A DNA stretch of 64,000 nucleotides from Psychrobacter lutiphocae DSM 21542 (GTDB lineage Bacteria; Pseudomonadota; Gammaproteobacteria; Pseudomonadales; Moraxellaceae), in NCBI RefSeq assembly GCF_000382145.1, contig NZ_KB907635.1, positions 1-64,000 on the forward strand, given 5' to 3'. The notes under the pieces are model-generated. The model was given only the letters and a program-made list of their open reading frames with translations, did not search any database and was not told the DNA's origin. Positions 1 to 64,000 of this stretch are shown one piece after another. Each line of letters opens with the position of its first letter. The stretch's first letter is position 1. The position numbers and the translations under genes are program-made.

Positions 1-263
1 CGGTGGTGGTAATGGACGGTGCATTATGGCATCAACCAAGCTTGAATCAGGGGAATGTCACTATGCTTAAATTACCACCGTATTCACCTGAGCTTAACCC
101 CTCTGAGAACGTATGGCAGTACCTGAAGCAAAATGAGTTATCTAATCGCTGTTATGAAAGCTATGAAGCTATTGTTGATGCCGCTTGTTTGGCTTGGAAT
201 AATCTGCTCAAACAGCCACAAAGAATTCGCACTTTAACCACTCGTGCTTGGGCTCAACTTTAA
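1..263 (+). CDS. IS630-family transposase, C-terminal part (cut by window edge)
   Basis: The reading frame is already open at the left edge, so this is the 3' part of a longer gene and its start is outside the window. The visible residues carry the end of a DDE_3 (IS630/Tc1-mariner-like) catalytic domain: an Asp in the VVVMDGALWHQ strand, then LPPYSPELNPSENVW, where the Glu of NPSEN is the third acidic catalytic residue. IS630 enzymes cut at TA dinucleotides and move the element by a DDE mechanism. The frame stops after RAWAQL. I cannot tell whether the whole element is intact, and I do not see an obvious inverted-repeat end in the following bases. Confidence 0.85.
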   Translation, partial: VVVMDGALWHQPSLNQGNVTMLKLPPYSPELNPSENVWQYLKQNELSNRCYESYEAIVDAACLAWNNLLKQPQRIRTLTTRAWAQL

Positions 264-381
264 TTATTGGGTTTGGTATAATAATATTGCCAAGTACGTC
301 AATCACTCCATACTGAAGTTTAAAAGTAAAAAACAGGCAAAGCTCAAAGAGGAATCATTAAAAAATAATTTAGTTGCATAA
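256..381 (+). pseudogene. Short open fragment after the transposase, no start codon
   Basis: In the frame one base away from the transposase, codons stay open from about 256 to a TAA at 379-381 and read NFNYWVWYNN then a Lys-rich tail ending in NNLVA. There is no ATG, GTG or TTG with a ribosome site. It could be a frameshifted C-terminal extension of the IS630 transposase or the tail of an older gene interrupted by the IS. I do not recognise the sequence. Confidence 0.3.
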
Positions 382-912
382 ATTTTAAAGAAGTTTTTAT
401 TGTTATTAATTTTAGTTTTTCTAAAATAATATGGTGTCGCTTACAATTTAATTGGAATTATTGTGTTCAAAGTCACTTAATTGATGTAAATTATTGTATA
501 CTTTATGAATAGTAATGTATTTGTTACTTGCAAAAAAAAGTAATTTATTCTTCCTTAAACTGTTCATGCTCATGTCGTAATGTACAGAATCACCCATTTT
601 TCTATCAAAAACAAAACCTTAGCTTAGCGACTAATTGTGATTTATTACGCTCAATTAAACGCTTACTTTGACATTGTACCAGTTAATAGTATTAAGAATC
701 ATCTAAGTCGAGTAGAAATAGAATTAGAAATAAAAATAGAGGGTGGGAAAGTAGGTAATAGGATAGATTAGAAAATAGGCAATAAACTAAGCACTAAACA
801 GGTCAGAAACTTGGCAGACAAGACGAACAGTCAAGCAGCCGTAACATCAGAATCAAGTGACACGCTGATGATGTTTAAGCTGGTTGGCTACACTGCATAA
901 AAGGATTTTTTT
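382..912. other. Intergenic, no gene seen
   Basis: About 530 bp of AT-rich DNA between the IS remnant and the BLUF gene. I see no convincing ORF, RNA gene or repeat family member. The last part (about 715-780) is purine-rich on the plus strand. An AGGA at 902-905, seven bases before the ATG at 913, is the likely ribosome-binding site of the BLUF gene. Confidence 0.5.
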
Positions 913-1554
913 ATGCCATTATATGAGCAACAAACCACAGCCCTGCTTGACCAAATTGACGAACTTACATTGGTTCGCATCGTGTATGTCAGTAGTTTAA
1001 GCCTCACCAATCGCCTTCAATCCAAAGTTTTTGAAGCCATTCAACATGATGCCCGTCATTATAATAAGGTGCATGGTATTACAGGGACACTTTGCTATGG
1101 CAACGGCTGCTTTTTACAATGTGTTGAAGGTGAAAAAATGGATTTGCTGCCAGTTTTGCAGAGTCTATTTGATGATAAGCGTCATAACACTACCAAGATA
1201 TTGTTGATTAAGCCCATAAAAGAACGCTTGTTTTCTAACTGGGGTGTGCGCTTATTGTTTTTAGAACGCTGGCTTTGGTCACCAGATACCAAAAAACAAG
1301 CAATTAGCCTAGCAGAGTTTATACCGCTGCGTCCTTATGACTGGAGTATTGAGTATACGGAACGCTTTTTAGTAACCGTGCGACAGCTAACTTCACCAGC
1401 ACACGCGCGTACCAATGGCATCCAGCTCAATGCCATTGGCAATCTGATGCGACACGTCTTGGGGCCGCATCAGGTGTTTATTTTCGTTCAAGGACTGCTC
1501 AGTATTTTGGCTATCATCTCCGTCTATTGCTTGTATACTAGTTTTTACATGTAA
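913..1554 (+). CDS. BLUF-domain blue-light sensor with C-terminal membrane anchor
   Basis: BLUF proteins bind FAD and sense blue light. The domain runs from about residue 19 to 115. The residues that matter in the BLUF prototype AppA are visible: Tyr25 (in IVYVSS), Asn51 (RHYNKVHGITG), Gln69 (GCFLQCVEGE) and Trp110 (LFSNWGV), with the same Asn-Gln spacing of 18. The position of the usual Met two residues after Trp is Val112. The middle (115-180) matches nothing I recognise; there is no EAL, GGDEF or cyclase domain. The last ~28 residues (FIFVQGLLSILAIISVY and on to the end) form one hydrophobic segment, so the sensor is probably tethered to the inner membrane with its C-terminus at or in the bilayer. 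It stands alone, so its output partner is unknown. An AGGA lies seven bases upstream. Confidence 0.9.
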   Translation: MPLYEQQTTALLDQIDELTLVRIVYVSSLSLTNRLQSKVFEAIQHDARHYNKVHGITGTLCYGNGCFLQCVEGEKMDLLPVLQSLFDDKRHNTTKILLIKPIKERLFSNWGVRLLFLERWLWSPDTKKQAISLAEFIPLRPYDWSIEYTERFLVTVRQLTSPAHARTNGIQLNAIGNLMRHVLGPHQVFIFVQGLLSILAIISVYCLYTSFYM

Positions 1555-1592
1555 GCCAAGTTTTACGTATAAGCCAAGTTTTACGTGTAAGC
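1550..1592. repeat. Direct repeat, 18-bp unit, at end of BLUF gene
   Basis: The unit GTAAGCCAAGTTTTACGT (second copy with A for G) is repeated about 2.5 times, starting inside the BLUF stop region and running up to the convergent dehydrogenase gene. It occupies the whole space between the two genes. Confidence 0.75.
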
Positions 1593-1599
1593 CAACGCC

Positions 1600-3111
1600 C
1601 TAAAGATCAAAGATTTTGCCACGGTTCATGATGCCGTTCGGATCAAATACCTGCTTAATCTGTTTTAAATATTCAATCTCAGTCTCGCTACGGCTATAAG
1701 CTAGGTAGGGCTTTTTGGTCATACCGACACCGTGTTCTGCTGAGACCGAACCGCCGTATTTTTGTACGGTTTGGAAAACCAGGTCGTTAACGCTTTGGCA
1801 TTTTTCAAAGAACTCATCTTTGCTTAAGTTGTCAGGCTTTAAGATATTAAGATGTAAGTTGCCATCACCGATGTGACCAAACCAGCAGATTTCAAAGTCT
1901 GGATAATTGGTGGTAACCACTTGTTCGATGTCTTTAATAAAATCAGGGACATAGCTAATAAGCACTGACACATCATTTTTGTATGGGGTAAAGACAGAGA
2001 TGGTCTCTGAAATATACTCACGCAGCTTCCACAGCTCAGCGGCTTGTGCTAAGTTTTGGCTCATGACACCATCGACAAGCCAGCCGCTTTCCATACACTG
2101 TTCAAATATAGCCATCGCCTTGTCCATGATAGGCTCATAAGGGGCTTCAAGCTCAAGTAGGGCATAGTATTTAGTACGGGTTTCAAATGGCTCTTGCACA
2201 TGACCGGTGGCCATCAGCTTCTCAATAGCGACTTCATCAAAGAATTCAAAAGCGGTCAAATCAAGCTGAGACTGGAAAGCAGACAGTACATTCATCACAT
2301 GCTCAAACTCTTCCATGCCAAATACCATGACGGTTAAATCTTGTGGTGGACGATCAAGCTTGATCTGGGCTTTGGTGACGATACCAAGCGTGCCCTCAGC
2401 GCCAATAAATAGTTGGCGTAAGTCGTAGCCAGTAGCGTTTTTAATCATGCCACGATTTAGCTCGAGGATATCACCTTTACCAGTGACTACGGTCAGACCT
2501 AGCACCCAGTTGCGAGTCATACCGTAGCGAATCACTTTAATACCGCCAGCATTGGTACCGATGTTACCACCAATTTGGCTTGAGCCAGCTGAGGCAAAAT
2601 CAACTGGATAATATAAGCCTTTGTCCTCAGCAAATTGTTGTAGCTGTTCGGTGATGACACCAGCCTCAATCTCAACCAGTCTGTCGGCAGGGAAAAACTC
2701 ACCGATTTTGTTCATTTTATCCAAGCTCACCACGATTTCACCATTACTGGCGACAGCACCAGCAGACAAACCGGTGCGTCCGCCACTTGGGGTCACCACT
2801 ATATTGTGTTGGTTGGCAAGTTGGACAATCGCTTGAACTTGCTCGGTAGATTTAGGAAACACAATAGCAGAAGGTGCTGGTGCAAAGTGTTTGGTCCAGT
2901 CTGCTCCCCAATATTGCAAGCTGTCGTCATCTGTCTTAATTTGGCTGTCATCAAAGCCGTGTTGCTCACTTAGCGTTTGTAATAAAGCGTTTAGTTGAGC
3001 TGGCTTAGTAGCGACAGATGCAAGCTGTGGGGTGTTTATATCGGCTTGATGTGCGCCATGAGCCAATTCATGTGCTGGGGTGGTGTTGGGAGTTGCGTTT
3101 GATGCAGTCAT
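1600..3111 (-). CDS. D-2-hydroxyglutarate dehydrogenase (FAD-binding, GlcD/DLD family)
   Basis: A 503-residue FAD-dependent 2-hydroxyacid dehydrogenase. The PCMH FAD-binding domain contains PSGGRTGLS at 108-116 and a long SSQIGGNIGTNAGGIK stretch. The C-terminal FAD-oxidase domain carries HIGDGNLH at 413-420 and SAEHG at 457-461, typical of the metal and substrate pocket. The sequence closely resembles Pseudomonas D2HGDH as I remember it. The first ~55 residues are a poorly conserved extension compared with the usual ~460. The gene lies head to head with serA. In Pseudomonas that pairing lets D2HGDH oxidise the D-2-hydroxyglutarate made when SerA reduces 2-oxoglutarate, which pulls the unfavourable SerA reaction forward and feeds electrons to the respiratory chain. 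AGAGG precedes the ATG. D-lactate or glycolate dehydrogenase is the alternative reading. Confidence 0.85.
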   Translation of the reverse strand: MTASNATPNTTPAHELAHGAHQADINTPQLASVATKPAQLNALLQTLSEQHGFDDSQIKTDDDSLQYWGADWTKHFAPAPSAIVFPKSTEQVQAIVQLANQHNIVVTPSGGRTGLSAGAVASNGEIVVSLDKMNKIGEFFPADRLVEIEAGVITEQLQQFAEDKGLYYPVDFASAGSSQIGGNIGTNAGGIKVIRYGMTRNWVLGLTVVTGKGDILELNRGMIKNATGYDLRQLFIGAEGTLGIVTKAQIKLDRPPQDLTVMVFGMEEFEHVMNVLSAFQSQLDLTAFEFFDEVAIEKLMATGHVQEPFETRTKYYALLELEAPYEPIMDKAMAIFEQCMESGWLVDGVMSQNLAQAAELWKLREYISETISVFTPYKNDVSVLISYVPDFIKDIEQVVTTNYPDFEICWFGHIGDGNLHLNILKPDNLSKDEFFEKCQSVNDLVFQTVQKYGGSVSAEHGVGMTKKPYLAYSRSETEIEYLKQIKQVFDPNGIMNRGKIFDL

Positions 3112-3378
3112 GGAAGCCTCTAATAAAAAACCAGATAAATAACAAAATAAGTGGTGATGGCCATCACAGTACGATGGTAACAGATAATGCAGCCAGTCTA
3201 AGCTAGGCTAATTTATATTAATTAAAAATAGCGGTAGCTCATTTTTTATTATATATCCATCTATTATAGCCATAATTGACGTATAGTCATAATGGACATG
3301 CGCTTATTCACAATTTATTGTGCCAAAACCATTTAATTTGTTATAAGATAGTCGTATTACGATACCTTTGATAATGCG

Positions 3379-3418
3379 GTCTAAGCATGGTGGTTTGGGT
3401 CTAAGCATGGTGGTTTGG
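3379..3418. repeat. Perfect 20-bp tandem duplication between divergent genes
   Basis: The unit GTCTAAGCATGGTGGTTTGG occurs twice back to back (3379-3398 and 3399-3418) in the 527-bp divergent region between the dehydrogenase gene and serA. It may be a doubled regulator site or a simple duplication. Confidence 0.85.
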
Positions 3419-3512
3419 AAGGTATGTCTTAGTAATACTGAGGCTAAAGGGCAGTATTACAAAATGTTAAACTGTCTGTTAATTTTTGCGCATATCCTTT
3501 AAGCTAGCATTT

Positions 3513-3580
3513 TGTCAGTGAATTGCTGACATGCGAAAGCCAGCATCCTGCTATCTTATGCTGCAAGTATAAGATAGCAG
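3513..3580 (+). promoter_or_regulatory. Two hairpins in the serA leader
   Basis: Just upstream of serA there is a small hairpin (TGTCAG/CTGACA, about 3513-3531) and a strong one: CTGCTATCTTAT at 3548-3559 pairs perfectly with ATAAGATAGCAG at 3569-3580 around a 9-nt loop. The larger stem ends 58 bases before the serA ATG. No U-run follows, so it is not a normal terminator. It could be an operator palindrome or a 5'-UTR structure. Confidence 0.5.
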
Positions 3581-3638
3581 TCGGCGCAGGTAGGTTTGTA
3601 ATTTTATTAAATAAATAAGTCTTAAAAAGGGCATAGAT

Positions 3639-4865
3639 ATGGCGTTATCGCTTGGAAAAGATAAGATTCGTTTTTTATTACTAGAAGGCGTGCATGACAA
3701 TGCGCTAAAAGTATTAAATGCCGCAGGTTATACCAATATTGAGTATTTGTCTCATGCGCTAGATCCAGATGATCTGGTCGAAAAAATTAAAGATGCGCAC
3801 TTTATTGGTATTCGTTCACGCACCCAGTTAACCCGTGACGTGCTTGAAAAAGCAGAAAAACTGATTGCGATTGGCTGTTTTTGTATTGGTACCAACCAAG
3901 TTGACTTAGAAGCCGCTCGTGAATTTGGTATTCCTGTATTTAACGCACCTTACTCAAACACCCGTTCAGTGGCTGAGCTGGTATTGGCTGAAGCTATCAT
4001 GCTGTACCGTGGAATCCCTGAAAAAAATGCGGTCGTTCATCGTGGCGGCTGGGGTAAATCTGCGAAAAACTCACACGAAGTCCGTGGTAAAGTGATGGGT
4101 ATCGTCGGCTATGGTTCAATCGGCTCGCAGCTGTCTGTGTTGGCAGAAGGCTTAGGTATGAAGGTCATTTACCATGATGTCGTCACCAAACTGCCTTTAG
4201 GTAATGCGGTACAAGTAGGTAGCCTTGAAGAGTTGCTACAACAGTCTGACATCGTCACTTTACACGTGCCAGATGTGCCAAGTACCCGTTATATGATGAA
4301 AAAAGAGCAATTTGATCAGATGAAAGAAGGTAGTTATTTTATCAATGCTGCACGTGGCACTTGTGTTGAGATTGATGATTTAGCTGCGGCACTTGAATCT
4401 GGTAAGCTGTTAGGTGCTGCGGTAGATGTGTTTCCAAAAGAGCCAAAATCTGCAGATGAAGAATTTGAGTCGCCCCTGCGTAAGTTTGACAATGTTATCT
4501 TGACCCCACATATTGGTGGCTCAACCCAAGAAGCACAAGCTAACATTGGTCTAGAAGTGGCTGAGAAATTTGTGAAGTACTCAGATGCGGGTGATACCAC
4601 AACATCGGTGAACTTCCCTGAAGTCAGCATCCCTGTAAAAGAAGGCTCACACCGTCTATTACACATTCACAAAAACGTACCAGGCGTGTTGTCGCAAATT
4701 AATAACTCATTTGCTTCAGCTGGTATTAACATTTTAGCGCAAAGCTTAATGACTGAAGGTGAAGTGGGTTACTTAGTGATGGATGTAGACAACCGTAACT
4801 CAAAAGAAGCGCTGGATAAGCTAAGAGATATTAAAGAGACAATTCGAGTGCGTGTGTTGTTCTAG
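3639..4865 (+). CDS. serA: D-3-phosphoglycerate dehydrogenase
   Basis: This is the first enzyme of phosphorylated serine synthesis: it oxidises 3-phosphoglycerate to 3-phosphohydroxypyruvate with NAD in the cytoplasm, and in this enzyme type it can also reduce 2-oxoglutarate. At 408 residues it matches the E. coli-type SerA. It has an N-terminal catalytic half, a Rossmann NAD motif GYGSIGSQL near residue 157, the catalytic Arg in INAARG and His in TPHIGGSTQEAQ, and a C-terminal ACT domain (from about 335) where serine normally binds for feedback inhibition. AAAAGGGC precedes the ATG. It is divergent from the D-2-hydroxyglutarate dehydrogenase gene, its functional partner, and is followed by a clear terminator. 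Confidence 0.96.
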   Translation: MALSLGKDKIRFLLLEGVHDNALKVLNAAGYTNIEYLSHALDPDDLVEKIKDAHFIGIRSRTQLTRDVLEKAEKLIAIGCFCIGTNQVDLEAAREFGIPVFNAPYSNTRSVAELVLAEAIMLYRGIPEKNAVVHRGGWGKSAKNSHEVRGKVMGIVGYGSIGSQLSVLAEGLGMKVIYHDVVTKLPLGNAVQVGSLEELLQQSDIVTLHVPDVPSTRYMMKKEQFDQMKEGSYFINAARGTCVEIDDLAAALESGKLLGAAVDVFPKEPKSADEEFESPLRKFDNVILTPHIGGSTQEAQANIGLEVAEKFVKYSDAGDTTTSVNFPEVSIPVKEGSHRLLHIHKNVPGVLSQINNSFASAGINILAQSLMTEGEVGYLVMDVDNRNSKEALDKLRDIKETIRVRVLF

Positions 4866-4897
4866 TTGACCCGTTTGGTCAAAAATTATGAAGTGAA

Positions 4898-5005
4898 TAA
4901 GCGTTAAACTAAGCATTAAACTAAGCATTAAACAAAGCGTTAAACAAAGCGTTAAACAAAGCGTTAAACAAAGCGTTAAACAAAGCGTTAAACAAAGCGT
5001 TAAAT
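4898..5005. repeat. Nine tandem 12-bp repeats after serA
   Basis: Nine contiguous 12-bp units of the form (A/T)AAGC(G/A)TTAAAC. The first three are the TAAGC variants and the remaining six are near-identical AAAGCGTTAAAC. The array begins 33 bases after the serA stop and ends just before the terminator hairpin, so it lies in the serA 3' UTR. It has no spacers and is not CRISPR. Its clean sequence suggests recent slippage expansion. Confidence 0.9.
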
Positions 5006-5010
5006 GAAAG

Positions 5011-5037
5011 AAAAGCTGGCCGTGTGCCAGCTTTTTT
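5011..5037 (+). terminator. Rho-independent terminator of serA
   Basis: AAAAGCTGGC (5011-5020) pairs with GCCAGCTTTT (5026-5035) around the loop CGTGT, and the 3' arm runs on into a T-run. Confidence 0.9.
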
Positions 5038-5123
5038 ATGGCTAACTTTTTATTACTGGTATTTTTTACCACTAATAATAAACTCATAATAAATAGTGTT
5101 GCGAATAATAATGTTACTATGCG

Positions 5124-5402
5124 CCAATCTCAACTTAAAATACAGTCGGTGGCTTATGCGGGATTTGACTCCCTTCCTTTTCTTTAGCCAAGCACAGCTT
5201 GGCTCTTGCGAAGCTAAAAAGCTCCCCCAGAGCTTTTCTTAACGCTTCTCAGGGCTGGGGATGGATTCTCAACGGGCATCAAAAAATCCCCCTTTGAGAA
5301 AGGGGGACTTGCCCTCTGTTTTAATATATTGCAATAAATAAGCTAAAGAGACAGCTAATAAATCAGTTATTAATGTTGTCAGCTATTTATGTTGAGATTG
5401 GG
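5124..5402. mobile_element. Composite palindromic repeat (119-bp family ends with internal elements)
   Basis: The ends, CCAATCTCAAC (5124-5134) and GTTGAGATTGG (5391-5401), are inverted repeats like those of the 119-bp family at 16144, 19794 and 48340. Inside are a degenerate GTCGGTGGCTTATG stem arm, the 100-bp dispersed repeat (5167-5266), and a separate hairpin CCCCCTTTGAGAAAGGGGG (about 5287-5305). It looks like a nest of small elements inserted into each other. No protein is encoded. Confidence 0.6.
5167..5266 (+). repeat. 100-bp dispersed repeat, copy 1 (perfect inverse of 18471-18570)
   Basis: All 100 bases are the exact reverse complement of 18471-18570. The repeat contains two hairpins, AGCCAAGC-ACA-GCTTGGCT and AAGCTC-CCCCA-GAGCTT, giving a REP-like or MITE-like structure. 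Perfect identity over 13 kb of separation points to recent copying. Confidence 0.9.
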
Positions 5403-5482
5403 GTATCACTATATTTTTTTATATAATAATATAAGAACAAAATATATTAATAATGAATAATGAATAAAAGGAGCAATAGGCT

Positions 5483-6400
5483 ATGTGTGCCATGCAAGTA
5501 ACCTCTTTTTTGCATCAAGATACCGAGACCTACACCCATGTACTAACAGATACTGATAACCAGCTTTGTGCCATTATAGATCCTGTTCTGGACTATGACT
5601 TTAAGTCTGGACATACGGCAACAGATTCAGCTGATGAGGTGGTTGACTTTGTACGTCATCAAGATTTAACGGTGAGGTATATTATTGAGACCCATGCCCA
5701 CGCAGATCACCTGTCTGCTGCCCAGTATCTAAAACACGCTTTGGGTGGTGAGTTGGTGATAGGTAAGCACATCATGCAAGTTCAAAAAATGTTCAAAGAT
5801 GTGTTTAATCTGGATATGAGCTTTAAGACAGATGCCAGTCAATTTGATATGCTGACCGAAGACGGCTCGCAGTTTATGTTAGGCGATATTGAACTGACAG
5901 TCATGCATGTACCAGGGCATACACCAGCAGATATGGCTTATATTGCAAGGCAGACAGCGTCAGATACAGGTATAGATAATAGAGATAACAGTGACATACC
6001 GTTAGCTATTTTTGTTGGCGACACTTTATTTGCCCCCGATGTGGGTACTGCCAGATGTGACTTTCCTGGTGGTGATGCACATCAGATGTATCACTCTATT
6101 CAAAAGATTTTATCGTTGCCAGATAATACGCAGATATATCTGTGCCATGACTATCCACCTGAAGGGCGCACACACTCTGCCATCACGACAGTGGCTGATC
6201 AGAAGCGGCATAATATTCATGTGAAACAAGGAATCAGTGAGGCGGAGTTTGTGAAGATGCGCACGCAGCGTGATGCCACTTTGGATATGCCAAGACTGAT
6301 CATCCCTTCGGTACAAGTAAATATTCGAGCAGGCAAGATGCCTGAACCAGAGAGTAACGGAGTGCGCTATTTAAAAGTTCCGTTAAACACGCTGCGCTAA
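5483..6400 (+). CDS. Metallo-beta-lactamase-fold hydrolase, persulfide dioxygenase-like (ETHE1/Blh type)
   Basis: A 305-residue MBL-fold protein. The metal motif THAHADH (His71, His73, Asp75, His76), VPGHTPADMAY, VGDTLFAPDVG and LCHDYPPEG follow the ETHE1 and bacterial Blh pattern rather than glyoxalase II. ETHE1-type enzymes use iron and O2 to oxidise glutathione persulfide to sulfite; some Blh proteins protect against sulfide. It is slightly longer than typical (about 290), partly through an inserted loop around 160-175. AAGGAG at 5468-5473 sits nine bases before this ATG, favouring it over the ATG nine bases further on. It stands alone with no rhodanese or transporter partner nearby. Confidence 0.82.
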   Translation: MCAMQVTSFLHQDTETYTHVLTDTDNQLCAIIDPVLDYDFKSGHTATDSADEVVDFVRHQDLTVRYIIETHAHADHLSAAQYLKHALGGELVIGKHIMQVQKMFKDVFNLDMSFKTDASQFDMLTEDGSQFMLGDIELTVMHVPGHTPADMAYIARQTASDTGIDNRDNSDIPLAIFVGDTLFAPDVGTARCDFPGGDAHQMYHSIQKILSLPDNTQIYLCHDYPPEGRTHSAITTVADQKRHNIHVKQGISEAEFVKMRTQRDATLDMPRLIIPSVQVNIRAGKMPEPESNGVRYLKVPLNTLR

Positions 6401-6589
6401 TGATTTAACATAAATCATCGTATCTTCTATCTTTAAGCTACTGCTAAGATTTTCTCAGATGATTTTAATAATCTGTAAGGTATTGACCTTAACCAACTTA
6501 GATTTTTACTCAGTCTGAGATGATTTTAGCTATTAGTAGTAGTCACGTATCAACTATAAACCGCTCCTAATTTTGTAAAACATTTAAAG

Positions 6590-7648
6590 CTAGTGATGAT
6601 GGTGATGCCCATGTGAGTGATTGCCTCGCTTCGCATCTTCTAATGAGCAGACAATGGCTTCAAGTCGGTTGTGGGGGTGCTCAACAGATTCCACCTGTAT
6701 GGTGGTATGGCTAATACCCAGCTTTTCCAAGCTTAATTCTAGGCTATGAATCAATTCACTGGCTTCCAAAATGCGCATGTCACTATCGACCACCACGTGA
6801 CACGATAAGGCGTGCAAGCCACTGGTAATACTCCAAACGTGTAAATCGTGCACCGCAATAATGTCTTTATGACCCAAAATAGTTTGCTCTACTTCTGATA
6901 AAGATATCTCTTCAGGAGTTCCTTCCATTAAAATATGAGCTGAGGCTTTAACCACACGATAGCCACTAACTAAGATTAAAACTGCTACAATGATGGAGGC
7001 TACTGGATCAGCCCACCACCAGTCCATCCAAATCATAGCTAATGCCGCAACGATGGCAGCAACCGAGCCTAGCAGATCACCCAATACATGCAGATAGGCA
7101 CTGTGCATATTGAGGTTTTTTTCATCGGATAAGGGATCATCGTGATGATGGTGATTGCTACCACTATGAAGTAGCCACGCCACCACTAAGTTGACAATTA
7201 ACCCTATCGTGGCGATGATTAACATCCCATGAGATGCGACCTCAGGTGGTGAGGTAAAGCGATCTATGGCTTCCCAGACAATCATTACCGAAATAATAAT
7301 TAAAGTCGCGCCATTAGCACCAGCGACTAAGATTTCGAAGCGTTTGTAGCCAAAGGTTTTTTCGTCACTGGCTTGCTTTTCACCGATCTTAAATGCCAAT
7401 AAGGTTGCGCCTAAGGCAGCTGCATCTGAGAGCATATGACCGGCATCCGAGAGCAAGGCCAAGCTATGGGTGAGTAAGCCACCGATAGCCTCAACTAACA
7501 TAAAGAATGTAATTAATAAAAAAGATATTAACAAGAGACGTTTTTCTTTACTTAGATCTCTAATTTCTGGATCGTCATGAAAGTGAGGCGGATCATGCTC
7601 TATGAGTGGATCTGCTGTGTGATCTTGATGTGAGTGATTAGCGGACAT
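6590..7648 (-). CDS. Cation diffusion facilitator, Zn/Co/Cd efflux (CzcD/ZitB-like)
   Basis: An inner-membrane proton-coupled exporter of Zn(II) and related metals. Six membrane segments are visible. The transport-site residues are His71 and Asp75 (DAGHMLSD) in the second segment and His187 and Asp191 (HVLGD) in the fifth, the HxxxD pairs of zinc-type CDF proteins. His-rich stretches at the N-terminus, between segments 4 and 5 (HHHH at 166-169) and at the very C-terminus (GHHHHH) probably collect metal. A cytoplasmic ferredoxin-like domain follows segment six. It is 352 residues, slightly long for the family because of the His tails. GGGAGG precedes the ATG. No linked metal regulator is seen. 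Confidence 0.92.
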   Translation of the reverse strand: MSANHSHQDHTADPLIEHDPPHFHDDPEIRDLSKEKRLLLISFLLITFFMLVEAIGGLLTHSLALLSDAGHMLSDAAALGATLLAFKIGEKQASDEKTFGYKRFEILVAGANGATLIIISVMIVWEAIDRFTSPPEVASHGMLIIATIGLIVNLVVAWLLHSGSNHHHHDDPLSDEKNLNMHSAYLHVLGDLLGSVAAIVAALAMIWMDWWWADPVASIIVAVLILVSGYRVVKASAHILMEGTPEEISLSEVEQTILGHKDIIAVHDLHVWSITSGLHALSCHVVVDSDMRILEASELIHSLELSLEKLGISHTTIQVESVEHPHNRLEAIVCSLEDAKRGNHSHGHHHHH

Positions 7649-7675
7649 AAACTCTCTATACCTCCCAATAAGTTT

Positions 7676-7848
7676 TAGGGCGTGTTTGCATTTCGTGCAA
7701 TGACATTAAAATGGGCTAAACATAGCTAAATCTCATCATACAGCGTCAAATAACAGATTAATATCATGATATTATCTGCGTTATTTTCTTCGTCTGACTG
7801 CGGCTTATCTTATTGTTATCACTATTTTCAAAATGAAGCTACGCCCTA
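7676..7848. mobile_element. MITE-like element with TAGGGCGT / ACGCCCTA ends
   Basis: A 173-bp noncoding segment bounded by perfect 8-bp inverted ends (TAGGGCGT at 7676, ACGCCCTA ending at 7848), with similarity extending inward. Its right end lies one base from the priA stop codon. Sequence just inside the left end resembles 31611-31730, and the ends resemble a 60-bp version at 55124-55183. Confidence 0.6.
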
Positions 7849-7849
7849 G

Positions 7850-10393
7850 TTACCAGCCGATAGGATCTATATCTAATGTTAACTTTAAATATTTCGCTGA
7901 TGGTAATTGTAATACTTGCGGCCACCATCCTCTCAGGACCTGATGTAGCTGTGGACGTTGCTTAGCCAATAATAACAGCTGACTGTGATAACGGTTGTTC
8001 TTCATCTTCATTGGCGCATCGATAGGCCCTAGAATAGCGAGATCATGTGCTGGCAAGATGGCTTGTGCGTCTTTTAACGCTTGAGTGGCTCGCTCCAATG
8101 TCTTGCCCTCGCAGCGAACTAAGGCGGCATGAGTATAAGGAGGAAGTCCAAGCATTTTGCGCTCTTTTAACAATTCAAGAGCAAAGGGATAATAACCATC
8201 ACGTACCAGTTTCTGCAATAAAGGATTTTCAGGTTGTAGGGTTTGTATTAATACTGTGCCAGGCTTGCTACCACGACCAGCACGTCCCGCCACTTGTACA
8301 ATAAGTTGCGCTGTATGTTCAGGTGAGCGAAAATCTGGAGATAAAAACCCCCGATCTGCATTGGGTAAGCACACCAAGGTCACATCAGGAAAGTGATGGC
8401 CTTTGGCAACCATTTGGGTGCCGACCAAGATGGCAGGGTTGCCGCTTTGTATGCGTCGATAAATGTTTTCCCAGCTGTCTTTGCGCCGGGTCGTATCTCT
8501 ATCTATTTGAATGATGGGGTAGGTTCTTTTGCTGGTTTGAGGGTTAGAAAACAGCGCATGCAAGCTTTCGGTTAAGCGTGTGGTTCCCATGCCTACCGCA
8601 TTTAAGTTAACGCTACCACATTCAGGACACGCGGTTGGAATGTCTGCTTGCCAGTCACAATGATGGCATTTTAGATAGCTGGGTTGGCGGCTATTGAGTT
8701 GACTGTGATGCACTGTCATATGTGCTTCACAGCGTACACAGTTGGCCTGCCATCCACAGGAATCACATAATAAAATAGGTGCATAGCCACGACGATTTAA
8801 AAATACCAGCACTTGTTCACCAGCTTCTAATGTACGGCGAATGGCTTGAATGGTGGCATCAGTTAGTCCCGTATTTTGGGTACTGTGCAGATTGGGTAAT
8901 AAAGAAGGCTGCGTTGTGGTGGTATTGGCTTGATTTTGGCTAGAATTTTGGTTGGATCCACTGCTTTGAAGTTGAGTATTTTCAAATTGAGATGCTTGAG
9001 ACTGATTGCCTTGGGGTTGGGCGCTTTGAGATTGGGCGTTTTGAGACTGAGTAGCGCCATCGGTTTGCTTACCCTCAGCATGCTTTATGGGCAAATTGCT
9101 ATAAGCGGTCGGTGTGTCACGAGCATCAACCAGATGCATCTGTGCAACAGTGGCAACGCCAGCGCGCTGGGTTAGATTCAGCTCAGTCAGCTTGCCGTCT
9201 TCTACCAGTTTTAAATGCTCAAGTGACGGGGTTGCTGTACCAAGTATCACAGGAATGCCTGACTGATAGCCACGATACAAGGCCACATCCGCTGCATGAT
9301 AGCGCAACGTATCTTGTTGCTTATAAGACTGATCATGTGACTCATCGACCACAATTAAGCCTAAATTTGCAAAAGGATACAGAACAGAAGATCGGGTTCC
9401 GATAATAATTTGCGCACGCCCTTGTCGGCAATCTTCCCAGCCATGCATCCGCTGGGTATTGTTTAAATTAGAATGTAGCAGCAAAATATGGGCGGCAAAG
9501 CGCTCGGCAAATCGGGCTCTAGTTTGCGGGGTTAGCCCAATTTCAGGTACCAATACCAGCACTTGTTTGCCTGCCTCCAATACCGGCTGCATGGCCTGTA
9601 AATAAACTTCGGTTTTGCCGCTGCCAGTGACGCCATTGAGCAAAAACCCGGTGTATTTTTTGGCATCTAGGCTCTCGGTAATGGCAGTAACGGCCTGCGC
9701 TTGTTGTTCATTGAGTTGCAGTGGCATTTTTGCTAATGAGACTGGCGCAGGGTCAGGTTTACACTCCACATAGCTTTCAATTAAGCCTTTTTGTTGTAGC
9801 CGTTTTAAAAAAGGACGCTGCACGCCTTGTAGCAGCAAGGTATCTTCGCTGGCACCTTTATGACCATGCAATTGTAGCATCGCAAATTGCTGTTTTTGTT
9901 TGTGCGCATTGGCTGGAATATCGGCATCGGTGACCTGTGGCAAAATACGCCAGTGGGTGACCAGTAGGTCTAATGGCTTACCTTGTCGAATTAAGGTTGG
10001 TAGCATCACCGACAGTACATCACCTAAAGGATAGTGGTAATAACGCGCCAGCCAGTGTGCCAGTGCCAGCATTTTCTCATTTAAAATGGGATCTTGATCC
10101 AGTACGGCTTGAATATGCTTGAGCTTGCTGGCTGGTATCTCACTTTGGCTAAGCTCAATATGATCAACAACAATACCGATTAATCTTTGACGACCAAATG
10201 AGACCTGCACTCGGCTACCTATGGCAGGTAAGTTAAGGCTGGCAAGTAAATCTGGTGTTGTGGCGGCTAAATTAGATGACGGAGTGGCCGAGGGTGTTGC
10301 AGCAGTAGTTGTTAATTCAGAGGCGATGGTGCCAGGAGGCAGGTAGTCGAACTCACGATATAAGGGAACTGGTAGGGCAACTCGAACAAGCAT
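7850..10393 (-). CDS. priA: Primosomal replication restart helicase PriA
   Basis: PriA recognises collapsed forks and D-loops and loads DnaB through the primosome. Order: an N-terminal 3'-DNA-binding domain, Walker A GVTGSGKT at 254-261, the DESH box (VVDESHD) at 350-353, and a zinc region with eight cysteines (543, 546, 552, 555, 576, 579, 589, 592) inside helicase lobe two, then the GRAGR helicase motif. At 847 residues it is about 115 longer than usual. Extra sequence lies in the N-terminal domain (about 24-52, Ala/Thr/Ser-rich) and in a Gln/Asn/Ser-rich insert at 441-505 between the helicase lobes, just before the zinc region. All catalytic motifs remain, so it should be active. No strong ribosome site precedes the ATG. 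Confidence 0.95.
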   Translation of the reverse strand: MLVRVALPVPLYREFDYLPPGTIASELTTTAATPSATPSSNLAATTPDLLASLNLPAIGSRVQVSFGRQRLIGIVVDHIELSQSEIPASKLKHIQAVLDQDPILNEKMLALAHWLARYYHYPLGDVLSVMLPTLIRQGKPLDLLVTHWRILPQVTDADIPANAHKQKQQFAMLQLHGHKGASEDTLLLQGVQRPFLKRLQQKGLIESYVECKPDPAPVSLAKMPLQLNEQQAQAVTAITESLDAKKYTGFLLNGVTGSGKTEVYLQAMQPVLEAGKQVLVLVPEIGLTPQTRARFAERFAAHILLLHSNLNNTQRMHGWEDCRQGRAQIIIGTRSSVLYPFANLGLIVVDESHDQSYKQQDTLRYHAADVALYRGYQSGIPVILGTATPSLEHLKLVEDGKLTELNLTQRAGVATVAQMHLVDARDTPTAYSNLPIKHAEGKQTDGATQSQNAQSQSAQPQGNQSQASQFENTQLQSSGSNQNSSQNQANTTTTQPSLLPNLHSTQNTGLTDATIQAIRRTLEAGEQVLVFLNRRGYAPILLCDSCGWQANCVRCEAHMTVHHSQLNSRQPSYLKCHHCDWQADIPTACPECGSVNLNAVGMGTTRLTESLHALFSNPQTSKRTYPIIQIDRDTTRRKDSWENIYRRIQSGNPAILVGTQMVAKGHHFPDVTLVCLPNADRGFLSPDFRSPEHTAQLIVQVAGRAGRGSKPGTVLIQTLQPENPLLQKLVRDGYYPFALELLKERKMLGLPPYTHAALVRCEGKTLERATQALKDAQAILPAHDLAILGPIDAPMKMKNNRYHSQLLLLAKQRPQLHQVLRGWWPQVLQLPSAKYLKLTLDIDPIGW

Positions 10394-10592
10394 TTTGGGT
10401 GGTACTCCCTACGAAAACCATGTATCGAATATATTTATCCAAAATTAAAACAATACAGGTCACTCTCAACTTTCAATAGAGGACTGTTTTAAGATTTAAA
10501 CAGATACTAAAAAAAGTGAGAATGACGCTTGTTTGAATCTTGAGAGTCTAATCGTTCAAATTAGCCTTCAATTAAATCAGTCTTTTAAGAAA

Positions 10593-10988
10593 TTAGTCTT
10601 CAATAAATAAGATAGATTCAATCTCTACCACTCCGCCTTTAGGTAGCGCAGCGACTTGTACAGCTGCACGTGCAGGAAAAGGCTCTTCTAAACGCTCGGC
10701 GAAGATGTCGTTTAATGCCGCAAAGTCATTGAGATCAGTCAAGGACACATTAAACTTGACCACATCGCTAAGCTTACCACCAGCAGCTTCACAAATGGCT
10801 TCGATATTATCCATCACCTTTGCAGCTTGTGCTTTAAAACCCTCTGCCAATTGCATCGTTTCTGGATCAAAACCAAGCTGACCTGAGATATAAACGAGGC
10901 TACCACCAGCAGATGGGATTTTTACTGCTTGTGAGTAAGCGCCAACAGCGGCAGGTGCTTTGTCTGTATGAATGGTTTGACGAGTCAT
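10593..10988 (-). CDS. ridA: RidA enamine/imine deaminase
   Basis: A 131-residue RidA (YjgF/YER057c/UK114) protein. Members form trimers and hydrolyse 2-aminoacrylate and related reactive enamines made by PLP enzymes. The N-terminal APAAVGAYSQAV, the middle YISGQLG and the PFPARAAVQVA segment with the substrate-binding Arg are present, as is the final VEIESI strand. AAAGGA precedes the ATG. It follows spoT on the same strand after 56 bases, the usual spoT-ridA arrangement of relatives, and is probably co-transcribed. Confidence 0.93.
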   Translation of the reverse strand: MTRQTIHTDKAPAAVGAYSQAVKIPSAGGSLVYISGQLGFDPETMQLAEGFKAQAAKVMDNIEAICEAAGGKLSDVVKFNVSLTDLNDFAALNDIFAERLEEPFPARAAVQVAALPKGGVVEIESILFIED

Positions 10989-11044
10989 AATAAATTCCTT
11001 TGTGTAAAATTACATTTGGGTATTGTTATTACATTTAAGTATTG

Positions 11045-13498
11045 TTATAAGCGGTAAAGGCGTCTGATACTACCAAAACCAACATGCGGACGCAGTGCCT
11101 CAATACCCTCTAATACATGGCTACGGCTACGAACAATGACATGAATTATAGTCGAGTCTGAGCGAATATCTACCTTTTCGATACCAATACTCAGTTGTCG
11201 TAGAGTATATAGCACATGCGAGACTTGTTCATCATTTAAGGCTAAGTTAATTTTTAAATAGGCGGTAAAATGAGGACGCTCACTTGGGTGCTTAATGTGT
11301 TTTTCAACCTCTTCTTCACTATACCAATTAAGCTGCACAAGTTCATACGGTTTTTCGGCATATTTATTAATAATAGAATAACAACGATGGCGATGTAGTA
11401 CCAAACCGTGCTTGGTTAAGTGACCGATAATGGGATCTCCAAAGATAGGGCGACAGCAACCAGCAAAGTGTACTTCCACACCGTTGGCATTGGAGAGTAA
11501 TTGGTTGGGGCGATCAAAGCCAGTTTCGTGTGCTTCATGGTGTAGCTTGGTTACATCATCACTAAATAGGCGAGATACCACCAGTTGTGGCAATAGTGCA
11601 CCAGCACTCATGCTTCGATATAGATCTTCTTTACTGCTTGCATTTTGCCATTGTAATAAGTCTTCCCAATCAGAATCAGTGACATCGGCAAGTGATTTAT
11701 CATAAGTTTGTAAGGCTCTGTCTAGTGCCTGTTTACCATGTTGTTGTTGTTCTTCAATAGATAAGTTACTAAACCAACGCTTTAAGGTGCGCTGGGCTTT
11801 ACTAGTAACCACAATCCCTAGCCATTCTGCTTTGGGTTTTGCGTCTTTATCTACTTCGATCTCTACGGTTTGTCCTGCTTGTAAGATAGAGCCAAGCTTT
11901 GCATTCTCATCATTAATTTTGGCACCAGTTGCAATGTTACCAACCTTCGGTCCTACTGCATACGCAAAGTCTAATGCCGTTGCACCTCTTGGCAGTTCAT
12001 AGGCACGACCTTTTGGACTGTAACACACAATTTTACGGCTGTTTAAATAAGCTATAAGATCATCAATTGTTTCTACAATCTCATCATAATCGTCATCCAC
12101 TTGATCTGTGTGTTGATGATCTTCATCTTCATCTTCATGCTTGATGTCAATCAGCTCTTTCATATTGCGCAGTGATGCTTTAATCACAGAACGACTTAGG
12201 TCGGAGGCTTGCTCAGCACCAATCACGCCTAAGCGTGAAGCTGCTTGCATTTTGCGAGTAAGCAAGGTTACCTTGATAGTATCATTATCACGGATATAGG
12301 TAAGCGTCAGCGATTGGTTACCACCTGGCAAGGGATGACGGATATTGTCTTCGATCAAGCTTGCTGGGATTCGATATTTTTTGATTAAGTATTGCGACAG
12401 GGAGTCACAGTCCTCAATGGTATTGGTAACAATTTCAAAGGCATAGTGGCGTAATAAGTCCTCCATTTCTCCTCGGTTACGGAAAAATTGGCGATACATA
12501 ACAACCTGATTATCAATTACACGCACATGACCTGTAATTGCATGCTTATAGAGGACATAGTTAAGATATTGCTCAATAGACTCTTTTTGATATTTACGTC
12601 CTAGCCCATGTTGTAGCAGCTTATCAGCCATTTTGGTGTACATGACAGGATCTAGGTTACGATAACATAAGATTTCGATATAATCTGCAATGTCATTAAG
12701 CCCCATCAAACGTGCAAATGGCACATAAAACTGTAAAGTCTCGGTAGCCGTAGAACGTTGTTTTTCAGGGCGAACAGCACCCAAAGTTGACATATTGTGT
12801 AAGCGATCAGCCAGCTTAATAATCAATACACGAGGATCATCCAAGGTGGCGGTCATAATCTTATGGAAAGTAGCCGCTTTGTTTTGCTGTTTATTATGAC
12901 TGGAAGACTTTAGTTTGGTTACGCCATCGACCAAACGGGCAACATTAGCACCATAGCGCTCACGGATCTCTTCAGAGGTGACCTCTGTATCTTCTACTGT
13001 ATCATGCAAGATGGCAGCTATGATGGTGTCTCGATCTAGTCTAAAACCAGCCAAAATCTCTGCCACCGCAATAGGATGGGTAATATAAGGCTCACCAGAT
13101 TTGCGCCTGTCTTTAATATGTGCTTTATCACCAAAGGCGCAAGCATCAAGCACATCTTGCTTTTCAGTATCGTTCAGGTAAGCGACCGCACGCATCAAAT
13201 TGCGCTGTGCTTCATCGACTAAATGGTGACTAAGTTTTGGTAGATGTTGCAAGTAACGACTTTGTTGGTGATATAGGTCATCTTCAGTTGAGTCAGGTAA
13301 AGCAACATCTGAGCTAATGGAGGTATCTATTACGTTGTCATCACGGGCAATATTATTAATGACGTTGCCATCAATATCAGTATTTAAATCAATTTTAGTA
13401 TTTAAACTATTTAACATATCTGTTTTAGAGTCTGATGAATCTGATGAGTGAGTGCTAGCCTGAGTGATGGGCATGGAGCGTGTATTAGGGACTGTCAT
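11045..13498 (-). CDS. spoT: SpoT-type (p)ppGpp hydrolase with degenerate synthetase domain
   Basis: A long RelA/SpoT homologue of 817 residues. The HD hydrolase domain looks intact: RRKSGEPYITHP with His141, LHDTVEDT with His165-Asp166 and Glu169-Asp170, and KLADRLHNM with Asp231 and Asn235. The region where a synthetase domain should sit (about 290-430) lacks the GRxKHLYSI motif, the FRVIV strand is altered, and GYQSLH has become GGNQSL. I therefore expect hydrolysis of (p)ppGpp but little or no synthesis, as reported for Acinetobacter SpoT. TGS (from about 488) and C-terminal ACT domains follow. An acidic insert (EDEDEDHQ, 455-472) precedes TGS. The first ~90 residues are a low-complexity extension. 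AAGGATG precedes the ATG. Downstream of gmk-rpoZ and upstream of ridA. Confidence 0.92.
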   Translation of the reverse strand: MTVPNTRSMPITQASTHSSDSSDSKTDMLNSLNTKIDLNTDIDGNVINNIARDDNVIDTSISSDVALPDSTEDDLYHQQSRYLQHLPKLSHHLVDEAQRNLMRAVAYLNDTEKQDVLDACAFGDKAHIKDRRKSGEPYITHPIAVAEILAGFRLDRDTIIAAILHDTVEDTEVTSEEIRERYGANVARLVDGVTKLKSSSHNKQQNKAATFHKIMTATLDDPRVLIIKLADRLHNMSTLGAVRPEKQRSTATETLQFYVPFARLMGLNDIADYIEILCYRNLDPVMYTKMADKLLQHGLGRKYQKESIEQYLNYVLYKHAITGHVRVIDNQVVMYRQFFRNRGEMEDLLRHYAFEIVTNTIEDCDSLSQYLIKKYRIPASLIEDNIRHPLPGGNQSLTLTYIRDNDTIKVTLLTRKMQAASRLGVIGAEQASDLSRSVIKASLRNMKELIDIKHEDEDEDHQHTDQVDDDYDEIVETIDDLIAYLNSRKIVCYSPKGRAYELPRGATALDFAYAVGPKVGNIATGAKINDENAKLGSILQAGQTVEIEVDKDAKPKAEWLGIVVTSKAQRTLKRWFSNLSIEEQQQHGKQALDRALQTYDKSLADVTDSDWEDLLQWQNASSKEDLYRSMSAGALLPQLVVSRLFSDDVTKLHHEAHETGFDRPNQLLSNANGVEVHFAGCCRPIFGDPIIGHLTKHGLVLHRHRCYSIINKYAEKPYELVQLNWYSEEEVEKHIKHPSERPHFTAYLKINLALNDEQVSHVLYTLRQLSIGIEKVDIRSDSTIIHVIVRSRSHVLEGIEALRPHVGFGSIRRLYRL

Positions 13499-13930
13499 GT
13501 TTAATCATCCTTCAGCTAGGCAACAGTTATAGTCATATAAGTAATAAATATACAAGAGTGACTATGGTTCTATTTCTATATGGTTCTATTTCTTAATATA
13601 GTCTATTAGCCTTATTAGGCTAACAACTTATAGCTTAACAATATTTAATCCATTAAAAAATATCTAATCAATTTAAAAAAACAATATTATTTAAAAATGT
13701 CATTTACAACAGAAAAAATAGTTAAAGCTATTATATTATATGGGGATATTTACCTTTAAAAAAAAGATCTATACAGCCCCTAGGCTATAAAAAAACCACG
13801 ACAGGCTAAAAGCATATCGTGGTTTTGCTGCAGATAGCACTCAATGAATAATTAGTCATTTGTGCTGCAGCTAGAATATAGCTATTAAATGAGCATATTA
13901 GCTCTAAATCTAATAAGCATGGTGCTTAAA
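13499..13930. other. Gap between rpoZ and spoT
   Basis: 432 bp. Apart from the rpoZ terminator at 13791-13826, it holds only very AT-rich DNA (about 13560-13770) that probably contains the spoT promoter; I cannot pick one pair of promoter boxes with confidence. Confidence 0.4.
13791..13826 (-). terminator. Rho-independent terminator of rpoZ
   Basis: AAAAACCACGA and TCGTGGTTTT form the stem around a 15-nt loop, and the minus-strand transcript continues into a T-run. It separates gmk-rpoZ from spoT. Confidence 0.85.
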
Positions 13931-14191
13931 TTAGAATCCTTGACCACTGCTTAAAACCAAGTCTAATGAGTTGGTCGCAAAGTGATGGTCTGGCTGGTCT
14001 AGAATATCTTTGGTAACTAGGCCAGAGGCAATTTCACGTAACGCTAATACAGTGGGTTTGTCATTGTCCACATCAACCAATGGCTCAGCGATGCCCTTGG
14101 CTAGCTGTTGGGCGCGCTTGCTGGCAACCAATACCAGCTCAAAGCGATTATCTACTGCATGTAAGCAGTCTTCTACGGTTACACGTGCCAT
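13931..14191 (-). CDS. rpoZ: RNA polymerase omega subunit
   Basis: An 86-residue omega subunit, beginning MARVTVEDC with the conserved [16 protein letters not shown] helix that clamps the beta' C-terminus, and VTKDIL near the end. In E. coli omega also forms a ppGpp site with beta'. AGAGGACG lies just before the ATG. It sits about 100 bases after gmk and before spoT, the classic arrangement. Confidence 0.95.
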
Positions 14192-14292
14192 AACGTCCTC
14201 TTGTTTATCACAGCTTGGTGATAGGTGTTCATATGAATGTTAATCGTCCATTATATCAAATTTTAGTTAATAAGTGGTGGACTTTTATAAAA

Positions 14293-14907
14293 TTAATCTT
14301 TAATCAGGTCAGCAATGGTCTCGCTGTAACGGGATTGTTGGCGCTCAGTAGTTTGACGCTTGGCGACAATAATGGCTTTTAATTCGCTTAAAGCGGCTTC
14401 AAACTGATCATTAATGACTACATAATCAAAGTGTACATACTGTTTCATTTCAGTGACAGCACCAGCCAAGCGCTTTTCAATAACCTCTTGCGAGTCTTGT
14501 CCACGTGAAGATAGGCGTTGACGTAAGGTGGCTTTGCTTGGAGGTAGAATAAAAATCATGGTCACATCATCATACTGTTCTTTAACTTGTAAAGCGCCTT
14601 GCCAGTCAATTTCTAAGATCACATCAATACCTGAGTTTAGTTGCTGATTGACACTTTGTTTTGAGGTGCCGTAGTAGTTATCAAATACTTGTGCATGCTC
14701 TAAAAACTCACCAGATGCAATGCCTTCGATAAATTTAGACCTTTTGGTAAAGTGATAGTGTTGACCATCAATTTCACCAGGACGTGGCTCACGGGTAGTA
14801 TGCGAGATGCTTACTGCCAAGTCGTTGGTGGTAGCGATGAGTTGCTTCACCAGTGAAGTTTTGCCAGTACCTGAGGCAGCAGTAACAATAAAAAGTGAAC
14901 CTTTCAT
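14293..14907 (-). CDS. gmk: Guanylate kinase
   Basis: Phosphorylates GMP to GDP with ATP. At 204 residues it has the usual length. The P-loop is [10 protein letters not shown] near residue 9, the GMP-binding region holds [19 protein letters not shown], and the LEIDWQGA Walker-B-like strand and RLSSRGQDS lid follow. It heads the gmk-rpoZ group. Confidence 0.96.
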
Positions 14908-15116
14908 AAATAACGTCTCTTAGTAATAATAAACATAAGTAGTAATAAAGATAAAGAGTAATAAAATAAAAAAGAATGTGAAAAATAAGTGATTATTGTT
15001 GCAAAATAGCAGTGGTTTTTCCTGCTATTTTAGCGGATATGTTATAGTAGTCGCACAACCAAATGGTGCCATTAGCCATATTTTAATTCCCTGATTATCT
15101 ATTGTGAAGAACTGTT

Positions 15117-16067
15117 ATGCAAATTTATCTTGCCAATCCGCGTGGATTTTGTGCGGGTGTTGACCGTGCCATTGCTATTGTTAATGAAGCTTTATTGCGT
15201 TTTGAACCGCCTATTTATGTGCGTCATGAAGTGGTGCACAATAAGTTTGTGGTTTCAGATCTAGCCAATAGAGGGGCAGTATTTGTGGAGGAGCTCGATG
15301 AAGTTCCTGATGGTTCAATTGTGATATTTTCTGCGCATGGAGTATCCAAAGCAGTAGAAGATGAGGCAGATCGCCGCGACTTAACCGTATTTGATGCGAC
15401 CTGCCCACTAGTAACCAAGGTGCATATCGAAGTATCCAAGTTTGCTCGTGAAAATATGGACGCAGTATTAATTGGTCACCAAGGTCATCCAGAAGTGGAG
15501 GGTACCATGGGACGCTTTAGTAAGCAGTATGGCGGTGAAATTCATCTGGTAGAAAATGAAGCCGATGTGGCAAGACTTGAGGTCAATGATCCAGACCGCT
15601 TAGCCTTTGTGACCCAAACAACCTTGTCTATGGATGATACCGCTGTGGTCATTGATGCCTTGCGTCAGCGTTTTCCAAACATTCAAGGGCCACGCAAAGA
15701 CGATATTTGCTATGCTACCCAAAACCGTCAAGATGCAGTAAAAGATTTGGCAGAGCGTTGTGAAGTAGTGCTGGTCGTGGGCTCACCCAACTCGTCAAAC
15801 TCGAACCGTCTGCGTGAACTCGCAGAACGTATGAACTGCCGTGCTTATCTAATTGACAATGCTGGTGAGATGCAACAAGATTGGTTTGAAGGTGTAGAGG
15901 CAGTCGGGGTGACTGCGGGAGCATCAGCACCAGAGATCCTAATTCAAGAAGTGCTTGAACAGCTTCAAGAATGGGGTGGTGCTATGCCAGATGAGCTAAA
16001 AGGTATCGAAGAAAATGTTACCTTTAGCTTGCCAAAAGAGTTGCGTATTCCAGTCAAGCAAGTGTAG
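15117..16067 (+). CDS. ispH: 4-hydroxy-3-methylbut-2-enyl diphosphate reductase
   Basis: The last step of the MEP isoprenoid pathway: reduces HMBPP to IPP and DMAPP using a [4Fe-4S] cluster. The three cluster cysteines are Cys12 (GFCAGVD), Cys96 (DATCPLV) and Cys198 (DICYAT). Its length of 316 is normal. The pathway neighbour dxr is in the same window at 61 kb and uppS at 59 kb, but this gene is monocistronic and divergent from gmk. A TATAGT-like -10 (about 15042) lies upstream. Confidence 0.96.
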
Positions 16068-16143
16068 TTGTGATGGATAAGCTTTGTATTCTTAGCCATA
16101 CAAAGCGTTTTAAGCTACAACAGTGTTCTAAGCTATAACTGTA

Positions 16144-16262
16144 CCTCAATCTTAACTCTTGCCGTAGGCTGTGGCGTTAGCCCAATATCCATAATAATAA
16201 GCTATATTTTTCTGGGCTAAAAGTAGCAGTTTACATTGAGCTCTAATACGTTGAGAGTGGGG
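16144..16262. mobile_element. 119-bp palindromic MITE-like repeat
   Basis: Starts CCTCAATCTTAACT and ends GTTGAGAGTGGGG, with inner arms GTAGGCTGTGGC..TTAGCCCA and TGGGCTAAAAG. It is the same family and length as 19794-19912 but more diverged, and has no target duplication left. Confidence 0.75.
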
Positions 16263-16367
16263 TGGTCTTATTTTAAGTTATGACAGTTTTAGATTAACTG
16301 TTTTAGCTGGTTATGGCTGGGACATAGAACTAGGATTTGGCGCATAGAGTGTATAGAGTGTATAGAG

Positions 16368-17186
16368 CTATTTACAGATATGTATTGGCTTAGTATTTAA
16401 TAATGCCAACACTTCATCATGGTCAGGCTGGCTATCAAAGCGTAGCCATTGTTGATTAATTAACAGCTCAATAGGAGTATAGTCTGTTTTATAGCGCATC
16501 TTTTTGACACTGGGAATCCAGTAACCCAAGTAGGCATAAGATAGGCCCAACATTTTGGCAGTCTCTATTTGTTGTAAGATACAAAACACGCCAAGGCTAC
16601 GTGAGTGATAACTAGGTTCTGGATCAAAAAAAGTATAGACACTCGATAACCCATCACTGAGCTTATCGGTGACAGCCACCGCCACAAGCTTTTTGCTAGG
16701 CTCGCGAAACTCAATAAATACAGTATCTGCGGGACTATCAATCAAAAACTGCTCAAAGGTATGTAGGCTTGGAGGATACATATCGCCATCGGCATGACGA
16801 ATACAAATATATTTTTGGTACAAGGCATAATGCTCTTGGGTAGCTTGATTGGCACTTATAATGCTCATTGTTAGTTGAGTATTGCGCTTGAGTACACGCC
16901 GATAGCGTCGAGAGGGCACAAAATCATTGACCACCACTCGACTAGAGATGCACTGTCGGCACTGCTGGCAGTGTGGACGGTAAATGGCTTTACCACTACG
17001 ACGAAAACCTTGATGGCTGAGATGGGTATAAAGATTAGACTCTATTTGTACGCTTTCTGGAAGTAGCATAAAAGTTAGCTGTGATGCTCTATCGGGAAGA
17101 TAGCTACATAGGCTAGGTGGTGATAAGTAAAAAGCGTGTTGCTGATGTGACTCTGTGTTTTGAGCCTCATCGATAGACTGTTGCAT
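16368..17186 (-). CDS. bpt: Aspartate/glutamate leucyltransferase (N-degron pathway)
   Basis: Bpt attaches Leu from Leu-tRNA to N-terminal Asp or Glu of proteins, making them ClpS/ClpAP substrates. The Cys-rich N-terminal zinc-like motif YRPHCQQCRQCISSRV (near 70-85), the SLGVFCILQQIETAKMLGLSYAYLGYW segment and the final IELLINQQWLRF strand are typical of the family. 272 residues. Its ATG directly follows the aat TAA with no spacer, so the two are translated as one operon that covers N-terminal Lys/Arg and Asp/Glu residues. Confidence 0.92.
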   Translation of the reverse strand: MQQSIDEAQNTESHQQHAFYLSPPSLCSYLPDRASQLTFMLLPESVQIESNLYTHLSHQGFRRSGKAIYRPHCQQCRQCISSRVVVNDFVPSRRYRRVLKRNTQLTMSIISANQATQEHYALYQKYICIRHADGDMYPPSLHTFEQFLIDSPADTVFIEFREPSKKLVAVAVTDKLSDGLSSVYTFFDPEPSYHSRSLGVFCILQQIETAKMLGLSYAYLGYWIPSVKKMRYKTDYTPIELLINQQWLRFDSQPDHDEVLALLNTKPIHICK

Positions 17187-18056
17187 TTAAGATTCTCTAT
17201 CAGTGGTTGAAGTGGTGGTCGTTACCCCTAAGCTGTGCCAGTATTGAGTGCTTAACGGTAAGCAGCTTACAGGAAATTTGTAAGTGCTAAAGGTGTGCCA
17301 GTCAAGACTGCTATTCTGTATCAATCTCTTTAGATGCGTTAAAAACTCTGAGCGTGGCATGATGCTTGCTCCTAAGCTTTGCAAATGTGGGTTGGGCAGT
17401 TGACAGTCAATGAGAGCAACTTGGCTGTGTTGGCAAAATTCATTGAGCGCCCAAAAGGCTATTTTTGAGGCATTGCTTTGATGATGGAACATAGATTCAC
17501 CAAAGTACAGTTGTCCAGTTTTTAAGCCGTAGAGACCGCCAATTAAGATTGAGTTATCCCATACTTCGATGCTGTGCGCAAACCCAAGCTGATGCAACTG
17601 GGTGTAAGCTTCTATCATCTCATCATGAATCCAAGTGTCATCAGCATAGCTGCGCGGTAGACTACACGCATGAATAACCTCTTCAAAGGCACGGTTAACC
17701 GTCCAATGCCATGTGGATTTTTTGGCTTGGCGTTTGAGAGATTTGCTCGGCTTAAAGGTAGTAGGATCTAGGACACAGCGTGGCTCTGGGCACCACCAAG
17801 CAATGGGCTCATCTTCGTTAAACCAAGGAAATAACCCTTGTGAGTAGGCGTCAAGCAGGGTCTGCGGTGCCAAATCTCCACCAATGGCAATAAGGCCATG
17901 ACCTTCAGGATCGGTAATGCCTGGCTCTGGAAAGAGGTAGTTGCTGGTAAAGGGGGTAGGCATGTCTGTTTGATGATCGGCATCGGTTGCGGCGTGTTGC
18001 TGCGGTTGATCCTGATCAAAGCGAGTTTGCTGATTTGTTGGCACGTAGGTATCCAT
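17187..18056 (-). CDS. aat: Leucyl/phenylalanyl-tRNA-protein transferase
   Basis: Aat adds Leu or Phe to N-terminal Lys or Arg, creating degrons for ClpS/ClpAP. The family motifs GLIAIGGDLAPQTLLDAYSQG, FPWF, WWCPEPRCVL and the Ser/Gly-rich IGGLYGLKTGQLYFGESMF are present. I use the ATG at 18056, giving 289 residues; an in-frame TTG at 18077 would add seven residues but has no better ribosome site. About 35 residues before the conserved domain are variable. It heads the aat-bpt operon. Confidence 0.93.
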   Translation of the reverse strand: MDTYVPTNQQTRFDQDQPQQHAATDADHQTDMPTPFTSNYLFPEPGITDPEGHGLIAIGGDLAPQTLLDAYSQGLFPWFNEDEPIAWWCPEPRCVLDPTTFKPSKSLKRQAKKSTWHWTVNRAFEEVIHACSLPRSYADDTWIHDEMIEAYTQLHQLGFAHSIEVWDNSILIGGLYGLKTGQLYFGESMFHHQSNASKIAFWALNEFCQHSQVALIDCQLPNPHLQSLGASIMPRSEFLTHLKRLIQNSSLDWHTFSTYKFPVSCLPLSTQYWHSLGVTTTTSTTDRES

Positions 18057-18307
18057 TTGATAGTCAATCAGGCACAAAAATTGGTAGGCTTTAAACTATC
18101 ACAAACGCCGGCGCTGATAAAGGGGTGATTAGATACCGTTAACTGTTTCGCTACTTGAGTTTGATTTGGTGTTTGGCGTAGGGTAGGGTTAGTGAGCATA
18201 AAGGCTCGCAGAGCACTTTACGCGAGCGTAACCCACCGTACCAATTTTTGGTTTGGGGTAGCCATCCACACCCAAAACATATTGGAGCCAATACCGCCAT
18301 CCGCTCA
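18057..18307. other. Upstream of aat, no gene seen
   Basis: About 250 bp before the structured hairpin element. It contains a GCGAGCGTAACCCACC stretch, resembling short motifs near 48.7 and 50.2 kb, but I could not define a repeat boundary. Confidence 0.35.
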
Positions 18308-18412
18308 TATCTTGATCACCCACTGGCGCAGTGACTATTGGCTAGGTGCGTTCCAACATACGAGCGACCACTCCTAGCCAAGTCACTGCAAGCCAGTGGT
18401 CGTCCAAGGATA
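18308..18412. ncRNA. Structured interrupted-hairpin element, copy A
   Basis: Nested arms: TATCTTG (18308-18314) with CAAGGATA; CCACTGGC (18320-18327) with GCCAGTGG (18392-18399); GCAGTGACT (18328-18336) with AGTCACTGC (18381-18389); GGCTAGG (18340-18346) with CCTAGCC (18373-18379). An AA bulge (18390-18391) sits on the 3' side. Copy B at 48501-48603 has the same architecture with compensated changes. About 38 further bases downstream are also related. RNA versus DNA function is unknown. Confidence 0.55.
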
Positions 18413-18470
18413 CCCGCTACTGTCGGGGCTACACCGCATCCCAAGGCCACATTCAAGGCGTGAAAAACAA

Positions 18471-18570
18471 ATCCATCCCCAGCCCTGAGAAGCGTTAAGA
18501 AAAGCTCTGGGGGAGCTTTTTAGCTTCGCAAGAGCCAAGCTGTGCTTGGCTAAAGAAAAGGAAGGGAGTC
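18471..18570 (-). repeat. 100-bp dispersed repeat, copy 2
   Basis: The exact reverse complement of 5167-5266, immediately downstream of the structured element and before the trxB terminator. Confidence 0.9.
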
Positions 18571-18601
18571 TTTTGGTTACGAAGGTTTATTCCAGCAATG
18601 A

Positions 18602-18638
18602 AAAAGAGCCATGGCACAGTGTTGGCAATGGCTCTTTT
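18602..18638 (-). terminator. Rho-independent terminator of trxB
   Basis: AAAAGAGCCAT (18602-18612) and ATGGCTCTTTT (18628-18638) form the stem; the minus strand continues with T residues. Confidence 0.8.
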
Positions 18639-18696
18639 GGGTGACTCTGATGTTTGTTCTGCTGTTTATGGCAGCGCAGCTCTTTATTTAGGAGCT

Positions 18697-19734
<1,038 letters not shown>

Positions 19735-19784
19735 TTAGTTGTGTTTATCGTAACTGTATTAAAAAAAAGATTTATAATTATTTA

Positions 19785-19921
19785 TAATGAGTACCTCACT
19801 CTCAACTCTTTGCGTAGGCTGTGGCTTTAGCCCAGCATATTTGGTTAAAAGATACGTTTTGCTGGGCTAAAAGCACCAGCCTACAATGGATTGTAATAAG
19901 TTGAGATTGAGGTAATGAGTA
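19785..19921. mobile_element. 119-bp MITE with perfect 9-bp target duplication
   Basis: The element at 19794-19912 starts CCTCACTCTCAACT and ends AGTTGAGATTGAGG. TAATGAGTA occurs directly before (19785-19793) and after (19913-19921), a perfect 9-bp target-site duplication. Inside, GTAGGCTG pairs with CAGCCTAC and GCTTTAGCCCAGCA with TGCTGGGCTAAAAGC. It lies between divergent trxB and ftsK and encodes no protein. Confidence 0.88.
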
Positions 19922-20301
19922 GGTCTTTATATCATGAGGGTGCTAAATACAAATAGCAATGTTAAATAGCCTTTGACCTGATTAAATGACCGTGACCTGC
20001 TCTTAATTAACTGTTTTTAATAAAAAAATGAGTAAAGTTTAAGCGATGATATTGATTAATTCAATAAATAAGGCAATAGGCGCTCGAAAATAGAGTGTAA
20101 TTTGCTATTATAGAGGGTTACACAGTATGACTCTTGCTTTGATAAAACTGAGCGTGAGTTTGGCTTAATATATCACAAGCTCATTGATTCGACTTACAGT
20201 CATTATCTTGTCATCTTTGTGGTCATTCTTTTCTTTTTCTACTTTTTCTACTTTTTTTCGTTTTTTGAGTTTTTATCAGTTTTATACGCTAGGAAAAATT
20301 A
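19922..20301. other. ftsK upstream region
   Basis: 380 bp without a gene. A pyrimidine tract with TTTTTCTAC repeated (about 20228-20262) lies shortly before ftsK. A weak AGGA precedes the ATG. Confidence 0.4.
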
Positions 20302-23300
20302 ATGATAACGGCACCTCTTATTCATAGTTTTAAAAAAGTCTTTTTTACCCTGCTTGCCGTCTTAGTGTCTGCGTTTTTGTTTGTTATCTTACTGACCTAT
20401 ACGCCAAATGATCCTAGTTGGTCACGTATCAGTAGTGATATGGGACAGATTAGTAATATGGGTGGCGCTATTGGCGCATGGCTATCAGACTTATTGTATA
20501 CCTTTTTGGGTTGGTCAGCTTGGTGGCTAATTGTATTCCTAGCTTATGAAGCCATGAGCATTTGGTGGAAACGTAATCAGGCGATTGGACCACTACGGGT
20601 GATTGGCTATGTATTTTTGTTGCTATCTAGCTGTGCCTTAGTAGCCATAGTACCGCAGCTTTTTGGCATCTTTGAGGTAAGTAATGCTCGCAGTGGTGGC
20701 ATTTTGGGAGCAGAGGTAGCCTCTCAGTTAACAGGCTTGCTAACTATTTATGGTGCCAGTACCTTTTTATTGGTATTTGTACTATTGACAGCAACTTTTG
20801 TATTTGATGTGCACTGGCGTCAGGTATTTGTCTCATTAGTTAATCTTTCTTGGCTTGGTACTGGTGTGCGTGACAAAAAGACAAAGTCATCACAGCAGCA
20901 ACTGACAGATGCGCAGGTAGGGGATGCCAGTGTTAATGACGCAATAAAAGATAATGCACAAGTTATGGAGTCATCTTCTGAGCAAAGGCAGCGTGATGAG
21001 GACACTGACTCAGAGCAGTCTCCTTTATTTCAGCAGTTAAAGTTAAATCTAGATCGCCAGCAGGCACAACAAGAGGTGAGTGTTGAAAATGCTGAGCAAA
21101 CCCAAGCTAAAAATCCAGCTTGGAACAATGCGCTGGATGAGTTTTTGGTGACCTCTGGTTTGACAGAAACTATTTTGACTTTACGTGAGCAGCGAAAACA
21201 AGAAGCACAAGCACAACGTGAGCAACGGGCAAGAGGCAGCATGCAATCGCAGCAAGCGAGCGAGGAGCAGTTAACGGTAAAGCAGGAGCCGAGCTTTGCT
21301 TGGAATGATCCTGATGTCATTGATGAGCTGCTATATGAGCCATCTTCTTCACAGCAGTCTCAGCCGCTTACTACCCTAGAACAAGCAAATATAGAGTCCG
21401 CACAGCCACTAGATTCAATACAGCAAGTAGTGGCTCCAGAGCAAGTTGTTAACTCAGACACAGGCAGTAACAAAGCTGGACAAGCTGAAGACATTACAGA
21501 GACTAAAGAGTATAAACCTAGTCTTGAGTCAAAGCTAGAGCCTAGCGATACTATGTTTAACGATACTATGTTTAACGATACTATGTCTAGCGATACTGAT
21601 ACTATGGTTGACTTGACACCAACTAACACCCCACCTGCTAATCCAAGAGAACCGCATAAGCTAGAAGATAAGCCGACTACAGCACAGCCTGCAACTCCAA
21701 TCATTCGTTTTGCGACACCAGAAGGCGATGCCAATCATATTGAGGATATGGTGCCAGAGGAGGATGTTGAAGAGGTGACGTTACCTGAGATTCATGATGA
21801 TACTGCCTTTACAACCAGTAGTCGTGCGATGCAAACCGCAAAATATCGAGAAAGTTTAACCCCCATTCCAGAGCTGTCAATACTGGATAAGCCAGATCCA
21901 GATCGTAAGCCAAGCTATACCCAAGAGGAGCTGACCCAGTTATCTGAGCTATTAGAGATTAAATTACAAGAATTTAACGTCAAAGCCGAGGTAGTTAACG
22001 CCATTCCTGGACCTGTGGTCACTCGCTTTGAAGTTGACCTTGCGGCTGGAGTTAAGGCCAGTAAGGTAACTGGCATCTCTCGTGACTTAGCGCGCTCATT
22101 GTCCATGGCATCATTGCGTGTGGTTGAGGTCATTCCTGGTAAACCGTATATTGGTATTGAAGTGCCGAATAAAAAACGGGAGATGGTGCGTTTGATCGAG
22201 CTGCTCGAAACTGCAGATTATAAAGATCCAAAAGCACAAATTAGTATGGCAATGGGGAAGGATATTGGTGGTAAGCCTATTATTACTGACCTTGCTCGTG
22301 CGCCTCATATGTTGGTAGCAGGTACCACAGGCTCAGGTAAGTCTGTTCTAGTCAACGCCATGCTACTATCGATGCTATTGAAATATAAACCAGCAGATTT
22401 GCGTCTAATTTTGATAGACCCTAAGCAGTTAGAGCTTGCCAACTATAACGACATTCCGCATCTACTAACCCCAGTAGTGACTGATATGAATGAAGCCGCT
22501 AGCAGCTTGTCTTGGTGTGTGGCGGAGATGGAGCGTCGTTATCAGCTAATGAGCTTGCTAAAGGTGCGTAAGTTAAAAGAATTTAATAAAAAAGTTGTTG
22601 CAGCTGAGAAGGCAGGGCATCCTATTTTAGATCCCTTGTGGCGACCTAATGACAGCGTCAGTATTGATAAAGCACCAAAGTTAAAGACACTACCAATGAT
22701 TGTCATTGTGGCCGATGAGTTTGCCGATATGATTATGCAGGTGGGTAAGCAGGCAGAAGAGCTTATTACTCGTTTGGCACAAAAGTCACGGGCAGCTGGA
22801 ATCCACTTAATGCTTGCGACTCAGCGCCCCTCAGTAGATGTCATTACTGGTCTTATTAAAGCAAACATTCCAGTGCGAGCGGCACTGCGTGTAAACTCTA
22901 AGGTGGATTCACGTACTATCTTGGATGCTGGTGGCGCAGAGGACATGCTAGGTAATGGTGACATGCTGTTCTTAGGCCCAGGTCAGATTGAACCAGAGCG
23001 TGTGCATGGTGCTTATGTCAGTGATGAAGAGGTAAACCGAGTTTGTGATGCGTGGCGTGAGCGTGGTGCACCAGATTATATTGATAATATGGCCAGTAAC
23101 TTTGAGTTAACCAGCCCAAGTGGTGCAGGTAATACATCTGGCGAGGATGATGCCTTGTATGATGAGGCAGTTGCTTTTGTGCTTGAAACTCGCAAAGTTT
23201 CTGCATCGAGTATTCAACGTAAATTTAGTATTGGTTATAACCGAGCTGCTCGTATTGTCGACTCGATGGAAGAGGCTGGCTTGGTTAGTCCGATGGGCAA

Positions 23301-23328
23301 AAGTGGTAAGCGTGAGCTATTGATGTAG
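20302..23328 (+). CDS. ftsK: DNA translocase FtsK
   Basis: A septal ATPase that pumps the chromosome termini apart and activates XerCD at dif. Four membrane segments occupy the first ~180 residues, followed by a Gln/Glu/Ser-rich linker (about 190-510) and the motor: alpha/beta domain, Walker A GTTGSGKS at 674-681, Walker B LPMIVIVADEFADM, and LATQRPSVDVITGLIKANIP. The C-terminal gamma winged helix (VSASSIQRKFSIGYNRAARIVDSMEEAGLV) reads KOPS sites. 1008 residues, shorter than E. coli through a shorter linker. A 15-bp tandem repeat near 21548-21592 encodes DTMFN units in the linker. Confidence 0.95.
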   Translation: MITAPLIHSFKKVFFTLLAVLVSAFLFVILLTYTPNDPSWSRISSDMGQISNMGGAIGAWLSDLLYTFLGWSAWWLIVFLAYEAMSIWWKRNQAIGPLRVIGYVFLLLSSCALVAIVPQLFGIFEVSNARSGGILGAEVASQLTGLLTIYGASTFLLVFVLLTATFVFDVHWRQVFVSLVNLSWLGTGVRDKKTKSSQQQLTDAQVGDASVNDAIKDNAQVMESSSEQRQRDEDTDSEQSPLFQQLKLNLDRQQAQQEVSVENAEQTQAKNPAWNNALDEFLVTSGLTETILTLREQRKQEAQAQREQRARGSMQSQQASEEQLTVKQEPSFAWNDPDVIDELLYEPSSSQQSQPLTTLEQANIESAQPLDSIQQVVAPEQVVNSDTGSNKAGQAEDITETKEYKPSLESKLEPSDTMFNDTMFNDTMSSDTDTMVDLTPTNTPPANPREPHKLEDKPTTAQPATPIIRFATPEGDANHIEDMVPEEDVEEVTLPEIHDDTAFTTSSRAMQTAKYRESLTPIPELSILDKPDPDRKPSYTQEELTQLSELLEIKLQEFNVKAEVVNAIPGPVVTRFEVDLAAGVKASKVTGISRDLARSLSMASLRVVEVIPGKPYIGIEVPNKKREMVRLIELLETADYKDPKAQISMAMGKDIGGKPIITDLARAPHMLVAGTTGSGKSVLVNAMLLSMLLKYKPADLRLILIDPKQLELANYNDIPHLLTPVVTDMNEAASSLSWCVAEMERRYQLMSLLKVRKLKEFNKKVVAAEKAGHPILDPLWRPNDSVSIDKAPKLKTLPMIVIVADEFADMIMQVGKQAEELITRLAQKSRAAGIHLMLATQRPSVDVITGLIKANIPVRAALRVNSKVDSRTILDAGGAEDMLGNGDMLFLGPGQIEPERVHGAYVSDEEVNRVCDAWRERGAPDYIDNMASNFELTSPSGAGNTSGEDDALYDEAVAFVLETRKVSASSIQRKFSIGYNRAARIVDSMEEAGLVSPMGKSGKRELLM

Positions 23329-23520
23329 ATTTATCTGATAGCCGCTATGATTTCTGAGCAGAGCTTAAGTGTCCATTTAGTAGAATTGAGATTAGTTACA
23401 CACTTAAACCAAAGTTAACAATAGACTATATTGATTAAGCTCAGGTTGATGATATAATAGCCTCGTTAAAAGCAAATAGACTAAAATTAGAATAGACCAT
23501 AATTAATAAGGATTAATACT

Positions 23521-24231
23521 ATGAGAACTATTATTCACAGAGCAGATACTCGTGGCGATGCAAACCATGGCTGGCTAAAAAGCAAACACACCTTTAGCTT
23601 TGCAAACTACTATGATCCATCACGCATGGGCTTTGGCGCACTACGTGTAATCAACGATGACCATGTTGAAGGCGGCAAAGGCTTTGGTACACACCCTCAC
23701 CGCGATATGGAGATTATCTCAATTCCAACCGCTGGTAAATTGGCACACAAAGATACAATCGGTACTAATGGCATTATTGAAAGTGGTGAAATCCAAGTCA
23801 TGTCAGCTGGTACAGGTATTGCCCACAGTGAAATGAATGGTAACGCTGATGAGCCAGTGAAATTCTTCCAAATTTGGGTATTACCAAACAAACAAAGTGT
23901 TGAGCCACGTTATCAGCAGTTAAAAATCGCTGACTTGGTAAAACAAAATGAGTTTAGCCAAATCTTGTCACCAAACCCAGATGATGCTGGTGTCTGGATT
24001 CACCAAGATGCTTGGTTTAATATGGGTCACCTAGATAAAGGCGTGACTGCAAAATATAAACTAAATGGTACATTCCACGGTGTTTATGCCTTTGTTATCG
24101 AAGGTAAAGTCAAAATTGGTGATGAGATACTTGACAGACGTGATGGTATGGGCATTATCGATGTGACTGAGTTTGATGTAGAGGCACTAGAAGACTCACA
24201 GGTATTGCTAATGGAAGTACCTATTCAGTAA
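23521..24231 (+). CDS. Pirin-family bicupin protein (YhaK-like)
   Basis: A 236-residue pirin. The metal ligands of human pirin align with His58, His60, His102 and Glu104 (THPHRDME, GIAHSEMN), so an iron-bound N-terminal cupin is expected. Bacterial members have been linked to quercetin oxidation and redox stress (YhaK), but the substrate cannot be told from sequence. The ribosome site AAGGA is well placed. Monocistronic, with its own terminator. Confidence 0.9.
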   Translation: MRTIIHRADTRGDANHGWLKSKHTFSFANYYDPSRMGFGALRVINDDHVEGGKGFGTHPHRDMEIISIPTAGKLAHKDTIGTNGIIESGEIQVMSAGTGIAHSEMNGNADEPVKFFQIWVLPNKQSVEPRYQQLKIADLVKQNEFSQILSPNPDDAGVWIHQDAWFNMGHLDKGVTAKYKLNGTFHGVYAFVIEGKVKIGDEILDRRDGMGIIDVTEFDVEALEDSQVLLMEVPIQ

Positions 24232-24316
24232 CTTAAACTTAATTAGTGCACTCATTTAATCAGTCATCAAACCAGCAGTGCAAACTTCAACTAACTCAGT
24301 AAAGATGTATCTGCTT

Positions 24317-24352
24317 ATACAGTCACTAAGAAATATACAGTCACTAAGAAAA
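24317..24352. repeat. Direct repeat after pirin gene
   Basis: Two copies of an about 18-bp unit ATACAGTCACTAAGAAA lie just before the pirin terminator. Confidence 0.7.
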
Positions 24353-24360
24353 GTGGTAAA

Positions 24361-24395
24361 AAAAAGCCAAGCCTAATTCAGGTTTGGCTTTTTTT
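24361..24395 (+). terminator. Rho-independent terminator of pirin gene
   Basis: AGCCAAGCCT pairs with AGGTTTGGCT (two G-U pairs) around AATTC, followed by T7. Confidence 0.88.
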
Positions 24396-24450
24396 GTGTC
24401 TTTAGTATAAGCTAGCTTTGATATATATGATAACCCTTGATATATCGTTA

Positions 24451-24555
24451 TACCTTTTCTGAAAAATAACAACCTATCTTTGTCAAACTCGCTAAACCTA
24501 CTACTTGTAGCGTTTGCCCTCGTTTTCCTCGATATTTTAATTTTCAGATTTGGTA
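24451..24555. mobile_element. TA-flanked MITE-like repeat, copy 1
   Basis: Ends TACCTTTTCTGAAAA and TTTTCAGATTTGGTA are imperfect inverted repeats, with a second inner pair around CAAACTCGCTA and TAGCGTTTG. Nearly identical to 27969-28070 and 50354-50455. It supplies the TTG-started, hydrophobic pseudo-extension upstream of the amidase. Confidence 0.8.
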
Positions 24556-24617
24556 TTATTTATCCTAAAAATACCACTATCCTAAAAATACCACACTTAA
24601 CACAAGCAGAGGACGCT

Positions 24618-26108
24618 ATGTTCAAAGAATATCCACAATATGATGCCATTGGATTGGCCCAGCTTATCAAAGCAGGTGACATTAGTGCCAAGCAAGCGTT
24701 AGAAGCTGCTATTTTTCAAGCCAATAAACGCAATCCTAAACTCAATGCCATTATCCACCGCTTTGATGAGCGTGCGTTTGCAGCTGCACAACAGGGTCTG
24801 CCTAATGGTGTGTTTAGCGGTGTGCCTTATTTATTAAAAGATTTAAACTTTTTGTTTGCCGGTGAACCACTAAAAATGGGCAGTCGCAGCGTGAATATCA
24901 CGCCAGAACAAGACAGTGAGTTGGTCAGACGCATGCGAGCCACAGGGGTGAATACCTTTGGCAAAACCAATACGCCTGAGTTTGGACTGATTATTACCAC
25001 TGAGCCTAAGTCTTTTGGCCCAACTCACAATCCATTTAAAAAAGGTTACAGTAGTGGCGGCTCATCAGGCGGTAGTGCCGCAGCAGTCAGCGCAGGTATT
25101 GTGCCGATGGCAGGTGCAGGTGATGGTGGTGGCTCGATTCGTTTTCCAGCAGCTTGGTGTGGTGTATTTGGCTTGAAGCCAAGTCGTGGACGCAACCCCA
25201 GTGGTCCATTATATGCAGAAGGTTGGGAAGGGGCGGTGGTCGATCATGTGATCACTCGGAGCGTCCGTGATAGTGCTGCCATGCTTGATGCCACAGCAGG
25301 TCGTGAAGTGGGATCGGCTTTTGTGACCGAAGTCTCTGCAAAAGATAGCTTTTTACAGGCGACAAAGCAGCCCAGTAAGCCGTTAAAGATTGCCATTATG
25401 CGTGAGCCTTTGTTCCCAGGTACGATTTTGGATAAAGAGGTATTGGCAGTATTGGACAAAACTTGTCAGCAGTTGGAGGATATGGGGCATACCCTAGATT
25501 ATGCACAGCCACGAATTAACATTGATAGTATGTGGCGGGATTTTTTTACGGTGGTGTGTGCACATACCGCCTTTTTTGTTGATGACTTGGCACAGCGTCA
25601 TGGCATACAGCAGGTGGCAAATTTGGAGCCACAAACCCGTAATATGGCGATGATAGGGCGCTCATTAAGTGTGCTTGATTTACTCAAAGCCAAGCAAGGC
25701 TGGCATGATGTGCAGTATCAAACTGGGCTGGTGCTTGAGCAATACGATATGATTTTGTGCCCGACAGTACCAACGCCAGCGGTTAAGCATGGGGTGTTGC
25801 CGCCAAGCCGTATTGATGAGCTATTGCTGAGTGTCACCGATGTGATTGAACGTGGCATCAATGTGGGCAAATGGATTTATAACTCAAGCTTGGTCGAGAA
25901 GCTCAGTGCACCTGTGCTCAGTAAGATGGCATTTACGACTTTGGGTAATGTCACAGGCTTGCCTTGTATGTCACTGCCGATGGGTATAAGTAGTAAAGGG
26001 CTGCCAATAGGTATGCAAGTGATTGGACGTATGAATGATGAGGCTGGCTTGTTTAGCTTGGCGGCAGATATTGAGCGTGCGGGGCTTTTTACGGAGCCAG
26101 CGATTTAA
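24618..26108 (+). CDS. Amidase-signature hydrolase
   Basis: A 496-residue amidase-signature enzyme. The Ser-cisSer-Lys triad is Lys74 (YLLKDLNF), Ser149 (SSGGSSGGSAAA) and Ser173 (GDGGGSIRFPA), with the characteristic 24-residue spacing of the two serines. It is not GatA, as no gatC/gatB is nearby, and the substrate is unknown. The frame stays open to a TTG at 24480, but that part is the MITE copy. The ATG at 24618 with AGAGG at 24609-24613 is the real start. Confidence 0.9.
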   Translation: MFKEYPQYDAIGLAQLIKAGDISAKQALEAAIFQANKRNPKLNAIIHRFDERAFAAAQQGLPNGVFSGVPYLLKDLNFLFAGEPLKMGSRSVNITPEQDSELVRRMRATGVNTFGKTNTPEFGLIITTEPKSFGPTHNPFKKGYSSGGSSGGSAAAVSAGIVPMAGAGDGGGSIRFPAAWCGVFGLKPSRGRNPSGPLYAEGWEGAVVDHVITRSVRDSAAMLDATAGREVGSAFVTEVSAKDSFLQATKQPSKPLKIAIMREPLFPGTILDKEVLAVLDKTCQQLEDMGHTLDYAQPRINIDSMWRDFFTVVCAHTAFFVDDLAQRHGIQQVANLEPQTRNMAMIGRSLSVLDLLKAKQGWHDVQYQTGLVLEQYDMILCPTVPTPAVKHGVLPPSRIDELLLSVTDVIERGINVGKWIYNSSLVEKLSAPVLSKMAFTTLGNVTGLPCMSLPMGISSKGLPIGMQVIGRMNDEAGLFSLAADIERAGLFTEPAI

Positions 26109-26148
26109 TTTTGAATAATCAGATTTTAGGTTTAGAAATATTTAGATG

Positions 26149-26186
26149 GTCTGTCATACTAAATTTTAAAAAAGTGTGACAGACTT
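26149..26186. terminator. Possible hairpin between convergent genes
   Basis: GTCTGTCA and TGACAGAC form an 8-bp stem with a long AT-rich loop between the amidase and the flavoprotein gene. The T-run is weak. Confidence 0.4.
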
Positions 26187-26236
26187 AATAGCAGAATATA
26201 GAACACCAGGTTGATATTGGTTTTTGATAATAATAC

Positions 26237-27634
26237 CTAAACCACCTCACCACACGCCTTGCCACTGGCCCACGCCCACTGAAAGTTATAGCCGCCAAGC
26301 CAGCCAGTGACATCAAGCACCTCGCCGATAAAATACAAATTAGGCTGCAATTTACTCTCAAAGGTTTTCGATGATACAACATCGGTTGCCACACCGCCTC
26401 GAGTCACTTCCGCAGTGCGATAACCTTCTGTACCTGAAGGCTTGAGCGTCCAGTTATTAATATGATCGCCAATAGAGGACAGATCGTCATCTTTGATATT
26501 GGCAAGCTCCATATCCTTGAAAGCTGCCCAGTGTAAATCTTGTAATGCCAATAATAGTTTTTTCGGGAAGTATTCGGCTAAGACACTGCGTACTTTTTGC
26601 TTTGGATGTTCTGCCTTGGCTGATATTAATAAGCCTGTAACGTCTATATTTGGGATTAGATTGATATGAATGTTTTCGCCCACTTCCCAGTAGTTAGATA
26701 ACTGCAACATGGCAGGGCCAGACAAGCCTCGGTGGGTAAATAACATTGGACGTGCAAAAGCTATACGCTCATTAAAGGCTAGCACATCCAAGCTAATCCC
26801 TGCTAAAGAAGCAATAACTTCACCAACCTTATCAGTAAAGGTAAAAGGTACCAAGCCTGCTGATGTCGGATATATCTTATGACCAAACTGTTCTGCAACC
26901 TCATAACCAAACCCAGTCGCGCCCATGGTAGGAATAGATAGACCTCCAGTAGCGATAACCAGCGAGTGGCATTGGATTATGCCTTTTGAGGTCTCTACAA
27001 TAAATCTTGATGCATTATTATTTTGTGGATTTTGTGACAAAGGTTTGATGGCTGTGATGCTTGTTTTTAATTGAATCTTAACCCCAGCTTGAGTACACTC
27101 TTCAAGCAATACATTTAGAATATCTTTTGAGGAATTGTCACAAAACAGCTGTCCATAATCCCGCTCATGATAAGCGACACTGTATTTTTCAATCAAACCG
27201 ATAAATTCCCATGGGTTATAACGGATCAAAGCGGACTTGCAGAAGTGTGTATTATTGCCGATAAAGTTTTCGGGCTCGACGACATAGTTAGTAAAGTTAC
27301 AGCGACCGCCACCAGACATTAGAATTTTTTTTCCAGGCTTATTGGCATGGTCAATGACCAATACTGAGCGGCCACGCTGTCCAGCAGTAAAGGCACAATA
27401 TAATCCTGATGCACCAGCGCCTATGATGAGAACATCGACAGTGTTTACTGGGTGCTTATTTTTGATTGCTGATTGTGAGTGATGTGACGTTAAGCTGTTA
27501 CTAGTGTTTAAGTTATGACTACTGTTTAAGTTATGACTACTGTTTAAGCTTTGACTACTGTTTAAGTTATGACTACTGTTTAAGCTATGACTAATAAGGG
27601 TTGAGTGGTTTGAGTTTGAGTGCTGTTTTGGCAT
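26237..27634 (-). CDS. FAD/NAD(P)-dependent oxidoreductase, HI0933/BaiN (YhiN) family
   Basis: A 465-residue flavoprotein. The FAD motif VDVLIIGAGASGLYCAF begins near residue 67, followed by GKKILMSGGGRCNFTN, typical of the HI0933 family, and the C-terminal YFIGEVLDVTGWLGGYNFQWAWASG. The biochemical role of most members is unclear; BaiN was named for bile-acid dehydroxylation, not expected here. The first ~60 residues are Ser/Asn/His-rich and come from an 18-bp tandem repeat. No internal start lies between the repeat and the FAD motif, so the extension seems to be translated. Confidence 0.88.
   Translation of the reverse strand: MPKQHSNSNHSTLISHSLNSSHNLNSSQSLNSSHNLNSSHNLNTSNSLTSHHSQSAIKNKHPVNTVDVLIIGAGASGLYCAFTAGQRGRSVLVIDHANKPGKKILMSGGGRCNFTNYVVEPENFIGNNTHFCKSALIRYNPWEFIGLIEKYSVAYHERDYGQLFCDNSSKDILNVLLEECTQAGVKIQLKTSITAIKPLSQNPQNNNASRFIVETSKGIIQCHSLVIATGGLSIPTMGATGFGYEVAEQFGHKIYPTSAGLVPFTFTDKVGEVIASLAGISLDVLAFNERIAFARPMLFTHRGLSGPAMLQLSNYWEVGENIHINLIPNIDVTGLLISAKAEHPKQKVRSVLAEYFPKKLLLALQDLHWAAFKDMELANIKDDDLSSIGDHINNWTLKPSGTEGYRTAEVTRGGVATDVVSSKTFESKLQPNLYFIGEVLDVTGWLGGYNFQWAWASGKACGEVV
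27506..27595. repeat. Five in-frame 18-bp tandem repeats in the flavoprotein N-terminus
   Basis: Five contiguous units of GTTTAAGTTATGACTACT, the third and fifth slightly changed. On the minus strand each encodes six residues of the form NSSHNL, so copy-number change would not shift the frame. Confidence 0.88.
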
Positions 27635-28343
27635 ATTTATATTGCTTACTAAAGATGTGTATTATGGTTTGTGAGGATTGAATTGATTAGGATATCTAGG
27701 TTTAAAGAAAAATTTATCTCAATTTTTCTTACGAAGATGACTGTTCAACATACCCTAATGGGCTGTATTTTTTTATTTACAGGCTATTTGTCTCTGCTTT
27801 AGAAGCTGTTGGAGATTGAGCCAATCAGAATATTGCTAAGATGGGCGATAGTTGAAGACAAAACAACCGTTTACAAGAGTATTAAAATTTAGTACAACTA
27901 ATATTGAGCTATCAATAAATAGATAACCATCACAAAGCAAGGGTATGCTGCGTATTCTATTATATCTATACCTTTTCTGAAAAATAATCTATCTTTGTCA
28001 AACTCGCTAAACCTACTACTTGTAGCGTTTGCACACGTTTTCCTCGATATCTTAGTTTTCAGATTTGGTATTAGCTAGGTAGCTAGGGATAGGTTCAGGT
28101 TAGTTATTAGCTATTAAGTTAGCTATTAGGTGTTAAGGTTAGCAGTAGCAACTTTGTCGAATTACTTTTGTCATGGCGTTATTGATAGTTATGCTGTTAT
28201 TGATAGTTATCACTTGTCATATGATACCACTGATTGGCAGAAGTTACAGTTAAGCAACGCCTGAATCAACACTTAGTGTTAACAGTGAGCAGTAGTAACG
28301 CTTAGAGTAAAAGACGTAATCATCATAAAAAGGACTTTATGTT
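27635..28343. other. acs upstream region with several repeats
   Basis: 709 bp without a gene. It holds a hairpin AAGAAAAATT/AATTTTTCTT (about 27706-27731), a segment CGAAGATGACTGTTCAACA near 27732 whose inverse occurs near 40080, the TA-flanked MITE copy at 27969-28070, TTAGCTATTA-like short repeats (28071-28140), and a doubled GTTATTGATAGTTAT (28176-28212). The acs promoter must lie here but I cannot assign it. Confidence 0.5.
27969..28070. mobile_element. TA-flanked MITE-like repeat, copy 2
   Basis: 102 bp, almost identical to 24451-24555, with the same TACCTTTTCTGAAAA and TTTTCAGATTTGGTA ends. Confidence 0.8.
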
Positions 28344-30302
28344 ATGAAAAGATATCCAATTAGCCGTGAATTTTCCACGCAAGCCAATACCACCGCTGAA
28401 CGGTATTTACAAACCTATCAACAGTCAATCGAGTCACCAGAAGCAAATGAGGTCTTTTGGGCGCAGCGTGCTGAGTTGATTGATTGGATCAAAAAGCCAA
28501 CTAAGATCAAAAATGTCAACTATGATTTAGATGACTTTACCATCAAATGGTATGAAGATGGTGAGCTTAATGTTTCTGTGAATTGCTTAGATCGTCATCT
28601 GCGTAATAATCCGTATAAACCAGCCATTATCTGGGAGGGTGATCATCCCTCACTACACAAAATTATATCTTTTAAGGCATTACACGCTGAAGTATGTCGT
28701 CTAGGTAATGCCATGCGTAAAATTGGTATTGGTAAAGGTGATCGGGTGGTGCTGTATTTGCCTATGGTGCCTGAAGCGGTGGTATCTATGCTCGCTTGTG
28801 CCCGTATCGGCGCTATTCATACGGTAGTATTTGGTGGGTTTTCAGCAGAGAGCTTGGCCAGTCGTATTGTTGATAGTCAGGCTAAGTTGATTATTACTGC
28901 TGATGAGGGCGTACGTGGCGGTAAGTATAGTCCTTTAAAGGTCAATGTTGATCGGGCATTGGATGTGGATGGTACTCATTGCGTGGAGCGAGTGATTGTG
29001 GTACACCGTACTGGTAACTCTGTGCCGATGAGTGGGCGCCGTGATGTATGGTATCACAGTCTGATTGATAACTCGCATGAAGACTGTCCACCTGAGCCAA
29101 TGAATGCTGAAGATCCTTTATTTTTATTATATACCTCAGGGTCCACTGGTAAGCCAAAAGGAGTGGTGCATAGCACAGGAGGCTATATTACCTATGTGTT
29201 ATCAAGCTTCATTGATGTGTTTGATGTCAAAGAGGAAGATGTGTTTTGGTGTACTGCCGATGTTGGCTGGATTACTGGACATAGCTATGTTACCTACGGG
29301 CCATTGGCCAATGGTACGACGACACTGATATTTGAAGGTGTGCCACAATATCCAACTTGGGCTCGTATTGGTCAAATAGTCGATAAGCACAATGTCAGTA
29401 TTTTATATACAGCGCCAACAGCGATTCGAGCGATGATGAAAGAAGGTGATGCTTATGTACGTCAGTCAAATCGCTCAAGTCTACGTTTACTGGGAACGGT
29501 GGGTGAACCAATTAACCCTGAAGCATGGGATTGGTATTATCAGGTTGTTGGTGAAGGTCGCTGTCCAATTGTCGATACCTGGTGGCAGACAGAGACAGGT
29601 GGCATCTTAATGGCACCATTACCCAATACGGTAGAGATGAAACCAGGCGCAGCGATGAACCCTCTGTATGGTATCAAGCCAGCGATTGTTGACTCTGATG
29701 GTCATGCGCTAGAAGATGCTGCTGCCGGAAACTTAATCATCACCGAGGGGTGGCCTGGACAGATGCGTACCATTTATGGTGATCATCAACGTTTTTTAGA
29801 GACCTATTACACCACATATCCTGGTAGCTACTTTACTGGGGATGGTGCATTAAGAGATGAAGATGGTCATTACTGGATTACTGGGCGTGTTGATGATGTA
29901 TTAAATGTCTCAGGTCATCGTATTGGTACTGCTGAGATTGAAAGCGCTTTGGTTTCACATCCTGCTGCTGCAGAGACCGCCATCGTAGGTATGCCGCATG
30001 ACTTAAAAGGCGAGGGCGTTTGTGCCTATGTTATATTAAAGCATGGTGAAGAGGATAGTGCCAGATTGCGTGCCGCCTTAAATCTGCATGTGCGTCATGA
30101 GATTGGACCGATTGCAAACTTGGATGCTATCTATATTGTAGAGGCACTGCCTAAGACCCGTTCTGGTAAGATTATGCGACGCATTTTACGTAAGTTGGCT
30201 GCGGGCGAGTTTGATGGACTCGGCGATTTATCTACCTTAGCTGATGATAGTGTGATTGAACAACTGATTGCTAGGGTTAAGCTGGAGCAAGCAAGCCAGT
30301 GA
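28344..30302 (+). CDS. acs: Acetyl-CoA synthetase
   Basis: Activates acetate to acetyl-CoA via acetyl-AMP. At 652 residues it has the E. coli length, and Lys609 (RSGKIMRR), the residue controlled by acetylation in the family, falls at the same number. [19 protein letters not shown] and the hinge region [16 protein letters not shown] are intact. AAAAAGGAC precedes the ATG. Monocistronic; no pta-ackA or deacetylase gene nearby. Confidence 0.97.
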
Positions 30303-30394
30303 CTGTTTTTACCATCCGTGACAGCACTCTCAACTTATGAGAGATTGGGTTAGACTCGCTAAGCCTACCTCTAGACTAGAGAGCGCTTACGGAT

Positions 30395-30422
30395 TAAAGA
30401 GCACTAGGCTTTGCTTGGTGCT
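30395..30422. terminator. Possible hairpin between convergent acs and ribF
   Basis: AGAGCAC and GTGCTCT pair around a 13-nt loop immediately before the ribF stop. No long T-run on either side. Confidence 0.4.
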
Positions 30423-31529
30423 CTAGTCTGGCTTGGTATCGATACGGATACTAGTGCGCCAAGCGATCAAATCCTGCACATCCTGTCTAATGCCAGCTTT
30501 TAGTGCTTCTAGCCCATCATATTTTCGTTCAGGATGCAAATGGTGCAAAAACCTGACGCTTAGCGTTTTGCCATATAAATTGCCTGAAAACTGTGGAAAA
30601 AACACCTCAAGACGCCACTCATGTGGCTTATCAATGGTAGGGCGGATGCCAATATTAGCAGTACCAAAAAGGCTTGAGGGTCGTAGGCCTGCAATGCCAT
30701 ATTGCTCATCTTGTGCTATTTGTTGAAAGCTATCTTTAACTGTTTTTCCATCTTCATCCAAGATCACTACATCCACACCAAACACCCCATGTAGAGCAGG
30801 GCGGACGCGATTAATCTCAATATTGGCGGTTGGGAAGTCTAAAGTACGACCAATTTTATCGCCACCAACTACCTTGCCTGTCATGCTGTAATCTCGGTTA
30901 AGTAATCGATTGGCATTGGCCAAGTCACCTACTGCGAGTAGCTCGCGGATACGGGTTGAACTGATGCGGTTATCTATTTGTTCTGCTTGGTTAGAAATGC
31001 TATCGTTTTTGGCTGTATCTGTGTTTTTGGCTGTATCTGTAATGGTATGCAAGTTGGTCACTGGTAACCCATAACCCCGTAAAAACTCACTGTCACCAGT
31101 TCGGTCATGACCAAACTTAAAATCATCACCGAGTACTAAGGATCTGACATTAAGCTTGGTCGTGAGCAAATCTGCAAACTCAGTAGCAGATAGTGAGCGA
31201 AATGCCTCATCAAACTTAGCGACAATAACAGTATCTATGCCAAGTTCGGCAAATAAAGCCAACTTCTCGTCTTGAGATGTCAGGCGAGCAGGCGCCAGCT
31301 GTGGTTCTCCCTTTAGCTGTGCAAAATACTCACGTGGCTGAGGCTCAAAAATCATTATCATGGCTGCCAAGTTTTGTTCATTAGCCGTGATTTGAAGTTG
31401 CTTTAGCATGGCTTGATGACCTAGATGTACACCATCAAAGTTTCCTATTGTCAGGGCGCTGGCTTGATTCAGTGCGTCATGAGTTGCGAGCGTATTAAGT
31501 TGGTTTAAGTCTAAAAATATTGTTTTCAT
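30423..31529 (-). CDS. ribF: Bifunctional riboflavin kinase / FAD synthetase
   Basis: Makes FMN and FAD. The N-terminal adenylyltransferase domain has GNFDGVHLGHQAM near 28 and SSTRIRELL (about 190). The C-terminal kinase has GKVVGGDKIGRTLDFPTANIEI and the later NIGIRPT. At 368 residues it is about 50 longer than usual, with an insert near 165-185 containing TDTAKNTDTAKN, an 18-bp tandem duplication. Relatives often have rpsT, ileS or lspA next to ribF; here it stands alone. Confidence 0.93.
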   Translation of the reverse strand: MKTIFLDLNQLNTLATHDALNQASALTIGNFDGVHLGHQAMLKQLQITANEQNLAAMIMIFEPQPREYFAQLKGEPQLAPARLTSQDEKLALFAELGIDTVIVAKFDEAFRSLSATEFADLLTTKLNVRSLVLGDDFKFGHDRTGDSEFLRGYGLPVTNLHTITDTAKNTDTAKNDSISNQAEQIDNRISSTRIRELLAVGDLANANRLLNRDYSMTGKVVGGDKIGRTLDFPTANIEINRVRPALHGVFGVDVVILDEDGKTVKDSFQQIAQDEQYGIAGLRPSSLFGTANIGIRPTIDKPHEWRLEVFFPQFSGNLYGKTLSVRFLHHLHPERKYDGLEALKAGIRQDVQDLIAWRTSIRIDTKPD

Positions 31530-31610
31530 AAAGCCTTGTTTATAAACATCATAAAGGGGTATAGAAAAGGGTATAAGGATGTATGGTTGTCTGGATTCGC
31601 CAGTCTATGC

Positions 31611-31730
31611 TAGGACGTGTCTTTAATTCATGCAATGACCTTAAAGTGGATAAGCTAATAAATAGCAAAATCATGTTATACGACATTAACTAAATAGGTT
31701 AATTCTATACAGCCTCTATTTGTCATTTAT
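31611..31730. mobile_element. Partial copy of the TAGGRCGTGT-ended repeat
   Basis: Begins TAGGACGTGTCTTTAATTC and continues ATGCAATGACCTTAAAGTGG, aligning with 7676-7790 (TAGGGCGTGTTTGCATTTCG and on). I cannot find the right end, so it looks truncated. It lies between divergent ribF and the GNAT gene. Confidence 0.45.
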
Positions 31731-31844
31731 CCTTGTTGATCATAAGGTATGAATTATAGCGATAAAATAAGCCTATTATAATGTAAAATGAGCAATAACG
31801 ATGCCCAAAATCATAACCGCCCGCTTTATTAGGAAATAAAACTG

Positions 31845-32498
31845 ATGTCACTAGGCGATGAGCAAGACAATAAACAAGACAATAGAACTCAGTTCAAGGG
31901 TAAAAAGTCCACAACTAAAATGTATAGAGCGAAAATAGTTAGTGGAACAAAATATAGTATTGTCAAAGCACAGGCTCTGGATCTCGAGCAGATAGTAAAG
32001 ATTTATAACCAAAGTATCTTGACAAAAAAAGCCACCGCTGATTTAACACCAGTGAGTATCAAAGATAGACAGGTCTGGTTTGATACACATCAGCAACGCC
32101 CAGAGCGTCCTATTTATGTCATCAAAAATCAAGATGATCAGGTGATGGCTTGGGGCTGTTTTAGTGATGTCAAAGATCGCTCTGCTTATCATATTAGTGC
32201 TGAGATCAGCATCTATGTACATTCAAGCTTTCAGCGTCGTGGCTTGGCCAGTCATTTATTACAATGGATGTTGGATCAAGCGCCTGAGCTGGGTATCTAT
32301 AATATTCTGGCGCTAATCTTTGCTCATAATGAACCGAGCCTTGCTTTATTTAGCAATTTTGGATTCACCATTTGGGGTAAGCTACCACAAGTATGCGATA
32401 TGCAAACCTTTATTGCCGATATTGTCATTATGGGTAAGCAACTTGCCGCATCCACAAATATCGTAGATGCAGAGGGTGTTGAGCCCATTAATCATTAG
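31845..32498 (+). CDS. GNAT N-acetyltransferase, phosphinothricin acetyltransferase-like
   Basis: A GNAT enzyme of the Pat/MddA type. The acetyl-CoA loop is SSFQRRGLASHLL, with EISIYVH before it and the typical NEPSLALFSNFGFTIWG after it. 217 residues, with an N-terminal extension of ~35 hydrophilic residues compared with Pat (~180). Substrates of relatives include methionine sulfone, sulfoximine and phosphinothricin; the natural one is unknown. AGGAAA lies upstream. Its last 11 bases overlap the end of the convergent yihY gene. Confidence 0.85.
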   Translation: MSLGDEQDNKQDNRTQFKGKKSTTKMYRAKIVSGTKYSIVKAQALDLEQIVKIYNQSILTKKATADLTPVSIKDRQVWFDTHQQRPERPIYVIKNQDDQVMAWGCFSDVKDRSAYHISAEISIYVHSSFQRRGLASHLLQWMLDQAPELGIYNILALIFAHNEPSLALFSNFGFTIWGKLPQVCDMQTFIADIVIMGKQLAASTNIVDAEGVEPINH

Positions 32499-34119
32499 AC
32501 TTTTTTGGATTATCTTCTTCTGTAATTAAGGGTTGGTTGTGGTGGTGTGACAAAATACCGCTAAACAGTCCAGTTTTTTTATTTTCTTTTGTTTTTTCCT
32601 CAGTTTTAGGCGCTATGGTTGGTTCTGAGTGAGGCGATGTTAAGTCTGCGTCTGAAGGAATAATCGCTTCTTTATTACTGTTATCAGTGACCACTTTTTC
32701 TTTGGCATCAAAGGATTCTGCTGAAGTCTGGTCATGATTTTCATTACTGTCTTTGGTTGCAGTTGATTTTTTATTATCAATCACCTTGTTAGCGACACTA
32801 AGTTCAGACTTGCTATTAGCATTAGCTTGGTCATTATTAGCAAATAAGCTATGGTGTTCACCTGTGGCATGACTTTGATTAAAAATAGTCGCCAATGGGA
32901 TATCCAGCTCTTGACGTACATAGGCTTCTGTATGCTCTAGGCGAGTTAGTAGCTGCTGCAATCCAGGTTGGGTGGCATTTAGTTTAATATCGTCTAACTC
33001 ATTTTTGATCGGTAGCGGGTAAGGTAGAGTGCGATAAAAGTCCCATAAAGTTAGATTATGCAAGTCTTTTTTTAGGACATACTCACCGTTAGCCGTCACA
33101 GTTATCAAGTCGCATTGGCGCAAATAATTTAAGTAAGTAAACCATTTAGGTAGCTCTTTGCGACCCAATACATCTCGTAGCTCTTGCTCCTTGGTACATT
33201 GACCTTGCTGATAACGTTCATGTAACAAATTAAGCATGTCTAGCAGACTGATTAAAGGATGACGAGGATGTACTTCACTACTGGCAAAGATGGTCAAAGT
33301 ATAGCTAATCTCAACACCCAATAAAATCAGGTTCCATGACATATAGATCCACAATAGTAGGATAGGGAAGGCAGCAAACGCACCATAGATGGCCTCATAA
33401 CTGGTGAAATTACTCATCACCACACCAAATACGTGTCTTAATAATTCAAATACGACTGCGACAAACACCCCTGCAATGGCCGCTGTTTTTACTGGTACCC
33501 TTGCTTTGGGAATAAACCAGTACATACCGATAAAACCAGCAACGGTCACTGCAAAAGAGATAAGTTGTACCCAAAATGACCAGTCAATGCCATAGCCAGC
33601 AACTTGTTTATTTAGTAAGCTTAAGCTTTGTACTGTGCTTGAAGCAATAAAGGCAGTACCTAAAACTAAAGGACCTAAAGTAATGATGGTCCAATAACGC
33701 AAAATACTTTTTAGTCCACCTGAGCGCTCCTCAACACGCCAGATTTGGTTAAACGCCCGCTCAATGGTAGTTAAGGTCATGATGGTAGTCACAAAAAGCA
33801 CCATCGCGCCAATGGCAGTTAAGTTGCTTGATTTTTCTGCAAAGTTATTTAGATACTCACTGACTTGCAAGCTAGATTGGGGCAGTAAGTTTGAATAAAT
33901 AATTTGAGATATCTGTTCACGCACAGACTCTAGTGCAGGCACGGAAGATAAGATCATCAGTAGCACTGTTAAGATCGGCACGATAGATAGCATGGTGGTA
34001 TAGGTCAAGGATGCCGCTTTCTGCTGACAGTTGTCCTCTAAAAAATGACGTACCAAAAAGCGTAAAAAACTAAACCAAGTCTGGTCGTAAAAAGGAAGTT
34101 TTTTGAGTAATTTTTCCAT
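32488..34119 (-). CDS. YihY/BrkB-family inner-membrane protein with long acidic tail
   Basis: A 543-residue YihY protein (older name RNase BN, not correct for this family). The N-terminal ~285 residues hold about six membrane segments with AASLTYTTMLSIVPILTVLL, and TTIERAFNQIWRVEERSGG is the family signature. A cytoplasmic region (about 290-410) contains a winged-helix-like stretch. The last ~130 residues are Lys/Glu/Ser/Asn-rich and look disordered. Function of the family is unknown. Tail-to-tail overlap of 11 bases with the GNAT gene. Confidence 0.88.
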   Translation of the reverse strand: MEKLLKKLPFYDQTWFSFLRFLVRHFLEDNCQQKAASLTYTTMLSIVPILTVLLMILSSVPALESVREQISQIIYSNLLPQSSLQVSEYLNNFAEKSSNLTAIGAMVLFVTTIMTLTTIERAFNQIWRVEERSGGLKSILRYWTIITLGPLVLGTAFIASSTVQSLSLLNKQVAGYGIDWSFWVQLISFAVTVAGFIGMYWFIPKARVPVKTAAIAGVFVAVVFELLRHVFGVVMSNFTSYEAIYGAFAAFPILLLWIYMSWNLILLGVEISYTLTIFASSEVHPRHPLISLLDMLNLLHERYQQGQCTKEQELRDVLGRKELPKWFTYLNYLRQCDLITVTANGEYVLKKDLHNLTLWDFYRTLPYPLPIKNELDDIKLNATQPGLQQLLTRLEHTEAYVRQELDIPLATIFNQSHATGEHHSLFANNDQANANSKSELSVANKVIDNKKSTATKDSNENHDQTSAESFDAKEKVVTDNSNKEAIIPSDADLTSPHSEPTIAPKTEEKTKENKKTGLFSGILSHHHNQPLITEEDNPKKSND

Positions 34120-34409
34120 AGTGGCTAGATGTGAGTTATGAAAAGAAACGTTAGTTTAACAAAAATTGTCATACTAATTGTGATGTTTGTTTGTGTCAAA
34201 GTGATATGATAAGGGTCATATGCTAACAATGAGTGGCAAACACGCAGATTGTGCTAGCTGTTAAGTCGTCTTAAGAGGTATTGACGCCTTAGATTATTAT
34301 TAGTCATGAATAAAGTCATAAAGCAGCCATTCAGATTAAGTACTAGGGACAATACGCCCCTCAAATTTTATCCATTTTTATCAATGTCTAACTTGGAGAT
34401 AGTAAGTCG

Positions 34410-35048
34410 ATGACAGCTCAAACGGTAAGTTCAACCTCGAATTCATCAAATTATGTACTGGTATTGTATTACTCTCAACATGGTACCACTAAAGAATTGG
34501 CATACGCCATTGCTCAAGGGATTGAAGATACGGGTATGATTGCCCGTATTCGCACAGTGCCTACCATAGCGACTGAGACCACAGAGATTAAGCCTGTCAT
34601 ACCTGATGAAGGCGACTTATATTGTACCATGGCGGACTTAAAAAACTGTGCAGGCTTAGCACTAGGTAGTCCTACCCATTTTGGCAATATGGCGGGTGCT
34701 ATGAAACATTTTTGGGATAATACGGTCACTTTATGGCTGGCTGGTAATTTACAAAACAAACCAGCCTGTGTGTTTACCAGTACGGGCTCGATGCACGGCG
34801 GTCAAGAAACGACCTTGTTTACAATGATGATCCCTCTATTGCACCATGGAATGATGATAGTAGGCTTACCCTATGCCAATCCAGAGTTGGGTCGTACCAA
34901 TCGTGGTGGCACTCCTTATGGCGCAACGCATGTTAGTGGCACAGCTCATGACCACCCCATGAGTCAAGATGAGCGCGCCTTAGCGGTTGCCCAAGGTAAG
35001 CGTATTGCTCAAGCTGCCAAAGCACTGTCCCAGACCAAGTGGTCTTAG
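34410..35048 (+). CDS. wrbA: NAD(P)H:quinone oxidoreductase WrbA-like flavoprotein
   Basis: A flavodoxin-fold FMN enzyme reducing quinones by two electrons. VLVLYYSQHGTTKELAYAIAQGIE is the FMN phosphate loop, LGSPTHFGNMAGAMKHFWD and the TSTGSMHGGQETT segment are family markers. 212 residues. Three bases separate it from the next gene, so the two are co-translated. Confidence 0.9.
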   Translation: MTAQTVSSTSNSSNYVLVLYYSQHGTTKELAYAIAQGIEDTGMIARIRTVPTIATETTEIKPVIPDEGDLYCTMADLKNCAGLALGSPTHFGNMAGAMKHFWDNTVTLWLAGNLQNKPACVFTSTGSMHGGQETTLFTMMIPLLHHGMMIVGLPYANPELGRTNRGGTPYGATHVSGTAHDHPMSQDERALAVAQGKRIAQAAKALSQTKWS

Positions 35049-35051
35049 ATT

Positions 35052-35483
35052 ATGGCAAAAAAACAAAAAATAGATAGGCATAGCCCAGAGAATCTAACAG
35101 CCATCACGCAAATGCAATCTAAGCTGCGTCTGGGTTGGCTGTTATGGCTATGTTACCGAGGTTTTGGCTTGCCTATTTTATTAAGCTTATTCCTGCCAAC
35201 GGCACCTGATGTTGTGGGCGGAGTAGCTTGGCATCTGCTGTGGTTGATACCTGCATTGGTTGTTAGTCCTTGGATGCTCATGGGTAGATCTGCTTATGCG
35301 CTATTGATAAGCAGTATGTTGACCTTGGTGTATTTGGGCGCCAGTGGTGTGACCTTATTTGCTAGGTTGTATGACAGTGGTATTAGTGTGCTGTGGGTCT
35401 ATTTGTTGGATACTGCCTTATTACTATTGACCAATGTGTGGTTGTTTAAGTTGTTAAAACGCTTGCCATCAATGAATGGCTAG
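35052..35483 (+). CDS. DUF2069 membrane protein
   Basis: A 143-residue protein with a basic N-terminus and about four hydrophobic segments. It matches the DUF2069 family, which in pseudomonads follows wrbA as it does here. Function unknown; the conserved pairing suggests a role with WrbA at the membrane. Confidence 0.82.
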   Translation: MAKKQKIDRHSPENLTAITQMQSKLRLGWLLWLCYRGFGLPILLSLFLPTAPDVVGGVAWHLLWLIPALVVSPWMLMGRSAYALLISSMLTLVYLGASGVTLFARLYDSGISVLWVYLLDTALLLLTNVWLFKLLKRLPSMNG

Positions 35484-35515
35484 CAACCAATCTTTCACAA
35501 GATAGCTATTTTTAC

Positions 35516-35587
35516 ACAAAAATGAAATTTTCTTTAAACTTAGATTACTATTCAACACATGAAGTGAATTTTCAATAGCTCTTTGTC
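35516..35587. repeat. Diverged dispersed repeat, copy 1 (mate at 40139)
   Basis: AAAATGAAATTTTCTTTAA through TTCAATAG aligns with 40143-40203 in the same orientation at roughly three-quarters identity over about 65 bases. It lies between DUF2069 and the TAXI gene; the rest of this 380-bp gap is AT-rich with no gene seen. Confidence 0.5.
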
Positions 35588-35863
35588 AAGATAAATGTGG
35601 ACTTGTGTATAAAATTATCATAATATAGGTAGATTGAAACTAATTGTTATTAATTGTATCTTTTATTATATCAAGTTATATTTATTTATATTAAGTATTT
35701 ATATCAAGGTATATGAGGTCCAGTCTTGTTTTACCTTATCAAGCAAGATATTGAACTGGCTGAATGGATGCGACAGCGTTAATAATCTAATCACAGGCAA
35801 CTTAGTTTTTTGTTTTTTATATTCAAATTAAGTTCAAGATTTGACCAACTAGGATGGTTTTCC

Positions 35864-36871
35864 ATGAAATTACTTCCCTCATTAACTGCAATGGCGCTTG
35901 GCCTTTGCGTAATCACTGGCTGTTCACAATCAACTGACGAAACTGCAAAAGGCGGCGACGCAGCCGCTGGTGCAACTAAGTTTATGACCATAGGCACAGG
36001 TGGGGTGACTGGAACTTATTATCCCACTGGCGGTGCTATCTGTCGTATGGTAAAAGCAGCCGAGTCTCCTATTCGTTGTTCAGTTGAGTCAACAGGTGGC
36101 TCTGTCTATAACGTCAATACCATTAAAGCTGGTGAGTTAGATTTTGGTATTAGTCAAAGCGATACCGCCTACCAAGCCTTTAAAGGTGAAGGTAAATTCA
36201 GCGACGCACCTGTGCCAGAGTTGCGCAGTGTTTTGGCTATTTATCCAGAGCTACTATCACTCATTGTTCGCAAAGATGCTGGTATCGAAAAGCTTGAAGA
36301 TGTGAAAGGCAAAAGAATTAACGTAGATGTACCAGGAAGTGGCAACCGTATGACTGCCGAAGCGGTCTTTGCAGCAAGTGGTATAAGTCTAGATGATCTA
36401 GCTTTTGCAAATGAGTTGAAGGCATCTGAAGGCCCAACCATGCTAAAAGATAAAAAAGTAGATGGTTATTTTTATATGGTAGGACACCCAACTGCTAATA
36501 TTAAAGATGCTGCTAATTCAGTAGCAATTAACCTAGTGCCAATCGAGGGCGCTGGTGTTGATAAGCTCGTTGCAGAAAATCCATATTACGCCAAAGGCAC
36601 TATTTTAGCTGAATATTACGAAGGCGTGGAGCAAGATATTCCAAGCATTGGTGTTAAGGCGGTGTTGGTTACCCGTGAAGATATGGCAGAGGATGCGGTA
36701 ACTACTATTACCAAAGCAGTACTTGATAATTTTGATGAGTTCAAAGAGTCACATCCTGCTTATAAAAATATTACCAAAGAGTCATTGCTTGAAGGCTTAG
36801 CTGTACCTCAGCATCCAGCTGCTGCTGCGGTATTTGAAGAAGCTGGTATTGTTGCAGCCAATGCACAATAG
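35864..36871 (+). CDS. TAXI-family TRAP transporter solute-binding lipoprotein
   Basis: The periplasmic receptor of a TRAP transporter of the TAXI type. I start at ATG 35864 (AGGA upstream), which gives a lipoprotein signal MKLLPSLTAMALGLCVITGC with the lipobox Cys at 20. The mature part begins FMTIGTGGVTGTYYPTGGAICRMV, the family hallmark. 335 residues. Substrates of TAXI systems are mostly unknown, with glutamate or other carboxylates suggested. It precedes the fused permease by 150 bases. Confidence 0.92.
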   Translation: MKLLPSLTAMALGLCVITGCSQSTDETAKGGDAAAGATKFMTIGTGGVTGTYYPTGGAICRMVKAAESPIRCSVESTGGSVYNVNTIKAGELDFGISQSDTAYQAFKGEGKFSDAPVPELRSVLAIYPELLSLIVRKDAGIEKLEDVKGKRINVDVPGSGNRMTAEAVFAASGISLDDLAFANELKASEGPTMLKDKKVDGYFYMVGHPTANIKDAANSVAINLVPIEGAGVDKLVAENPYYAKGTILAEYYEGVEQDIPSIGVKAVLVTREDMAEDAVTTITKAVLDNFDEFKESHPAYKNITKESLLEGLAVPQHPAAAAVFEEAGIVAANAQ

Positions 36872-37021
36872 TCTATAAAAATAAATGGCTTGTGAGCAAA
36901 TGAGTTGATAAATAATGATAAGCACAGGTTGATTAACTTGTGCTTATTTTTTTGCAGTGACAAGTTTATTTTTATGCGTGCCGATGTTGTAGAACAATAG
37001 ACTGCTTTAAGGAGAATTTCA

Positions 37022-39151
37022 ATGACTAATAAGACTAATGTTAAGGATAATAACTCACCGCCAGATCCAGATTTTATTCCAGAAATGGGTAATGTTGATA
37101 GCGCAGATGTATTGGAGGGTAAGCGGGTATTACCAGTCAATTCATTTGGATATAAACTTATTGGCTTGATTGCTTTTTTTTGGTCTTTTTTCCAATTGTA
37201 TGTGGTGCTACTGCCAGTTAATGATGTCTTTGTGCGCTCAATTCACTTAGCTTTTGCGCTGGTATTGACCTTCTTTATGTATCCTATGTTCCGTACCAAG
37301 CGTACCATGAGTAGTATCCCACTGTGGAACTATGCACTGGCAATTGTCGCAGCGGTAACGTCTTTGTACATCTTTATTTTTTATGATGCGCTTAATGCGC
37401 GTTCTGGTGCTTGGTTACCGATAGATGTTTGGGCAGCCATTGTTGGCATTATTTTATTGTTAATGGCATCACGCCGAGCACTGGGCCCAGCATTAGCTAT
37501 TATTGCTATTATCTTCCTGGGGTATGTGAAATTTGGTCAGTTAATGCCTGATATGATATCTCACCAAGGCGCCAGTATTAATAAGATGATGGGTCAGATG
37601 TTCTTGACCACAGAGGGTATCTTTGGGGTGCCACTTGGAGTAAGTGCCAGCTATGTTTTTTTATTTGTGCTGTTTGGTGCATTATTAGAACGTGCTGGTG
37701 CGGGGAAGTATTTTATTGATTTGGCCTATGCCGCTTTAGGACGTTATGATGGTGGACCAGCAAAAGCCTCAGTGGCTGCCTCAGGGATGATGGGTATCAT
37801 CTCTGGATCCTCTATCGCTAACACAGTAACCACTGGTACCTTTACCATTCCATTAATGAAGCGCCTTGGCTTTCCAGGGCATAAGGCAGCATCTGTCGAA
37901 GTGGCAGCCTCTACCAATGGACAGTTGATGCCACCGATCATGGGGGCAGCTGCTTTTATTATCGCTGAGTTTTTGGGAATGGATTATGCGGGGGTAATTA
38001 TGGCTGCCGCTATTCCTGCCTTTGTCAGCTATATTGCGCTATTTTATATTGTTCACTTAGAAGCTAAAAAACTTGGCATTAAGGGCGAAGCCAAAGATAG
38101 ACTACCAAAAGTGTGGTCAGTATTCGTAAGTGGGTTACACTTTTTGTTGCCAGTATTTTATTTGATGTACACTTTGGTTGTATTGCGCATGTCGCCACAG
38201 AGAGCGGCGTTTAACGGCATTATGGTATTGATGGCGATTATGATAGTGCAGCCTTTTATTAAGTCGCTTTATGCCAAGCAAGGACTAAATCCGATTCACA
38301 ATGTGCAAACAGCCATTAGTGATATTGGTGCTGGTATGATTAATGGTGCCAAAAATATGGTACCTATTGCCGTAGCAACTGGTGTGGCTGGTATCGTGGT
38401 CGGGTCGGTTACCATTACTGGTATTGGACTTATCTTAGCAGATGTGATTGAGGTGCTATCGGGTGGCTACATCTTTGCAGTGTTAGCATTAACTGCTGTG
38501 GTATCGTTAGTCTTAGGTATGGGGCTGCCAACCACGGCTAACTATATCGTTATGGCTTCTTTGACAGCGCCTGTTATCCTTGGTTTAAGTGGTGATTTAG
38601 GCTACTTAGTACCAGCAATTGCAGCACACTTATTTGTCTTTTATTTTGGTATCTTAGCTGATGATACCCCCCCTGTTGGTATGGCTGCTTATGCCGCTGC
38701 GGGTATTGCTAAGTCGGATCCTATAAAGACGGGGTTACAAGGTTTTGCCTATGATATTCGAACCGCTATATTACCGTTTATGTTCTTTTTTAATAGTAAG
38801 CTGTTGTTAATTGAGGGTGTGGATCCAAGTAATCCAAAAGATCCCTCGGGCTGGCAGTGGATTAGTAACCCATTAGAAATCGTATTAATTTTTGCAACAG
38901 CCGTATTAGGGATGTTGGCATTTTCTTCTGCTACCCAGCGCTGGATACGGGTCAAAACCAATTGGCTAGAAGTGGTGCTACTGATTATTGTTACTGTGTT
39001 TTTGATGGTTCCAAACTTGGTTCAAGGTTGGTTGCATTTGCCGCATGAGTATGTCAGTTATGCTATTGGAATCAGTTTGTATGCGGTTATTTATTGGTGG
39101 CAGATACAACGTCAAAATAAGCAAAGCCTGGGTAATAAGCTGGCAGCTTAA
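37022..39151 (+). CDS. TRAP transporter fused permease (small plus large subunit)
   Basis: A 709-residue inner-membrane protein that fuses the four-segment DctQ-like and twelve-segment DctM-like subunits, as normal for TAXI systems. Hydrophilic N-terminus (1-40), then many membrane segments. GGPAKASVAASGMMGIISGSSIANTVTTG and GMGLPTTANYIV are the DctM markers of sodium and substrate sites. Works with the preceding TAXI receptor for Na+-driven uptake. AAGGAG lies just before the ATG. Confidence 0.93.
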   Translation: MTNKTNVKDNNSPPDPDFIPEMGNVDSADVLEGKRVLPVNSFGYKLIGLIAFFWSFFQLYVVLLPVNDVFVRSIHLAFALVLTFFMYPMFRTKRTMSSIPLWNYALAIVAAVTSLYIFIFYDALNARSGAWLPIDVWAAIVGIILLLMASRRALGPALAIIAIIFLGYVKFGQLMPDMISHQGASINKMMGQMFLTTEGIFGVPLGVSASYVFLFVLFGALLERAGAGKYFIDLAYAALGRYDGGPAKASVAASGMMGIISGSSIANTVTTGTFTIPLMKRLGFPGHKAASVEVAASTNGQLMPPIMGAAAFIIAEFLGMDYAGVIMAAAIPAFVSYIALFYIVHLEAKKLGIKGEAKDRLPKVWSVFVSGLHFLLPVFYLMYTLVVLRMSPQRAAFNGIMVLMAIMIVQPFIKSLYAKQGLNPIHNVQTAISDIGAGMINGAKNMVPIAVATGVAGIVVGSVTITGIGLILADVIEVLSGGYIFAVLALTAVVSLVLGMGLPTTANYIVMASLTAPVILGLSGDLGYLVPAIAAHLFVFYFGILADDTPPVGMAAYAAAGIAKSDPIKTGLQGFAYDIRTAILPFMFFFNSKLLLIEGVDPSNPKDPSGWQWISNPLEIVLIFATAVLGMLAFSSATQRWIRVKTNWLEVVLLIIVTVFLMVPNLVQGWLHLPHEYVSYAIGISLYAVIYWWQIQRQNKQSLGNKLAA

Positions 39152-39253
39152 AGTAGCTGGTGTTTTAACTGAGGCTTTGACTTATGTCTAGACCGAAGCT
39201 TTGTCTGATGTTTTGAATGATTCAATTGCTAAACTGATATAAACCCATATAGA

Positions 39254-39291
39254 AACCTCATTCAGTCATAAACTGAATGAGGTTGTTTTTT
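39254..39291 (+). terminator. Rho-independent terminator of TRAP genes
   Basis: A perfect 13-bp stem AACCTCATTCAGT / ACTGAATGAGGTT with a 5-nt loop and a T6 run. It can also serve the convergent DUF3108 gene weakly. Confidence 0.9.
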
Positions 39292-39304
39292 GGACTAAGC
39301 GTTT

Positions 39305-40021
39305 TTAACGAACTTTAGTTAATGCCATCTCAATCACTTTACCATCATCATCTTGTACCATCTTAATTGGTAGATAGTTTAGGCTCGGTGCTAACCAAAA
39401 GCTAGTCTTACGATCTTTGTCATCGTGGACTCGATCGACACGAACTGTATCATAAGTACCTGCAGGAACCGTTATTTTGACATTGCCCACGCGTCTAAAT
39501 GGTGTTTTTTCAATTTTATCTTTTTTGACCATGTAATAGTTGCCAGTAAACTTACCTGTTAACAAATCTTGCCTGATTTGAGCTTCTAAACTCAAGTCAT
39601 CATAAGCAACTGCTGATGAGGATAAATTATGAGTTTTACCGCGATAAGTACTGGACACTCGTTTGCCTGAATTGCTAAAGCTCATATCGTGGGTACGACC
39701 GATACCAAACAAGCGATATGATGTACTGGCTTTGCTTGGAATAATGGTATTGCCACTTAATGAAAAAATACTGCTTTGATTGGCGGTAGCCACACCAGCA
39801 ACACGAGCATTGACTTTATAGGTCCAGTTATTACCTGACTTGGTTAAAGTGCGGGTACCTGTTCCTTTGTATTTGTTTTCAACAGTGAAGGTATAGTCAG
39901 CAGTAGAGGGCGCTAGTGCCGTAGATGCTAGAGAAACACTTGACGCAACAGTCGCTGCCGCGGCAAGTCCAATACCAGTCGCTATCTTTGAGCTTTTAAT
40001 ATTTTTTAACATATTTAACAT
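39305..40021 (-). CDS. DUF3108 periplasmic protein
   Basis: A 238-residue protein with an N-terminal signal sequence (after KNIKSSKIATG, hydrophobic to ALA near 37) and a DUF3108 domain made mostly of strands: YTFTVENKYKGTGTRTL, FSLSGNTIIPSKASTSYRLFG, ITVPAGTYDTVRVDR and FWLAPSLNYLPIKMVQ. Function unknown; probably exported. AAGGAA precedes the ATG; a second in-frame ATG lies three codons later. Confidence 0.82.
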   Translation of the reverse strand: MLNMLKNIKSSKIATGIGLAAAATVASSVSLASTALAPSTADYTFTVENKYKGTGTRTLTKSGNNWTYKVNARVAGVATANQSSIFSLSGNTIIPSKASTSYRLFGIGRTHDMSFSNSGKRVSSTYRGKTHNLSSSAVAYDDLSLEAQIRQDLLTGKFTGNYYMVKKDKIEKTPFRRVGNVKITVPAGTYDTVRVDRVHDDKDRKTSFWLAPSLNYLPIKMVQDDDGKVIEMALTKVR

Positions 40022-40142
40022 GATAGGTATTCCTTAATTTATTCATTAAATGTCGTATTTTTTAGGATGGTTTTAGGGTTTGTTGAATAGTCATCTTCGG
40101 ATAAAAAATTTAGCCTTTTTTTCGTGTAAAAATAAATAAACG

Positions 40143-40203
40143 AAAATGAAACTTTTCTTTAAGTCTAAATGGCTATTAATCATATGTGATGAATGTTCAA
40201 TAG
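40143..40203. repeat. Diverged dispersed repeat, copy 2
   Basis: Mate of 35516-35587. Upstream (about 40070-40100) is AGGGTTTGTTGAATAGTC, the inverse of a segment near 27732. Confidence 0.45.
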
Positions 40204-40230
40204 ATCCTATATTTAGTTTTATATATTTTA

Positions 40231-40345
40231 CTCGCAACTGTTAGCATCGGCTGTGGCTTTAGCCCAACATACTTGGTTAAAAGATACGATTTTCTGGGCT
40301 AAAACGCAGCCGATATTGTGTTTTAATAAAATGAAGACACGTCCT
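40231..40345. mobile_element. 119-bp palindromic repeat, compensated copy
   Basis: ATCGGCTG (40246-40253) pairs with CAGCCGAT (40307-40314), where the 19794 copy has GTAGGCTG/CAGCCTAC; GGCTTTAGCCCA and TGGGCTAAAA arms are kept. The loop TTGGTTAAAAGATACG is identical to that copy. The outer ends are eroded; GACACGTCCTA at 40336-40346 resembles the TAGGACGTGTC end of another family. Confidence 0.65.
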
Positions 40346-40630
40346 AGCCATTATGTAACGATTATTTAGTCATTTAACTATTTATAATAACTATTTATAA
40401 ACAACTAACTATTTATAAACAGCAACATAGCGACTGACATCATTTGTTTGTTAGCCGCTACTATACCTTATATATGGTCATACTTTGTTACATTTCCAAG
40501 GGTGGTCTTGAAGGTGTTTTGTTAGTAATTCTTTCTAACAGGCTGAGTTAGGACAAGCTTAGTTACATAACTTGTTTCTCAAGTGACTTTTGTATTAGGG
40601 CAGTGTTAATTCAAAAAATAGGGTGAATAA
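40346..40630. other. Intergenic between DUF3108 and pntB
   Basis: No gene seen. ACTATTTATAA short repeats at 40378-40420 and CTCACTCATTAACTAA-type repeats nearer pntB (40684-40715). Confidence 0.4.
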
Positions 40631-40656
40631 AAAAAGACAACCGAAGCTGTCTTTTT
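40631..40656 (-). terminator. Rho-independent terminator of pnt operon
   Basis: On the minus strand AAAAAGACAGC and GTTGTCTTTTT close a TTCG tetraloop, followed by T residues. Confidence 0.88.
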
Positions 40657-40732
40657 ACGAATGAGTTATGAGAGATTCATTACTAACTCACTCATTAACT
40701 AACTCACTCACTAACGAATAATAGTATGACTG

Positions 40733-42148
40733 TTAATGGCCACCACCGTTAATTGTTCGCACCATCTCTTCCACCATTTTTTTGGCATCACCAAAGATCA
40801 TCATGGTCTTGTCTAAATAAAATAGTGGGTTATCAAGTCCAGCATAGCCAGTGCTCATTGAGCGCTTGATAACCATAACGGTTTGTGCTTTCGAAGCCTC
40901 TAAAATAGGCATCCCAAAAATCGGTGAGGTTGGGTCGTCTTTGGCAGATGGGTTGACCACATCGTTTGCGCCAATGACTAGTACCACATCTGTACTTGGA
41001 AAGTCTGAGTTGATCTCATCCATTTCCAAAATATCATCATAAGGCACATCCGCTTCTGCTAATAGAACGTTCATATGACCTGGCATACGACCCGCCACAG
41101 GATGAATCGCAAAGCGCACGTTAACACCCTCTGATTTTAATAGCTCATACAGCTCTTTTACTGCATTTTGCGCACGACCTTGTGCCATACCATAACCTGG
41201 AACGATGATGACGTCGCTGGCATTGCTCATCAAGAAGCCTGCATCTTCGGCAGAGCCTGATTTGTAGGTCTTAGGCGCACCATCATCATCACCTGAAGCA
41301 GCGGCTGCAGTTCCCATACCACCAAATAGTACATTGATCAAAGAGCGGTTCATCGCTTTACACATAATATAAGATAGGATGGCACCAGATGAGCCCACTA
41401 ATGAGCCAGCAATGATGAGCATCGAGTTACCAAGTGTAAATCCGATACCAGCTGCTGCCCAACCAGAAAATGAATTTAGTAAGGATACAACGACTGGCAT
41501 ATCGCCACCACCGATAGGGGCAATCCACATCCAGCCAAATATAACAGCAAGAACGGTCATGGCGTAAAACGCTGGCATAGATTCAGTGGTAAAGTAAATG
41601 CCACCAAAGGCAATCATGGCGACAAACAAGATCAGTTGTACAGGCTTAACCCAGCCACCAGTGACGGTTTTCGCCCATTTTTTGGCTGCAAGTTTACCAA
41701 AGGCAAACACAGACGCTGAGAAGGTAATGGCACCAATAAAGCAGCCGATAAACAGCTCGATACGGGCAATGGTACTATGTTCATGACCTGTATGTAACAC
41801 AGTTGCTAGCGCAATCGCTACTGCGGCTAGACCGACAAAAGAGTGCATTAACGCAACTGTTTCTGGCATTTGAGTCATAGCAACGGTTTTTGCTTTCCAC
41901 ATTCCGACAATAGCGCCTAAAGCCATTGCGCCTATGATCAGCCACAGTACAGGGCCTTCAGCTAAGAAGAAAGTAGTCAATACGGCAATCGCCATCGCTG
42001 CCATACCAAAGCGGTTACCACGAATTGCAGTTTTTGGGCTAGACAGTCCACGTAGGGTTAGAATAAATAAAATCGCACCAATCAAATAAAACCAGTCAGC
42101 ATGTGCGGCAATCCAATTCATTTGTGCTAAATCTGTTACCTCGTTCAT
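40733..42148 (-). CDS. pntB: NAD(P) transhydrogenase beta subunit
   Basis: With the two alpha parts it forms the proton-translocating transhydrogenase that makes NADPH from NADH. 471 residues: about nine membrane segments, then the NADP-binding domain with [30 protein letters not shown] and the [20 protein letters not shown] loops. AAGGAGAAG precedes the ATG, which overlaps the upstream TGA by four bases (ATGA), so translation is coupled. Confidence 0.95.
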
Positions 42149-42528
42149 GCGTCTTCTCCTTCTGATTTAGCAACTGGTTTGGCTTTTTTTTCCTTCGGTT
42201 TAAACATAGCGAGCATACGTTCGGTCACCGCAAAACCACCAAAAATATTGATACTGGCTAAAAATACGGCAAAAGCACCGAGTACACTAGTGACAGAAAT
42301 GGCGCTACCATCAATATGAGTGGTCTGTAACATAGCACCGACAATAACAATACTAGACAAGGCATTGGTAACTGCCATTAAGGGCGTGTGTAGGGCAGGG
42401 GTAACGCCCCAAACCACATAGTAGCCGACAAAGATGGCGAGTACAAAAATGGTAAATATTGCCACAAATGGTGTGCCACCTGTGACGGCCACCCCTAAAG
42501 GGGCCGTTGCTAATACAGTAGCAAGCAT
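42145..42528 (-). CDS. pntA2: Transhydrogenase alpha subunit, membrane part
   Basis: A 127-residue protein with about four membrane segments, equal to the C-terminal part of E. coli Pnt[21 protein letters not shown] is the family hallmark. The split alpha subunit is normal in Moraxellaceae and some alpha-proteobacteria. The Lys-rich tail is cytoplasmic. Confidence 0.93.
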
Positions 42529-42615
42529 AGTTTTCTCCTAATTTCTTTCTTAAATATCTTTATGTAAGCGTTTGGTATGACAGTGATAAAGCGTAATGAG
42601 TCATCCGTAAATACA

Positions 42616-43749
42616 TTAGTTACGCTGCAAACGCACGTCACCATTGTGAGTTACCGCCAGTGCCCCTTGGATTTCATCGTCAAGATTGATGGCTAGGGTA
42701 TTGTTGTTTTCTGCATCAAAGAGAGTAGTGATAAAGTTGACTAAGTTGTTGGCATATAAATCTGAAGATTGGGCTGCCAAAGTGGCAGGGATATTGGCTG
42801 CGCCTACGATACGTACTTTATTATCAGTAACGATAGTCTCTCCTGCGACAGTGCCTTCAACATTTCCTCCTGAGCTGGCTGCCATATCGATCAGTACTGA
42901 GCCAGCTTTCATCTTGTCTAATGTAGTTTTGTGAATAAGGCGAGGTGCATTGCGACCAGGTACTTGAGCCGTAGTGATCACAATATCAGCATTTGACACC
43001 GCTTTATCTACCACTGCAGCTTGATCTTTCATGTACTGTTCTGACGGTGTCCAAGCATAGCCCCCTGTTGATTTGGCCTTTTCTTTTTCCTCATCGCTCA
43101 TGGGAACATCAAGCCACTTACCGCCTAATGACTCTACCTGCTCTTTTGCCGCAGGGCGTAAGTCACTGGCTTCGACCACAGCACCTAACCGTTTTGCCGT
43201 TGCAATAGCTTGTAGGCCTGCTACACCGACACCAAGTATCACGACTTTGGCTGGCTTGACCGTACCAGCTGAGGTCATAAACATTGGAAAAGGGCGGGCA
43301 TATTCGTTGGCTGCCATTAACACAGCTTTATAGCCTGCAAGGTTTGCTTGTGATGACAACACGTCCATATTCTGAGCACGTGATAAGGTTCGAGGTAACA
43401 ACTCCATCGCAAAGGCAGTGACGCCCTGTTTAGCATAGTTTTCAAGTTGATCATTGCGATAAGGATCTAGCATACCGATGACGATACTCGCTGCTGATAG
43501 CTGAGATATCTGCTCAGCTGTCAGATTTTGTACCACACAAATTATGTTTGCTTGAGAAAGGACTTCAGCTTCACTGGCAATTTTAGCACCAGCATTAACA
43601 TAGGCGGTGTCATCGTAATAGGCATGTTGACCTGCACCAGACTCAATAATCACCTCATGCCCAAGTTTGGTTAATTTTTTTACCGAATCTGGCGTAATAG
43701 CAACGCGGCCTTCATATGCCTGCTTGGCTTGTATTGTGCCTATTATCAT
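42616..43749 (-). CDS. pntA: Transhydrogenase alpha subunit, NAD-binding part
   Basis: A 377-residue soluble domain that binds NAD(H). ETLxP-like EGRVAITPDSVKKLTKLGHEV, the dinucleotide motif VILGVGVAGLQAIATAKRLGA and RPAAKEQVESLGGKWLDV resemble alanine dehydrogenase, its relative. First gene of the pntA-pntA2-pntB operon; 87 bases to pntA2. AGGAGCG precedes the ATG. Confidence 0.95.
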   Translation of the reverse strand: MIIGTIQAKQAYEGRVAITPDSVKKLTKLGHEVIIESGAGQHAYYDDTAYVNAGAKIASEAEVLSQANIICVVQNLTAEQISQLSAASIVIGMLDPYRNDQLENYAKQGVTAFAMELLPRTLSRAQNMDVLSSQANLAGYKAVLMAANEYARPFPMFMTSAGTVKPAKVVILGVGVAGLQAIATAKRLGAVVEASDLRPAAKEQVESLGGKWLDVPMSDEEKEKAKSTGGYAWTPSEQYMKDQAAVVDKAVSNADIVITTAQVPGRNAPRLIHKTTLDKMKAGSVLIDMAASSGGNVEGTVAGETIVTDNKVRIVGAANIPATLAAQSSDLYANNLVNFITTLFDAENNNTLAINLDDEIQGALAVTHNGDVRLQRN

Positions 43750-44273
43750 TTTCGCTCCTAGCTTGTTCAGTTGAGTAAAACCATAATCTGGTTTATATCC
43801 ATTCTTTAAGCGCAGTTATGTTTTCTGTTAAAAAACCTCTGGTTAGTGTATTTAAAACCAAAGGTTATCAATATATAAAATGGTCGTTTGAAAACCATTC
43901 TTAGAATTTATTATAAGAATATAAATTAATAAAAATCATTGTAGAAAGATGACCAACCAGTTAAATTTAATAAAAACTTAAATTTATAGGATTTTCTAAT
44001 AGAAGTATAACAGATAACATAAGGTTATCTATATAATGATATTTGCTATCTACATCATACTTATTATTATGTGTATAATTACAAAGTTTGGCTATCATCA
44101 CCGAAGCAACAAGAGTGCATTGAAATGCTCAATAGATACAGGCTATGATGTTCTTTTAAGCTTCCGTAGTTATCAATTCGCTAATTAGCAAGTAACCGAT
44201 AAACCAATTATAGATAAACCAACTTACTGAGTTAATATAACCGAATCAATTAATATAAAAGGATAATAAGCTC
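43750..44273. promoter_or_regulatory. Divergent pntA/yaaA control region with palindromes
   Basis: 524 bp. AACCTCTGGTT (43834-43844) pairs with AACCAAAGGTT (43856-43866), one mismatch; next to it AATGGT and ACCATT form a second pair (about 43879-43901). They lie 85-155 bases upstream of pntA and could be regulator sites. The rest is AT-rich with no gene seen. Confidence 0.4.
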
Positions 44274-45086
44274 ATGTATTTCTTACTATCTCCTGCAAAG
44301 AGTCTCAATGAGAGTGATGGTGTGCCAATCAATGTAGGCAACTATTACAGTCAGCCTGAGCTTATCGAGCATGCCCAGCAACTGATGAAAATTTTAAAAG
44401 ACAAAGAGCCGATAGACCTACAAGAGTTAATGGGTATCTCTGATGACTTAGCGCAACTAAATGCTCAGCGCAACCAGCAATGGGCGTGGAGTGAGGACGC
44501 TCCGTTCACCGATGCCAATGCCAAAGCAGCGGGTTATCTGTTTGATGGCGATGTCTATACTGGGCTTGATATGTATAACCTAGATAAAGACACCGTAATT
44601 TATCTCAATGAGCATTTGGGTATTTTGTCTGGTTTGTATGGCGTTTTAAAACCACTAGATTTAATTCAGCCATACCGATTAGAGATGGGTACCAAGCTTA
44701 AAAATGAGCGTGGTGATAATTTATACCAGTTCTGGGGAGATGCGATTACTGAAGTTATTAATCAGCGTATGGCTGACTCCGAAGCTCAAGGCGAGGATAA
44801 TGTACTGATTAACTTGGCGTCTAATGAATATTTCAAGTCAGTAAAAAAGAAAAATTTAGAAGCGGATATTATCACCCCACGTTTTGAAGATGAAAAAAAT
44901 GGCAAATATAAAGTGATTGCTTTTTATGCCAAAAAAGCACGTGGATTAATGGTTAATTTTGCGGCGGTTAACAAAATAACTAAGGCAGAACAGTTAAAAG
45001 ACTTTAATCTTGCGGGTTATTATTATGTTGATGAGTTATCCGATGAGAAGACTTGGACGTTTAGACGGGATGAATCTAGCCAATAA
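44274..45086 (+). CDS. yaaA: Peroxide stress protein YaaA
   Basis: A DUF328 protein; the E. coli relative is OxyR-induced, lowers intracellular free iron and binds DNA. MYFLLSPAKSLN at the start, LYGVLKPLDLIQPYRLEMGTKL, NLASNEYFKSV and the final AGYYYVDELS are the family features. 270 residues, slightly longer than the usual 258. AAAAGGATAA precedes the ATG. I see no clear OxyR site. Confidence 0.93.
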   Translation: MYFLLSPAKSLNESDGVPINVGNYYSQPELIEHAQQLMKILKDKEPIDLQELMGISDDLAQLNAQRNQQWAWSEDAPFTDANAKAAGYLFDGDVYTGLDMYNLDKDTVIYLNEHLGILSGLYGVLKPLDLIQPYRLEMGTKLKNERGDNLYQFWGDAITEVINQRMADSEAQGEDNVLINLASNEYFKSVKKKNLEADIITPRFEDEKNGKYKVIAFYAKKARGLMVNFAAVNKITKAEQLKDFNLAGYYYVDELSDEKTWTFRRDESSQ

Positions 45087-45170
45087 GCCGAAATGACCTT
45101 TTATGGCTAATGAATTGAATAAAGTGAATGAATTAAATTAAGCGAATGAGTTGAAATAAATTAGACAACC

Positions 45171-45206
45171 AAAAACCCCGATAAGCGATTGCCTATCGGG
45201 GTTTTT
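45171..45206 (+). terminator. Rho-independent terminator of yaaA
   Basis: AAAAACCCCGATA / TATCGGGGTTTTT, perfect 13-bp stem, 10-nt loop and T-run. Confidence 0.92.
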
Positions 45207-45345
45207 ATTTTTGCTATAAACAGCATCTAATTGTAACGTGTAAAGTCAAGTAGACTAAAATGTGACAAGGCAACCGAGCGTTAGTACTACTAAGGTAGGC
45301 TTAGCGAGGTTAACACCGTCACAGTTTAGTTCTACGCAGACTAGA

Positions 45346-47001
<1,656 letters not shown>

Positions 47002-47138
47002 TTATTTTTGTTAATGAGTGTTTGTTTATATTTATAAAAAAGTAGTCTATAAAAGGGCTTAGAAGCCTTAGACATTTTATTTTTGTTCTAAGCCAGCTTA
47101 CATATTAAATAAAGATGAATAAGCTATCTATCGGTAAA

Positions 47139-47429
47139 CTAACCTTCAAGCACACCTAAAACATCAGACTCCTTCATAATCAATAACTCTTCGCCGTCAA
47201 CCTTAACCGTTTGACCTGCATACTGACCGAATAAAATCTTATCACCAACTTTTACGTCTAACGCACGCACCTCACCATTATCACGAATTTGACCATTACC
47301 AACAGCTAAGATTTCACCTTGAGATGGTTTCTCTTGAGCTGAACCAGGCAATAAAATACCACCAGCAGTTTTTTGCTCTTCTTCCACACGGCGGACAACG
47401 ATGCGGTCATGTAAAGGGCGAATATTCAT
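47139..47429 (-). CDS. groS: 10-kDa co-chaperonin GroES
   Basis: The lid of GroEL. 96 residues: [18 protein letters not shown], the mobile loop [22 protein letters not shown] and the [22 protein letters not shown] end. GGAG precedes the ATG. Confidence 0.97.
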
Positions 47430-47528
47430 TGTTCACTCCATTAAAAAAAGTTCAGTTACAGTTAATGTATAGGGGGGTACCCATATCACTCATTAAAATA
47501 TTGTTATTGAGCTATGGGGTTGTAATGA

Positions 47529-47557
47529 AAGTGGGGTTTCATAGTGAAAGTTTCAAG
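47529..47557 (-). promoter_or_regulatory. Candidate heat-shock (sigma-32) promoter of groS-groL
   Basis: On the minus strand CTTGAA (47557-47552), then 15 bases, then CCCCACTT (47536-47529) fits the sigma-32 pattern (CTTGAA ... CCCCATnT). It lies about 100 bases upstream of the groS ATG. I infer the role from the pattern and position. Confidence 0.5.
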
Positions 47558-47812
47558 TTCAAGCCGATAAAATTTTTTTCTAATCCTAAGATGACAAGGG
47601 TAATAGGCAGGTATAGACTAGGCTTGCCTTAATTGATTGATTTATGTAACCATTATTAAAGCCAGTGCTAAAATCAATACCCGTCTTGGTAATAAAAGAC
47701 TGAACAGCCAGTATCGAAACCCAACCCAACCAAACCAAACATCCAAACATCCAAACATAGCAACTGTCACTCTGTATGGAAAATTTAAAAATAAGCAAAG
47801 GACACCGCCACC

Positions 47813-48337
47813 ATGAACATGATCATTCGTTTTGCTATTTTGCTTAATTTGCTCAGACAGCAACAAGCCAAAGATGACGCCATTAATCTTGAGCGATTAA
47901 AAGCCCCCTTTAGTCGTCACTACCGAGTATTGCCGCACGATATGGGCTTTCGCAATCACCTACCAAACTACCGCTACCTCTCCTTTATCGAGCTCAATGT
48001 CACCGGTTGGCTATATCAAATACTAAAACAGCAAGGTAAGGGCGGACTAAGCCTCAATTGGATTATCTCGATGCAAGAGATGGTGTATCTGAAAGAGGTT
48101 AAATTTTTGGACAAACTGACCGTGACCAGCACCTTAGAAGGCTGGGATAACAAGTATTTGTATTTTCAGCATCACTTTTATGTCAAAAATAAATTAATGG
48201 CGATTGGCCTAACCAAGTTTCTTTTAGTTAATAAAAAAGGCAAACAAAGCCCAGAAGTAATAGGCTTACAAGGTAAGCAGTTGACTGAGGTAATTACCAC
48301 TTGGAATGCCAATCAAACCGCCATAAAAAACCAGTAA
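47813..48337 (+). CDS. Acyl-CoA thioesterase-like protein (4HBT/THEM6 type)
   Basis: A hot-dog-fold protein of 174 residues. RHYRVLPHDMGFRNHLPNYRYLSFIELNVTGWL resembles the THEM6/4HBT_2 group, whose N-terminal part often has a membrane-contacting helix, as in MNMIIRFAILLNLL here. The substrate is unknown. AAAGGA at 47797-47802 supports the start. Confidence 0.78.
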   Translation: MNMIIRFAILLNLLRQQQAKDDAINLERLKAPFSRHYRVLPHDMGFRNHLPNYRYLSFIELNVTGWLYQILKQQGKGGLSLNWIISMQEMVYLKEVKFLDKLTVTSTLEGWDNKYLYFQHHFYVKNKLMAIGLTKFLLVNKKGKQSPEVIGLQGKQLTEVITTWNANQTAIKNQ

Positions 48338-48339
48338 CA

Positions 48340-48460
48340 CCCCCAATCTCGACTTAAAAAATCGATATAGGCTGAAGCTTATAGCCCAGATAAACCTACT
48401 TTTTCGTAAAAATTCTGGACAAAAACCACAGCCGATACAAAAAGTTGAGAACGAAGTAGC
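48340..48460. mobile_element. 119-bp-family palindromic repeat next to a stop codon
   Basis: Starts ACCCCCAATCTCGACTTA three bases after the thioesterase TAA and ends AAAAGTTGAGAACGAAGT. ATAGGCTG and CAGCCGAT arms are kept, with TAGCCCAG opposite TTCTGGAC. More diverged than the 19794 copy. Confidence 0.6.
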
Positions 48461-48500
48461 AACATAAACATACCAAGGAGTCAACCCTGCTTTTCGCTGC

Positions 48501-48603
48501 TATCTTGGTACACACAGGCGCAGGCACTAAGGCCAGAGGCGTTCCTGACCCAGCGATACCACCTCTAGCCAAGCGCCTGCAAGCCTGTGCTTAACCAAGT
48601 ATA
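48501..48603. ncRNA. Structured interrupted-hairpin element, copy B
   Basis: TATCTTGG (48501-48508) with CCAAGTATA; CACAGGC (48513-48519) with GCCTGTG (48583-48589); GCAGGCACT (48520-48528) with AGCGCCTGC (48572-48580, one A-C mismatch); GGCCAGAGG (48531-48539) with CCTCTAGCC (48562-48570, one mismatch). The AA bulge of copy A is present at 48581-48582. The next ~39 bases, ending AAGGCCAC, also match copy A's flank. Confidence 0.55.
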
Positions 48604-48824
48604 TCCGCTTCAATCAGGACTAAAAAGCCTTATTAAGGCCACCCACACCCACTTACTTACCCCAACAAACGTAAACCAACCAGATAAAGTCAGCGAAGTT
48701 AGCGAAGCGTGAGTCACCCATGTATAATAACTACAACTAATTTTAATTTAATCGTGGCAGATCACGTTTTTAATACTATCTTCAAGCGCAATAAAAAACG
48801 AACACCACCCTGCGCCAGATAGCC

Positions 48825-48904
48825 ACTCTCAACCTAACAAATCAACTCTCAACCTAATAAATCAACTCTCAACCTAATAAATCAACTCTCAACCTAATAA
48901 AAAG
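48825..48904. repeat. Four 20-bp tandem repeats in the iscX leader
   Basis: Units ACTCTCAACCTAATAAATCA (the first with C for T at position 14, the last diverging at its end) run right up to the iscX ribosome site. CTCTCAAC resembles the ends of the 119-bp repeat family. Confidence 0.9.
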
Positions 48905-48913
48905 GACAACCCA

Positions 48914-49120
48914 ATGAACCAAAAACTAAAATGGACCGACAGCCTAGACATCGCCATCGAGCTTTATGAGAAGTTTCCAGACACCGACCCACAATACATC
49001 CGCTTTACCGACTTACATCGCTGGGTAACTGAGCTGGAAAATTTTGATGATGACCCTCAAAAATCAAACGAAGGTATCTTAGAAGCCATCCAAATGAACT
49101 GGATTGACGAAGCGGATTAA
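48914..49120 (+). CDS. iscX: Fe-S assembly protein IscX
   Basis: A 68-residue acidic helical protein that binds IscS and iron and modulates cluster assembly. [41 protein letters not shown] and [10 protein letters not shown] cover the family. Usually the last gene of isc after fdx; here it is alone with its own terminator. AAAAAGGAC precedes the ATG. Confidence 0.95.
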
Positions 49121-49142
49121 CTGGATATCAAATCTCGATAAA

Positions 49143-49189
49143 AAAAAGCCAGTCCTTTGTATCAAAAAGAAAAAAAGGGCTGGCTTTTT
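49143..49189 (+). terminator. Rho-independent terminator of iscX
   Basis: AAAAAGCCAGTCCTTT and AAAGGGCTGGCTTTTT form a long stem (one G-U pair) around an A-rich loop. Confidence 0.88.
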
Positions 49190-49255
49190 GACAACAAAAC
49201 AAATAAATAGGGTGGTTATCAAGTAGTGTAGTATTAATTTTATTAAGCAATAAAA

Positions 49256-49275
49256 AACCTGCTCAAAGGCAGGTT
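49256..49275 (-). terminator. Terminator of tRNA-Leu copy 1
   Basis: On the minus strand AACCTGC / GCAGGTT with a 6-nt loop is followed by T6. An equivalent sits at 49767-49785 after copy 2. Confidence 0.8.
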
Positions 49276-49313
49276 CTATATAGGTGTGAGAGCAATCAAC
49301 TAACCGCTAAAAA

Positions 49314-49398
49314 TGGTGGGGATGGAGAGACTCGAACTCTCACACCTCTCGGCGCCAGAACCTAAATCTGGTGCGTCTACCAATTCCGCCACATCCCC
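49314..49398 (-). tRNA. tRNA-Leu(UAG), copy 1
   Basis: 85 nt including encoded CCA. Acceptor GGGGATG pairs with CATCCCC. Anticodon arm CCAGA-TTTAGGT-TCTGG gives UAG, reading CUN. Long variable arm and GTTCGAGTC T-loop as in class II tRNA. Confidence 0.96.
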
Positions 49399-49434
49399 GT
49401 TTTTAACTGGGTCAGTGTGTCTCAGTGGTTGTGT

Positions 49435-49462
49435 ATTATATAGATTTAAAACTGATTGGCAA
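49435..49462 (-). promoter_or_regulatory. Promoter of tRNA-Leu copy 1
   Basis: Minus strand TTGCCA (49462-49457), 16 bases, TATAAT (49440-49435), about 36 bases before the tRNA. A GACACACTGACC-type leader lies between. Confidence 0.75.
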
Positions 49463-49537
49463 GCCTTTTTTTTAGTTAAAGAGTGAATTATGGGTCAATA
49501 CTGATACCACATTGGCTTGGCTTTGGATCAAGATTAG

Positions 49538-49592
49538 CTACTACCAAGATTAACTACTACCAAGATTAACTACTACCAAGATTAACTACTAC
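49538..49592. repeat. 16-bp tandem repeat between tRNA copies
   Basis: CTACTACCAAGATTAA occurs three times in a row plus a partial copy. Confidence 0.85.
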
Positions 49593-49823
49593 ATAGAAAA
49601 TAGCTGGTCAATCTATGATTCTGTTTCACGGTACACAAAAGCCTTTACAGTTACCGTTCACCGCAAAGCCTTTATTTATGGGCGTTTACTAGCCCTATCG
49701 CAATATACGCAAGCAAAGTCTCAGCCCACATCTATTTCACGTACCAAAATCACAAACACAAAAAAAACCCGCTCAAAGGCAGGTTCTATATAGGGTTGAG
49801 AACAATCAACTAACCGCTAAAAA

Positions 49824-49908
49824 TGGTGGGGATGGAGAGACTCGAACTCTCACACCTCTCGGCGCCAGAACCTAAATCTGGTGCGTCTACCAATTCCGCC
49901 ACATCCCC
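49824..49908 (-). tRNA. tRNA-Leu(UAG), copy 2
   Basis: Identical to copy 1, 510 bases away. The leader, promoter and much of the 3' flank are also duplicated, so the unit that was copied spans about 200 bp. Confidence 0.96.
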
Positions 49909-49944
49909 GTTTTTAACTGGGTCAGTGTGTCTCAGTGGTTGTGT

Positions 49945-49972
49945 ATTATATAGATTTAATTTGAGTTGGCAA
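49945..49972 (-). promoter_or_regulatory. Promoter of tRNA-Leu copy 2
   Basis: Minus strand TTGCCA (49972-49967), 16 bases, TATAAT (49950-49945). The spacer differs from copy 1 but the boxes are the same. Confidence 0.75.
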
Positions 49973-50353
49973 GTATTTTTTTTAGAAAATTGCGATTTGT
50001 TACGTGATAGGAATAGTACATCAAAATTTTGGAAAGGAAGGTGAAAGTATTTTGTAGTATGGTTTGCTCTGTTTTAAGTTTGGTGCTAGGCAGTTCAATT
50101 CATTGTTTGAATGAGAGTACACCTAGTTAAGATAGCTTCGTTCTTGTATTTGCCATAGCCATAGCGCTACCATCCCTGCAAAGTCAACCCACCAGCGTAG
50201 ATACAAGTGTAGGTTAGCGAAACGTTAATAAAACGGCAAGATAGGATAAGGTGGGCTAGTTTGTTATCTGTACCTTTTTTTTATTTTGATTAAGTATTAA
50301 TAGCCTAAGCAAATCAAGCTAATTCAAAATACTTTTTGGTGTGATTATAGTTA
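49973..50353. other. Intergenic, no gene seen
   Basis: About 380 bp. CTTGTAT and ATACAAG (50143 and 50199 area) could pair at a distance, and GTAGGTTAGCGAAACG resembles short motifs elsewhere, but I cannot define an element. Confidence 0.35.
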
Positions 50354-50455
50354 TACCTTTTCTAAAAAACAACCTATCTTTGTCAAACTCGTTGAACCTA
50401 CTATATGTAGCGTTTGCACTCGTTTTCCTCGATAGCTTAATTTTTAGATTTGGTA
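50354..50455. mobile_element. TA-flanked MITE-like repeat, copy 3
   Basis: Third copy of the family at 24451 and 27969, ends TACCTTTTCTAAAAA and TTTTTAGATTTGGTA. Both ends carry the same G-to-A type change, so the pairing is kept. It stops three bases before the kinase stop codon. Confidence 0.8.
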
Positions 50456-50458
50456 TTA

Positions 50459-51592
50459 TTATCGTGACTGTAATAGCTGATACAGATCATTCCACACCGC
50501 ATCCATACACTGATAGCGATTTGATATCTGCTTTGCCAATAATTTGTCGATGATGGTTTGTAATGCTGGATACTGTTCTTGCAACTGTGCCGAAAGCAAA
50601 GGCACCGGCTGCTGGCAATGTAGCTGTGCCCAGCCCTGCAAATCATCTAGGTTATCGAGTATAAACGGTCTTTTTCCCATCACTATCTCATATAGAGTAA
50701 TACCAAACGCATAAATGTCACTTTGCTGATTTTTTAGTTGACCTTGCCAGCATTCAGGCGCGAGATAAGCGGGTGTGCCTGACAGCAAAGTGGTGGTTAA
50801 TGCGACATTATCGCCAGGTTGAAGTGCGCAGGATAAGTCGCTAAGATATGTTGTAATTTTACTGTCTGTGCGAGACAACAAAAAATTGCTCGGTTTAATA
50901 TCGCCATGTATCCAGCCCAAGCCATGTAGCTGTTTCAAGCTACTTGCCATCGCTTGCGCTAGGTCAAGCTTGTGGCATATGTTTAGGCTTTGGTTATCGC
51001 CATCGTTTCTGGCTAAATAATCTTTAATACTAGCTTCAAACAAATAAGGCATGATAAAGCCAACACATTGCCATTTTTGGTCGCTGTCAGTGATTGTGAT
51101 TATCTCATCGTAACAAGCTATAACTGGAACTGTTGGTGGGATAGGTGAGGCTGATTCTGTAATGTGCTGTTGAATAAGCTGCAAATTTTTAATTTCATGA
51201 CATAAGCTAAAATGCTGGTGCTGGTGCTGGTGCTGGTGCTGGCTTTGTGGTTTGTAGGGTGATAGTTGCCATTTATAAATACAGTAAGGACTAACGTGGG
51301 ACTTTGCAGGTAGGCTGGAAGGTAGGTCAGAGGCTATGCTATCTGGGATAGACTGTGTCAGTAGAGTTAAGCCTTGATAATAGGCAGTGCCTGATAATTG
51401 ATCTGACTGATAGTCTGCACTTAGGTTGTGGCTAGTATGACTATGCTGGCTAACAGCACGATACTGGCTAAGGCGTAGATGCTTGTTGACTTGATAGTTG
51501 TGCTTGGCCAAATGCCGAGTCAGCAGGGCGAGCAGGGAGCGCTGTTTCTGGCTGAAGCGGATTGAATGAAGATCATCAGGCTTATTTATCAT
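50459..51592 (-). CDS. Atypical Ser/Thr protein kinase
   Basis: A 377-residue Hanks-type kinase without membrane or sensor domains. The catalytic loop is HGDIKPSN (His229, Asp231, Lys233, Asn236), with HGD in place of HRD, as in RD-minus kinases. The metal Asp is Asp252 in SDLS, in place of DFG. GTPAYLAPE and DIYAFGITLYEIVMGKRP are standard. Lys107 and Glu133 may be the ATP Lys and helix-C Glu; the Gly-rich loop is not evident. Between them is an HQ repeat (118-127) from a 6-bp DNA repeat. The ~90 N-terminal residues are unrecognised. The ATG sits at the edge of a 7-bp array and has no ribosome site. It lies downstream of ntrC on the same strand. Confidence 0.82.
   Translation of the reverse strand: MINKPDDLHSIRFSQKQRSLLALLTRHLAKHNYQVNKHLRLSQYRAVSQHSHTSHNLSADYQSDQLSGTAYYQGLTLLTQSIPDSIASDLPSSLPAKSHVSPYCIYKWQLSPYKPQSQHQHQHQHQHFSLCHEIKNLQLIQQHITESASPIPPTVPVIACYDEIITITDSDQKWQCVGFIMPYLFEASIKDYLARNDGDNQSLNICHKLDLAQAMASSLKQLHGLGWIHGDIKPSNFLLSRTDSKITTYLSDLSCALQPGDNVALTTTLLSGTPAYLAPECWQGQLKNQQSDIYAFGITLYEIVMGKRPFILDNLDDLQGWAQLHCQQPVPLLSAQLQEQYPALQTIIDKLLAKQISNRYQCMDAVWNDLYQLLQSR
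51210..51242. repeat. In-frame 6-bp repeat in kinase gene
   Basis: TGCTGG/TGCTGG units (five or so) encode HQHQHQHQHQ on the minus strand. Confidence 0.85.
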
Positions 51593-51593
51593 C

Positions 51594-51680
51594 TATTATC
51601 TATTATCTATTATCTATTATCTATTATCTATTATCTATTATCTATTATCTATTATCTATTATCTATTATCTATTATCTAT
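51594..51680. repeat. Heptanucleotide array, about 12 units, between ntrC and kinase
   Basis: TATTATC is repeated without error about 12.4 times. It starts two bases before the kinase ATG (minus strand) and runs through the ntrC stop codon into its last codons. All frames contain stops, so it is not coding for the kinase. Confidence 0.95.
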
Positions 51681-53678
51681 ATTGTCGTTTAGACCCAGTA
51701 GTTTAATTTTACGAGTTAGGGTGTTGCGCCCCCAGCCTAACAGCTCAGAAGCGTCACCTTTGCGTCCTTTGCTGTGATTTAAGGCCACCTCAATTAATAC
51801 CGTTTCAAACTCTGGGGCAGCCTGTTGTAAAATATCAGTTTGACCAGCATTAAGCGCATTGGTTGCCCAAGTGCGTAGTTGTTGCTGCCAGTTTTGTTGT
51901 GAGCTTTGAGTATTAATATCTGGCAGATGTTGAGCTTTTACGGAGCTTGGTGTATCAATAAAGGCTAGGTTTTTAGCTAGAGACTTAGTAGCATCTGTTT
52001 GGGCTGGTGTGGCTAGTATTTGGTTATTAAGATTATCAATAATAGTGGTGACATCACTATTATTGATACCACCATTATTATTAATAGCACTGTTATTAGT
52101 GACATCAATATCTCTAGCAGTATTGTTGTTGCTCTCACTTTGAGTTGCTATATGTTCCTGTTGAATCTGCTGGGTTAAATAACGTTTGGCAAATTCGGTT
52201 AAGTCAGGTGGTAAGTCTTCGATAGTCAGTAGGTCACCGGTGGCCATTACTGTTATCCAGCGACAGGCATTTTCAAGTTGGCGGACGTTGCCTGGCCAGT
52301 CAAAGGCTTGCATGATGTGCATGGCTTCTGTCGATAGCTGCTTTTTATCTGTATTCATCTCTTTTGCTGCTTTAGCCATAAAAAAATCAACCAGCTCAGC
52401 AATGTCATCAGGGCGATCACGTAGCGGTGGTAACGGCAGACGAATTACATTAAGTCGGTAAAACAAATCTTCTCGAAACTTACCCTCTTTCACCAACTGT
52501 TCAAGGTTTTGATGGGTGGCGGCAATGATGCGCACATCGACTTTAATAGGTTGTTGGCCACCAACACGAAAAAATTCACCATTGGCTAATACTCGCAAAA
52601 GACGGGTTTGGGTGCTAAACGGCATATCTCCAATTTCATCTAAGAATAGTGTTCCACCATTGGCTTGTTCAAATCGGCCTTGGCGCTGAGTAGTTGCTCC
52701 AGTAAAAGCGCCTTTTTCATGTCCAAATAACTCTGACTCTATAAGCTCTTGTGGAATGGCTGCCATATTTAACGCAATAAATGGTTTTTTGCTACGTGGT
52801 GAGTTTTGATGCAAAGCCCCCGCTACTAGCTCTTTACCAGTACCAGATTCGCCTGTGATTAATACTGTGATTGGAGAGGAGGCGAGGCGACCGATAGCAC
52901 GAAATACGGTTTGCATCGCTACTGATTGACCGATAATTGGGGTGGTACTATCGGGCTGAATTTTGCTATTGTTGGTTTTTGATCGGTTGCTATTGGTTTT
53001 GCTAGGCTTATTAGTTTTATTGATTTGATTGGTATCGGCGGGTATGGCTATCGACTGAGCTTTATCCGTTGTAATTTTGGTCGTATCAGTTGGCGTTGTT
53101 TGAGTCGTATTTTGCTTAGCATTCTTACTTTGTTTGTTTGTATTTGGGATGCTGTCAGTACAACTTGCGACACTTGTTGTGGACAAGTGACTATCAGTTG
53201 GCTGTGAACCAGTCTGTGTTGTGGTTGGTGTAACTATTTTTTCGGCTTGAGTTTGCGCTGTGGCTTCCTTGCGAGCGGCTGGGTTTGATTGAATGGCTTT
53301 TTTTATTACCAATACCGCTTGGTCTAAATCAAAGGGTTTTGGCAGATACTCAAATGCACCTGTTTCATAGCTGTCCACCGCTGATTTTAAATCAGAGTGG
53401 GCGGTCATGATAATCACGGGTAGCTGGGGAAAGTTGTTTTGCATCCACTGGCTAAAAGATAGCCCATCCATCATTGGCATTCTAATATCTGTCAAAATGA
53501 CATCTGGGAGGCTGTCGCTAGGTTGCTGTCCTTTGAGAACTTCATTGAGCTTAACCCATGCGCCTTTGGCATTAGAAAACGGGTGTACTGTCAATCCAGC
53601 ATCACAAAAAGTATCTTCCAAGATCAAGCGTAATGCTGGGTCATCATCGATTAACCAAAGGCTATGTTGTGTTGTCAT
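51666..53678 (-). CDS. glnG: Nitrogen regulator NtrC, sigma-54 activator
   Basis: Activates sigma-54 promoters under nitrogen limitation when phosphorylated by NtrB. Receiver domain with Asp11-13 and phospho-site Asp64 (LTDIRMPMMDG); AAA+ domain with Walker A GESGTGKE (276-283) and the sigma-54 loop GAFTGA; a C-terminal Fis helix-turn-helix (EVALNHSKGRKGDASELLGWGRNTLTRKIK). 670 residues against about 470 usually: the linker 138-246 is a Thr/Lys/Asn-rich low-complexity stretch and a second Asn-rich insert (about 505-610) precedes the DNA-binding domain. AAAGGAA precedes the ATG. The final codons run into the 7-bp array. Confidence 0.93.
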   Translation of the reverse strand: MTTQHSLWLIDDDPALRLILEDTFCDAGLTVHPFSNAKGAWVKLNEVLKGQQPSDSLPDVILTDIRMPMMDGLSFSQWMQNNFPQLPVIIMTAHSDLKSAVDSYETGAFEYLPKPFDLDQAVLVIKKAIQSNPAARKEATAQTQAEKIVTPTTTQTGSQPTDSHLSTTSVASCTDSIPNTNKQSKNAKQNTTQTTPTDTTKITTDKAQSIAIPADTNQINKTNKPSKTNSNRSKTNNSKIQPDSTTPIIGQSVAMQTVFRAIGRLASSPITVLITGESGTGKELVAGALHQNSPRSKKPFIALNMAAIPQELIESELFGHEKGAFTGATTQRQGRFEQANGGTLFLDEIGDMPFSTQTRLLRVLANGEFFRVGGQQPIKVDVRIIAATHQNLEQLVKEGKFREDLFYRLNVIRLPLPPLRDRPDDIAELVDFFMAKAAKEMNTDKKQLSTEAMHIMQAFDWPGNVRQLENACRWITVMATGDLLTIEDLPPDLTEFAKRYLTQQIQQEHIATQSESNNNTARDIDVTNNSAINNNGGINNSDVTTIIDNLNNQILATPAQTDATKSLAKNLAFIDTPSSVKAQHLPDINTQSSQQNWQQQLRTWATNALNAGQTDILQQAAPEFETVLIEVALNHSKGRKGDASELLGWGRNTLTRKIKLLGLNDNIDNR

Positions 53679-53793
53679 GAGTTTGGTTCCTTTGTGTATT
53701 AAAAATGACGCTGTATGAGTGACGTTTTATTTTACTATTCGTTTGTAAGCTGTTAGTGCGTCTGTGGTTCAGTTTGGCTAGATGTATGGGTTG

Positions 53794-55008
53794 TCATGAT
53801 GTATGGGTTGTCATATTAAGGGGTAGATAAACGTTAAATTGGGTATCACCTGGTTGTGAAAATACTTCGATAGTGCCTTGATGACGATGGATAATCTCTT
53901 GCACCAATGCCAGCCCTAGCCCTGTGCCGTTTGCCCTTGCGGTCACTAACGGGAAGAAGATACGTCCGATAAGATCGTCACTAATCCCAACTCCGTTGTC
54001 ATGTACGCTCACTTTAATCACTTGCTTATGATGTACTGTACCTATGGTGTATTGATGCTCAATACGGGTGCTGATTTTTAGTTGTGGTCGATAGTCAGGG
54101 TGCAATCGGCTAGTGTCTTGTTCGAGCATGGCTTCACAGGCGTTGTTAACGAGATTTAAAAACACTTGAATCAGTTGATCGTTATCTGCCATGAGCTCTG
54201 GTAAGGATAAGTCGTAATCTCGTTGGATGCGAACACTAGGATGCTGAGTTTGGGTCAGTAGTAGCACGTGCTCTAGTGGCTGATGTATATTAATAAGCTG
54301 AAAGTTTGGTGGCTGGTTAGAACCAAGTAATTGCTCTATTAACTTCGTTAAGCGATCAGTTTCACTGATGACAATGTTGGCGTAGGTGGTCAACCTCTTG
54401 GCATCTACTAAGATATTTGGATTGTCGTTGGCTTGTGCGGTGTCGGCAGTGGTTGCTAAGCTAGAACGAGTTTGTCGAATTAGGAGTTGGGCAGCACCAC
54501 GGATACCAGCCAATGGATTTTTGACTTCATGTGCCACAGAGCGTAGCATTTCACGTGAGACATCATGTTGCTCTTGTAGTTGTTGCTCTTTATCCAATCT
54601 GCTACGGCGGTCACCTTGCCAGATCTCAATTAAAAAGTAAGGCTTACCGTCTTGCTCTACTGGTGTAACGCTATAATGAACATCTAACGGATGAGTAACA
54701 CCACGAATGTTGCGGCTATATTCGATAAAAGGTTGTTGGTAATGTTGAGCATTATAAAACTGGGTTTTTAGCTTGTCATAAGCATCTAGCGCAGCTGGCA
54801 AGTTTGCATCTGAAGCCTGTGGATCTGTCATCTTTGAATGTACTGGTAATAACAAATCGATAATATTAAGTCCAATTAAGCGGGAGGCGCTGGCGGATAG
54901 GGTTTGTTCAGTTTGAGTATTGATCCATGCAATACGTAGGTCATGTGTGACCCAAATCACACCTGTATATAGGTTTTGCAGTAAGAGTAGGGGGTTGAGC
55001 ACTGGCAT
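53794..55008 (-). CDS. glnL: Nitrogen sensor kinase NtrB
   Basis: A soluble histidine kinase controlled by PII. N-terminal PAS domain (about 1-130), H-box with His160 (RSVAHEVKNPLAGIRGAAQLL), N-box VNNACEAM, DNGVGI and GTGLGLALVQEI. 404 residues, about 50 longer than E. coli. 115 bases upstream of ntrC. No glnA precedes it in this window. Confidence 0.93.
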   Translation of the reverse strand: MPVLNPLLLLQNLYTGVIWVTHDLRIAWINTQTEQTLSASASRLIGLNIIDLLLPVHSKMTDPQASDANLPAALDAYDKLKTQFYNAQHYQQPFIEYSRNIRGVTHPLDVHYSVTPVEQDGKPYFLIEIWQGDRRSRLDKEQQLQEQHDVSREMLRSVAHEVKNPLAGIRGAAQLLIRQTRSSLATTADTAQANDNPNILVDAKRLTTYANIVISETDRLTKLIEQLLGSNQPPNFQLINIHQPLEHVLLLTQTQHPSVRIQRDYDLSLPELMADNDQLIQVFLNLVNNACEAMLEQDTSRLHPDYRPQLKISTRIEHQYTIGTVHHKQVIKVSVHDNGVGISDDLIGRIFFPLVTARANGTGLGLALVQEIIHRHQGTIEVFSQPGDTQFNVYLPLNMTTHTS

Positions 55009-55123
55009 GGCGTGTCTTTTTTATTATATTGTTGTTTGAGTGCGTTTAGTGATTTGCACGCGTTTAATTAAGTATTGAGTAACTGTTAAGTCAGTCAGCT
55101 AAGCAAGTTAAGTGTCGAGTCAT

Positions 55124-55183
55124 TAGGGGGTGTTGCTCATTTTTATATTTTTATTACCATTTGCAAAATGATGCTGCCCCCTA
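55124..55183. mobile_element. 60-bp mini-element with TAGGGGG / CCCCCTA ends
   Basis: TAGGGGGTGTTGCTCATTTT and AAAATGATGCTGCCCCCTA are imperfect inverted ends; the family at 7676 has TAGGGCGT / ACGCCCTA. The C-to-G change is matched at both ends. The rest of the 620-bp gap (55009-55628) is AT-rich and contains the ntrB and rimO promoters, not assigned. Confidence 0.6.
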
Positions 55184-55628
55184 GTTTAATAGTGAGCTGC
55201 AAGAATAGTACCAGCATTTGTAGCTAATACGATAGATTTCACCCCCTAAAAACAGTATGTCTTCGACAGATATAAAGGATAAAGTTGGCTAAATTGCACT
55301 ATAATGGCTCTTAAATCTACTTGTATTAATATTATAATAGTGCAAATAACGGACTAGAGCACGTGTTATGTTCTATTTTAGTGCATTTTTTACAAAAGAG
55401 GGTGTTGATGATTGTTTTTGCGCCATGATTGATGAACTTTGATTTTTTTTGCTGGATAAACTAACAAGATGATATGGTTAACAGAGATGAAAATCTGATG
55501 AATCATGTTTTGATACTGGTATCATGCGGGCAAAATTCGTACAATGCACCACAATACAAGCAACTCTTGATAAAAATACATCTTGTGGTTTATTTTATCC
55601 TTCCTTATTTTTAAAAAAGTAATTTTTT

Positions 55629-57341
55629 ATGCCAAGCAAATTGACTATGCCAAGCCAAATACCAGTGCCAAGCCAAACACCAGTGCCAAGCCAAACATCA
55701 AAAGACTCTGTTGTAGATCCTGTTTCTATCTATATACCCAATAGTAATGAACAAGACAGCATCAAGGCAGATGACAACGCCAAAAACAATAGCTTACAAA
55801 ATAGCGACTCTCAACGTATCCGTACCAAAGCCAGTACTGGGGCTTATCACCATAAAGCTAATCACAACCAAAACCGTAGTGTTGGTGACAGTAGCCAACA
55901 TGTCAGCCAGCAGTCTAATCTACAAGTCAATACAAGGGTGAGCGAGCAGCCAGCAGTGGCTCATCCTGAGCCACAAGTTGCGCCTAAAGTCGGCTTTGTT
56001 TCTTTAGGCTGTCCCAAAGCTTTGGTCGATAGTGAGCACATTATTACCGAGCTTACCCGTGATGGTTATCAGGTTGCATCAGACTATGATGGCGCTGATC
56101 TGGTGGTGGTGAATACTTGCGGCTTTATTGAGTCTGCGGTGCAAGAGTCCCTTGATGCCATTGGTGAGGCAATCAGTCAAAATGGCAAAGTGATAGTCAC
56201 TGGCTGTTTGGGAAAAGATGCCGATAAGATTCGACAGATGCATCCAGCAGTATTATCAGTCACTGGTGCGCATGCGTACGATGAGGTGATTACTGCTGTA
56301 TCAACCCACGCACCCATTGCTAAGTCCGCCAAAGAGCGCCGCTATGATCCTAAGATAGACTTGATTGATGATGCAGGTGTTAAGCTTACCCCAAGTCACT
56401 ATGCGTATTTAAAGATATCTGAAGGCTGTAATCACAGATGTACCTTTTGTATCATTCCAAGCTTGCGTGGAGACCTAGTCTCTCGTCCGATAGATAGTGT
56501 GATGAATGAGGCGATGGCGCTCAAAAAGGCAGGTGTTAAAGAGTTGCTGATTATCTCGCAGGACACTTCCGCTTATGGCGTTGACCTAAAGTACAAAACC
56601 AGCTTTTGGAATGGGATGCCACTGAAGTCAAAATTCTTTGACCTTTGCCAAGCGCTAGCTAAGGTGGGTATTTGGGTACGCTTGCACTATGTCTATCCTT
56701 ATCCGCATGTGGACAAGGTGGTTGAGTTAATGGCCAAGCCCACAGATCAAGGCGGTCTGCTGCCATATCTTGATATTCCCTTACAGCATGCCAGTCCAAG
56801 TGTATTAAAAGCAATGAAACGCCCAGCGCATAGCGAAAATACGTTGGCACGTATTCAAAAATGGCGTGAAATTAATCCAGATATCGTAATTCGCTCAACC
56901 TTTGTGGTTGGTTTTCCAGGTGAAACTGAAGCAGACTTTCAGTATTTATTAGACTGGCTTAAACAGGCCAGATTAGATCGCGTTGGCTGTTTTACTTATT
57001 CAGAAATTGAGGGCGCAGTTGCCAATGAGTTGCCCAACCCTGTGCCAGAAAAGGTCAAGCAGCAACGCTATGAGCGCTTTATGGCAGTACAGCAACAAAT
57101 CTCAGAACAAAAGCTACAAGAGAAGGTCGGTAAACGCCTGATGGTACTGGTTGATGATATTGATGCCGAAGAAGAGATTGCTATTTGCCGTAGTTATGCT
57201 GATGCGCCTGAAATTGATGGGCATGTATATGTCGATAATATTGTACACAAGGGGCAGATAGTAGTCGCTATCGGAGATATGTTGCAGGTCACTATTGATG
57301 AGGCCAGTGAATATGATTTATTTGCATCATTAGTAAATTAG
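55629..57341 (+). CDS. rimO: Ribosomal protein S12 methylthiotransferase RimO
   Basis: A radical-SAM enzyme that methylthiolates Asp89 of S12. UPF0004 domain from residue ~119 with Cys128 ([12 protein letters not shown]), VVNTCGF and TGCLGKDA; radical-SAM CNHRCTFC motif ([17 protein letters not shown]) with [12 protein letters not shown]-terminal TRAM domain. 570 residues against ~440: the first 118 are a low-complexity extension starting with PSQ/VPSQT repeats. The ATG has no clear ribosome site, and later ATGs (for example 55647) are possible starts, but none lies near the domain. Confidence 0.93.
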
Positions 57342-57514
57342 TGCTATAAGCCGTTAGCATTTTTTGGTAAACTTTACCGAATTTAGCTTTGTTTTTTAAT
57401 TTTTTCAGCAATGAAGCGATTGCAAACCGTCAGTCCACTTGTCTTTCATTCGTTGATAGTTCATTCATTGATAGTTCGTTGTCTTTAAATTAGTTGAAAT
57501 AAAAAAGGTGCCTT

Positions 57515-58240
57515 ATGTCTGATAAAAATCCACAATTTTCTCGTATTTTACTTAAACTATCAGGCGAAGCCTTAGCGGGTGATCAGGGCATGGGGATTGA
57601 TGCCTCGGTACTTGATAAGATGAGCTTGGCCATTGCCCATTTATGCGGTTTGGGCGTGCAAGTGGGTATCGTCGTTGGTGGTGGTAACTTATACCGTGGC
57701 AGTCAGCTTCAAAAAGAAGGCTTGGTGGGACGTGTCACTGGCGATCAAATGGGAATGCTTGCTACCGTGATGAATGGGTTGGCCATGCGTGATGCGTTAG
57801 AGCGCCGCAATATTAATACGCGCTTAATGTCTGCACTGCCTATTGGCGAGGTGACAGAAAGTTATAGCAGTCGCAATGCGATTCGTTACCTAAAAAATGG
57901 CGATGTATGCATTTTTGTTGCAGGGACAGGCAACCCATTTTTTACAACAGATACTGCCGCCTGTCTACGTGGCATCGAAATTGAAGCGGGTGTCATTCTA
58001 AAAGCGACCAAGGTAGATGGCGTATATGACAAAGATCCGAGTGTGCATGATGATGCGACCAAATACGATGCGCTGACCTTTGATGAGGTGCTAGAACAAA
58101 AGCTTGGCGTTATGGATTTGACTGCTATTGCCTTATGTCGTGATCACAATGTACCGCTGCAAGTATTTGATATGAATAAGCCTAACTCGTTATTAAATGT
58201 CATCATGGGTAAAAATGAAGGTACGCAAGTATTCCATTAG
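57515..58240 (+). CDS. pyrH: UMP kinase
   Basis: Makes UDP from UMP; hexameric, GTP-activated. [41 protein letters not shown] and [13 protein letters not shown] are the amino-acid-kinase motifs. 241 residues. AAAGGTG precedes the ATG. Usually follows rpsB-tsf; here rimO is upstream. Confidence 0.96.
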
Positions 58241-58321
58241 CTCATAAGCAGCCATTAGTCTATAAGCAGTTAGTTTTATGGATGCTGTTTGACAGTGCTT
58301 AAATGTGATGACTTGTGTAAA

Positions 58322-58362
58322 CTTGCCTTTATGTAACGAATAAGTTTTATGTAACGAATAAG
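58322..58362. repeat. Direct repeat before frr
   Basis: TTTATGTAACGAATAAG occurs twice in tandem shortly upstream of frr. Confidence 0.8.
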
Positions 58363-58393
58363 TTTTGTTAAATCAATTAAGAAGGAAAAAAAG

Positions 58394-58948
58394 ATGATTA
58401 ATGATATTAAAAAAGATGGTGAAGATCGTATGAAAAAAACCATCGAAGCCTTAGAAAATGCCTTTAGCAAAGTGCGTACAGGTCGTGCGCATCCTGGTAT
58501 GTTATCTGGGGTAATGGTTAGCTACTATGGCGCTGATACACCATTAAACCAAGTTGCTAGTATCAACGTTGAAGATTCACGCACCTTATTGGTACAGCCG
58601 TTTGAACGCTCTATGGTGCAAGCGGTAGATAAAGCGATTCGTGAAGCAGACTTAGGCTTAAACCCAATGACTGCTGATGTGATTCGTGTGCCTATGCCAG
58701 CGTTAACTGAAGAAACGCGCCGTGATATGCAAAAGTTGGCTCGTGGTGATGCCGAAAACAGCCGCGTTTCTATCCGCAATATTCGCCGTGACTTGTTAAG
58801 TGATATCAAGGAACTTGAAAAAGAAAAAGAAATTAGTGAAGATGAAGAGCGTCGTGCCAGTGATGACATCCAAAAGCTAACTGATAAATATATCGGTATT
58901 ATTGATGGTATGCTAGAGACAAAAGAAAAAGAGCTTATGGAGGTATAA
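58394..58948 (+). CDS. frr: Ribosome recycling factor
   Basis: Splits post-termination ribosomes with EF-G. 184 residues: [38 protein letters not shown] and the C-terminal helix. GAAGGA precedes the ATG. Confidence 0.97.
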
Positions 58949-58989
58949 GGTCTGTCTGTTGGACGTTGATGACGCATAAAAGCTATATG

Positions 58990-59058
58990 TGTGATAACTT
59001 GCAAGTTGCTGTAAAGCCATAACATGATAACTTGCAAGTTGCTGTAAAGCCATAACAT
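58990..59058. repeat. 33-bp direct tandem repeat after frr
   Basis: The unit from TGATAACTTGCAAG to CCATAACA occurs twice in a row. Each contains the palindrome AACTTGCAAGTT. Confidence 0.88.
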
Positions 59059-59088
59059 GATAAATTCACGTTACTAAAATAAAGACTC

Positions 59089-59231
59089 ACTAATAGGACT
59101 TACATAAAATACGATTTCAAGGCTTTAAAAGCGACTGGTTATTATTTATGGAGCGTCTGGCTCTACCTTCAAAGGATTCATAAATGATTACCAGTTGCCA
59201 TCATATCTACTCGTGTGTAAGTCCTAACTAA
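59089..59231. mobile_element. 133-bp MITE with 11-bp perfect ends and 5-bp target duplication
   Basis: TAGGACTTACA (59094-59104) and TGTAAGTCCTA (59216-59226) are perfect inverted repeats; ACTAA flanks both sides (59089-59093, 59227-59231). Inner arms GACTGGTTATTATTTATG and CATAAATGATTACCAGT also pair well. No coding capacity. Lies between frr and uppS. Confidence 0.85.
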
Positions 59232-59295
59232 AATAAAAAAAAGCCAAGCGTCCTATCCCTTTGTTCTAAACTTCTCTAACCCTGCAACTTATTAG

Positions 59296-60135
59296 ATGCC
59301 TATTATGACCAAGCCTCACTCTAAGCAACCTAACCCCGCAACTCAGCAACAGCCCGAACTCTCAAGAGGTTCAGATGATGACTTAGCGACGCCTGCGATA
59401 TTACCAAAACATATTGCCATTATTATGGATGGTAACAACCGTTATGGTAAAGCGCATGGTATGGCAAAAGGTCAAGGTCATGTCGCAGGAAAAGAAGCAT
59501 TAGACCCCTTAGTTGAGTACTGTGTGGCAACTGGCATTGAGGTATTAACCGTATTTGCTTTTTCTAGTGAAAATTGGCAACGCCCACCCAATGAGGTGGC
59601 TTTGTTGATGCGTTTACTTTCTACTACCATCACTGAGCAAATGCCACGAATGAAAAAGTATCATATTCGCTTAAGATTTATCGGTGATAGAAGTCAGTTA
59701 AGCCCAGCGCTGCAACAGCAAATGGCCGATGCAGAAGCTGAGACTGCTAACAATGATGCCATGACACTGGTTATCGCCATTAGCTATGGTGGTCAGTGGG
59801 ATATTGCCAATGCTGCTCGTATTTTGGCAACGCAAGTGGCAAAAGGTGAACTGCTTGCTGATCAGGTGAGTGTCGGTTTGCTAGATAAGCAGGTACAGTT
59901 GGCGGATGTTCCTGATGTGGATATGTTGATTCGTACTGGTGGTGAGTATCGGATTTCTAACTTTTTGTTATGGCAATCTGCGTATGCTGAGTTATTTTTT
60001 ACTGATACTTTGTGGCCAGATTTTACGCCAAAAGAGTTAAATGCCTTGTTATTTGAGTTTTCGCAGCGCCAGCGCCGCTTTGGTAAGACCAGTGAACAGA
60101 TTGAGCAAGGTCTAGAAAATGACAATGATGGGTAG
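59296..60135 (+). CDS. uppS: Undecaprenyl diphosphate synthase
   Basis: Adds eight isoprene units to FPP to make the lipid carrier for peptidoglycan. IIMDGNNRYGKAHG holds the catalytic Asp (the common form is MDGNGRWA), with FAFSSENWQRP, SYGGQWDI and DMLIRTGGEYRISNFLLWQSAYAELFFTDTLWPDF. 279 residues with a ~30-residue variable N-terminus. A second ATG three codons on is equally likely as start. Confidence 0.95.
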   Translation: MPIMTKPHSKQPNPATQQQPELSRGSDDDLATPAILPKHIAIIMDGNNRYGKAHGMAKGQGHVAGKEALDPLVEYCVATGIEVLTVFAFSSENWQRPPNEVALLMRLLSTTITEQMPRMKKYHIRLRFIGDRSQLSPALQQQMADAEAETANNDAMTLVIAISYGGQWDIANAARILATQVAKGELLADQVSVGLLDKQVQLADVPDVDMLIRTGGEYRISNFLLWQSAYAELFFTDTLWPDFTPKELNALLFEFSQRQRRFGKTSEQIEQGLENDNDG

Positions 60136-60187
60136 TAGAGTAGTTAGCAGAAGGTAATTGCTAATTTATTGTGGCTAGTAAATTAGC

Positions 60188-60223
60188 AGTAGCGGTATCA
60201 ATATATAGTAGCGGTATCAATAT
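60188..60223. repeat. 18-bp tandem duplication before cdsA
   Basis: TAGCGGTATCAATATATA occurs twice back to back just upstream of the cdsA ribosome site. Confidence 0.85.
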
Positions 60224-60251
60224 ATAATGGATAAAAAGAAGGTGCTTTGGT

Positions 60252-61061
60252 ATGTGGACACGCATTAAAACGGCTGTGGTATTGGTCATTATCGTTGGTA
60301 TTGCACTGTTCGCAAGTGAAACACCTTATTTAATTGTACCCTTATTGGCTATCGGAGTAACCATTGCTGCTTATGAATGGACAAAATTGATGCCAAAATG
60401 GCATATCCCAATTTTGTTTGTATTGTTAGTATTGGCAATCACCTTAATAACCTTGCTAGCACCGCAATCTTGGCCAGCTTGGTGGGTGTTATCGACCTTA
60501 ATCTGGTTAATGGCATTATACTGGGTCAGTCAGTTTCCACACTCGACACCTTGGCATGGTAAGCAGTTGTCTGTAATTGGACTGGTATTGTTAACTGGTG
60601 CAATTACCGCTATGTTTTATCTGTGGCAGTTCTCACCTTGGTGGTTATTGTATGTCTTTTTATTGGTATGGTGTGCCGACAGTGGTGCTTACTTTGTTGG
60701 GCGCAAATTTGGTCGACGCAAGATGGCGCCCAATGTGTCGCCTAATAAAAGCATGGAAGGGCTAGCAGGTGGTTTGGTGACTGGATTTGCGGTAGTACTT
60801 GCCATTAGTCTATTTAATTTGCAGTTAACAGGCACGACTTTGGTATTATTTGTGGGGCTGTCATTGATAACGATATTGTCTTCTGTATTAGGAGATCTAT
60901 TGGAGTCTATGCTCAAGCGCAAAGCTGGTGTTAAAGATTCAGGCAATATCTTGCCTGGTCATGGCGGTATCTTGGATCGTATTGATTCGCTATTAGCAGC
61001 CACGCCGATTTTTGCACTAGGATTTTGGAGCATGCAACAGATGGGTTGGTTGGTGTTATAG
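60252..61061 (+). CDS. cdsA: Phosphatidate cytidylyltransferase
   Basis: Makes CDP-diacylglycerol in the inner membrane. About eight membrane segments and the family signature SMLKRKAGVKDSGNILPGHG followed by GILDR. 269 residues. GAAGG precedes the ATG. Second gene of uppS-cdsA-dxr-rseP. Confidence 0.95.
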   Translation: MWTRIKTAVVLVIIVGIALFASETPYLIVPLLAIGVTIAAYEWTKLMPKWHIPILFVLLVLAITLITLLAPQSWPAWWVLSTLIWLMALYWVSQFPHSTPWHGKQLSVIGLVLLTGAITAMFYLWQFSPWWLLYVFLLVWCADSGAYFVGRKFGRRKMAPNVSPNKSMEGLAGGLVTGFAVVLAISLFNLQLTGTTLVLFVGLSLITILSSVLGDLLESMLKRKAGVKDSGNILPGHGGILDRIDSLLAATPIFALGFWSMQQMGWLVL

Positions 61062-61112
61062 TCCGTCTTTAAGCCCCTAATGATTTATAGTTAATGTTTT
61101 TGAAGGTAAGTT

Positions 61113-62396
61113 ATGACCCAACGCATTGCCGTACTCGGTGCAACCGGCTCAATCGGTGACAGTACCCTGTCTATTTTGGCTGAACACCCTCAGTTGTATC
61201 AAGTTTATGCTTTATCAGGTCACGGTCGTCTCGATAAGTTATTGACACTGTGTCAGCAGTTTCAGCCTGTACGGGTAGCGGTGCCTAGCGAGAAGGTAGA
61301 TGAGTTTGCTACTCGCTTACAACAGGCAGGCTTAAACTGTGATGTGGTTGGCGGTCAAGCAGGTCTTGATGATATTGCTGCCGACCCTGAGGTAGATACG
61401 GTGGTAGCAGCTATTGTTGGTGCCGCAGGTTTGTCTTCGACACTTACTGCGGCACGTGCTGGTAAGCGTATTTTGCTGGCTAACAAAGAGGCCTTGGTGA
61501 TGGCGGGCAGCTTGATGATGCAAGCGGTCAAAGACAATGGTGCAACCTTATTGCCGTTAGACTCTGAGCATAATGCTATTTTTCAATGCTTACCGAATGA
61601 GGTTCAGCAAAATAATACTGCCATTCATGATGCTGGTCACGGAGTTAAAAAGCTATGGCTAACTGCTTCTGGAGGCCCGTTTTTACACAAAAGCTTACAG
61701 CAAATGCAAGCGGCAAGTGTTAGTGAGGCAGTAAAGCACCCTAACTGGTCGATGGGCAAAAAAATATCTGTGGATTCAGCCACTATGATGAATAAAGGTT
61801 TGGAGCTAATTGAAGCCTGCCATTTGTTTGATCTGGCTGAATCAGATATTCAAGTTGTTATCCATCCACAAAGTATTATCCATTCTATGGTTGAATATAC
61901 AGATGGTAGTTTTTTGGCGCAGTTGGGTAGTCCTGATATGCGTACGCCAATAGCTCATGCGCTAGCTTATCCACAGCGTATTGCTACAAGTGTTGAGTCA
62001 CTCGATTTATTTCAGCTGGCGGCGTTGGAGTTTGTTAAGCCAGATTTAGAAAAATTTGCTTGTCTAAAACTTGCTCGCCAAGCTATGCAAACAGGACAGT
62101 CAGCTACTATTGCACTTAATGCAGCCAATGAAGTGGCGGTAGAGGCTTTTATAAAACAGCAAGTTTTTTTAACCGATATCGCCTTGATTAATGCCAGAGT
62201 ATTAGACAAGATGCTAGGCGGTGATGCAATACTAGCCAGTCAACATACTACTGGTATTGCTCAGAATGATACTGGATTAAGCCAGGGTATTAATCCAAAC
62301 TTTTCCTTAAATATAAAACAGTTAGATGATATTTTGAATATTGATAAAATAGCTCGGTCTTTTGCTGAGCAAGTCATACAGGAGTGCCGCAGTTAA
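61113..62396 (+). CDS. dxr: 1-deoxy-D-xylulose 5-phosphate reductoisomerase
   Basis: Second enzyme of the MEP pathway, target of fosmidomycin. GATGSIGDSTL NADPH motif, LPLDSEHNAIFQCL, TASGGPF and HPNWSMGKKISVDSATMMNKGLE carry the metal and substrate residues. 427 residues, with a small insert (QQNNTAIHDAGHGVKK) and a variable loop near 375-400. Overlaps rseP by one base (TAATG). Confidence 0.96.
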   Translation: MTQRIAVLGATGSIGDSTLSILAEHPQLYQVYALSGHGRLDKLLTLCQQFQPVRVAVPSEKVDEFATRLQQAGLNCDVVGGQAGLDDIAADPEVDTVVAAIVGAAGLSSTLTAARAGKRILLANKEALVMAGSLMMQAVKDNGATLLPLDSEHNAIFQCLPNEVQQNNTAIHDAGHGVKKLWLTASGGPFLHKSLQQMQAASVSEAVKHPNWSMGKKISVDSATMMNKGLELIEACHLFDLAESDIQVVIHPQSIIHSMVEYTDGSFLAQLGSPDMRTPIAHALAYPQRIATSVESLDLFQLAALEFVKPDLEKFACLKLARQAMQTGQSATIALNAANEVAVEAFIKQQVFLTDIALINARVLDKMLGGDAILASQHTTGIAQNDTGLSQGINPNFSLNIKQLDDILNIDKIARSFAEQVIQECRS

Positions 62397-63853
62397 TGTC
62401 ATTTTTGCTAGTTGCTTTGGCGTTTATTGCCGTTTTGGGACCTTTAGTCGCTTTACATGAGTGGGGGCATTATATAGTTGCTCGCTTATGCGGAGTAAAA
62501 GTACTGACCTATTCTATTGGGTTTGGTCCGAAGCTGTATGGCTGGACTAGCAAAAAGTCTGGCATTGATTATCGTATTTCAGCCTTGCCTCTAGGCGGCT
62601 ATGTAAAGATGCTTGATGAGCGTGAAGCAGATGTGGCGGATAGCGAAAAACATTTGGCGTTTAACAATCAACATCCGCTAAAAAAAATCGCCATTGTGGC
62701 CGCAGGGCCATTAATGAACTTTATTATTGCCATTGCATTATTTTGGGTATTATTTGTGGTGCCCAGTGAGCAGTTAAATACGCGCATTGGCTCGGTAATA
62801 CCAGATAGTCCAGCGGCCAGTGTTAGCTTACCCGTTGGTGATAAAATTGTAGCGGTAGATGGTCATCCAGTCCAGACTTGGGAGGAGGTGAATTACCGTC
62901 TAGCAGACCGTATGGGAGAGACTGGAACGGTGCGTATTAGCGTACAGCCGATGACTCAGATAGTAGATACAGAGCGTCACCAAGATAGTGACAAACAACA
63001 AGGTATGAGTCAAGGATTAGAGCAGTTTTATGGGTCAACCCAGCAAGTTGAGGTGCCGATTACAAACTTTTTACAAGGTGAGCAATCAGGAATAGACACT
63101 TTATCGGGCTTGGGAGTATTGCCTTGGCAGCCACATATTGAGCCTGTGATAGCACATCTATCCGAAGATGGTGCCGCCATTCGTCAAGGTATGCAGGTGG
63201 GTGATAGAATTACTGCCATTGATGGTCATCCCATTGATGACTGGATAGATGCTACTCATTTAATTAGAGATAACCCAGAAAAGCTGCTCACCTTTCAGGT
63301 TTTGCGTCAAAATGATGCTGGCGAAATGCAGCAAGTTGAGCTAAAAGTTATGCCACAAGGCAAAAAAGGGACAGCAGGACAGCGTTATGGTCAAATTGGT
63401 GCTGGTGTAGATCCAGGACAGATAGTTGTACCTGATGAGTATAAAACAATGGTATCCTACGGGGCATTAACTGCGATTGGAAAGTCTTTTGCCAAAACTG
63501 GTCAGTTAGCCAACATGACTTTAAAGTCAATGGGTAAAATGGTCACAGGCAAGGTGGGGCTTGAAAACCTTTCAGGTCCTATCTCCATTGCTGTGGTGAG
63601 TAAGCAAAGCTTTGATATCAGTTGGAAGCAAGTGTTGGCAACCGCTGCTATTATCAGTTTGAGTCTTGCTGTACTTAACCTGCTGCCCATTCCTGTATTA
63701 GATGGCGGCCATTTAGTGTATTATATTATTGAGCTAATTCGTGGTAAGCCATTACCAGAGCATATGCAGGCAATAGGGTTGAATATAGGCTTTTTACTGC
63801 TAATAGGATTTATGATACTGGCCATTACCAATGACTTTAGTCGCTATTTTTAA
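62396..63853 (+). CDS. rseP: RIP metalloprotease RseP
   Basis: An inner-membrane site-2 protease that cuts anti-sigma factor and signal-peptide remnants. Zinc motif HEWGH at 21-25, two PDZ domains (about 130-270 and 240-335), and the third zinc ligand in LLPIPVLDGGHL near the C-terminus. 485 residues. AGGAG at 62380-62384 serves ATG 62396; an in-frame GTG at 62384 lies inside that site and is not used. bamA usually follows and may lie beyond the window. Confidence 0.95.
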   Translation: MSFLLVALAFIAVLGPLVALHEWGHYIVARLCGVKVLTYSIGFGPKLYGWTSKKSGIDYRISALPLGGYVKMLDEREADVADSEKHLAFNNQHPLKKIAIVAAGPLMNFIIAIALFWVLFVVPSEQLNTRIGSVIPDSPAASVSLPVGDKIVAVDGHPVQTWEEVNYRLADRMGETGTVRISVQPMTQIVDTERHQDSDKQQGMSQGLEQFYGSTQQVEVPITNFLQGEQSGIDTLSGLGVLPWQPHIEPVIAHLSEDGAAIRQGMQVGDRITAIDGHPIDDWIDATHLIRDNPEKLLTFQVLRQNDAGEMQQVELKVMPQGKKGTAGQRYGQIGAGVDPGQIVVPDEYKTMVSYGALTAIGKSFAKTGQLANMTLKSMGKMVTGKVGLENLSGPISIAVVSKQSFDISWKQVLATAAIISLSLAVLNLLPIPVLDGGHLVYYIIELIRGKPLPEHMQAIGLNIGFLLLIGFMILAITNDFSRYF

Positions 63854-64000
63854 AAAAACTGACTTTTATTAATTTTATAACCTCCAATAGTTTGTTATAT
63901 TAAAAGCTTTCTAATCACCCTAAAATAAGCACCAAGACAAAATGTGCTTTGAATAAAAAAGTATTACCTCACCTTTAGCAAGTTCTCTGAATTACGGATT
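63854..64000. other. Window end, no gene seen
   Basis: 147 bp of AT-rich DNA after rseP; no terminator or ORF is clear. Confidence 0.4.

What the first reader, a model, noticed from the sequence alone, without database searches (positions are those of the whole stretch)
18308..18412. Two-copy interrupted hairpin with compensated base changes
Elements at 18308-18412 and 48501-48603 share a nested four-arm hairpin, an AA bulge in the same place and ~38 related bases downstream. Arms differ in sequence but stay paired: CCACTGGC/GCCAGTGG against CACAGGC/GCCTGTG, and GCAGTG/CACTGC against GCAGGC/GCCTGC. At least three paired positions changed on both sides, the usual sign of a selected structure. 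It matches no RNA family I know. Both copies lie directly beside other mobile repeats, so it may be a mobile structured unit, a processed small RNA, or a single-strand recombination substrate.
Basis: partly seen in the sequence, partly recalled or inferred. Interest (0 to 1): 0.75.

Follow-up and report, generated by a model that had tools for sequence, protein, structure and literature searches.

The report
Dispersed Flavo-1-type hairpin repeat in Psychrobacter
The two hairpins are copies of a roughly 155-base repeat found about fifty times in this Psychrobacter-type genome; it shares its core with Flavo-1, a catalogued RNA motif of unknown function reported from Bacteroidetes, and it looks more like a mobile piece of DNA than a regulatory RNA.

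Summary
Both hairpins exist as described, fold far better than shuffles, and show compensated changes. The element is larger than reported: 18284-18438 and 48477-48629, plus a degenerate tail. It is a family: 53 strong copies in this genome, and at least one in 93 of 100 genomes of the genus. In 28 aligned copies 28 of 39 pairs changed on both sides (0 of 500 shuffles). It does match a known Rfam family, RF01705 (Flavo-1; reported from Bacteroidetes, function unknown), on the minus strand. The two window copies lie below Rfam's cut-off (31.6 and 39.8 bits against 42), but 13 of 20 own-genome copies tested and 16 of 20 top copies of other species pass it. Copies 88-99% alike have both flanks at background similarity in 35 of 41 pairs, and an orthologous site after metH is occupied in 7 of 30 loci examined. 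I read it as a non-autonomous mobile hairpin element whose mobilising enzyme is unknown. RAYT transposases were tested and are not supported; a function as RNA is not excluded.

The parts
18284..18438 (+). Copy 1 of the element as modelled by R1 (starts GGAGCC, ends GGGGCTACACCGCA). Rfam Flavo-1 matches it on the minus strand (18434-18286).
   Evidence: G000:C14:18284-18438, 159 bits; RF01705, 31.6 bits, E 5.8e-5, below cut-off
48477..48629 (+). Copy 2 of the element. Flavo-1 on the minus strand (48625-48479).
   Evidence: 150.8 bits; RF01705, 39.8 bits, E 2.9e-7, below cut-off
18320..18399 (.). Apical hairpin of copy 1 with AA bulge at 18390-18391; the variable but mostly paired part
48513..48589 (.). 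Apical hairpin of copy 2 with AA bulge at 48581-48582
18301..18305 (+). First CCGCT (AGCGG on the minus strand) of the conserved internal loop, copy 1
   Evidence: alignment A2 and the Flavo-1 consensus
18414..18418 (+). Second CCGCT of the internal loop, opposite the first
18439..18460 (+). Degenerate 3' tail (consensus by eye CCYYMARKYCACAYTCA) seen after many copies; its exact end is not settled

Best explanation
The two hairpins are copies of one dispersed, mostly intergenic repeat family of Psychrobacter that is homologous to Rfam's Flavo-1. Shown: about 155 nt; conserved outer ends with two facing AGCGG motifs (minus strand) in an internal loop; a long apical hairpin whose sequence drifts while its pairing stays; similar copies at unrelated sites. 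Inferred: it is a non-autonomous mobile DNA element. The conserved ends and loop would be what a trans-acting enzyme recognises on a folded single strand (the wobble pattern points to the minus strand), the apical hairpin would matter only as a rod that must stay paired, and copies would settle preferably just downstream of stop codons. The enzyme is not identified.
For: Homology to Flavo-1: full-length matches on the strand opposite to R1 in 20 of 20 own loci tested, 13 over the gathering score, and in 19 of 20 loci of other species, 16 over it (these were the best R1 copy of their genomes), with the same core pairs; 20 of these over-threshold loci were given to Rfam's default search and all 20 were found. 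Structure: 92.9% of cells paired against 76.7% in shuffles, 28 of 39 pairs with changes on both sides, 0 of 500 shuffles. Stems diverge almost as fast as unpaired positions (0.24 against 0.27 among own copies 70-80% alike). Spread: 53 copies; of 41 own pairs 88-99% alike, 35 have both flanks within the 99th percentile of background, 6 exceed it on one flank, none on both; 93 of 100 genomes of the genus, up to 30 copies in another species. After metH, 7 of 30 loci examined carry a copy, the query among them. Between the last aligned bases of the aat-trxB region the best-matching relative has 184 nt where this genome has 559, and no BLAST match to the element. No ORF of 80 aa or more over either window copy; no sigma-70-like promoter or terminator at copy 1. 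The left end follows a co-directional gene in 91 of 128 cases, p = 2e-6. Mismatches that are G-U on the minus strand: 36 against 12 and 66 against 18, after thinning and leaving out one pair. In F. psychrophilum Flavo-1 hits lay in sense or antisense indifferently and many outside the transcript regions studied (PMC9723704, passage), which suits DNA better than a small RNA.
Against: No clean empty site was obtained, so the ends and any target duplication are unknown. No enzyme is linked to it: no RAYT-type gene was found in this draft genome, and the RAYT loci printed carry other hairpins. No replication-strand bias: 36 against 28, p = 0.38, assuming that contigs start at the origin. The most alike pairs (96-99%) often share one flank, so some spread could be recombination between neighbouring repeats. 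8 of 48 own and 2 of 80 other copies overlap a frame of 90 aa or more. The co-directional bias, the minus-strand wobble bias and the fact that several structured 5' transcript regions of F. psychrophilum coincide with Flavo-1 hits would also fit a transcribed element.
Confidence: 0.55

Rival explanations
1. A functional RNA: Flavo-1 is a structured RNA (minus strand), or a 3'-UTR element, that binds a protein through the two-fold symmetric AGCGG internal loop; the copies are regulated genes or decoys.
For: Covariation; wobble asymmetry for the strand that Rfam uses; conserved non-helical motifs AGCGG, GAUUG, UAGCC; bias to lie downstream of genes and not between divergent ones, 12 of 119; several structured 5' regions of F. 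psychrophilum coincide with hits (PMC9723704, passage).
Against: Few wobble pairs overall (66 of 1,884 cells in the thinned other-species set would be G-U on the minus strand; that this is low for an RNA is general knowledge, not a call); no promoter-like site at copy 1; the co-directional strand is the plus strand, opposite to Rfam's; in F. psychrophilum hits ignore transcript strand; copy number ranges from none found (7 of 100 genomes, strict filters) to 53.
Confidence: 0.25
2. A REP-type element mobilised by a RAYT (TnpA-REP) tyrosine transposase.
For: 43 of 53 own copies start GGAG or GTAG; 8 of 55 RAYT-type loci carry a copy where about 0.4 would be expected, or about 0.7 with the higher copy number of RAYT-bearing genomes; copies are commoner in genomes with a RAYT, p = 9e-5.
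Against: All 16 RAYT loci printed (of 55, one subfamily) have a GTTGG-type REP, some of them variants, right after the gene, and L172, L203 and L216 lie by yet other REPs (by eye). This genome, with most copies, shows no RAYT-type gene (draft assembly). The element is about 155 nt and not 21-65 nt. The excess may only reflect repeat-rich spacers, and two of the eight loci share one inherited insertion. The control, 0 of 28 IS200-type loci, covered only 85 kb with about 0.1 copies expected and says little.
Confidence: 0.08
3. The compensated changes are largely mutational: template switching in a quasi-palindrome, or swapping of whole hairpin modules, copies a change from one arm to the other, so pairing proves no selection.
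For: Double changes with few wobble intermediates; among own copies 93-97% alike 16 double against 27 single differences, 1.3 doubles expected.
Against: In other species the same class shows 3 double against 26 single differences, 0.6 expected; both AGCGG motifs and loops stay conserved while helices change; broken pairs persist at some positions; the wobble asymmetry is not predicted.
Confidence: 0.12

Closest known systems
Flavo-1 RNA (Rfam RF01705; Weinberg et al. 2010, PMC2864571)
   Same: Whole consensus 1-76 aligned, the same strand in every match seen, same core pairs and the same AGCGG, GAUUG and UAGCC motifs.
   Different: 79-85 nt of apical hairpin where the Rfam model has 9-13 positions (L187, L105); an extra outer pair run AGCC/GGCT; found here in Psychrobacter, while Table 1 of the 2010 paper gives Bacteroidetes (passage). 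Whether Rfam's own full listing already holds Psychrobacter could not be checked.
REP / BIME with RAYT (TnpA-REP) genes
   Same: Mostly intergenic, many copies, folded single strand, 5' G[GT]AG in 43 of 53, REPs nearby.
   Different: Much longer, not the hairpin next to the local RAYTs examined, no RAYT found in this genome.
Bacterial MITEs, e.g. MITEAba12 of Moraxellaceae (PMC6382973, abstract and section list only)
   Same: Short, no gene, dispersed.
   Different: No terminal inverted repeat of an IS or target duplication recognised here; internal structure kept by covariation. Sequences were not compared.
Integron attC sites
   Same: Folded single strand with extrahelical bases (recalled).
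   Different: Considered from memory and not tested.

Membership tests
Flavo-1 (RF01705) | Score at or above Rfam's gathering score, 42 bits | tested here: inconclusive
   Window copies 31.6 and 39.8: not met. Sister copies: met in 13 of 20 own loci, in 16 of 20 other-species loci, and in 3 of 7 loci (56.2, 48.0, 42.3; three below, one no match).
Flavo-1 (RF01705) | Conserved core sequence and nested core helices of the consensus | tested here: met
   Alignments over 1-76 with 0-6 marks of non-standard pairing in L100, L187, L101, L105.
Flavo-1 (RF01705) | Is an RNA (expressed) | not testable with these tools
   No RNA-seq; one published data set found hits regardless of transcript strand (PMC9723704, passage).
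REP mobilised by RAYT | 21-65 nt hairpin with GTAG or GTGG guide 0-2 nt 5' of the foot (PMC6006769, passages) | tested here: not met
   146-216 nt; 15 of 53 own copies begin GTAG, 28 GGAG, 10 other.
REP mobilised by RAYT | The hairpin flanks the RAYT gene | tested here: not met
   Copy within about 3 kb in 8 of 55 loci; the adjacent hairpin in the loci printed is a different REP.
MITE | Terminal inverted repeats of a resident IS plus target duplication | tested here: inconclusive
   Ends aligned, no duplication recognised by eye; no search against IS ends was made.

The most novel reading that the evidence does not exclude
Flavo-1 is not a small RNA but a mobile DNA family whose folded single strand is the substrate of a so far unknown trans-acting enzyme; the apical hairpin is a free-drifting rod and the two facing AGCGG motifs are the binding site. 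It is shared by Bacteroidota and, within the Pseudomonadota sampled under strict filters, Psychrobacter alone, which would point to transfer between phyla.
Probability: 0.3. Interest if true: 0.7.

Novelty: new member of a known kind. Interest (0 to 1): 0.4.

Why it matters
Flavo-1 has been a computationally predicted RNA without a function since 2010. Psychrobacter offers a setting outside Bacteroidetes, with genomes from no copy found to 53 copies, so the question whether Flavo-1 is an RNA or a mobile DNA hairpin becomes testable by comparing strains and transcripts.

Tried and rejected
RAYT as mobiliser: 55 RAYT-type loci examined, not supported. Replication-strand bias: none in 12 genomes, from a hit list cut short by the tool and partly rounded genome lengths. 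Local GC skew: negative in 37 of 48 own copies (p = 2e-4) but in 35 of 80 others (p = 0.68), so not used. Plasmids and phages: copy 1 in plasmids, copy 2 in phages, no match; a third copy in plasmids, one chance hit; the Flavo-1 consensus, two chance hits in plasmids and none in phages. Viral contigs: end patterns gave 0, 0 and 2 stretches, the two rejected; the right-arm pattern gave one, without an R1 match. Genome contigs: 8 stretches with the right-arm pattern, of which R1 confirms the three from a Psychrobacter MAG and none of the other five. An autonomous version with a gene between the halves: none by regular expressions in the loci then held. Outside the genus: R1 in 2 of 398 Pseudomonadota genomes, both of this genus; RF01705 in 0 of 398, a search that also missed this genome, and in 4 of 57 relatives, 2 over the cut-off. 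Bacteroidota genomes were not sampled. Clean empty site: not obtained.

Withdrawn on checking: an earlier idea that Rfam's default filters miss the Psychrobacter copies. Given 20 loci that score above the cut-off, the default search found all 20; only the genome-wide search used here lost them. This lowered novelty from 'new variant' to 'new member' and interest from 0.45 to 0.4.

Rows dropped or chosen: one search used 48 of 53 own copies (second copies in a locus left out) and 80 of 83 others (a duplicate place, a second copy in a locus and an orthologue left out). A4 counts one place twice (L106 and L299). Searches took 20 loci each, picked by me from those held; one search took 20 of the 29 loci already known to pass. 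The 30 loci after metH are the best matches of 104 genomes; of the 23 without an R1 match at least L318, L323 and L328 show by eye what look like stubs of the element. The wobble count leaves out pair 4 of helix 1, which favours the plus strand (15 and 27 cells); with it the totals are 27 against 36 and 45 against 66.

Full report
What is there. Both hairpins are in the sequence as described and fold much better than shuffled sequence (z -7.90 and -6.35). Aligning the two regions shows homology beyond the reported ends. The covariance model R1, built from 28 own copies, places the elements at 18284-18438 and 48477-48629. No ORF of 80 aa or more covers either.

Copy 1 lies between a leucyl/phenylalanyl-tRNA-protein transferase gene (called aat here) and a thioredoxin-reductase-like gene (PF07992; the name trxB is inferred). 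Copy 2 lies between a thioesterase-like gene and a gene with the IscX-type Fe-S assembly domain PF04384.

It is a family. In the own genome R1 finds 56 matches at E <= 1, of which 53 have E < 1e-9 and span the whole model. In the genus, 93 of 100 genomes have at least one at E <= 0.001 (at most 30 candidates scored per genome, strict filters). The genus is taken as Psychrobacter by inference: genome G021, reported as the same genus, has a contig of 216,386 bases, as has JAGLBE010000001.1, 'Psychrobacter sp.'. In a sample of 398 Pseudomonadota genomes from 212 genera only this genus rang (2 genomes), under filters that lose weak matches.

Structure. On 28 copies, 39 pairs in five helices: 92.9% of cells paired (shuffles 76.7%), 28 pairs with changes on both sides (17.0), covariation score 0.428 (0.160); 0 of 500 shuffles reach any of these. 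Sliding the partners by 1-3 columns drops pairing to 27-40%. Two pairs across the lower internal loop switch between C-G and U-A, and between A-U and U-A, in 12 of 28 copies with none broken. Stems diverge nearly as fast as unpaired positions, so pairing is kept more than sequence. Double differences exceed independence even among copies 93-97% alike: own genome 16 against 1.3 expected (27 single), other species 3 against 0.6 (26 single). This could also arise by template switching or module exchange, so covariation by itself does not prove selection.

Known family. Over the whole window Rfam's default search reports two tRNAs only. In permissive mode both window copies match RF01705, Flavo-1, over its full length on the minus strand, at 31.6 and 39.8 bits (cut-off 42). 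Of 20 further own-genome loci all match and 13 pass the cut-off. Of 20 loci of other species, each the best R1 copy of its genome, 19 match and 16 pass. Given 20 of these 29 passing loci, Rfam's default search finds all 20, so Rfam's own listing may already hold Psychrobacter; this could not be checked. The alignment shows the same core, with the long apical hairpin as an insertion.

Literature. Weinberg et al. 2010 list Flavo-1 under Bacteroidetes, marked y for RNA and n for cis-regulatory (PMC2864571, table passage). In F. psychrophilum several structured 5' regions coincide with Flavo-1 hits, but hits lie in sense or antisense indifferently and many outside, and the authors drew no function (PMC9723704, passage). 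A review tabulates it without function (PMC9029176, passages). Full-text searches for 'Flavo-1 RNA', 'Flavo-1' with 'motif' and 'Bacteroidetes', 'Flavo-1' with 'Rfam', and 'RF01705' listed 0, 2, 3 and 4 papers; by title and abstract none is about Psychrobacter or mobility. Two wider searches on REPs, MITEs and Psychrobacter were seen as listings, with passages of PMC3733652, PMC6006769 and PMC12306157 and the outline of PMC6382973. The library lacks most subscription papers.

Mobility. Of 41 pairs of own copies 88-99% alike, 35 have both flanks within the 99th percentile of background (1,184 background pairs), 6 exceed it on one flank and none on both. The most alike pair with both flanks at background is 98.0% alike; the 99.3% pair shares one flank. 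Part of the shared flank is neighbouring REP-like sequence. The left end is sharp (G[GT]AG in 43 of 53); the right end trails into a degenerate tail. After metH, 7 of 30 loci examined hold an R1 match, the query included, and 23 do not; one of the 7 has a replaced centre (43 bits), and at least three of the 23 show stubs by eye. No exact empty site was recovered. Elements lie after a co-directional gene in 91 of 128 cases and rarely between divergent genes, 12 of 119.

RNA or DNA. Leaving out one outer pair, mismatches that would be G-U on the minus strand outnumber those on the plus strand 36 to 12 in 30 thinned own copies (sign test by column p = 0.13) and 66 to 18 in 49 thinned others (p = 0.006); with that pair included the excess shrinks to 36 against 27 and 66 against 45. 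So the minus strand is probably the one that folds, as RNA or as single-stranded DNA. The low share of wobble pairs, the indifference to transcript strand reported for Flavobacterium, the absence of promoter-like or terminator-like sites at copy 1 and the variation in copy number favour DNA. This is inference.

Mobiliser. RAYT transposases were the first candidate. R1 finds a copy in 8 of 55 RAYT-type loci, about 0.4 expected; 0 of 28 IS200-type loci is too small a control to matter. But all 16 RAYT loci printed have another REP right after the gene, three further ones lie by other REPs, and this draft genome, with most copies, shows no RAYT-type gene. No strand bias relative to contig halves was seen (36 against 28). 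The enzyme remains unknown.

Verdict. Real, structured and mobile-looking, but the core belongs to a catalogued family. What this adds is a description of its expansion in a gammaproteobacterial genus, the long covarying apical hairpin, and a case for a mobile DNA element instead of a small RNA.

Noticed in passing
L256, L265, L266, L268 (own genome) and L216 (G099), near the 3' arm: In these copies a hairpin module of about 75 nt (own genome: like AGAAAATCSCCTTTAAGGSGATTTTCTCTTGCG...) sits in the 3' side of the internal loop, as if a second repeat had inserted at that spot.
   Followed up: partly
G000 C45:18904/19353, C1:192970/193363, C11:73571/73982: Three pairs of elements in inverted orientation, with roughly 240-300 bp of REP-like and other repeats between them.
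   Followed up: partly
L097 220-1387 (G000:C19): A copy lies just beyond the end of a CRISPR array (CRISPR-DR4, 28-nt repeats every 60 bp).
   Followed up: no
L251 477-578 (G000:C40): A copy lies next to a tmRNA match that stays below the cut-off (33.6 bits).
   Followed up: no
L310-L339, downstream of metH: The spot after metH varies between Psychrobacter species: an element, a methyltransferase-like gene (named by eye from its sequence, L315), or a 485-aa protein without Pfam or PADLOC match (L132).
   Followed up: partly
window 49314-49398 and 49824-49908: Two tRNA-Leu genes on the minus strand with equal scores, about 510 bp apart, with a 16-bp tandem repeat between them.
   Followed up: no
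window 48825-48901 and 51582-51680: Tandem repeats: 20 bp x 3.8 just upstream of the IscX-type gene, and 7 bp x 14 around the junction of two ORFs.
   Followed up: no
RAYT loci such as L196, L198, L199: The 16 Psychrobacter RAYT loci printed carry a REP right after the gene, typically GTTGGGTGTCGCAAGCTCCACCCAACCTAC.
   Followed up: partly
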